Shown here: positions 1 through 28,991 of the stretch, piece by piece
How the letters are laid out: each line of letters begins with the position of its first letter
Numbering within the stretch: the first letter of the stretch is position 1
Made by a program: the position numbers and the translations under genes
The notes under the pieces: generated by a model
The model's database searches: none
Seen by the model: the letters and a program-made list of their open reading frames with translations, nothing else
Told to the model about the DNA's origin: nothing
Assembly: GCA_016186995.1 (NCBI GenBank)
Contig: JACPKQ010000029.1
Coordinates: 1-28,991, forward strand
Length of the DNA stretch: 28,991 nt
DNA from: Deltaproteobacteria bacterium
GTDB lineage: Bacteria; Bdellovibrionota; JACOXK01
Direction of reading: 5' to 3'

Positions 1-23
1 GGGTTCGATTCCTCCCGGGGTCA
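1..23 (+). tRNA. 3' end of a tRNA cut by the window edge
   Basis: The window opens inside a T-arm. GGG followed by the seven-base loop TTCGATT (4-10) and CCTCC (11-15) gives the T-stem/loop. Bases 16-22 (CGGGGTC) would be the 3' strand of the acceptor stem and A23 the discriminator. CCA is not encoded; the next bases are AAA. The acceptor would begin GGCCCCG or GACCCCG, which resembles some tRNA-Glu genes, but the anticodon lies outside the window and identity cannot be set. Confidence 0.6.
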
Positions 24-53
24 AAATAATGTGCCCCACCCTCCGGGTGTACC

Positions 54-150
54 GCCTTCTCTAGGTTCGAACTTCGCTCTTAAGCTCGTTCTCACAAAGA
101 GAAGGTCTCCAGCTTGAGTTCTAAGGTTCAGTTGCTGCGTCATGCGCAGC
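54..150 (+). other. Short intergenic hairpins after the tRNA
   Basis: Two simple inverted repeats are visible. CCTTCTCT near 54-61 can pair with AGAGAAGG near 98-105, and GCTGCG (134-139) pairs perfectly with CGCAGC (145-150) around a TCATG loop. They may be a processing or termination structure for the tRNA transcript or remains of repeats. No coding sequence is convincing here. Confidence 0.3.
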
Positions 151-239
151 GAAAGATATAATTCGCGCTATACCCTTCGTTACACTCAGGGTGACAGAAT
201 TCGAATCCATGAGCGAGTTTAAATTCGTGTTCATGTGAA
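145..239 (+). repeat. Dispersed GATGAC-type repeat, locus 1
   Basis: Bases 145-196 match the reverse complement of 7764-7817 with only a few differences, including a 28-base identical run ending in CAGGGTGACA. The core CCCT-TCGTTACACTC-AGGG is a small hairpin. The tail CGTGTTCATGTGAAG (225-239) matches the reverse complement of the left end of the 7.7 kb copy. The unit abuts the hairpin element at 232-317. Confidence 0.75.
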
Positions 240-317
240 GATGGGCTGGAGGTTTTGAAGGGGAGGATCCACACCGGGCGGAGGGGCCCCTGAGGAACCT
301 CCAGGCCATCAAGAACC
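232..317 (+). repeat. Covarying palindromic element, copy A (minimal form)
   Basis: Bases 240-254 pair with 296-310 over 15 positions with one G-G mismatch; an inner GGGC (276-279)/GCCC (286-289) stem closes a six-base loop. The left flank ATGTGAAGATGG and right flank CCATCAAGAACC match the flanks of copies at 7.9 and 18.7 kb, but the stem sequence differs completely. GC content is far above the surroundings. It could act as an RNA structure or as a mobile palindrome; it shows no motif of SRP RNA, RNase P RNA or tmRNA. Confidence 0.6.
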
Positions 318-417
318 TAAGTATCGAAAAAATATCCTCCCTACTCAGAACCAAGGTCGAATAAACATGTGGATAACATCACATGTGCTCATCGCAACTC
401 CCTTCCTTTTTTCGCTG

Positions 418-445
418 TTGAAAAGGGAAGAAGAATAGTTATAAT
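418..445 (+). promoter_or_regulatory. Sigma-70-type promoter for the small coiled-coil gene
   Basis: TTGAAA (418-423), a 16-nt spacer and a perfect TATAAT (440-445). A start site about 7 nt downstream falls on the ATG at 452, so the transcript would be leaderless. No Shine-Dalgarno sequence lies before the ATG, which agrees. Confidence 0.7.
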
Positions 446-451
446 AAAATC

Positions 452-754
452 ATGTCCTCACGCAAAGAAGAATTTTTTGAATTCATTGAAAAAGCAAAGC
501 ACCTTCTTTTAGAAGGTAAAGAAGAGGTTTTGAAATCTTCAAAAATTGGAAAAATGCTTTTAGAAATTTCTGCTTCTAATCGCGAGAAAAACCAACTTTT
601 TAAAAAAATAGGTAAAGAAATTTATGAATCTGATTTAAAAGATTCAGCCTTACCAGACAGTATTCAGAAAAGCATTGTGAAGCTTAAAGAACTTGATGAA
701 AAGATTAAAGTTCAAGAAAATAAAATTTCAGATCTTAAAAAACAAGCAAAGTAA
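452..754 (+). CDS. Small coiled-coil protein of unknown function
   Basis: A 100-residue, very charged (Lys/Glu-rich), almost entirely helical protein without signal peptide or membrane segment. It has a heptad-like C-terminal half (about 68-98) and a central block with KKIGKEIYE (about 46-54). It resembles small cytosolic coiled-coil proteins common in deltaproteobacterial genomes, of the pattern 'helix - LGEKVYEL - helix', whose role is not known. A near-perfect promoter ends 7 nt before the ATG, supporting both the gene and this start. It converges on the methyltransferase gene that ends 34 bp downstream. Function cannot be assigned. Confidence 0.75.
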   Translation: MSSRKEEFFEFIEKAKHLLLEGKEEVLKSSKIGKMLLEISASNREKNQLFKKIGKEIYESDLKDSALPDSIQKSIVKLKELDEKIKVQENKISDLKKQAK

Positions 755-788
755 TATTTCTAAAATGGTTCTCAAATACCGTTTCCTT

Positions 789-1787
789 TTAAAATTTATG
801 AGCGTAGATGAGTGAAGCACGACGTGGAGCCCTGGGTTTGATTTCTGTTATTTTTTTAAATCCTGCACTGTGTAACCAATTTTGTATTTCTTTAAAACTA
901 TAACACCGGCCTTTGTCTGTATAGAGAAGCATAGAAATAGCAAAAAGAGCTCCGTCAAGGGGTTCTGTAAGATCATCATTCAGGACGTAATCTTGAATGA
1001 TGATCATGCCTCTGTGAGAAAGTGCATTGTACACTTTTTGAATGAGATTATTATTAGCTTCAGGACCCTCAATATGAATAATGTTTGAAAGAAGAGCTAC
1101 ATCATAATCGTGTGGAATAGGGTCTTTGCTATAATCAAGTGGCAAACATTGAATGCGATCTGTAAGTTGGTATTGTCTTATGATTTTTTTTGTGACTGAA
1201 AGAACAGAGGGTAAATCAAGAATAGTTGCGTGAAGCTTTGGGTTGTCTTTGCACAGTTGAATGGAGTAAGTACCAGGCCCACCACCGATATCAATAAGAT
1301 TTTGAGAGGTTGAAAGATCCAGTAATTTTGAAAACTGTGGGCTCAGGTAAGAAGAAATAGTGTGCATCGTGAGAGTAAAATCTTTAGCATAATCTTTATT
1401 TTTGGTGATAGAAGTAAGTGTTTTCAAAGGTTTTCCGGTTTTCAGTGTCTCATCCAAATGAATATAACCTTCCATCATGTCGCTTAAATGTTTAATGAGG
1501 AAACCTAGGTAATTTTTAGAAGTAGAAACAAGGTATTCTTTAGAAAAAGAGGTCAAAGAAAAAAAAGTTTTATGTTTTTTAAGAAGCCCTAAAGAAACAA
1601 GTGCATTACATAAAGTTTCAGAAGGCCCCGGCTTAAAATCAAGCAATTTAGAAAGTTCTTTAGAATTTAACCCACCTTCTGGAATGGTATCAAAAAGATC
1701 ATATTTTGTAGCTACGTGAATAATCCGGGCTTGTGTAAAGCCTCGCACAGTGTTTAAAAACTCAACCCGTGTTTGTTTTTGTGCCAT
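789..1787 (-). CDS. SAM-dependent O-methyltransferase, family 2 (acetylserotonin/hydroxyneurosporene type)
   Basis: A 332-residue protein with the two-part layout of family-2 O-methyltransferases. An N-terminal dimerisation/winged-helix region (about 1-95) precedes a Rossmann SAM-binding domain with motif I IDIGGGPGTYS (about 164-174), followed by the acidic strand end in TILDLPSVL. Members of this family methylate hydroxyls of small aromatic or polyketide-like molecules; here no biosynthetic cluster surrounds it, so the substrate is open. The start at MAQKQ is chosen over an upstream in-frame ATG because a TTGTCA/TACAAA promoter sits just before it and would place the mRNA start at or next to this ATG. 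It is divergent from the secreted protein at 1859, sharing the promoter region. Confidence 0.88.
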   Translation of the reverse strand: MAQKQTRVEFLNTVRGFTQARIIHVATKYDLFDTIPEGGLNSKELSKLLDFKPGPSETLCNALVSLGLLKKHKTFFSLTSFSKEYLVSTSKNYLGFLIKHLSDMMEGYIHLDETLKTGKPLKTLTSITKNKDYAKDFTLTMHTISSYLSPQFSKLLDLSTSQNLIDIGGGPGTYSIQLCKDNPKLHATILDLPSVLSVTKKIIRQYQLTDRIQCLPLDYSKDPIPHDYDVALLSNIIHIEGPEANNNLIQKVYNALSHRGMIIIQDYVLNDDLTEPLDGALFAISMLLYTDKGRCYSFKEIQNWLHSAGFKKITEIKPRAPRRASLIYAHKF

Positions 1788-1794
1788 AAAATTA

Positions 1795-1847
1795 TTTGTA
1801 CTCGAAAAAGGGCACATTTGACAATGGATTCCTAGAAAAGATAAACT
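1795..1847. promoter_or_regulatory. Divergent promoters with overlapping -35 boxes
   Basis: Forward: TTGACA (1818-1823), 18 nt, TAAACT (1842-1847), reading toward the secreted protein at 1859. Reverse: TTGTCA (1824-1819), 18 nt, TACAAA (1800-1795), reading toward the methyltransferase at 1787. The two -35 hexamers share five base pairs, so two polymerases could not occupy them together. Both predicted transcripts have no leader or one of a few bases. Confidence 0.6.
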
Positions 1848-1858
1848 TCAAAACTTAT

Positions 1859-2458
1859 ATGAAGACTCGTTTATTTATTTCAGTTTTTTGGTTTTTAGGT
1901 TTTTCTGTTCTCGAAGCTTTCCCCTTAACAACTTTTTTTATGGCTGATGTTGTGCGTGAAGTTGGAACAAGTAAAATAGAAGATCAAGATTATGGTGTTT
2001 TTGAAAAGGAAGGTCGATTTTGCAATCAAAAATGGATGTACACAACAGAAATGAAGGGCGCTTACTATGAACCAAAATTTGATTTTGGTCACAATGAGGA
2101 AATTTTTATAAAACTTAAAATTAAAGAGCTTTTTGTAGAAACTCTAGGTTCTTATCAGAGTGTATGGACATTGTGTCATGCTGCCGCAGGACAAGTGAAT
2201 GCTATTATTAAAAATGTAGATATTGATTTAACTCTTTTTATTTCAGAAGATGAAGAGGGTGTAACAAAATATACGCCTGAGTTTCACGAAATGAAAGTAG
2301 GAGAAATCGATATTTATAATCCAAATGCCCCCAAGTGGGTTGAACAATGGATGCTTAACTATATTAATCAAAACATGCCCACTCTTCTTCAAACAGATAT
2401 GAGTGCTAAAATTAAAGGTACTATCTTAAGAAAAATTATTGAAATTATAGAGCAATGA
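1859..2458 (+). CDS. Secreted (periplasmic) protein of unknown function
   Basis: A 199-residue product starting MKTRLFISVFWFLGF, a short basic start followed by a hydrophobic stretch (about 5-22) typical of a signal peptide. The in-frame start 63 bp upstream was rejected because it lies inside the promoter and would hide the signal sequence. The mature part is acidic, with two cysteines that could form a disulfide, and no motif I recognise. It converges on the sigma-54 activator gene, with about 31 bp between the stops. The only functional clue is export; pairing with the divergent methyltransferase may mean shared regulation. Confidence 0.75.
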   Translation: MKTRLFISVFWFLGFSVLEAFPLTTFFMADVVREVGTSKIEDQDYGVFEKEGRFCNQKWMYTTEMKGAYYEPKFDFGHNEEIFIKLKIKELFVETLGSYQSVWTLCHAAAGQVNAIIKNVDIDLTLFISEDEEGVTKYTPEFHEMKVGEIDIYNPNAPKWVEQWMLNYINQNMPTLLQTDMSAKIKGTILRKIIEIIEQ

Positions 2459-2489
2459 ATGTGCCGCAGCTGAGTGCTTTTTTAGCTAT

Positions 2490-3761
2490 TTATTCGTTGA
2501 TATTAATGTCGTAAGAAAGAAGTTTTCGATAAAGTGTAGATCTTGAAAGCCCAAGCTCTTCTGCTACTTTTGTTCTATTGCCTTGAAATTTTTGGAGTAA
2601 GCTTTTAATTTCTTTTTTCTCAATATTTTTTATTTTGTGTTCTTCAGTGAGCGATGTTCCTTTAAGTGTTTTCCATTCTGAAAGGCCAATAAGAGTGTTA
2701 GAACTTAAAGCGCTTAAATGAAAAATGGTATTTTTAAGCTCTCGAATATTTCCTTCCCAAGCGTGTGATTCAAGAAGTGGGATGAGAAGACGACTCATCT
2801 CTTTTCCTTTAAGTGATGCAAAATGTTGACTTAAAAGAGCAATATCTTCCCTCCGTTTCCGAAGTGGAGGAAGAATGAGTGGAAGAACATGAAGACGATA
2901 ATACAAATCTTCTCTAAAAGTTTTTTCTTCAACCCTGGTTTTTAAGTTTTGATGGGTTGCGGCGATAATTCGAATATGAACTTTTCTTTTTTCTTCACTT
3001 CCTACAGGAGTTATTTCTCCAGTTTCAAGAACCCTTAAAAGTTTGACTTGTTGAGAAAGAGGAAGCTCTGCAATTTCATCTAAAAAGAGAGTGCCTCCAT
3101 GTGCTAGTTCAAAAGCACCTTTTCGGTCTTCTCGAGCATCTGTGAAAGCGCCTTGTGTGTGCCCAAAAAGCTCTGATTCGATCAGTTCATAAGATATGGC
3201 CCCACAGTTAAGAGCTATAAAAGATCCTTTGAGGGAAGACTCTTGGTGAAGAGCATGAGCCACAAGTTCTTTTCCAGACCCTGTTTCGCCTTGGATAAGA
3301 ACCGGATCGGGAAGCACAGCAAAGTTTTGTATAAGTTCAAAAATTTCGTGCATTGTGGGAGAACGAGTTACAATACCGTGAAAAGCTTCATTTTTTTCTA
3401 ATATTTTTTTATGAGTGACTGTTTGTATTTCAACTTTAAGTCTGGTTTTACCTATTTCGATCACATTACTTTTAAGAAGTTTTGCTTTTTCAATTTTTTG
3501 TTTGTTAAGAAAAGATCCATTTGTACTTGTAAGATCTTCAATAAAATAGAAAGTACCATTTTTAGTAATTCTACAATGTTGTTTAGAAACAAACTCATCT
3601 TCGAGAGCAAGATCATTGCTTTTATGGCTTCCAATATGAAAAGGAAAATAAGTCAAAGGAATGATAGTGTTATTCAGATGAATGAAGAGTTTGTGTTTTT
3701 TGTGAGATTTTCTCAAGGAAAAGGTTTCAATAATTTTTGTTTTTTCTCTCATAGTCGTCAT
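2490..3761 (-). CDS. FHA-domain sigma-54-dependent transcriptional activator (enhancer-binding protein)
   Basis: 423 residues in three parts. An FHA phosphothreonine-binding domain (about 25-112) has HIGSHKSNDL and the SKQH and STNGSFLN motifs. The AAA+ sigma-54 activation domain (about 130-350) has Walker A GETGSGKE, Walker B GGTLFLDEI and the sigma-54 contact loop as GAFTDA instead of the usual GAFTGA. A Fis-type helix-turn-helix at the C-terminus (about 380-420) has GNRTKVAEELGLSRSTLYRK. The protein should activate RpoN promoters in response to Ser/Thr-kinase signalling; this class is abundant in Myxococcota-like bacteria. A short N-terminal tail REKTKII resembles the tail of the FHA-GGDEF protein at 18.9 kb. 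A perfect TTGACA lies upstream (3797-3792). No RpoN-type -24/-12 site was identified next to it. Confidence 0.93.
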   Translation of the reverse strand: MTTMREKTKIIETFSLRKSHKKHKLFIHLNNTIIPLTYFPFHIGSHKSNDLALEDEFVSKQHCRITKNGTFYFIEDLTSTNGSFLNKQKIEKAKLLKSNVIEIGKTRLKVEIQTVTHKKILEKNEAFHGIVTRSPTMHEIFELIQNFAVLPDPVLIQGETGSGKELVAHALHQESSLKGSFIALNCGAISYELIESELFGHTQGAFTDAREDRKGAFELAHGGTLFLDEIAELPLSQQVKLLRVLETGEITPVGSEEKRKVHIRIIAATHQNLKTRVEEKTFREDLYYRLHVLPLILPPLRKRREDIALLSQHFASLKGKEMSRLLIPLLESHAWEGNIRELKNTIFHLSALSSNTLIGLSEWKTLKGTSLTEEHKIKNIEKKEIKSLLQKFQGNRTKVAEELGLSRSTLYRKLLSYDININE

Positions 3762-3773
3762 GGCTCAAGAATA

Positions 3774-3797
3774 GATAAAAATAGACGACCATTGTCA
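3774..3797 (-). promoter_or_regulatory. Probable promoter of the FHA/sigma-54 activator
   Basis: TTGACA on the minus strand (3797-3792) matches the -35 consensus. The -10 is less clear: TCTATT at 17-nt spacing or TATTCT at 19-nt spacing. Either gives a leader of only a few bases before the ATG at 3761. Confidence 0.4.
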
Positions 3798-3812
3798 ACA
3801 TTTTAAGCATTC

Positions 3813-3841
3813 TTGCAAGTTAATAAGGTGTGAGCTAAAAG
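3813..3841 (+). promoter_or_regulatory. Possible nadB promoter
   Basis: TTGCAA (3813-3818), 17-nt spacer, TAAAAG (3836-3841). The predicted start site falls on the GTG at 3849. The same AAAAGG could instead serve as a Shine-Dalgarno sequence 6 nt before the GTG on a longer transcript; the two readings exclude each other. Confidence 0.35.
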
Positions 3842-3848
3842 GTATGTC

Positions 3849-5414
3849 GTGAGAATGGAGAAAGAAATACTCATTATTGGGTCAGGGATAGCAGGGCTTT
3901 TTTGCGCTCTGAAATTAGCTGAAAAAAACCACAAAATTATTTTGGTCACGAAAGAAAAAATAACAGAAACCGCCACTCATTATGCCCAGGGTGGAATTGC
4001 AGGAGTCGCCGGAGGAGAAGATTCTTTTGAGGCACATATTAACGATACTTTAAAATCAGGGGATGGATTGTGTCATGCTGACGTTGTTGAAACCATTATT
4101 CGTGAAGCTCCAGCTCAAATTCGAGAACTTGTTGATTTAGGAGTGGGGTTTACAAAAGATCACGGCAATTTTCATCTTACTCGTGAAGGAGGACATTCTT
4201 ATTCGCGAATTTATCACCACAAAGATGTAACGGGTCGAGAAATTCAAAGAGCTTTGACAGAGAAAGTAAAAAAACATCCACATATTCAGATTTTGGAAGA
4301 TCATATGGCCATTGATTTAATTGTCTCTCACAATCAATGTGTTGGATGTTATGTTTTAGATATTCATGGAGAAAAAGTAAAAACTATTTGTTCTTATGCA
4401 ACAATTCTTGCAACAGGGGGTGCAGGAAAGGTTTATCTTTACACATCAAACCCAGATATTGCGACAGGAGATGGTATTGCAATAGCAGCACGACGTGGTG
4501 CGCTCATTAAAAATATGGAATTTTTTCAGTTTCATCCAACCTGTCTTTTTCATAATAAAGCAAAATCTTTTCTTATTTCTGAAGCTGTACGTGGAGAGGG
4601 GGGTATTCTTAAACTTGCCGATGGAAGTACTTTTATGGGGAAATATCATCCTCAAAAGTCTTTAGCACCTCGTGACATTGTTGCACGTGCAATTGATTTT
4701 GAAATGAAAAAACGAGGGGATGAATGTGTTTATCTTGATATTTCTTTTAAACCAAAAAATTTTATTAAAAAAAGATTTCCTACTATTTATGAAAAACTTT
4801 TGAATTTTAACATCGATATGACCCAAGAACCTATTCCTGTTGTTCCTGCTGCACATTATTGTTGTGGAGGTATTCATACTAACTTAAATGCTCAAACAAG
4901 TATTGTTGGTCTCTATGCCATTGGGGAAACCGCTCACACAGGATTACATGGTGCTAATCGTTTGGCTTCTAATTCACTCATGGAAGCAGTGGTTATGGCA
5001 CATCGTGCATTTCAAAATGTGGATGTAGAGCTACAAGAACTTAAAACTTCTAACATTGATTCTGTAGCAGATTGGGATGAAGGAAAAGCAACGGATAGTG
5101 ATGAAATGGTTTTAGTAAGTCATATGTGGGATGAGATTCGACGTTTTATGTGGAATTATGTGGGTATTGTACGTTCTGATAAAAGACTTCAAAGAGCTTT
5201 GCATCGAATCAACCTTATTCAAGAAGAGATTAACCAGTATTATTGGAATTTTCGTGTGAATAAAGATTTGTTAGAATTGCGCAATATTGCTGTGGTTTCA
5301 AAACTTATTATTGAAAGCGCTTTAGGACGGCGAGAAAGCCGAGGACTTCATTATAATTTAGATTGTCCTAAACAAGTGAAAGACCCAGAAGATACGATTG
5401 TGACCTTGAAATAA
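3849..5414 (+). CDS. nadB: L-aspartate oxidase
   Basis: 521 residues, close to the usual length. It oxidises L-aspartate to iminoaspartate with FAD, the first step of de novo NAD synthesis. The N-terminal FAD-binding fold shows GSGIAGLFCAL (about 11-21), then the family signature HYAQGGIAG, the REGGHS/HHKDVTGREIQ block of the succinate dehydrogenase/aspartate oxidase superfamily, HPT in the capping region, and the GLHGANRLASNSLMEA block near the C-terminal side of the FAD domain. The start is a GTG with AAAAGG six bases upstream; an ATG two codons later is the alternative. nadA and nadC are not adjacent. It ends in a strong terminator stem that begins at the stop codon. Confidence 0.96.
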   Translation: MRMEKEILIIGSGIAGLFCALKLAEKNHKIILVTKEKITETATHYAQGGIAGVAGGEDSFEAHINDTLKSGDGLCHADVVETIIREAPAQIRELVDLGVGFTKDHGNFHLTREGGHSYSRIYHHKDVTGREIQRALTEKVKKHPHIQILEDHMAIDLIVSHNQCVGCYVLDIHGEKVKTICSYATILATGGAGKVYLYTSNPDIATGDGIAIAARRGALIKNMEFFQFHPTCLFHNKAKSFLISEAVRGEGGILKLADGSTFMGKYHPQKSLAPRDIVARAIDFEMKKRGDECVYLDISFKPKNFIKKRFPTIYEKLLNFNIDMTQEPIPVVPAAHYCCGGIHTNLNAQTSIVGLYAIGETAHTGLHGANRLASNSLMEAVVMAHRAFQNVDVELQELKTSNIDSVADWDEGKATDSDEMVLVSHMWDEIRRFMWNYVGIVRSDKRLQRALHRINLIQEEINQYYWNFRVNKDLLELRNIAVVSKLIIESALGRRESRGLHYNLDCPKQVKDPEDTIVTLK

Positions 5415-5476
5415 AAAGCCCACTTTGAACACCAAATCTCAGATCAAGTCTGGGATGACAGTATAAGTGGGCTTTT
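5414..5476. terminator. Bidirectional intrinsic terminator with a repeat in its loop
   Basis: AAAAGCCCACTT (5414-5425) and AAGTGGGCTTTT (5465-5476) form a perfect 12-bp stem flanked by A and T tracts on each side, suited to end nadB and the convergent histone gene. The loop is 39 nt, far too long for a normal terminator, and contains CTGGGATGACAG, a piece of the dispersed GATGAC repeat. It looks like a terminator whose loop received a repeat. Confidence 0.75.
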
Positions 5477-5498
5477 AAAAAATAAGTTGCGTGTAACT

Positions 5499-5675
5499 TT
5501 AGATGTCTTTTTCAGTCACTGTTTTTCTACCGTTAGCTTTGCAGCGATCGATAGCTTTATTAAGCAAATCAGCAACAGCTTTACTTAAAGCATCTACTGC
5601 TGTACCGCTTGTATTACATCCTTTTCCTTTGATGTAATCTTTCACTTTTGACTGAACAACCAAAATTTCTGCCAT
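5499..5675 (-). CDS. Bacterial histone (single histone-fold, Bdellovibrio Bd0055/HBb type)
   Basis: A 58-residue basic protein (11 Lys/Arg against 7 Asp/Glu) with the layout of a minimal histone fold. A short first helix (about 8-16) is followed by NTSG, a long second helix (about 24-47), the loop NGRKTVTEKDI and an end just at helix 3. R50, T52 and D57 align with the R52-T54 pair and D59 of archaeal HMfB, where the paired loop binds DNA and structures the fold. Bacterial histones of this size are known from Bdellovibrio, where one is a major chromatin protein; they dimerise and bind DNA. Two cysteines (C20, C45) are present. The start has a strong GGGAGGAG ribosome site. The 5' leader carries two palindromic repeats. 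Family assignment rests on motif reading. Confidence 0.88.
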   Translation of the reverse strand: MAEILVVQSKVKDYIKGKGCNTSGTAVDALSKAVADLLNKAIDRCKANGRKTVTEKDI

Positions 5676-5699
5676 AACTCCTCCCTTTCTTCGTTTTGT

Positions 5700-5786
5700 T
5701 GTATCACCCTCGCTTGGATGCGAGAATCTATCTCCCGTGTCATTCCCGCGCTAAGCGCAAGAATCTATTTTTTAAGATAGAATGAG
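5700..5786 (-). repeat. Two tandem palindromic repeats in the histone gene leader
   Basis: On the minus strand two similar units follow each other: GATTCTTGCGCTTAGCGCGG ending GAATGACAC, and GATTCTCGCATCCAAGCGAG ending GGTGATAC. Each has a short GC-rich hairpin and the G(A/G)(A/G)TGA(C/T)AC ending typical of the wider repeat family. They lie between any plausible promoter near 5790-5815 and the histone ATG, so they would be part of its mRNA leader. Confidence 0.65.
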
Positions 5787-5841
5787 TTTCCTATACACAA
5801 CGAAAATCTTAACAGAAATAAGGGGTTGGACAAGATTTTTT

Positions 5842-6444
5842 TTAGATATTACGCCCTAAGTCTCTATCTTCTTGAGTTGTATAGAAAATGTAGGCTATTG
5901 TTTGACCAGGTTGATTGGGGAATCGTGGACAAATGGCCCATCCAAATTGGAATCTGCAAAGAGGTGCTAAACCATTGCTTTGAAGTGCTGAAACACCTTG
6001 AGCAGGATTTCCGGTAAAGTATCCTTGGGCGCTCATATAAGCATGACCTAATTTTTGAACATTGTAAGGGTCGGGTCTTCCAGGTCTCCACAGGCCATAA
6101 GCTCTCACACCATTTGCATAGATACCGTAAAGTGGATAAGTAGCAGCAGATGGGGTATCCAGAACTCGACCTACAAAGATAAGGCCCTTACTTGTTTTAT
6201 CAGCATCAAATTCAAGTTCTGTCATGGTTTCAAGAATAGGAAATTCAACTGTATAGCCGTAACCATTCAGTGTTCTTGTCTCTTTTTCTAGTCTTTGGGC
6301 TAAAATAAGGGTATTTACAGGTGCATCTGCAAGCACGAGGTTATCTCGTGAGCTTCCATCGCTTGGACCTACTTGACCACATCCAAAAATAAACAAACTT
6401 CCTACAAATAAATTTAAAATTAATTTACTTTTCATATTTTTCAT
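5842..6444 (-). CDS. Lipoprotein of unknown function
   Basis: 200 residues beginning MKNMKSKLILN with a hydrophobic core and a lipobox IFGC that puts the acylated cysteine at C22. The mature protein is therefore anchored in a membrane, probably the outer one (the residues after the cysteine, GQ, carry no Asp avoidance signal). The rest shows no recognised domain; it is rich in Gly, Tyr and aromatic residues in the second half, with two further cysteines (in the LCRFQFGWAICPR stretch) that could form a disulfide. GAGAGG about 10 nt upstream may serve as ribosome site. It is transcribed in the same direction as the histone gene, but 166 bp of repeats separate them, so they are probably independent. 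Confidence 0.8.
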   Translation of the reverse strand: MKNMKSKLILNLFVGSLFIFGCGQVGPSDGSSRDNLVLADAPVNTLILAQRLEKETRTLNGYGYTVEFPILETMTELEFDADKTSKGLIFVGRVLDTPSAATYPLYGIYANGVRAYGLWRPGRPDPYNVQKLGHAYMSAQGYFTGNPAQGVSALQSNGLAPLCRFQFGWAICPRFPNQPGQTIAYIFYTTQEDRDLGRNI

Positions 6445-6731
6445 AACGGCACTTCCTCTCTGCTTTACTATTGTGCAATGCCCATACCAAAACGGATAAA
6501 TTTATAACTTATTGAAAATACTAGATTAATTTTATTTCTTGAGTTGGAGAGAATTTCAGAAAAAACTACTAAAATAGTAAAAAGAGTAAACACTTAATCT
6601 AAATAGTTGAGTAATTACAGGTATTTAAATTGATTTTTTAGAAAGAGTTCAGTTGATTAGTTTTTATACACTATTTGATGAGGCCAAGCCAGTTGATCTG
6701 TCCCACACGGAAATGCCCCCGAGGCAATAAT
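6445..6731. other. AT-rich intergenic stretch without a recognised gene
   Basis: About 290 bases between two reverse genes. I see no open frame with coding character, no tRNA and no repeat of the dispersed family. TGCC-CCCGA-GGCA (about 6714-6726) is a very short hairpin next to the stop of the baeRF-like gene. Promoter elements for the lipoprotein gene must lie in its left part but none is clear. Confidence 0.4.
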
Positions 6732-7130
6732 TTACTGTTTATTGAAGAAAACCTGTTTGATTTTTTGTTCTATTTCTACCTCAGAAAGCTTATCTGTGTT
6801 TTCTACTGCGTATATTCGATCTGTAAAATGCTTGTTTTGTTCTAATCTATGTTTAAGTTCAATTTTGGCTTCTCCAGGGCCTAGTAAATAAATATGATCT
6901 GCATTGTGAACATTTTTAATAATGGTTTCATAGTATTCTTTCATTTGAATTTGCCACTTGTGAAGAAGGTGTTGCTCCTGAATAGGGGAGTATAGAGAAC
7001 CACCTCCGGGGACAGGCTTTTTTCCAATACCCGAATGCACGTGTTGCAGAGTTTTATGAGTAGATCCATTAAAGCTTATAATGTAAGCTTCTTTATGGTC
7101 TAACCATATGCCAATATAGTTTTTGTTCAT
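6732..7130 (-). CDS. baeRF/eRF1-domain-like 'translational machinery' protein
   Basis: 132 residues. The N-terminus IGIWLDHKEAYII and the C-terminal block IYLLGPGEAKIELKHRLE match the pattern of short proteobacterial proteins called 'translational machinery protein'. Their fold is related to the C-terminal domains of eRF1/Pelota (the bacterial baeRF families). The GPGxxKxEL segment is the most telling. A role in ribosome rescue or ribosome-linked stress is proposed for the group but not proven. It has no signal peptide and is cytosolic. GAGAG just before the ATG is a possible ribosome site. It stands alone, between a lipoprotein gene and the NuoI-like gene 40 bp upstream, with which it may be co-transcribed. 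Confidence 0.7.
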   Translation of the reverse strand: MNKNYIGIWLDHKEAYIISFNGSTHKTLQHVHSGIGKKPVPGGGSLYSPIQEQHLLHKWQIQMKEYYETIIKNVHNADHIYLLGPGEAKIELKHRLEQNKHFTDRIYAVENTDKLSEVEIEQKIKQVFFNKQ

Positions 7131-7171
7131 AGGCTCTCTAGTTATACTGTTCGGTGTAAATAGAAAAAATG

Positions 7172-7699
7172 TTAAATCGAGATCTTAGTTGTAAAGGTGA
7201 ACTTTCTTTTCTTCTCTAAGAGATGTTTTGCGTATTCTTGAGGAAGTAAAAGGTCTTCTTTGTGGCGAACATGTTGATCATATTGGGAGATGATATGTTC
7301 TTCAGACATTGTAATGGCTTCGACAGGGCAGGCTTCTTCACAAAGCCCACATACGATACAACGCCCCATGTGAATATCAAAAACTTTTGGAGAACGGTTA
7401 AGATCAAGAAGAAAATGGCTTTTATCGTCGGGTTCATTGGGTTCGATATAAATAGCATCAGAAGGGCAAATGGCTTCACATAGTTTGCAAGAAACACAGC
7501 GGTAAGTTCTTCCTTCTTTATCAGAAGGAACAAGGCGCGGGAATCCACGGTAGCCTGAAGGGGTTTTCCACTTTTCTTCAGGATATTGGAGTGTAACCTT
7601 TTTTTTAAACATGTGTGAAAGAGTGATAAAAAGCCCTTTGAAAAGTGCTAAAACAGTAAAAATATTATAGAAAAATTTTTTCATGAGAGAAAAAAACAT
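7172..7699 (-). CDS. nuoI: NuoI-type NADH-quinone oxidoreductase subunit, 2x[4Fe-4S] ferredoxin protein
   Basis: About 175 residues, the usual NuoI length. After a hydrophobic N-terminal helix and the conserved TLQYPEEK segment come two ferredoxin motifs, CVSCKLCEAICP and CIVCGLCEEACP. Each is CxxCxxCxxxCP and binds one [4Fe-4S] cluster (N6a and N6b in complex I), which pass electrons toward quinone. FRGxP-like GYRGFPRLV is also typical. No other nuo gene is in the window, so this copy is an orphan. Starts possible: ATG 7684, ATG 7699 or TTG 7723; none has a good ribosome site, and 7699 is a compromise. A dispersed repeat begins immediately upstream and may have replaced the original promoter region. 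Confidence 0.88.
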   Translation of the reverse strand: MFFSLMKKFFYNIFTVLALFKGLFITLSHMFKKKVTLQYPEEKWKTPSGYRGFPRLVPSDKEGRTYRCVSCKLCEAICPSDAIYIEPNEPDDKSHFLLDLNRSPKVFDIHMGRCIVCGLCEEACPVEAITMSEEHIISQYDQHVRHKEDLLLPQEYAKHLLEKKRKFTFTTKISI

Positions 7700-7728
7700 A
7701 CTATTCTCAAGAATATTTGGCAATCCAC

Positions 7729-7849
7729 TTCACATAAACACGTGTCACCCTGAATGCTTTCCCTGTCACCCTGAGTGTAACGAAGGGTATAATCACGAAT
7801 TATATCTTTCGCTATGCTCAAGATGACAAAAAATTCGTGTTTATGTAAA
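7729..7849 (-). repeat. Dispersed GATGAC-type repeat with terminal inverted repeats, locus 2
   Basis: Bounded by a 14-bp inverted repeat with one mismatch: TTCACATAAACACG (7729-7742) and CGTGTTTATGTAAA (7836-7849). Inside, 7764-7817 is the near-identical inverse of 145-196, and GATGACA occurs toward the right end. The unit starts right behind the nuoI-like gene and abuts the covarying element that follows. Confidence 0.75.
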
Positions 7850-8017
7850 AAAATGGTTACTATCTGGAGCGGAAATAAAGCGGAGCCACACGGTTTGTAA
7901 TTAAGATAAAATACTCTCATCCCGGACAGTGCTTTAGCACTTACGGGATAACGAAGAATTCATGTGGGACAACTACAGCGAGCCATGAAGCGAAAGATAG
8001 TAACCATTTTTAAGAAC
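7841..8017 (+). repeat. Covarying palindromic element, copy B
   Basis: Outer stem 7849-7865 with 7995-8011 is 17 bp and perfect (its unique part TTACTATCT/AGATAGTAA). Inner blocks TAAAGCGGAGCC, ACGGTTTGTAAT and GACAACTACAGCGAGCCATGAAGCG are shared almost exactly with copy C. GGTTTG (7892-7897) can pair with CGAGCC (7979-7984) using G-U pairs. A separate nested hairpin, ATCCCG (7919-7924)/CGGGAT (7944-7949) plus AGTGC/GCACT, sits in the middle. Right flank CCATTTTTAAGAACCAAG. Confidence 0.75.
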
Positions 8018-8035
8018 CAAGATTGTAGAAAAAGA

Positions 8036-8086
8036 GGCATTTTAAGAACCAAAGAATGACATGAGTGCTGCTCAAGATGACACATA
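8036..8086 (+). repeat. Fragment of the element's right end plus a GATGAC repeat
   Basis: GGCATTTTAAGAACCAAAG (8036-8054) repeats the right flank of copy B 30 bp further on. It is followed by AATGACATGAGTGCTGCTCA and AGATGACAC, a degenerate GATGAC unit. No left half accompanies it, so it seems to be a decayed or partial copy. Confidence 0.55.
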
Positions 8087-8166
8087 TCCATGAGAGAGTA
8101 GGGATGGGGTGTTTTCTTGCATGTTTGAGTACACTCGGATAACGTAGAAGGCTCTAAGGGGTATGA

Positions 8167-9747
8167 ATGAATACATTAGAAACTATTTTATTAGGTGTGC
8201 TTTCTGCAGGCATGGTTTCTATTGTTGTGTACTATGCTCTTAAAATATGGAAGCTTTCTCGTTCATCTCAAAACACCCAGGCAGCATGTGCCAAAGCAGA
8301 AGAGATCATTAAAAATTGCGACCTTATAGCTTATAAGCTTACAGAACAGGCGAAGGTCAAAGCTCAAAGAGAGATTCAGAAAACTCGCGAAAAATGCGAA
8401 CAAGATCTTAGAGAACAAGAAAAAGAGCTCAAAGAAAATGAAGTTGTTCTTGAAGAAAGACAAAAAAATGTTGAAACACGCTTTCAATATATTGAAAGCC
8501 GTTATGCTGAGATTATTGAACGGGAAGGAGTTCTTAAAGAAAAACAAGGTAGACTTGAAGAACTAAAAAATCAGTTTCAGGATTTAAGACTCAATATGGT
8601 GAAACAACTTGAAAACAAATCAAGTCTTTCAAGCGAAGAAGCCAAACATGCCTATATTAAAAGTGTTATTGATGAAACAAGGCATGAAGAAGCCAAAGCT
8701 TTAAAACTTTTAGAAACTGAATGGCAAAGTAGGGCAGAGCGTTTTTCAAAAAGATTGATATCTGTAGCACTCAATCGTTATTCAGGGAGCCCCATTCTAC
8801 CTAAACCGATGTATACGATACCTGTGACAAGTTCCAAAATGAAAGGTCGCATTATTGGAAAAAGTGGAAGAAATATTAAAGAGTTTCAAGAGAGATCAGG
8901 TGTGACTTTAGAGTTTGATGATGAAGCAAGAACAGTCAGTATTATTCACACGGACTCTTTCAAAAAAGAAATTGCGCGCCAAGCCCTTCTTAAACTTCTT
9001 GATGAAGAAAGATTTAATCCTCACAACGTTGTGCGATATTTAACGGATACTGAAAATCAATTGAAGTGCAAAGCTGTTGAGGATGGAAAGAAGGCTTTTA
9101 AAATTCTTAATATGGGGAGAGCTTCACAAGAAATTTATGAAGTTTCAGGAAGGCTTAAATATCGTTACTCTTATAATCAAAATATTTATTATCACTCCAT
9201 TGAAATGGCTTTTTTAGGAGGATGTTTAGCAGCAGAACTCAAAGAAAATATTATTGATGCACGGCGTGCTTCTTTTCTTCACGACATTGGAAAAGTTTTG
9301 ATGGATCCAGGTGAAGGAATGGGAGGCCATGCTGTGATTGGTGCTGAGTATGCTATGAAGTATGGTGAGAAAGAACACATTGCTTATGCTATGGGTGCCC
9401 ATCATGATGAATACAAACCTAAAACACCTTTGGATGATATTGTGAAAGCCGCAGATGCTTTAAGTGGAGGGCGTCCAGGGGCACGTATTGAAGCGGTTGA
9501 AAGTTACTCTGAAAGAATTGAGCAACTCACCCACATTGCAACTTCTTATCCTGGAGTGACTCACTGTTATGCTATGCACGCAGGGCGCGAACTACGTGTT
9601 TTTGTGGATAGTGAAACCGTGGGTGATAACGAAACGCGAGAGATTGCAAAAAAAATTGCAGCCCAAGTTGAAAAAGAAGTGATCTACCCAGGACAAGTTC
9701 AAGTCATTGTCATTCGAGAAAATCGTGCTACAGGTACTGCCTATTAA
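8167..9747 (+). CDS. rny: Ribonuclease Y
   Basis: 526 residues, the family's usual size. This membrane-bound endoribonuclease starts mRNA decay. The order is typical: an N-terminal membrane helix (about 5-25), a long charged coiled coil (about 35-190), a KH RNA-binding domain with GRIIGKSGRNIKEF (about 227-240), and an HD domain with the metal-binding HDIGK (about 371-375) plus AHHDE further on. The ATG at 8167 has AAGGGG a few bases upstream; an ATG four bases earlier is out of frame. About 110 bp of repeats and spacer lie before it. The gene converges on the secreted-protein gene with only 2 bp between the stops. Confidence 0.97.
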   Translation: MNTLETILLGVLSAGMVSIVVYYALKIWKLSRSSQNTQAACAKAEEIIKNCDLIAYKLTEQAKVKAQREIQKTREKCEQDLREQEKELKENEVVLEERQKNVETRFQYIESRYAEIIEREGVLKEKQGRLEELKNQFQDLRLNMVKQLENKSSLSSEEAKHAYIKSVIDETRHEEAKALKLLETEWQSRAERFSKRLISVALNRYSGSPILPKPMYTIPVTSSKMKGRIIGKSGRNIKEFQERSGVTLEFDDEARTVSIIHTDSFKKEIARQALLKLLDEERFNPHNVVRYLTDTENQLKCKAVEDGKKAFKILNMGRASQEIYEVSGRLKYRYSYNQNIYYHSIEMAFLGGCLAAELKENIIDARRASFLHDIGKVLMDPGEGMGGHAVIGAEYAMKYGEKEHIAYAMGAHHDEYKPKTPLDDIVKAADALSGGRPGARIEAVESYSERIEQLTHIATSYPGVTHCYAMHAGRELRVFVDSETVGDNETREIAKKIAAQVEKEVIYPGQVQVIVIRENRATGTAY

Positions 9748-9749
9748 AT

Positions 9750-11003
9750 CTACTCTTGCCCTTTTAAGAGAAGATCCAGAGCTTTTCTAATAGCGCTTGC
9801 CTCATGATTAATAAAACGATCTTGAGTGCCTGTTCTTAAATTATCGAAATCGTCATCTTTATCACGGAAATCAAATTTAGGATTGGTTGGATCCATGCGA
9901 ACATAAAGGTGTTTCATGACAAAGTATTTATGATTTTGTGGATCGCCATAAGGCTCAATAGTAAAAAAACCTGACTGCTCATGAACATTTTGAGATCCAA
10001 ATTGATTGTTGTGTACGATATGCTTTCCATTTTTCCAGGCTTCAAGATTGGCTGGAACATGAATAACATCTTTGATGAAATTTTCTTTCCATTTTGAGAA
10101 ATATTCTTCAGAAGGAAAGTATTCCATATTTGTTTTTTTCCAATTTTCAGTAAAATCCCCTGTTTCAACATCAAAAGCAGGGCTACCTCGAACAGCAAAT
10201 TCAAATTCTTTAAAACCCAGTGGATCGTTGAAACGTCGATCAATACTCCAGGCAGCAGTGATCACATGTGTTTTAGGATGGCGTGTGACGATATAACGGA
10301 GTGTTTGATGTACTTTATATTTAGGAAGACCCATTTTAATACGGCTTGCTTGATAGAAAATACGGGTTCCCAAATCAGGATCTACAGGTATTCCTTTTTC
10401 AATAAGGTTTTCTGCTTGAAGTTCTTTACAGCCGTAAAAGAAACCTGGTACCATTTCAGCATATTTATCGAAGCGTTTAAAAATATTGTAAATATCAATA
10501 TCTGTTCCGTTTCGTTTTCCTTGTGATTCATTTCCTGAAAGATCAAGAATGCCCACACCTGTTGCTTCATCGGCTTGATGATCGACTTGTGTGAAGATTT
10601 CTTTCTTTTTAGTTTCAAGCCACAGAGCTTCATCTTCAATTTTTTCACCACTGTCTTTAGCTCTTCGTAATGCAACACTAGCTTCATACTCTAAAGCAAG
10701 GGGAGAGTGTTTTGGGGAGTAATTTCTTTGCACAGGAACACAACCTATATTCCATGGTTCAGCTGAATTGAGACAACCTGTTTCAAGTTCTTGTCGAGTG
10801 ACAACTTTAATAACACTTCCGTCACGTTTTCGAACAGTGATAACACCCGTTTCATTAAGTTCTTTTTTAAGATCTTGAAAAGTCAGGTATCGCATCATTT
10901 CTTCAAACTTTTCGTTTGTGTCTTGTAAAGGTGGCTCTGCAACTGTAAGAGTTACAGTTAAAAGAGCAGTTAAAAAAGCAAAGTTTTTGAAGATTTTTTT
11001 CAT
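9750..11003 (-). CDS. Secreted protein of unknown function
   Basis: 417 residues with a clear signal peptide (MKKIFKNFAFLTALLTVTLT, cleavage likely near VAEP, about residue 22-23). The mature part is soluble, rich in charged and aromatic residues, without transmembrane segments or a motif I know. Cysteines are few (pair in ETGCLNSAEPWNIGCVP, one in FYGCKE). AAGGAG seven bases before the ATG is a strong ribosome site. The upstream lipoprotein gene ends 16 bp away, so the two are almost surely one unit, and the products probably work together in the envelope. A domain of unknown function is likely but cannot be named from sequence reading. Confidence 0.85.
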   Translation of the reverse strand: MKKIFKNFAFLTALLTVTLTVAEPPLQDTNEKFEEMMRYLTFQDLKKELNETGVITVRKRDGSVIKVVTRQELETGCLNSAEPWNIGCVPVQRNYSPKHSPLALEYEASVALRRAKDSGEKIEDEALWLETKKKEIFTQVDHQADEATGVGILDLSGNESQGKRNGTDIDIYNIFKRFDKYAEMVPGFFYGCKELQAENLIEKGIPVDPDLGTRIFYQASRIKMGLPKYKVHQTLRYIVTRHPKTHVITAAWSIDRRFNDPLGFKEFEFAVRGSPAFDVETGDFTENWKKTNMEYFPSEEYFSKWKENFIKDVIHVPANLEAWKNGKHIVHNNQFGSQNVHEQSGFFTIEPYGDPQNHKYFVMKHLYVRMDPTNPKFDFRDKDDDFDNLRTGTQDRFINHEASAIRKALDLLLKGQE

Positions 11004-11019
11004 TTCGGTCTCCTTATGA

Positions 11020-13548
11020 TTATGTTCCCTTGGGATTTTGACCCAACTCTAACACACGAAACAAGGTTTCAAAAATACCTTTTAAATCTCCATTATCAAT
11101 GATTTTTTTCAAAAATTCTGTAGCTTCTGCCAAAGCTTCTGATTGTGAAGCTTGGTTGAGTATTTTTAAAAGGGTTTCAAGGCGTTTTTCATTTTTAAAA
11201 TAAGGCCACAGGCTTTGTGGAGAGTTTTCTTTATATTTTTTATAAAGAACTATCAAACGCTTAAGATATTCTTGGTTTTGAAGTGAGCTTCCCAAAGCTT
11301 CAAGAAGTTGAACCAATTGAGTCCTCATATGTGGGTCTTTAAGAATATTTTCAAAATTAACTAGAAGTGGGGTGATCAATCGCGTTTCATTTTGTAAATC
11401 TATGTTTTGAATATTTTGTGCAAAATCTTTTGGGAGTGAAAGTTGTGAGCTTAAATCATTTATTTTTTGAATAAGATTATTTTTTTCTTCTTCTGTTCTA
11501 AAAGCCCACAATGTTTTTTGAAGATTTTTTACGGTTAGAAAAGTTTCAAAATTATTCAAAGAAAATTTTTCCAAAGAGAGAATATTTTCTCTTCTTTGAA
11601 AAGAAGCAAAAAGTTCAAACCCAAGTTTATCAAAAAGCGCTCCATTTTCACTTTGAAGCACAAGAAATTCTAGTATGCGGTCAAAAAAGTGAGATGTTAA
11701 AGCTTGGTAGAGAATTGTGCATAAACTTTTTAATGTATCGTGTGACATGGAAGACAATCTTTGTGTAAGAGCCCCCACAAAATCAAGCGTGTGCGTTGAT
11801 TTCATCGAAACAAGCAGATTGCCCAAAAGATCTAATGGAAGTTTATCAAAGTAAGCCCCTTGCAGCAGTGAAATGTGAATCTGAGAAGTCCGAATTATCG
11901 AAATGTAAAGATCTGTATCTTCTTTAGGTATTTCAGAGGCAAAACCTGGAAGTTGTCTTAATGTTTCTTCAAGCCATGTGACGATATGGTCAGGATCTTC
12001 TTCATAAGGGTCAATGAACTCAGATGTTAAGAAATCATCAACAGGTTTATTAAATTCTAAAAAGTTTTTAACAGATTCTACTAAAGTTGTTTGCATGGCA
12101 GGATCTTGTAAAACTGCATCTGCTTTTGAAAGAAGTGAAAGCAGAACATTGGCTTTTGTTTTATCAAGTTCTCTTAAATAAAGAGTGATGGGGTTCTTAG
12201 GCATTGTAACTACAAAAGACTCTACACGAGGTTTAATACTAGTAAAAATATTTTTAAACCGTTCATGAGTTTCAAATTTAAATTTTTCTTTGTAAAAATG
12301 ATAAAGCGTTTTTATTTTTTCTTCTTTTGAAAGTTTTTGATAAGTAGTGTCATAAATTTCTCTCGTAAGAACGTCAGCTAAGGCATAATAGGTTGCCATA
12401 CGATCCATACGTTTTATTTTTTCTTCTTTTGCTTTTTCTGGATTTTCTTCTGTTACTTCAATTTGTTCATCATCAGGAAAATCATTAAAGAAAGAAAGAA
12501 GATTTCCTAAAAAGGGGACCAGGCTTTTAAGTAAATGTGGGTGAGATGGTGACTCAAGTTCAAAAGGGCGATTAAAATACTGTACCATTTCAAGAAGAAT
12601 TTCAAAATCAGTTTGATGATTGTAACTTAATTTTATACTTTTTGAATTGAGAAGCTTATAAAATAGTGCTGATAAAGGACTGTAGAGATCATTTGCATAT
12701 GTTCCTGAAGTAAAAGTTTTCTTTTGTAGTGCCCAAGCACTTGGGTCAAAAACCCATTCATCGTGAGTGAGTTTATAAGAAGATGAGAGATAAGAAGGGT
12801 TCTTGTAAAAACTTTCTCCGAGATTTTTTAAAAAACTTGTTACAAAAAACTGGTTTGAAAAAAGAAAAGCTTCATGAGAAGAAAGAAGTGAGGGCTTAAT
12901 GTCAGATAATTGTTCTAATAACCCCACTAAATGACTTGAGCCCGATTGTCCTTGTAGTTGATCAGTTAGAAAAAAAGAAAGACTGTGCGCTAAAGATAAA
13001 AAAGAACCTGTGTGAAGGGATTCGTCTAAAATATTTTCAAGTTGAGAAAAATAGGGTGAAGAAATTATTTTTGAAAGATTGTGGATGATGTGAAGATTGT
13101 CATTTAAAAGAAATTCTAAAAGATTTCTTGATTCTTTTCTTTCTAGAACCACTCTTAAGGGTTCAGAGCCTAGAAAGGCAGAAAGAAAAGCAAAGGTTTC
13201 ATCGAGTACCCTTTCATTTTTAAGAATATTAAAAAGATTCACGGCATCTTTTCGAAGGTTTTTGTCTTGAAAAATATCATTAAAAATTTCTACAAAATAC
13301 TGTGGTTCTGAAAGAAGAAGGGATTTTATTTTTGAGATAGCGCCATTTCTATCAAGGCATTCTATGATTTTTATAAATGCTTCTGTTGTTAAATTCCCAG
13401 AAAATTTAAGATCTCCACATGGGTTTTGATTGAAGCTTGTGTTGATGTTTTGAGACAGGCTCTGAGTCCCATTATCTCGTGATTGAGAGCAGCCAAAAAT
13501 GAGAAATGCTAAAACGAGATAAGTAGAGCTCATTCTTAACGTTTTCAT
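11020..13548 (-). CDS. Large helical lipoprotein of unknown function
   Basis: 842 residues from the chosen start MKTLRMSSTY, which gives a short signal peptide with lipobox LIFGC and the acylated Cys at about position 20. Upstream in-frame starts (ATG 13569, TTG 13593) would only lengthen the signal region. The mature chain appears all-helical, with many short Leu/Phe-rich amphipathic stretches spaced 30-45 residues apart, as in HEAT- or TPR-like solenoids, but no repeat consensus is firm. One acidic, Lys/Glu-rich insert lies in the middle (around the EVTEENPEKAKEEK segment). It forms a unit with the secreted protein downstream and is divergent from the ECF sigma gene, so it could belong to that regulon. 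Confidence 0.85.
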   Translation of the reverse strand: MKTLRMSSTYLVLAFLIFGCSQSRDNGTQSLSQNINTSFNQNPCGDLKFSGNLTTEAFIKIIECLDRNGAISKIKSLLLSEPQYFVEIFNDIFQDKNLRKDAVNLFNILKNERVLDETFAFLSAFLGSEPLRVVLERKESRNLLEFLLNDNLHIIHNLSKIISSPYFSQLENILDESLHTGSFLSLAHSLSFFLTDQLQGQSGSSHLVGLLEQLSDIKPSLLSSHEAFLFSNQFFVTSFLKNLGESFYKNPSYLSSSYKLTHDEWVFDPSAWALQKKTFTSGTYANDLYSPLSALFYKLLNSKSIKLSYNHQTDFEILLEMVQYFNRPFELESPSHPHLLKSLVPFLGNLLSFFNDFPDDEQIEVTEENPEKAKEEKIKRMDRMATYYALADVLTREIYDTTYQKLSKEEKIKTLYHFYKEKFKFETHERFKNIFTSIKPRVESFVVTMPKNPITLYLRELDKTKANVLLSLLSKADAVLQDPAMQTTLVESVKNFLEFNKPVDDFLTSEFIDPYEEDPDHIVTWLEETLRQLPGFASEIPKEDTDLYISIIRTSQIHISLLQGAYFDKLPLDLLGNLLVSMKSTHTLDFVGALTQRLSSMSHDTLKSLCTILYQALTSHFFDRILEFLVLQSENGALFDKLGFELFASFQRRENILSLEKFSLNNFETFLTVKNLQKTLWAFRTEEEKNNLIQKINDLSSQLSLPKDFAQNIQNIDLQNETRLITPLLVNFENILKDPHMRTQLVQLLEALGSSLQNQEYLKRLIVLYKKYKENSPQSLWPYFKNEKRLETLLKILNQASQSEALAEATEFLKKIIDNGDLKGIFETLFRVLELGQNPKGT

Positions 13549-13641
13549 AAGATCAAAAACAGGTACCATAGAGGATGACTGCCTCTTTTGCAAGTGCTCT
13601 CATTAATAATCCCAAGTATTTGAAATAACTTGTTTATTTTA

Positions 13642-13655
13642 TTAACATATGTTAA
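13642..13655. promoter_or_regulatory. Perfect 14-bp palindrome, possible operator
   Basis: TTAACATATGTTAA lies in the 258-bp gap between the divergent lipoprotein and sigma-factor genes. A perfect dyad of this kind suits a dimeric regulator, but AT-rich DNA produces such sites by chance and no second copy was noticed. Confidence 0.3.
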
Positions 13656-13806
13656 ATTAAGACGCTTTTATGATTATGAAGTCCATTTCTATCTTTATTT
13701 TTAAAAGGTAAGTTATAGAGCTAGACTGGGGTTTCGAAGGCGAATAAACCCAAAGAAAAGGGTCTTACGTATTATGTTTGAGTCAACGCGTGCCCAAAGG
13801 TTCAAT

Positions 13807-14424
13807 ATGGTCAAAGAGTTAGCAGATGAAATGTTGGTAAATTTATATAAGAAGGGCAGTTCACAAGCCTTTCGTGTGCTTTATTTAAGACACCAACAAA
13901 AGGTGTATCATTTTGTTTTAAGATTTTTTAATAATAAAGAAATAGCTGAAGAACTCTTTCAAGAATCTTTTTTAAGGATTTTTTCCAATATTCATAAATA
14001 TAGCCCCGCGCTTAAGTTTACAACGTGGATGTACTCGATTGTAAGAAATCTCTGTATCGATGAATATAGAAAAAAGAAAGTGAGAAAAGTTATTTCATTA
14101 GAAGATCATTTAAAAAAACATTTTACACATGATCTTCCGGATACTTCTTCTAAACCTGTAGATGTTAACTTGATCCATAAAGAAAGAAGCTATTATGTAA
14201 AGCAAGCGATTGAAAAGTTACCACATGATCAAAAAGAAATTCTTATTTTGAGAGAGACAGAAGATATTTCTTTTCAAGAGATTTCAGAGATTTTAGGAGA
14301 ATCTGTCAACACAGTCAAAAGCCGTATGCGTTATGCACTTGTTAACTTACGTAAATCTCTCCAAGAGATGGGGGTTTTTGAAAGTTTAATCTATAAGGAG
14401 TCACTGCACAATGAAGTGTTTTGA
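13807..14424 (+). CDS. ECF-type RNA polymerase sigma factor
   Basis: 205 residues. Region 2 (about 12-80) has the usual AFRVLYLRHQQKVYHFVLRF, the ELFQESFLRIF core-binding part and the TWMYSIVRNLCIDEYRK promoter-melting segment. Region 4 (about 125-190) ends in a helix-turn-helix, EISEILGESVNTVKSRM. It should direct polymerase to envelope or stress genes. The ATG at 13807 is preferred over 13774 because AAAGG lies six bases upstream and the protein then begins like other ECF factors (VKELADEMLVNLYKKG). The anti-sigma gene overlaps its end by 14 bp, showing translational coupling. A short inverted repeat, GGGGTTT/AAACCC, lies in the leader near 13728-13751. No classical ECF -35 (GGAAC) was found for self-activation. 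Confidence 0.93.
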   Translation: MVKELADEMLVNLYKKGSSQAFRVLYLRHQQKVYHFVLRFFNNKEIAEELFQESFLRIFSNIHKYSPALKFTTWMYSIVRNLCIDEYRKKKVRKVISLEDHLKKHFTHDLPDTSSKPVDVNLIHKERSYYVKQAIEKLPHDQKEILILRETEDISFQEISEILGESVNTVKSRMRYALVNLRKSLQEMGVFESLIYKESLHNEVF

Positions 14425-15226
14425 AGTTGAAAGTTATTTTTTAGATTTTTTGTCTCATGAATTAGCCATTGAGCAGAAGAAAGAAGTACTGCTCCATCTT
14501 GAACAGTGTGCTTTGTGCCGCACGTTTTATACTGAAATGAAAAAAACAGAAGAATTGCTTTGTGAGTTGCCAGAAGATTTAACCCCAACTGAACTTTTAA
14601 GAAAGACAGATAAAAAGCTTTTTCAAAAGAAAAAATTTAATTGGAAAATTATAAATATCGCCGCTGGATTTATTTTTATTGTTTCTGTTGGTTTTTTTAT
14701 TCACACACAAAAAAAACAAGTCAATATAGTTTTATCATCTGAAAATAAAATCCAAAAATCAGAAGATTCCTCTTTTTTGGTAGAGACGCCACATTCTTTG
14801 AGGGTAGAAAATGTTTCTTATCAACCGGAGACTCTGAGAACATCATGGACGCAAAATACTTTTCGTCCTATGGCAGAGTTTCGTGAACTAAGAAATTTTT
14901 TGAATGAAAATATTCAGACACAGTGGTATGCAACTCAACCCTTTACAATGCAAGTGGGACAGCAAGCCATTTTACCAGGGGGTGGGGCAAGGTTAAGACT
15001 TAAAGAAATTCTTTATTCTCCTTGCGATATACCAAGACAGTGCAATTGGAGTGGAGTGGGAGCACTTTATGAGTTTTTTGATCTTTCTACCCAGAAGATG
15101 GAAAATATCTTTATTAAAAAAGATCACAATGGACATTCTGTGAAACAGCTTAATCAAACCTACCTTATTGAAATTATTGATATCTCTCCTCAATCTATAC
15201 AGGCTATTATCAAAACCGAGCGTTAA
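14411..15226 (+). CDS. Membrane-bound zinc-finger anti-sigma factor
   Basis: 271 residues. The cytosolic N-terminus holds the anti-sigma zinc-binding motif H29-x3-C33-x2-C36 (HLEQCALC), then a basic stretch and a single membrane helix (about 80-97). This leaves a periplasmic domain of some 170 residues, which has two cysteines close together (CDIPRQC) that could be a redox or structural disulfide. It should hold the ECF factor, encoded by the overlapping upstream gene, at the membrane until an envelope signal releases it. A site-1/site-2 protease or conformational release cannot be told apart here. A 62-bp gap separates it from the acyl-CoA dehydrogenase gene. Confidence 0.88.
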   Translation: MKCFEVESYFLDFLSHELAIEQKKEVLLHLEQCALCRTFYTEMKKTEELLCELPEDLTPTELLRKTDKKLFQKKKFNWKIINIAAGFIFIVSVGFFIHTQKKQVNIVLSSENKIQKSEDSSFLVETPHSLRVENVSYQPETLRTSWTQNTFRPMAEFRELRNFLNENIQTQWYATQPFTMQVGQQAILPGGGARLRLKEILYSPCDIPRQCNWSGVGALYEFFDLSTQKMENIFIKKDHNGHSVKQLNQTYLIEIIDISPQSIQAIIKTER

Positions 15227-15288
15227 CGTGTTGAATTGAGGATTCAGAGAAGTTTACTAACCTTTCCTTTCATGCTACCCCTTAATTT

Positions 15289-16425
15289 ATGTTTGAAAAA
15301 GAAGAGCATAAACTTTTACGCCAAACAATTCGTGCATTTGCAGAAAAAGAATTAGCTCCTATTGCAGCAGAAATCGATGAAAAAGATGAATTTCCTGAAA
15401 AACTTTTTAAAAAACTAGGGCCTTTAGGCATTTTAGGTATTACGGCCAGTGAAAAATACAGCGGGGCTGAAGCTGGTTTTTTAGCCGCTACTATTGCTAT
15501 GGAAGAATTAGGTCGCATTTCTGCATCTTTTGCACTTTCTTATCTTGCTCACACTATTCTTTGCGTGAACGGCATTTCCGAAAATGGAAGTGCGTCACAA
15601 AAACAAAAATATCTACCAAAACTTATTTCAGGTTCTCATATCGGTGGTATGGCCATGACTGAACCTCAAGCTGGAAGTGATGCGGTGGGTATGAAGTGTA
15701 AAGCCGTAAAAAAGGGAGATAAATACATTCTTAACGGTGAAAAAACATTTATTACCAATGGTGCCGTTGGAGATGTTTTTGTTGTGTATGCACGAACATC
15801 AGAAGATCGTACACGTGGACTTTCAGCTTTTATTGTTGAAAAACAGTTTAAAGGTTTTTCTATTGGAAAAAAACTTAAAAAAATGGGTATGCGGGGATCT
15901 CCTACAACAGAACTTATTTTTAAAGATTGTGAAGTGCCAGAAGAAAATCTCATTAAAGAAGAGGGCGGCGGACTTAAACAAATGATGGATACTTTAGATG
16001 TGGAGCGCATTACTATTTCTGGCATTAGTTTAGGTATTGCCGAGGCTTCTTTAGAAAAAAGTTTAGAATATTCAAAAGAACGCAAGCAGTTTGATAAAAC
16101 CATTTCAGAATTTCAAATGGTTCAAAAAATGATTGCTGATATGGCAACACAATTAGAAGCAGCGCGATGTTTTTCTTACTATGCAGCTTCTTTAGCTGAT
16201 GAAAAAGAAAAAGATTTTTCTTTTGAAGCTACAGCTTGTAAAGTTTTTGCAGCTGAAATGGCAACCCGTGCAGCCATGGATGCTATTCAAATATTTGGTG
16301 GTTATGGATACACCAAGGAATACCCTGTTGAGCGTTATGCCCGTGATGCTAAGCTTATGGAAATCGGCGCGGGCACCTCCCAAATCATGCGTGTGAAGAT
16401 TTTTCGTGAATTACAAAAAAGGTGA
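15289..16425 (+). CDS. Acyl-CoA dehydrogenase, isovaleryl-CoA dehydrogenase type
   Basis: 378 residues, full length for the family; a FAD enzyme that makes alpha,beta-enoyl-CoA. Seen are MAMTEPQAGSD and the FITNG block of the FAD site, IFGGYGYTKEYPVER near the C-terminus, and EIGAGTSQI at the end. In medium-chain enzymes the catalytic Glu lies in that last segment (YEGT), but here it is Gly. Instead Glu239 in LDVER sits where isovaleryl-CoA dehydrogenase keeps its catalytic base. This supports a branched-chain (leucine pathway) substrate or a close relative. No other leucine-catabolic gene or ETF is next to it. The next gene, pgi, starts three bases after the stop. Confidence 0.93.
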   Translation: MFEKEEHKLLRQTIRAFAEKELAPIAAEIDEKDEFPEKLFKKLGPLGILGITASEKYSGAEAGFLAATIAMEELGRISASFALSYLAHTILCVNGISENGSASQKQKYLPKLISGSHIGGMAMTEPQAGSDAVGMKCKAVKKGDKYILNGEKTFITNGAVGDVFVVYARTSEDRTRGLSAFIVEKQFKGFSIGKKLKKMGMRGSPTTELIFKDCEVPEENLIKEEGGGLKQMMDTLDVERITISGISLGIAEASLEKSLEYSKERKQFDKTISEFQMVQKMIADMATQLEAARCFSYYAASLADEKEKDFSFEATACKVFAAEMATRAAMDAIQIFGGYGYTKEYPVERYARDAKLMEIGAGTSQIMRVKIFRELQKR

Positions 16426-16428
16426 GCT

Positions 16429-17616
16429 GTGTCCGATTTTCTTAAAATTAATTATTCGCAAATTCTAGAAAATGGTATTGTTAAAGAAAAAGAATTTAAA
16501 CAAGCTAGAAGTATTGTATCTCAAGCATTAGAAAAACTTTTAAAGTGGAAGTCCCAAGGTAAAATAGGGTTTCTTGATTTGCCTTATCAAAAAATAACAC
16601 AACTTAAAAAAAAGGTAGATTCCTGCCTTCGAGGGCAATATAAAACACTTGTACATTGTGGAATAGGGGGCTCATCTTTAGGCCCAAAAACTTTGATTCA
16701 AGCGTTAGCACCCAATGCGTCTATTTATTTTTTGGATAATATTGATCCCACAACGTTTAAGAAAATAGAAAAAACATTGAATATGGATGAAACACTTTTT
16801 TATATTGTCTCAAAATCAGGGAATACGAGTGAAACAAAAATGCAGTATGAGTGGGCAAAGTCTTTAAGTTCAAACATAGCTGTATGCACAAATGACCAAG
16901 AAGGGTTTTTATTTGAAGAAGCAAAGAAACATGGTTTTCCTCTTTTTACTATTCCAGAAAACGTAGGTGGACGTTATTCTGTTTTCACTTCTGTTGGTTT
17001 AGTTCCAGCTCTATTTTCTGGCCTCAATGTTGAGAAAATTTTAAAAGGGGGGCAAACAGTTTCTTTAAAAAGTGAAGAACTTATTTCATTTGTAGCTTTA
17101 GCTTATCTTCTCCATAAAAAACAAAAACGTAATGTGATGGCCTCGTTTATTTATTCAGATGAACTTCAAGAATTCGGACATTGGCTTGTGCAGTTATGGT
17201 CAGAAAGCTTAGGGAAGCAAAAAAATTTGAATAATCAATCTGTGTTTGAAGGAAGTTTTCCTATTTTAGGCCGTGGAGCTTGCGCACAGCATTCAATGTT
17301 ACAGCTTTTAAGTGAAGGGCCAGAAAACTTTTGGGCGTGGTTTATAGAGATTGAAAACTTTGGTATTGAAAATTCATTTTCAAAACTTATTAAAATTGAA
17401 GCCAAAGCTACTTATGAAAGCTTACTTTCAAAAGGCAGGCCTTGTGTTTCTCTTAAACTGAAAGAGGTGAGCGAAGGGTGTTTAGGGGCCTTGCTTTTCT
17501 TTTATGAGTGCTTTGTAGCTCTTTTTGGTCTTGCTTTAGAGATCAATCCTTTTGACCAACCAGGTGTTGAAGATACAAAGAGAAGAATTGACACTCTTCT
17601 TAATGAGAGACGATAA
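16429..17616 (+). CDS. pgi: Glucose-6-phosphate isomerase (short form)
   Basis: 395 residues, clearly shorter than the ~450 (Bacillus) or ~550 (E. coli) residue forms, but the active-site blocks are all there. GIGGSSLGPKTL and SKSGNTSET form the sugar-phosphate site, ENVGGRYS follows, QLWSESLGKQ carries the catalytic Glu, AQHSMLQ the ring-opening His, and NPFDQPGVEDTKR near the end the Lys. It interconverts glucose-6-P and fructose-6-P. The start is GTG with AAGGTGAG just upstream, and the gene follows the dehydrogenase by 3 bp, so the two are co-transcribed although their pathways differ. Its 3' end overlaps the convergent LolA-like gene by 17 bp. Confidence 0.95.
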   Translation: MSDFLKINYSQILENGIVKEKEFKQARSIVSQALEKLLKWKSQGKIGFLDLPYQKITQLKKKVDSCLRGQYKTLVHCGIGGSSLGPKTLIQALAPNASIYFLDNIDPTTFKKIEKTLNMDETLFYIVSKSGNTSETKMQYEWAKSLSSNIAVCTNDQEGFLFEEAKKHGFPLFTIPENVGGRYSVFTSVGLVPALFSGLNVEKILKGGQTVSLKSEELISFVALAYLLHKKQKRNVMASFIYSDELQEFGHWLVQLWSESLGKQKNLNNQSVFEGSFPILGRGACAQHSMLQLLSEGPENFWAWFIEIENFGIENSFSKLIKIEAKATYESLLSKGRPCVSLKLKEVSEGCLGALLFFYECFVALFGLALEINPFDQPGVEDTKRRIDTLLNERR

Positions 17617-18427
17617 CCCCTCTTGGAATAATAAAATCATTCTTATTGCTAAAAACTTCGAGCTCCGGAGCGGGATTAGGAAGATTGTTTTGAAAACTTG
17701 TAAATTCAATTTCATACTTTGTTTTTTCATTTGTTTCTAAAATAATCTTTTTTGAAAAATATTGAATAGGATCAACGACAAGTGTGATAGATATAAAGGG
17801 TGATTTTCTATCTTTAGGAGTGAGTTCTAACTTATAAATACTTTCAAGTGATTTGTGAGCTGTATAGTGATCGTTTAATTTTAATCGCCCTAAAATGAGG
17901 TGGCTTACAAATTGTGTTGCTTGGTTAAGTTCTTCAAATCTTTGAATCTTAACAATTTGAGAAATAGGATTATACATCCACACTTTCTTTCTGTTTGTAA
18001 TGAGTTGATAGGGTATGGGTTTTTCAATATCCCATATGAGTCGATAGTAAAGTTTTGTCCAGTTGGCATAAAAATGGCGTTCTGAAGAAATTTTTCCCTT
18101 GGAAGTATAATTTGAAAATTCAAGTTTATCTGGATCAAACTTAGAAACGGTTTGTTCATAACGACACTGTAGGTTTCGAGAGCTGAGATAAATATTATAC
18201 AATTTTGTGAGTATTTCGTCTGCTGTAGGCTCTTTTTTATCTTCAATCAGTATTATTTTAGGCTCTTCTTTTTTGATCTCTTTTTTCTTTTTGACTGGTT
18301 CTATTTTCTTTTCTTGAACCTTTGTTTCTGTTTTAGGTTTAGTCTGAGTTATTTTTTGGGGTTCTGCATAGAGGTAGCCACTTAAAGTAATATTGAATAA
18401 AAATATTAAAAAAGTGAGCTTTTTCAT
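17600..18427 (-). CDS. LolA-like periplasmic outer-membrane lipoprotein carrier
   Basis: 275 residues. A signal peptide (about 1-21, ending YLYAEP) is followed by a striking Lys/Glu/Thr-rich linker (about 25-70). A LolA-type beta domain comes next, with ADEILTKL, CRYEQ, GKISSERHFYANW, KVWMYNP and the hydrophobic strands of the lipid-binding half barrel. LolA carries lipoproteins from inner to outer membrane; the several lipobox proteins in this window would be cargo. The charged linker is not found in E. coli LolA, so a paralogue with another task (as in LolA-like proteins of gliding or glycolipid systems) is possible. The ATG has no ribosome site. It overlaps pgi tail to tail. Confidence 0.82.
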   Translation of the reverse strand: MKKLTFLIFLFNITLSGYLYAEPQKITQTKPKTETKVQEKKIEPVKKKKEIKKEEPKIILIEDKKEPTADEILTKLYNIYLSSRNLQCRYEQTVSKFDPDKLEFSNYTSKGKISSERHFYANWTKLYYRLIWDIEKPIPYQLITNRKKVWMYNPISQIVKIQRFEELNQATQFVSHLILGRLKLNDHYTAHKSLESIYKLELTPKDRKSPFISITLVVDPIQYFSKKIILETNEKTKYEIEFTSFQNNLPNPAPELEVFSNKNDFIIPRGVIVSH

Positions 18428-18683
18428 AGTGTTAGTATTATTAAATAATGTATTAACTGAGCCCTTTTCTTATCGGTAAATGGCTGTCTATATATTAATA
18501 TTCAAGAGATAGGCTCTATTTCATATCTATGAGAGAATTGGGGACTGTTTTTTGTGCACGTTCAGGAACAAAAAACATACTCCAATTCAGAACACAAGCT
18601 TCAGAAAAATATGGAGGTAGTGTTCAAAAAGCTTGATTCACTTTGAACCTTAAGTTTTTCTTTTTCAGAGGATGAATTCATAA

Positions 18684-18832
18684 CTATGTGAAGAAATGGT
18701 TTCAAGTCTGAAGTGTAAGTAAAGCGCAGCCCACGGTTCGTAATACTCTGTAAATATCGATCCTTCGGCTCAAGCCTCTGGATGACAACTACAGCGAACC
18801 ATGAAACGGAAGACTTGAGACCATTTCAAGAA
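18684..18832 (+). repeat. Covarying palindromic element, copy C
   Basis: Outer stem 18694-18709 pairs with 18811-18826 over 16 positions including one G-U pair; its unique part TTCAAGTCT differs from copy B. Left flank CTATGTGAAG and right flank CCATTTCAAGAACTT correspond to copies A and B. GGTTCG (18735-18740) pairs perfectly with CGAACC (18795-18800). The middle carries a different nested hairpin, GATCC-TTC-GGCT/AGCC-TCT-GGAT, of the GATGAC family. Confidence 0.75.
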
Positions 18833-18873
18833 CTTAAAGCTTTAAAAATACACAGGCTGTTTGAACACTATCA

Positions 18874-18906
18874 ATATGGATCATTCGTTTCACTCTCGAT
18901 GACAAT
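18874..18906 (+). repeat. GATGAC-type repeat upstream of the FHA-GGDEF gene
   Basis: ATGGATCATTCG followed by TTTCACTCTCGATGACAATG is a diverged member of the same family as the copy in mutL (GGATCCTTCG ... CAGGATGAC). It ends a few bases before the -10 box, so it supplies the -35 region of this promoter. Confidence 0.6.
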
Positions 18907-18910
18907 GTGC

Positions 18911-18916
18911 TAAAAT
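18911..18916 (+). promoter_or_regulatory. -10 box of the FHA-GGDEF/mutL operon
   Basis: TAAAAT ends 8 nt before the ATG at 18924, giving a leaderless or nearly leaderless mRNA. The -35 region at suitable spacing is TTTCAC, a poor match. No Shine-Dalgarno sequence precedes the ATG. Confidence 0.45.
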
Positions 18917-18923
18917 AATCTTT

Positions 18924-19820
18924 ATGGCCGAAGAGAAAACAAGTGTTCTTTTAAGTTCTGAATTTCAAGAAAAGCTAGAAAAACTCAAAGAAGATCAGCC
19001 TTGTCTTGTGCTTATTTCTGGTGCCCCATTGGGTAAAAAATTTCCGGTTTTGCCTCCTCGTGTTGTCATAGGAAGAGGTGAGCATGTTGAGCTTCGAGTT
19101 CAGGAATCAAGTGTTTCTCGTGAGCATGCTGAACTTGAGATAAACCCTAAAAACTCGATTGTTACTTTGACAGATTTAAGAAGCACTAATGGTACTTATG
19201 TCAATGATGTACCTATCGATTCTGTGCAGTTGAAAGAGGGTGATATCATTCGAATGGGTACAACCATTTTTAAATTTTTACCCCGTGGCAATATTGAGAA
19301 TATTTTTGTCGATAAAATGCATAATTTAGCTAATATTGATGCACACACTCAAGCCTATAATAAAAAATATCTTTTAGAACACTTGGAGCATGAGTTTGTT
19401 CGTTGTCGAAGTCTTAAAAAGTCACTTGCCCTTCTTCTTTTTGATCTTGATTTTTTTAAAAAGGTTAATGACAAGCATGGCCATCTTGCAGGTGATTATG
19501 TTCTTGAGGAAGTGTGCAAAGTGCTTAAAAAAAATGTTGTGCGTGGAGATGATATTCTAGGGCGTTATGGTGGTGAAGAGTTTATGATTATTTTGCCTAA
19601 CACAGATCTTCAAGCAGCGTGCACCATTGGAGAAAGAATTCGTTTGATGATTGAAGATTACCCATTTCAATTTGAAGGAACTAAAATTCCAGTCACATTA
19701 AGTTTAGGTGTTGCAGCCTTAGATACCTCTATAGAATCCATAGAAAGCCTTATCAAAAGAGCAGATCACGCTCTTTATAATGCCAAAAACTCAGGCCGAA
19801 ACCGCGTCTGTGCAAACTGA
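18924..19820 (+). CDS. FHA-GGDEF diguanylate cyclase (DgcB-like architecture)
   Basis: 298 residues. An FHA domain (about 28-115) shows VVIGRGEHVELRV, SREHAEL and STNGTYVN. A GGDEF domain (about 130-298) has the active-site loop GGEEF (216-220), LFDLDFFKKVND and DHALYNAKNSGRN, so it should make c-di-GMP. RGDD five residues before GGEEF is the RxxD inhibitory site, meaning product feedback. The N-terminal tail EEKTSVL has Thr6 with Leu at +3, a good FHA ligand once phosphorylated. Bdellovibrio DgcB has this same FHA-GGDEF layout, and its FHA domain binds its own phosphorylated tail; it is needed for prey invasion. The match is architectural, not proof of role. It heads the mutL operon, 25 bp before mutL. 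Confidence 0.95.
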   Translation: MAEEKTSVLLSSEFQEKLEKLKEDQPCLVLISGAPLGKKFPVLPPRVVIGRGEHVELRVQESSVSREHAELEINPKNSIVTLTDLRSTNGTYVNDVPIDSVQLKEGDIIRMGTTIFKFLPRGNIENIFVDKMHNLANIDAHTQAYNKKYLLEHLEHEFVRCRSLKKSLALLLFDLDFFKKVNDKHGHLAGDYVLEEVCKVLKKNVVRGDDILGRYGGEEFMIILPNTDLQAACTIGERIRLMIEDYPFQFEGTKIPVTLSLGVAALDTSIESIESLIKRADHALYNAKNSGRNRVCAN

Positions 19821-19845
19821 TCCATTTTGTGATAAAACCTTCGGC

Positions 19846-21657
19846 ATGGCCAAAATCAAGCAATTAAGTCCTGATCTTATTCAAAAAATAGCGGCAGGTG
19901 AGGTGATTGAAAGGCCTGCTTCTGTTATTAAAGAATTAGTTGAAAATGCTATTGATGCAGGGGCTTCTCATGTTTTTGTGTCTATGACAGATACCCCTTC
20001 TTACACCTTAAAAGTTAAAGATGATGGGGAGGGGATGAGTAAAAAAGACCTTGCTATATGTCTTAAATCACATACTACAAGTAAAATCAGTGAGTTCGAA
20101 GATCTGTTAGAAGTAGGTTCTTATGGTTTTAGAGGAGAGGCTCTTTCAAGTATTGCTTCAGTTTCTAAAGTGACCATTAAGACCTGTCCTAGAGGTCATG
20201 AGATGGGGTGGGTTTTAAAACTGGATCAGTCTATTGATGAGGCTGTTGTATCTCCAGGCACTGAAATTGAAGTGCAAGATCTTTTCTACAATACCCCAGC
20301 CAGAAAAAAATTTCTTAAATCTCCTCAAACTGAAAAAGCTTTTATGATTCAAACGCTTGAAGAGCTTTCTTTGGCAGCCTCAGATGTTGCTTTAAGTTGC
20401 GACTATAATGGAAAAACAGTTTTTTCTTATGCAGCTTCTGATTTAGAAAATAGAATTAAAACGGTTTATAAAAAAAGATGGTTTTCAGAAAGCAGTCGTT
20501 TTTTTACTATTGAAGACTCTTTTAAAACTGCACATTTATGGGGGTTGTGTTCAGAACCTAGTCTCATGTGTCCTACTTCAAAGCATGTAAGTTTTTTTGT
20601 AAATGATCGTCCTATTCGAGATAAGGTTTTAAGTTCAGCAGTAAAACACGCCTATGCTTCTTCAGGTGAAAGGGGAAGTTTTCCTTATATTATTCTTTAT
20701 CTTACTCTTTCAGGTCATGATGTTGACGTCAATGTGCACCCTCAAAAAAGAGAAGTACGGTTTAAAGATTCTAGCTTTATTCATCAATGGATTGTTAAAA
20801 ATGTTCAGAAAGGAATTCAAAGACATCAACAAAAAAGATTAGGTTTGTCTTCTGAGTTTGTGGAAGATGGATCCTTCGCTTACGCTCAGGATGACGGGGG
20901 GGACACTCCTTGTCATTCCGTGCTGCGGCCTGGAATCCAGGAATTCTGGATCCCGGATAATGCTTCGTATTTCCGGGATGACAAGAAAGAGGCTATCGAT
21001 CAAAATCATTTTTTTACCCTCTCCTCAATCCTCTCCCATCAAGGGAGAGGAGGTAAGCAAGAGGGGATGACAGTGAAATATTCAGAGCTCAATATTTTAG
21101 GGCAAATTAAAAAAACTTACATTGTTTGTGAAACTCAAGAAAAAATGATTTTAATAGATCAGCATGCAGCTCATGAAAGAATTGCTTTTGAAAAGCTTTT
21201 AGCTCAATTTAAAAAATCTAAAATTAAAAAACAATTTCTTCTTGTCCCTGAGCAAGTTGAGCTTTCTTCAAAAGAAACCCACGTTGTTAAAGAAAACCTC
21301 CATTTTTTTGAACAAATAGGTTTTGAGCTTTCTCTTTTAAGTGGTCATACATTGGCGGTTAAATCTCTGCCAAGTATTTCTACAGGGGTGCACCCAAGGG
21401 CTTTATTGTACGAAATCTTAGCTGAGCTTGAAGAAGTGCCTCGGGGAGCAGAGGTCTTGCCACAAGTTTTGCATGGCATTTTTGCAACGATTGCCTGTCA
21501 CAGTGTTATTCGAGCAAACCAAGTGCTTTCAGAAGGTGAAATGAAATCTCTTTTAAATGAACTAGATCATTTAGAATACACTCAATGTCCTCATGGACGA
21601 CCTATAGCCATTGATTTTCCATTTAAAGATTTAGAAAGGCGTTTTAAAAGAACATGA
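19846..21657 (+). CDS. mutL: DNA mismatch repair protein MutL, endonuclease type
   Basis: 603 residues. The GHKL ATPase half (about 1-330) has IAAGEVIERPASVIKELVEN, DDGEGM and GFRGEALSSI. The C-terminal domain carries the endonuclease metal site DQHAAHERIAFE (the DQHA-x2-E-x4-E motif), ACHSVIRANQ and CPHGRP, so this MutL nicks DNA itself and does not need MutH. The start MAKIKQLSPDLIQKI is the normal family N-terminus; an earlier in-frame ATG inside the GGDEF gene was rejected. Residues about 341-406, in the linker, are encoded by three repeat units that keep the frame open (GSFAYAQDD, then a WIPDN segment, then SSILSHQGRGG). The linker tolerates such inserts, so the protein is probably active. 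miaA overlaps the stop as ATGA. Confidence 0.95.
   Translation: MAKIKQLSPDLIQKIAAGEVIERPASVIKELVENAIDAGASHVFVSMTDTPSYTLKVKDDGEGMSKKDLAICLKSHTTSKISEFEDLLEVGSYGFRGEALSSIASVSKVTIKTCPRGHEMGWVLKLDQSIDEAVVSPGTEIEVQDLFYNTPARKKFLKSPQTEKAFMIQTLEELSLAASDVALSCDYNGKTVFSYAASDLENRIKTVYKKRWFSESSRFFTIEDSFKTAHLWGLCSEPSLMCPTSKHVSFFVNDRPIRDKVLSSAVKHAYASSGERGSFPYIILYLTLSGHDVDVNVHPQKREVRFKDSSFIHQWIVKNVQKGIQRHQQKRLGLSSEFVEDGSFAYAQDDGGDTPCHSVLRPGIQEFWIPDNASYFRDDKKEAIDQNHFFTLSSILSHQGRGGKQEGMTVKYSELNILGQIKKTYIVCETQEKMILIDQHAAHERIAFEKLLAQFKKSKIKKQFLLVPEQVELSSKETHVVKENLHFFEQIGFELSLLSGHTLAVKSLPSISTGVHPRALLYEILAELEEVPRGAEVLPQVLHGIFATIACHSVIRANQVLSEGEMKSLLNELDHLEYTQCPHGRPIAIDFPFKDLERRFKRT
20865..21060 (+). repeat. Cluster of three palindromic repeats inside mutL
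   Basis: Unit 1 (about 20869-20895): GGATCCTTCG...CAGGATGAC. Unit 2 (20911-20982) has ends TGTCATTCCG and CGGGATGACA in inverted orientation and an inner TCCCGGA/TCCGGGA stem. Unit 3 has CCTCTCCC (21030-21037) and GGGAGAGG (21043-21050) around an ATCAA loop. All are read through in the mutL frame. The composition is more GC-rich than the flanking gene. Confidence 0.8.
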
Positions 21658-22586
21658 AAAAGATTGTGGCAATTGTGGGTCCGACAGCAGTTGGAAAAAC
21701 AGAAATAACACAGAAATTAGCAGAACAGTTTCAGGCTGAAATTGTAAGCTGTGATTCTATGCTTTTTTACAAGGGCTTCAATATTGGTACTGCAAAACCC
21801 AAAAATTTTAAAGTGCCTCACCACATGATTGATTGTATAGAACCCTATGAAAACTTTGATGTTATGAAGTACAAAGAACAAGCAGGCACCATTATCTCTT
21901 CACTTTTTAAAAGAGATAAGAATGTTTTTATTGTAGGGGGAAGTGGCTTTTATCTGAGAGCCCTCATGCAAGGTGTGTATCCATCACCGCCTTCTTCTCT
22001 CCATGTAAGAAGTGAGCTTGAAAAAAGAGATTTAAAAAGTCTCTATGAAGAATTACAAGAAAAAGATCCAGAAAGTGCAGAGTGTCTTCATCCTCATGAT
22101 ACTTACAGAATTATAAGAGCACTTGAAGTTTATCATTTAACAGGAAAAAAATTTTCTTCTTTTAAAACTTCTTTTGAGGCCCAAAAACAAGAAAGTTCTT
22201 ATGATGTTCTCTGTATTGGTTTAGTAAGAAAGCGAGAAGAGCTTTATAATCGTATTGATCAAAGAGTTCTTAAAATGATAGAAGCAGGTTTTGAAGATGA
22301 GGTCAAAGATCTTTTGAAAAAATATTCAGAACAAGTTTTAAATGTGAAAGCTATTGGGTATAAACAGATGATACAGTATATTCAAGGTACTCTCAGCTTT
22401 GAAAACTGTATTAAAGAAATTGCCAAAGAAACACGGCATTATGCCAAAAGACAAATAACATGGTTTCGTAAAGTGCCTGGTATTTTATGGTGTCATCCTG
22501 AGCTTGAACAGATGAAAATACAGGGTTACATTAGAAAGCACCTTAATGAGTTAAAAAAATATGATGGATCAGTATCTTCCTTTTGA
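21654..22586 (+). CDS. miaA: tRNA dimethylallyltransferase
   Basis: 310 residues, normal size. It adds dimethylallyl to N6 of A37 in tRNAs that read UNN codons. Seen are the P-loop GPTAVGKT (9-16), CDSMLFYKGFNIGTAKP (the family's DSxQxY-IGTAKP substrate motif, here with ML in place of RQ), YRIIRALEVYHLTGK and AIGYKQ, and the C-terminal RHYAKRQITWFRK. It follows mutL with a four-base ATGA overlap, an old and widespread mutL-miaA pairing. Its 3' end overlaps accA by 26 bp. Confidence 0.96.
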   Translation: MKKIVAIVGPTAVGKTEITQKLAEQFQAEIVSCDSMLFYKGFNIGTAKPKNFKVPHHMIDCIEPYENFDVMKYKEQAGTIISSLFKRDKNVFIVGGSGFYLRALMQGVYPSPPSSLHVRSELEKRDLKSLYEELQEKDPESAECLHPHDTYRIIRALEVYHLTGKKFSSFKTSFEAQKQESSYDVLCIGLVRKREELYNRIDQRVLKMIEAGFEDEVKDLLKKYSEQVLNVKAIGYKQMIQYIQGTLSFENCIKEIAKETRHYAKRQITWFRKVPGILWCHPELEQMKIQGYIRKHLNELKKYDGSVSSF

Positions 22587-23508
22587 AAAACCTATTGTTG
22601 AGTTAGAAACAAAGCTTAAAGAACTTGAAAGCCTTTCTCTTGAGAATAATATAGAGCTTAAAAATGAAGTACCTTTGCTTCAAGCTAAAATTACAGCTTT
22701 GAGAGAAAGTATTTTTGGAAATTTGACCACGTGGCAAAGAGTTCAGCTTTCAAGACACCCACTAAGACCTCATGCGAGTGATTACATTGAACTTATTTTT
22801 AAAGATTTTATGGAGATGCATGGCGATCGTACTTTTAGGGAAGATCCTGCTATTATTGGGGGACCTACAAAGCTGAATCAGCAAACAGTCATGGTGATTG
22901 GTTTGCAAAAAGGGAGATCTACTAAGGAAAAGGTTTTTAGAAATTTTGGAATGCCACACCCTGAAGGCTACCGAAAAGCCATTCGTTTTATGGACTTTGC
23001 AGAAAGGTTTGATCTTCCTCTCATCACTTTTATTGATACACCAGGTGCTTATCCAGGTTTAGGAGCTGAAGAGCGAGGTCAGTCTGAGGCTATTGCCTCA
23101 TGTATTGAAAAAATGGCATCCCTTAATGTACCTTCTATTGCCTATGTGATTGGTGAAGGGGGAAGCGGTGGAGCGCTTTCTTTAGGAGTTGCTGACCGAA
23201 TTTTCATGTTAGAGTATTCAATTTACTCGGTGATTTCTCCTGAAGGTTGTGCTGCTATTTTATGGAATGATTCTCTTCTCGCAAGTAAAGCAGCCGAAGC
23301 TATGAAAGTAACAGCAGATGAAGTGGCCAAGCTAGGATTTATCGATGATATTTTAAAAGAGCCGTTGGGTGGGGCTCACAGGGATGTAAAAACTATGGCG
23401 CATATTATGAAAGAAAGTATGGTGAAACATTTAAATGAAATTAAAAAATTAGATAACTTTAAAAGTTTAAGAATAGAAAAATATAAAAAGATTGGAGTAC
23501 CACTATGA
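22561..23508 (+). CDS. accA: Acetyl-CoA carboxylase carboxyltransferase subunit alpha
   Basis: 315 residues, near the E. coli length. With AccD it moves the carboxyl group from biotin on AccB to acetyl-CoA, making malonyl-CoA for fatty acid synthesis. The N-terminal helical part (FEKPIVELETKLKEL) is followed by the crotonase-like core with RPHASDYIELIF, HGDRTFREDPAIIGG, FIDTPGAYPGLGAEERGQ and IGEGGSGGALSLGVADR, then EYSIYSVISPEGCAAILW. The first codons ATGATG overlap the end of miaA; either Met may start. accD is not in the window. yicC overlaps the stop as ATGA. Confidence 0.97.
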   Translation: MMDQYLPFEKPIVELETKLKELESLSLENNIELKNEVPLLQAKITALRESIFGNLTTWQRVQLSRHPLRPHASDYIELIFKDFMEMHGDRTFREDPAIIGGPTKLNQQTVMVIGLQKGRSTKEKVFRNFGMPHPEGYRKAIRFMDFAERFDLPLITFIDTPGAYPGLGAEERGQSEAIASCIEKMASLNVPSIAYVIGEGGSGGALSLGVADRIFMLEYSIYSVISPEGCAAILWNDSLLASKAAEAMKVTADEVAKLGFIDDILKEPLGGAHRDVKTMAHIMKESMVKHLNEIKKLDNFKSLRIEKYKKIGVPL

Positions 23509-24386
23509 TTAAAAGCATGACAGGTTTTGGATCTTCTGAAAGTTACGAATCTGGTTTTAATATTTCTGTTGAAATAAAATCAGTAAATCATCGTTTTTTA
23601 GAAATAAAAGTTCGTCTTCCTTATGATTGGAGCGATTTAGAAATTTCTTTAAGAGAGTTCATTAAAAAAAACTTTAAAAGAGGTTATTTTGAGGTTTCGG
23701 TTAAAAGAGAAGTGGGTGCTCAGGAAAAAACAGGGGGCTACCATGTTAATTTAGAACTTGCAAAAAATTACTATAAAGCCGCTACTCACATAGCAAGAGC
23801 GCTTAAACTAGAACCTCCTCAAATTGGAAATCTTCTTCGCAATCAAGATATTATTCATTATGAGTCAAAAAAATTAAAACCTACGTCCAAGTGGGATCTT
23901 TTAAAAAAATCTCTTAAGAAGGCCTCTCAAAAACTTTTAAAAATGAGACTTCACGAAGGAAAGAATTTAGAAAAAGAACTTTTAAAACACCTCCACACTC
24001 TTAAAAGCTTTCAAGAAGTTATCGAAAAAGAGGTTCCACAATCAAAGCAAGATCTTAAAGAAAGGCTTGAAAAACGCCTTCAAGAAGTATCTTTACCTCA
24101 ACCTGTGAACCCTGAACGTTTAGAGCAAGAGGTTGTGTTTTTATGTGAAAAAGCCGATATAACTGAAGAGGTAGTTCGTCTTAAAAGCCATATAGAACAG
24201 TTTGAGGATATTATGAGATCTAATGCTTTAAGTATTGGAAAGAACTTGGATTTTTTAACTCAAGAAATGAATCGTGAGATTAATACCATTTCTTCGAAAG
24301 CAAACTATTTAAGTATTCATAAACAGGTGGTGGCCTTTAAGACTGAGCTTGAGAAGTTAAAGGAACAAGTTCAAAATATTGAATAA
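23505..24386 (+). CDS. yicC: YicC family endoribonuclease-like protein
   Basis: 293 residues with the family's N-terminal MTGFG box, SVNHRFLEIKVRLP and the C-terminal block GKNLDFLTQEMNREINTISSKA. YicC proteins form barrel-like oligomers, and E. coli YicC is linked to RNA cleavage and control of the small RNA RyhB. Its place directly before gmk (2-bp gap) is the same as in many bacteria, and in this window rel follows, so the guanylate/stress grouping is conserved. The long middle region (about 150-200) is charged and probably coiled. Confidence 0.94.
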   Translation: MIKSMTGFGSSESYESGFNISVEIKSVNHRFLEIKVRLPYDWSDLEISLREFIKKNFKRGYFEVSVKREVGAQEKTGGYHVNLELAKNYYKAATHIARALKLEPPQIGNLLRNQDIIHYESKKLKPTSKWDLLKKSLKKASQKLLKMRLHEGKNLEKELLKHLHTLKSFQEVIEKEVPQSKQDLKERLEKRLQEVSLPQPVNPERLEQEVVFLCEKADITEEVVRLKSHIEQFEDIMRSNALSIGKNLDFLTQEMNREINTISSKANYLSIHKQVVAFKTELEKLKEQVQNIE

Positions 24387-24388
24387 AA

Positions 24389-24952
24389 ATGTCTGAAGGT
24401 CATTTATTTATTATTGCAGCACCCTCTGGCACAGGAAAAACAACCCTGTGCCACATGATTCTTGATCAGATTAAAAATACAGCTTCATCCATTTCTTACA
24501 CCACTCGAAAACCTAGAAGTGGAGAGAAGGATAAAGTTCATTATTATTTTATTTCTCATAAAGAGTTTGAAGAACTGAAGAGAAAAAGTTTTTTTGCTGA
24601 ATGGGCAGAAGTTTACGGAAAGCTTTATGGGACGAGTAAAAAATTTATTCAAGAAGAATTAAAAAAAGGAAATGATGTTATTCTTGATATTGATACTCAA
24701 GGTGAAAAACAACTTAAAAAAGTTTTCGGTCCAAAGGTAGTTTCTATTTTTTTACTTCCTCCTTCAGAAAAGGAGCTTAAAAAAAGGTTAGAGGGTAGGG
24801 GCACGGAATCAAAAAAATCTATTGAGAAAAGATTTTCATGGTCAAAACATGAAATTGAAGAGTCTCAAAGGTTTGATTATAAAATTATAAACGATGATTT
24901 ATCTCTCGCTTTCGAGAAAATAAAAAAAATTATTTATGAGTACAGAAAATAA
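24389..24952 (+). CDS. gmk: Guanylate kinase
   Basis: 187 residues, slightly short against about 205 in E. coli because the C-terminal helix ends early, at EYRK. It phosphorylates GMP to GDP. Walker A APSGTGKTT (12-18), the GMP-binding SYTTRKPRSGEKDKVHYYF, AEWAEVYGKLYGTSK and DIDTQGEKQLKK are present, then the lid RLEGRGTESKKSIEKR. No ribosome site precedes the ATG, so translation is likely coupled to yicC. The gene overlaps rel by 17 bp, and no rpoZ lies between them as it does in many proteobacteria. Confidence 0.96.
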   Translation: MSEGHLFIIAAPSGTGKTTLCHMILDQIKNTASSISYTTRKPRSGEKDKVHYYFISHKEFEELKRKSFFAEWAEVYGKLYGTSKKFIQEELKKGNDVILDIDTQGEKQLKKVFGPKVVSIFLLPPSEKELKKRLEGRGTESKKSIEKRFSWSKHEIEESQRFDYKIINDDLSLAFEKIKKIIYEYRK

Positions 24953-27131
24953 AACAAAAATAAACTCAGATGATGCACTCTTAGAGCAGGTGCAGGAAGT
25001 CATTACAGGGCTTTTAAAATATCACCCACAGGCCCCTCAAGATCTTATTCTTAAAGCATTTCAATTTTCAAAAGAGGCTCACAAGGGACAAAAACGTGTG
25101 GGTGGAGAAGATTATATTACACATCCTATTGCTGTAACTCGAATTTTAGTAAACATGAAAATGGACATTCCCACAATTTTAACAGGGCTTTTGCATGATA
25201 CTGTTGAAGATACTTTAGTAACCGTTCATCAAATTGAAAAAGAATTTGGTGATGAAGTAGCAAAACTTGTAGATGGTGTTACAAAACTTGCAAAATTGAA
25301 ATTTAAAACAAGTGAAGAAAAACAAGCTGAAAACTTTAGAAAAATGTTTATTGCGATGGCTCAAGATATCCGAGTGATTATTGTGAAGTTAGCAGATAGG
25401 CTTCACAATATGCGAACACTCATTCATATGGAAGATCATCGTCAACAGCGAATTGCCCAAGAAACCTTAGATATTTATGCACCTCTTGCTAATCGTCTGG
25501 GAATATCCTGGTTAAAAATAGAAATGGAAGACCTTTGCCTTCGTTATTTAAAACCTGATATTTACTATAGACTTGTTCAAAATATTGCAAAGAAAAAAGA
25601 AGAACGTGAAAAATATATTGAAGGAGTTGTAAGTCTTATTCACAAACATCTTGTAAAAAATAATATTAAAGCAAGTGTTAAAGGCCGCCCTAAACATTTT
25701 TACAGTATTTATAAAAAAATGGAGCAACAGAACTTAAGCTTTGATCAGGTTTTTGATATTTTGGGCTTCCGTATCATTGTTGATTCGATTGGTACTTGTT
25801 ATGAGACTTTAGGTCTTATTCACTCGATGTGGAAGCCTGTTCCAGGCCGCTTTAAAGATTACATCGCCATGCCTAAAGCAAACTCTTACCAATCTCTTCA
25901 TACCACATTGATTGGTCCCCACGGAGAAAGGGTTGAAATTCAAATTAGAACAAAAGAAATGGATCTTATTGCTGAAAAGGGTATTGCAGCTCACTGGCAA
26001 TATAAAGAAGGGCACATGGATCATGACGATGTAGAGAAATTTACATGGTTGCGGCAACTTATTGAATATCAAAAAGAGCTTAAAGATCCTACGGAGTTTT
26101 TAGATACTGTTAAAATCGATCTTTTCCCAGCTGAAATTTATATTTTTACACCTAAAGGACGAGTGATTGAGCTTCCTCAAGGTTCTACGCCGGTTGATTT
26201 TGCCTATGCCATTCATACAGAAGTAGGTGAACATTGTGTTGGAGCACGCGTGAATGGAAAAATTGTGCCTTTGCGTCGTAAACTTGAAAGTGGGGATACT
26301 GTTGAAGTGATGACGGATCCGCAAAGGCATCCAAGCAAAGACTGGTTGCAATTTGTTCAGACATCCAAAGCTAAAACAAAAATAAGAAAATTTATTAAAG
26401 AAGAACAACGTCAACGAGGGTTGCAATTAGGAGAAGAGCTTTGTGAAAAGTCTTTTCGAAAGTATTCACTTGAATTTAAAAAATTATTTATGAAGGGTGA
26501 GTTAGAGCCTGTAGCTAAAGAAATGAATTATAAAAAGGTTGAAGATTTAATTGCAGCAGTAGGATATGGGCTGATAGGTGCCGAGCACATTGCAAAACGT
26601 TTTTTAGAACAAGAAGTAACACCACAAGAGAAAAAAGAAAGTTTCATCAAACAAGTTCATCCAATTGTATCAAAAGGAGAAAAGCCAACTTCAGAAAGTG
26701 CTATTCAAGTTCGTGGGCTTGATGATATTCTGGTGCGCTTTGCACTCTGTTGCACACCTTTAAAAGGAGATCCTATTATTGGTTTTGTAACGAGAGGACG
26801 GGGTGTTACTGTACATCGCACAAGCTGTCCTAAAATGCTTTCTGCAGATCCTGCAAGAAAGATAGGTGTCAATTGGGAGAGTGAATCTCACATTGAACGA
26901 AATGTTCAAATCAAAGTTGTGTGTCTTGATGTAAAAGGGCTTTTAGTTGAGATGAGCCAAGTTTTTACAGACTGTGGAGTTAATATTGTGCAGGCCCAAA
27001 TAAGAACAACTCGTGATAAAAAAGCCATTAATGTTTTTACTGTTCAATTAGCGACAACCGAACAGCTTCGCAAGGTCATGCGTGCCATGGAAGCTGTTGA
27101 TGGTGTCATTTCTGTCGAAAGAGTTTCATGA
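24936..27131 (+). CDS. rel: Bifunctional (p)ppGpp synthetase/hydrolase, Rel/SpoT type
   Basis: 731 residues. The HD hydrolase domain has intact H63 and HD87-88 in LLHDTVEDT. The synthetase domain has the G-loop PGRFKDYIAMPK (about 303-314) and EIQIRT. TGS (IYIFTPKGRVIELPQGSTPVDFAYAIH), a helical region, a Cys-containing segment (RFALCCTPLKGD) and a C-terminal ACT domain follow. Both activities therefore look intact, so this could be the only long RSH enzyme of the cell. In the usual NGYQSLHT motif the Gly is Ser (NSYQSLHT). It sits in an operon with gmk, which makes GDP for its substrates. Confidence 0.96.
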   Translation: MSTENKTKINSDDALLEQVQEVITGLLKYHPQAPQDLILKAFQFSKEAHKGQKRVGGEDYITHPIAVTRILVNMKMDIPTILTGLLHDTVEDTLVTVHQIEKEFGDEVAKLVDGVTKLAKLKFKTSEEKQAENFRKMFIAMAQDIRVIIVKLADRLHNMRTLIHMEDHRQQRIAQETLDIYAPLANRLGISWLKIEMEDLCLRYLKPDIYYRLVQNIAKKKEEREKYIEGVVSLIHKHLVKNNIKASVKGRPKHFYSIYKKMEQQNLSFDQVFDILGFRIIVDSIGTCYETLGLIHSMWKPVPGRFKDYIAMPKANSYQSLHTTLIGPHGERVEIQIRTKEMDLIAEKGIAAHWQYKEGHMDHDDVEKFTWLRQLIEYQKELKDPTEFLDTVKIDLFPAEIYIFTPKGRVIELPQGSTPVDFAYAIHTEVGEHCVGARVNGKIVPLRRKLESGDTVEVMTDPQRHPSKDWLQFVQTSKAKTKIRKFIKEEQRQRGLQLGEELCEKSFRKYSLEFKKLFMKGELEPVAKEMNYKKVEDLIAAVGYGLIGAEHIAKRFLEQEVTPQEKKESFIKQVHPIVSKGEKPTSESAIQVRGLDDILVRFALCCTPLKGDPIIGFVTRGRGVTVHRTSCPKMLSADPARKIGVNWESESHIERNVQIKVVCLDVKGLLVEMSQVFTDCGVNIVQAQIRTTRDKKAINVFTVQLATTEQLRKVMRAMEAVDGVISVERVS

Positions 27132-28555
27132 AAAACCAATTTCAAAAGTATGTTCAATTTTGTCTTGATGAGGGTGCAACCTTTGCAGACTTTCGATTTG
27201 TTGAATGGGAGGAAGAGCATATAGATGTTCATAATGGTTATTTAGAAGACTTAAGCCATAGAACAGATGCTGGGGTTGGGGTGCGTGTTCTTCTCAATGG
27301 TTGTTGGGGATTTGCAGCAACAGCTTTTTTAGATGAAAAATCCATTTTAAATATATGCAAAGAAGCGCTGAAATTGGCAGAAGCTTCCTCAAGCTTAAGT
27401 CACTCTCATATTGAATGGACTCAAGAAAGATCTCATCAGGGTTTTTTTAAAACGGCTTTTGAGAAAGATCCTTTCAAGGTGGCACTTCATGAAAAAGTGG
27501 AGCATCTTAAAGAAGTGCATTCAAAGATGATCAAAAATTCAAAAATAAAACTTACAGATTCTTATATGATTTTTTCAAAAACAAATAAGATATACATTAA
27601 TTCTGAAAATACTTCTATTGAAACTTCGTGGGTGCAATCAGGGGGTCAAATTTCTGCAACAGCGGTTGGACAAAATGATGCACAAAGAAGAACACTGCCT
27701 GAAAACTATCGTAAAAAAGGGTATGAATGGATTGAAGAAATGAAATTTTTAGAAAGTGCTGAGAGGGTTTCAGAAGAGGCTATAAGTCTTTTAGGTGCAC
27801 AGATGTGTCCTACAAAAAAGACAAATATTATACTCGATCCACATCAAATGGCTCTTCAAGTGCATGAATCCATTGGGCACCCTTTAGAACTCGATCGTAT
27901 TTTTGGGTCTGAAGCAGGTTATGCAGGGAGAAGCTTTGTAAAACCAGAAATGATAGGAAATTTTATTTATGGGTCTTCACTTGTGAATGTCACTTTAGAT
28001 TCGACCCTTCCAGGGGAGTTAGGAACCGTTGGGTATGATGACGATGGAGTTAAAGCACAAGTAGTGCCTCTTATTAAAAAAGGTATTTTGGTTAATGCTT
28101 TAACCTCTCGTGAATATGCTTCTAAAATTCATAAAGAAAGCAATGCAACCAATATCGCAAGTTCTTGGAATAGAATGCCTATTATTCGCATGACAGGGAT
28201 TCACTTAGAACCTGGAGATCAAACCTTAGAAAGTCTTATCTCAGAAACTGAAGAAGGAATTTACATGAAAACCAATAAGAGTTGGTCGATTGACGATTTA
28301 AGACAAAATTTTCAGTTTGGGTGTGAAATAGCTTGGGAAATTAAAAATGGAAAATTAGGGCACATGTATAAGAACCCTAATTATCAAGGTATGACACCAG
28401 AGTTTTGGGGGGCTTGTAGTGGCATAGCTGATCGCTCTCACTGGGAAGTGAGGGGGGTACCTAATTGTGGAAAGGGTGAGCCTGGCCAAATTGGAAGAGT
28501 GTGTCACGGAGCTGCACACACTAAATTTAAGAATGTTCAAGTGTTTGGAACTTAA
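27128..28555 (+). CDS. tldD: TldD metalloprotease
   Basis: 475 residues, normal size. TldD carries the zinc site of the TldD/TldE heterodimer, which degrades unfolded peptides and matures ribosomal or RiPP peptides such as microcin B17. The signature HESIGH (about 246-251) within QVHESIGHPLELDRIFGSEA provides HExxxH, and a late Cys in GVPNCGKGEPGQIGRVCHG may be the third ligand. The N-terminal domain has GAFADFRFVEW-like GATFADFRFVEWEEE. The start overlaps rel as ATGA and the partner gene begins 3 bp after the stop. Confidence 0.95.
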   Translation: MKNQFQKYVQFCLDEGATFADFRFVEWEEEHIDVHNGYLEDLSHRTDAGVGVRVLLNGCWGFAATAFLDEKSILNICKEALKLAEASSSLSHSHIEWTQERSHQGFFKTAFEKDPFKVALHEKVEHLKEVHSKMIKNSKIKLTDSYMIFSKTNKIYINSENTSIETSWVQSGGQISATAVGQNDAQRRTLPENYRKKGYEWIEEMKFLESAERVSEEAISLLGAQMCPTKKTNIILDPHQMALQVHESIGHPLELDRIFGSEAGYAGRSFVKPEMIGNFIYGSSLVNVTLDSTLPGELGTVGYDDDGVKAQVVPLIKKGILVNALTSREYASKIHKESNATNIASSWNRMPIIRMTGIHLEPGDQTLESLISETEEGIYMKTNKSWSIDDLRQNFQFGCEIAWEIKNGKLGHMYKNPNYQGMTPEFWGACSGIADRSHWEVRGVPNCGKGEPGQIGRVCHGAAHTKFKNVQVFGT

Positions 28556-28558
28556 TTG

Positions 28559-28991
28559 ATGTTATTAGGTAAAGAGAAAATTCAAAATATTATAGTTGAA
28601 GTAAAAAAACTGGCTCATCCAGATCCGGTTGAGATTCGCATCAGATCACAACAATCACTTTTTTTAAGAATGTCTCAAAGCTCTCTCCACCAAAATACAT
28701 TTGAAGATAACTATACGATCCACATCAATCTTTATGGGAATAAAAAAAGAGTGGCGACTCATACCAACGATTTTTCTAAAACCTCTCTTAAAAAGGCTGT
28801 TTCTTACTTGAAAAGAGATCTTCAAACAGTACCTGAAGATCCTTATCTGACCTTGTTTCCAGAAATCAAAAGGAATATGGAGCTTAAAAATGTGACTGAA
28901 GATACTTCTTCAAGAGATCCTAAAATTTTAGCTGAGTTCTGCAAGCCTATTTTAGAAAAATCGAGATCTCACCATCTTATAGCTTCAGGAC
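28559..28991 (+). CDS. tldE: TldE/PmbA-like partner protein, 5' part only
   Basis: The first 144 codons are in the window and the frame is open to the edge. The product begins MLLGKEKIQNIIVEVKKL, then SLFLRMSQSSLHQNTFEDN, the N-terminal strand pattern of the TldD/PmbA family (a stretch that reads 'xLRFAxxxIHQN' in relatives), followed by VATHTNDFSKTSLKKAV. TldE/PmbA proteins lack the zinc site and pair with TldD, encoded 3 bp upstream. Identity rests on this N-terminal pattern and on the position. Confidence 0.8.
   Translation, partial: MLLGKEKIQNIIVEVKKLAHPDPVEIRIRSQQSLFLRMSQSSLHQNTFEDNYTIHINLYGNKKRVATHTNDFSKTSLKKAVSYLKRDLQTVPEDPYLTLFPEIKRNMELKNVTEDTSSRDPKILAEFCKPILEKSRSHHLIASG

Follow-up and report, generated by a model that had tools for sequence, protein, structure and literature searches.

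We describe a dispersed palindrome, apparently undescribed before, of which the home deltaproteobacterial genome (G000; 1.68 Mb in 30 contigs, 93% complete) carries ~45 copies, each with a near-constant core of ~26 nt set between self-complementary arms. Pairing of the arms is kept while their sequence changes, as had been proposed from the sequence of this stretch of DNA, and this result is supported in 11 genomes. We estimate a probability of about 0.5 that the palindrome is a non-autonomous mobile element, whose folded top strand would be moved via the core and whose arms would be made by fold-back copying.

The window, that is, the whole analyzed stretch of 28,991 nucleotides, contains the three hairpins reported in a preliminary description, A (232-320), B (7841-8017) and C (18684-18832). 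All of them fold well beyond dinucleotide shuffles (z -4.5 to -5.2; 0 of 200 shuffles were as good). Copy B lies on the + strand. Its left flank, TATGTAA (7842-7848), is common to the aligned home copies (consensus CTATGTGAAG) and is followed by the left arm of the outer stem P1, as placed by the fold (17 nt, 7849-7865, the exact complement of 7995-8011), the left core strand GGAAATAAAGCGGAG (7871-7885), the right core strand CGAGCCATGAA (7979-7989), the right P1 arm (7995-8011) and a TAAGAACC-like right flank (8012-8018), again common to the home copies (consensus CAAGAACCTAAG). Within the inner loop of B lies a nested palindrome of separate identity, ATCCCGG...CGGGAT (7919-7949, strand not assigned). 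Copy C, also on the + strand, shares the core blocks of B, as originally noted, and consists of a left P1 arm (18693-18709), the left core strand GTAAGTAAAGCGCAG (18715-18729), the right core strand CGAACCATGAA (18795-18805) and a right P1 arm (18811-18827), the arms being those of the fold. A covariance model built solely from 42 copies of other genomes (R1) matches B (7857-8003, + strand; 40.1 bits, E 1.1e-6) and C (18701-18819, + strand; 35.1 bits, E 1.5e-5), with no other match in the window. At window positions 170-205 and 7755-7830, the elements are flanked by a further repeat that is dispersed in the home genome (CCCTTCGTTACACTCAGGGTGACA with TATAATTCG).

The three sites had been taken for copies of one element, which holds for B and C. 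Element A has fold-derived arms at 240-256 and 294-310 and its own constant core GAGGATCCACACCGGGCGGAGG at 263-284 (all on the + strand), the core being generalized as GAGGATC[CT]ACACCGGGCGGAGG, and it has only the flanks in common with B and C (TATGTGAAG on the left, CAAGAACC on the right). Used as a query against the home genome, A retrieves a separate set of ~20 copies. Because its core and its copy set are its own and the flanks alone are shared, A is not a B/C copy, and the three sites represent two families that are built alike and, in the home genome, have their flanks in common. The A core is multi-copy in the home genome, G002, G004 and G005 and has one match each in G006 and G007, these genomes all belonging to one class; the A hairpins in those genomes have near-perfect, unique arms of ~25-34 bp (e.g., L357, L364). 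A third, unrelated hairpin of the home genome (L088:1752-1930; arms AAAACAGGGGGAGTGCTT and AAGCACTCTCCCTGTTTT) is placed between the same flanks, TTATGTAAA... and CCATTTCAAGAACTTAAG.

The B/C family is far from confined to the window. B as a DNA query finds ~40 further B-type places in the home genome, and C as a query adds copies with other stem classes; the outcome named beforehand as a refutation, a genome free of additional copies, is thus clearly contradicted. The element is 60-180 bp long, with P1 arms of 12 to >30 bp as its outermost part. Inside P1 are the left core GGAAGUAAAGCGCAG, an inner loop and the right core CGAGCCAUGNA, and the position adjoining P1 is mostly G.A and sometimes C-G. 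The inner loop varies freely from 6 to ~90 nt and is closed by a co-varying pair. Loops in relatives are mostly 6-40 nt long and are free of the nested palindrome, which is carried by home loops except those of C and a few other copies. The ATCCCGG...CCGGGAT palindromes are a separate, very common repeat that has inserted into the element loop in both lineages (window 7919-7949; L217 in Coxiellaceae).

Several variants of the element were noted in the gammaproteobacterial carriers. A Woeseiaceae subfamily has an altered core, GAACTAAAGCGCAGC...GCGAGCCATTC or GGTAGTAAAG...CCATACC (L272, L276, L277, L279, L282, L290), and its P1 continues directly into the UAAAGC/GCCAU part, which narrows the essential core. 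Inner loops of Coxiellaceae (L296, L218-type) are either GUGGAAC or ACGGAGU; both form a 2-bp stem capped by a GGA triloop, and the switch from one to the other is again a paired change. In the gammaproteobacterium J054 (G097; L141, L128, L147), copies with GCAGC and GCAGG cores form inverted pairs, often ~110-300 bp apart, that resemble composite REP units.

A search of 97 relatives revealed a 26-nt identical block in G002, from a different family of the class, and a shorter block in G004. We scanned 84,980 species with an exact two-block core pattern. Matches with paired arms were found in Deltaproteobacteria GWA2_38_16 and RIFCSPHIGHO2_02_FULL_40_11 and, among gammaproteobacterial MAGs, in Coxiellaceae, Woeseiaceae, J054 and P_S1_bin.12. 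Since the scan demanded GC adjoining the core and short loops, this distribution is a lower bound. Four more matches, with no GCGGAAGTA upstream, were discarded as chance. With two or fewer mismatches, GCGGAAGTAAAGCGCAGC has 5-34 copies per carrier genome, as against 0-1 for the reversed pattern, and the B/C core is multi-copy in 10 genomes beyond the home genome, which include two further genera of its class as well as the gammaproteobacterial MAGs. Of 36 genomes in the order to which one Coxiellaceae carrier belongs, only 4 contain the element in numbers, and the relative that shares the home genome's family has zero copies. Plasmids and E. coli gave no core matches. Four matches in phages were at chance level, and two in viral contigs, without arms or left core, were also attributed to chance.

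The outer stems change in pairs, as first described. In the alignment of 27 home copies (A1), which includes the stem classes ATGGTTACTATCT, ATGGTCAGTGTCT, ATGGTCTCAAGTCT, ATGGTCTATGTCT and CTAACCTTTCAAATTTT, each complemented on the right, 15 outer-stem pairs show double changes, and the covariation score is 0.335 compared with 0.138 for shuffled alignments (0 of 500 as high) and <0.1 for slid ones. The GC/GC pair adjoining the core co-varies as well (columns 22-164 and 23-163; GC to AU and CG to UA), and the pair closing the inner loop changes from C-G to G-C across genera. The co-change suggested for the inner GGTTTG/CGAGCC segments is not borne out: in A1 the right CGAGCC is nearly invariant and the left counterpart varies (ACGGTT, AAAGTT, ATGTTT and others). 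In a second alignment (A2), 86% of cells are paired compared with 62.5% after shuffling and 36-46% after sliding, and the covariation score is 0.618 against 0.183 (shuffled) and 0.11-0.15 (slid). To fix the register, rows were admitted to A2 when 9 or more of 14 arm positions were paired, a choice that inflates its paired percentage and perhaps somewhat its covariation; the home set A1, which involved no such selection, leads to the same conclusion. The inner GC/GC pairs at A2 columns 24-49 and 25-48 never vary and are thus uninformative for or against pairing. Under a tree-based null, in which columns were simulated independently on a FastTree topology, the number of changes was matched and the G statistic was APC-corrected, A2 yields 11 significant pairs, and 11 of 11 fall inside the structure.

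Mispairs identify the strand on which pairing matters. Among mispairs flanked by Watson-Crick pairs, G-U outnumbers A-C by 239 to 37, by 94 to 31 after repeated position/type combinations within a genome are collapsed, and in 11 of 11 genomes. Strand-symmetric mutation predicts equal numbers of the two, so the excess means that folding of the GGAAGTAAAG-bearing (top) strand is maintained. This bias is compatible with folding as RNA and as single-stranded DNA alike, and an RNA gene does not necessarily follow from strong covariation, even when the null model takes phylogeny into account. Paired change had been read as implying that base pairing is kept. Pairing is indeed kept, and yet paired change alone is not proof of step-by-step selection, because template-switch copying also yields matched arms (PMC8794818).

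About 94% of scored copies lie outside ORFs, as called by simple codon usage. Relative to the upstream gene, copies have the same or the opposite orientation in 15 and 21 cases in the home genome and in 8 and 7 cases in G106; relative to the downstream gene the counts are 27 and 9 in the home genome and 0 and 10 in G100. A consistent cis-regulatory orientation was therefore rejected, as the orientation of copies to neighboring genes differs between genomes. Shared neighboring proteins revealed orthologous element sites, which were read for four elements among three Coxiellaceae MAGs. One such site is filled in the same orientation (L312/L221) and one in the opposite orientation (L311 versus L336), and the sites L332, L348, L343 and L337 are without the element; at L348 the two genes simply abut. 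The element is also absent from sites orthologous to the L215, L316 and L312 loci in relatives. Other sites are common to different species and have paired arm differences; these shared positions fit long residence as well as re-insertion. The preliminary description had asked whether orthologous loci lack the element precisely. Empty sites do exist in relatives, and at ~80-90% identity these relatives are too diverged for the ends to be fixed: neither a clean target-site duplication nor a precise boundary of insertion could be read from the orthologous sites in Coxiellaceae, and loss may also have emptied them. Taken together, the site data are best read as slow mobility or turnover combined with residence. 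The patchy presence, the empty orthologous sites and the one inversion resemble the behavior of a mobile element more than that of a cis-regulatory RNA.

The main competing explanation is a putative structured RNA, in which the core would be a protein-binding or catalytic internal loop in a dispersed small RNA or in a terminator- or stabilizer-like element at mRNA 3' ends, selected at each site. An asymmetric internal loop that is invariant, with stems free to vary, is what functional RNAs display; Woeseiaceae copies often lie within ~10-20 nt of stop codons and frequently between convergent genes; and several arms in G004 and G005 are A-rich on the left and T-rich on the right, as in bidirectional terminators. 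This alternative owes its weight chiefly to the G-U bias, to an internal loop like those of RNAs and to the stop-codon positions in Woeseiaceae. However, the orientation to the nearest gene is inconsistent, one orthologous site is inverted, the presence is patchy across an order and no Rfam family corresponds to the element, which makes an RNA role less likely than mobility in our judgment. Of the two possibilities raised at the outset, a working RNA or a moving folded single strand, the latter better fits the patchy, orientation-free presence and absence, although neither is proven. Pre-existing terminators as the source of the outer arms were considered separately and retained as possible for some G004 and G005 copies only, since many arms have no T-run.

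The arms themselves point to an origin by copying, or renewal by it, rather than by slow compensatory drift. In G004, pairing within a copy over arm positions 11-26, counted from the core, is 95% Watson-Crick and 3% G-U, and the left arms are 31% identical between copies. Likewise, the A family in G002, G004 and G005 (two copies each) has arms that are 97-100% Watson-Crick paired and 31-50% identical between copies. Under slow compensatory drift, arms would pass through many G-U intermediates on the way to becoming unrelated, and copying is therefore the simpler source. Template switching is a documented route by which hairpins are created, maintained and repaired, and a single event makes or mends a perfect stem and produces multi-base paired changes (PMC8794818). 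Capture of arms from elsewhere in the genome was rejected: each G004 left arm is found at its own two places in G004, with only two short, chance-level matches elsewhere and no significant third copy. In one A copy (L357), the last codons of a ligA-like gene are in one arm and their inverted copy is in the other; this single case fits copying from the host strand. Coxiellaceae arms have a between-copy identity of 0.7-0.9 and ~20% G-U, and thus ordinary drift via G-U intermediates acts there too.

Copying might even be the whole explanation, with a mobile or once-mobile core and arms matched only by template switching during replication and by gene conversion from copy to copy, folding itself being unnecessary. 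Near-perfect arms that are unrelated between copies and the paired multi-base differences at orthologous sites are in accord with such a process, template switching being a known maker of hairpins. We consider it unlikely, since it predicts equal numbers of G-U and A-C mispairs, contrary to the bias found in every genome, and leaves the invariant core across lineages unexplained. The template-switch hairpins described previously (PMC8794818) arise from a mutational process that involves neither a conserved core nor dispersal and that here would serve a repeated element.

The searches for a mobilizer gave no common partner. The Y1/RAYT domain (PF01797) is present in 3 of 11 carriers and missing from the home genome and 7 others (as MAGs, individual genomes may have gaps), and a reverse transcriptase is present in 4 of 11. 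At these frequencies both were rejected as universal partners, and a reverse-transcribed retron or group II derivative failed on the reverse transcriptase count. Genes recurring beside copies, examined as clusters without individual annotation, include no evident mobilizing protein family, and the stretches around matches contain no autonomous version in the form of a lone left core with a convincing gene-bearing loop. Rfam 15, at gathering and relaxed thresholds, returned nothing or chance miRNA precursors of the kind that any long hairpin attracts, and full-text string searches of the open-access literature found neither the B/C nor the A core in any relevant paper. Within these searches, the original view that no known RNA or repeat family is matched stands.

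The B/C element resembles dispersed mobile palindromes such as REP and GC clusters, yet lacks defining features of REP sequences and of MITEs. Like REP sequences and REPtrons with TnpA_REP (PMC8266576), it is intergenic, multi-copy, palindromic and orientation-free, and it would be recognized as a folded single strand. REP sequences have a conserved motif before a short hairpin, whereas recognition of B/C would involve an internal loop that is constant and lies midway along a long stem, B/C arms are unrelated between copies and the transposase domain is missing from most carriers. Multiple intergenic palindromic copies are present as in REPtrons; by eye, there is no GTAG/GGAG-type motif or other tetranucleotide constant across genomes at the hairpin foot. 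A REP/RAYT-type element moved by a TnpA_REP Y1 transposase would account for the strand-specific folding, but it is very unlikely given these differences, the distribution of the Y1_Tnp domain and arbitrary arms of up to 30 bp or more. Yeast mitochondrial GC clusters (PMC4478555) are also small mobile palindromes that quickly diversify, merge and shuffle; B/C in contrast is bacterial, keeps a fixed ~26-nt core between lineages and in some genomes has arms unique to each copy.

MITEs such as NEMIS/Correia and QMITE are short, non-autonomous, intergenic elements with inverted arms, in which the terminal repeats are the conserved part. By description only, B/C shares these general properties, but its arms are variable and its middle is conserved; conserved terminal inverted repeats were not found, as the arm identities above illustrate (31% in G004, 0.7-0.9 in Coxiellaceae). 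Integron-like attC sites, recognized through their structure by a tyrosine recombinase, follow a similar logic of conserved pairing, variable sequence and single-strand folding, but are hardly credible here, as neither of the 7-bp sites R' (GTTRRRY) and R'' (RYYYAAC) was seen by eye at the ends and copies are mostly solitary and genome-wide rather than in cassette arrays.

For the favored non-autonomous mobile palindrome, the following route can be proposed. A putative enzyme would read the constant core and not the arm sequence, and the element would be recognized and moved as the folded top strand, probably as single-stranded DNA. With no shared Y1 domain or reverse transcriptase, no enclosed gene and no recurring mobilizer, this machinery step is one that we infer. 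More speculatively, the arms may be formed or restored when the local strand is copied by template switching (fold-back), which would give every copy its own nearly perfectly matched arms. Afterwards, selection or re-mobilization would keep the top-strand pairing. More tentatively still, A and B/C may belong to a new class of mobile elements, in which a small structured core is inherited, the arms are built at each site by local copying and the whole is recognized as a folded strand, with two unrelated cores sharing one plan and also, in the home genome, one set of flanks.

Conserved ends or stems define the small bacterial repeats known so far, whereas the palindromes described here combine a constant middle with arms of arbitrary but matching sequence, a plan found in two separate core families, one of which spans distant bacterial lineages. 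If confirmed, these palindromes would provide a natural system in which strand-specific folding and the formation of perfect hairpins through template switching could be studied directly, and would name the core to be recognized by a new enzyme or RNA-binding protein.
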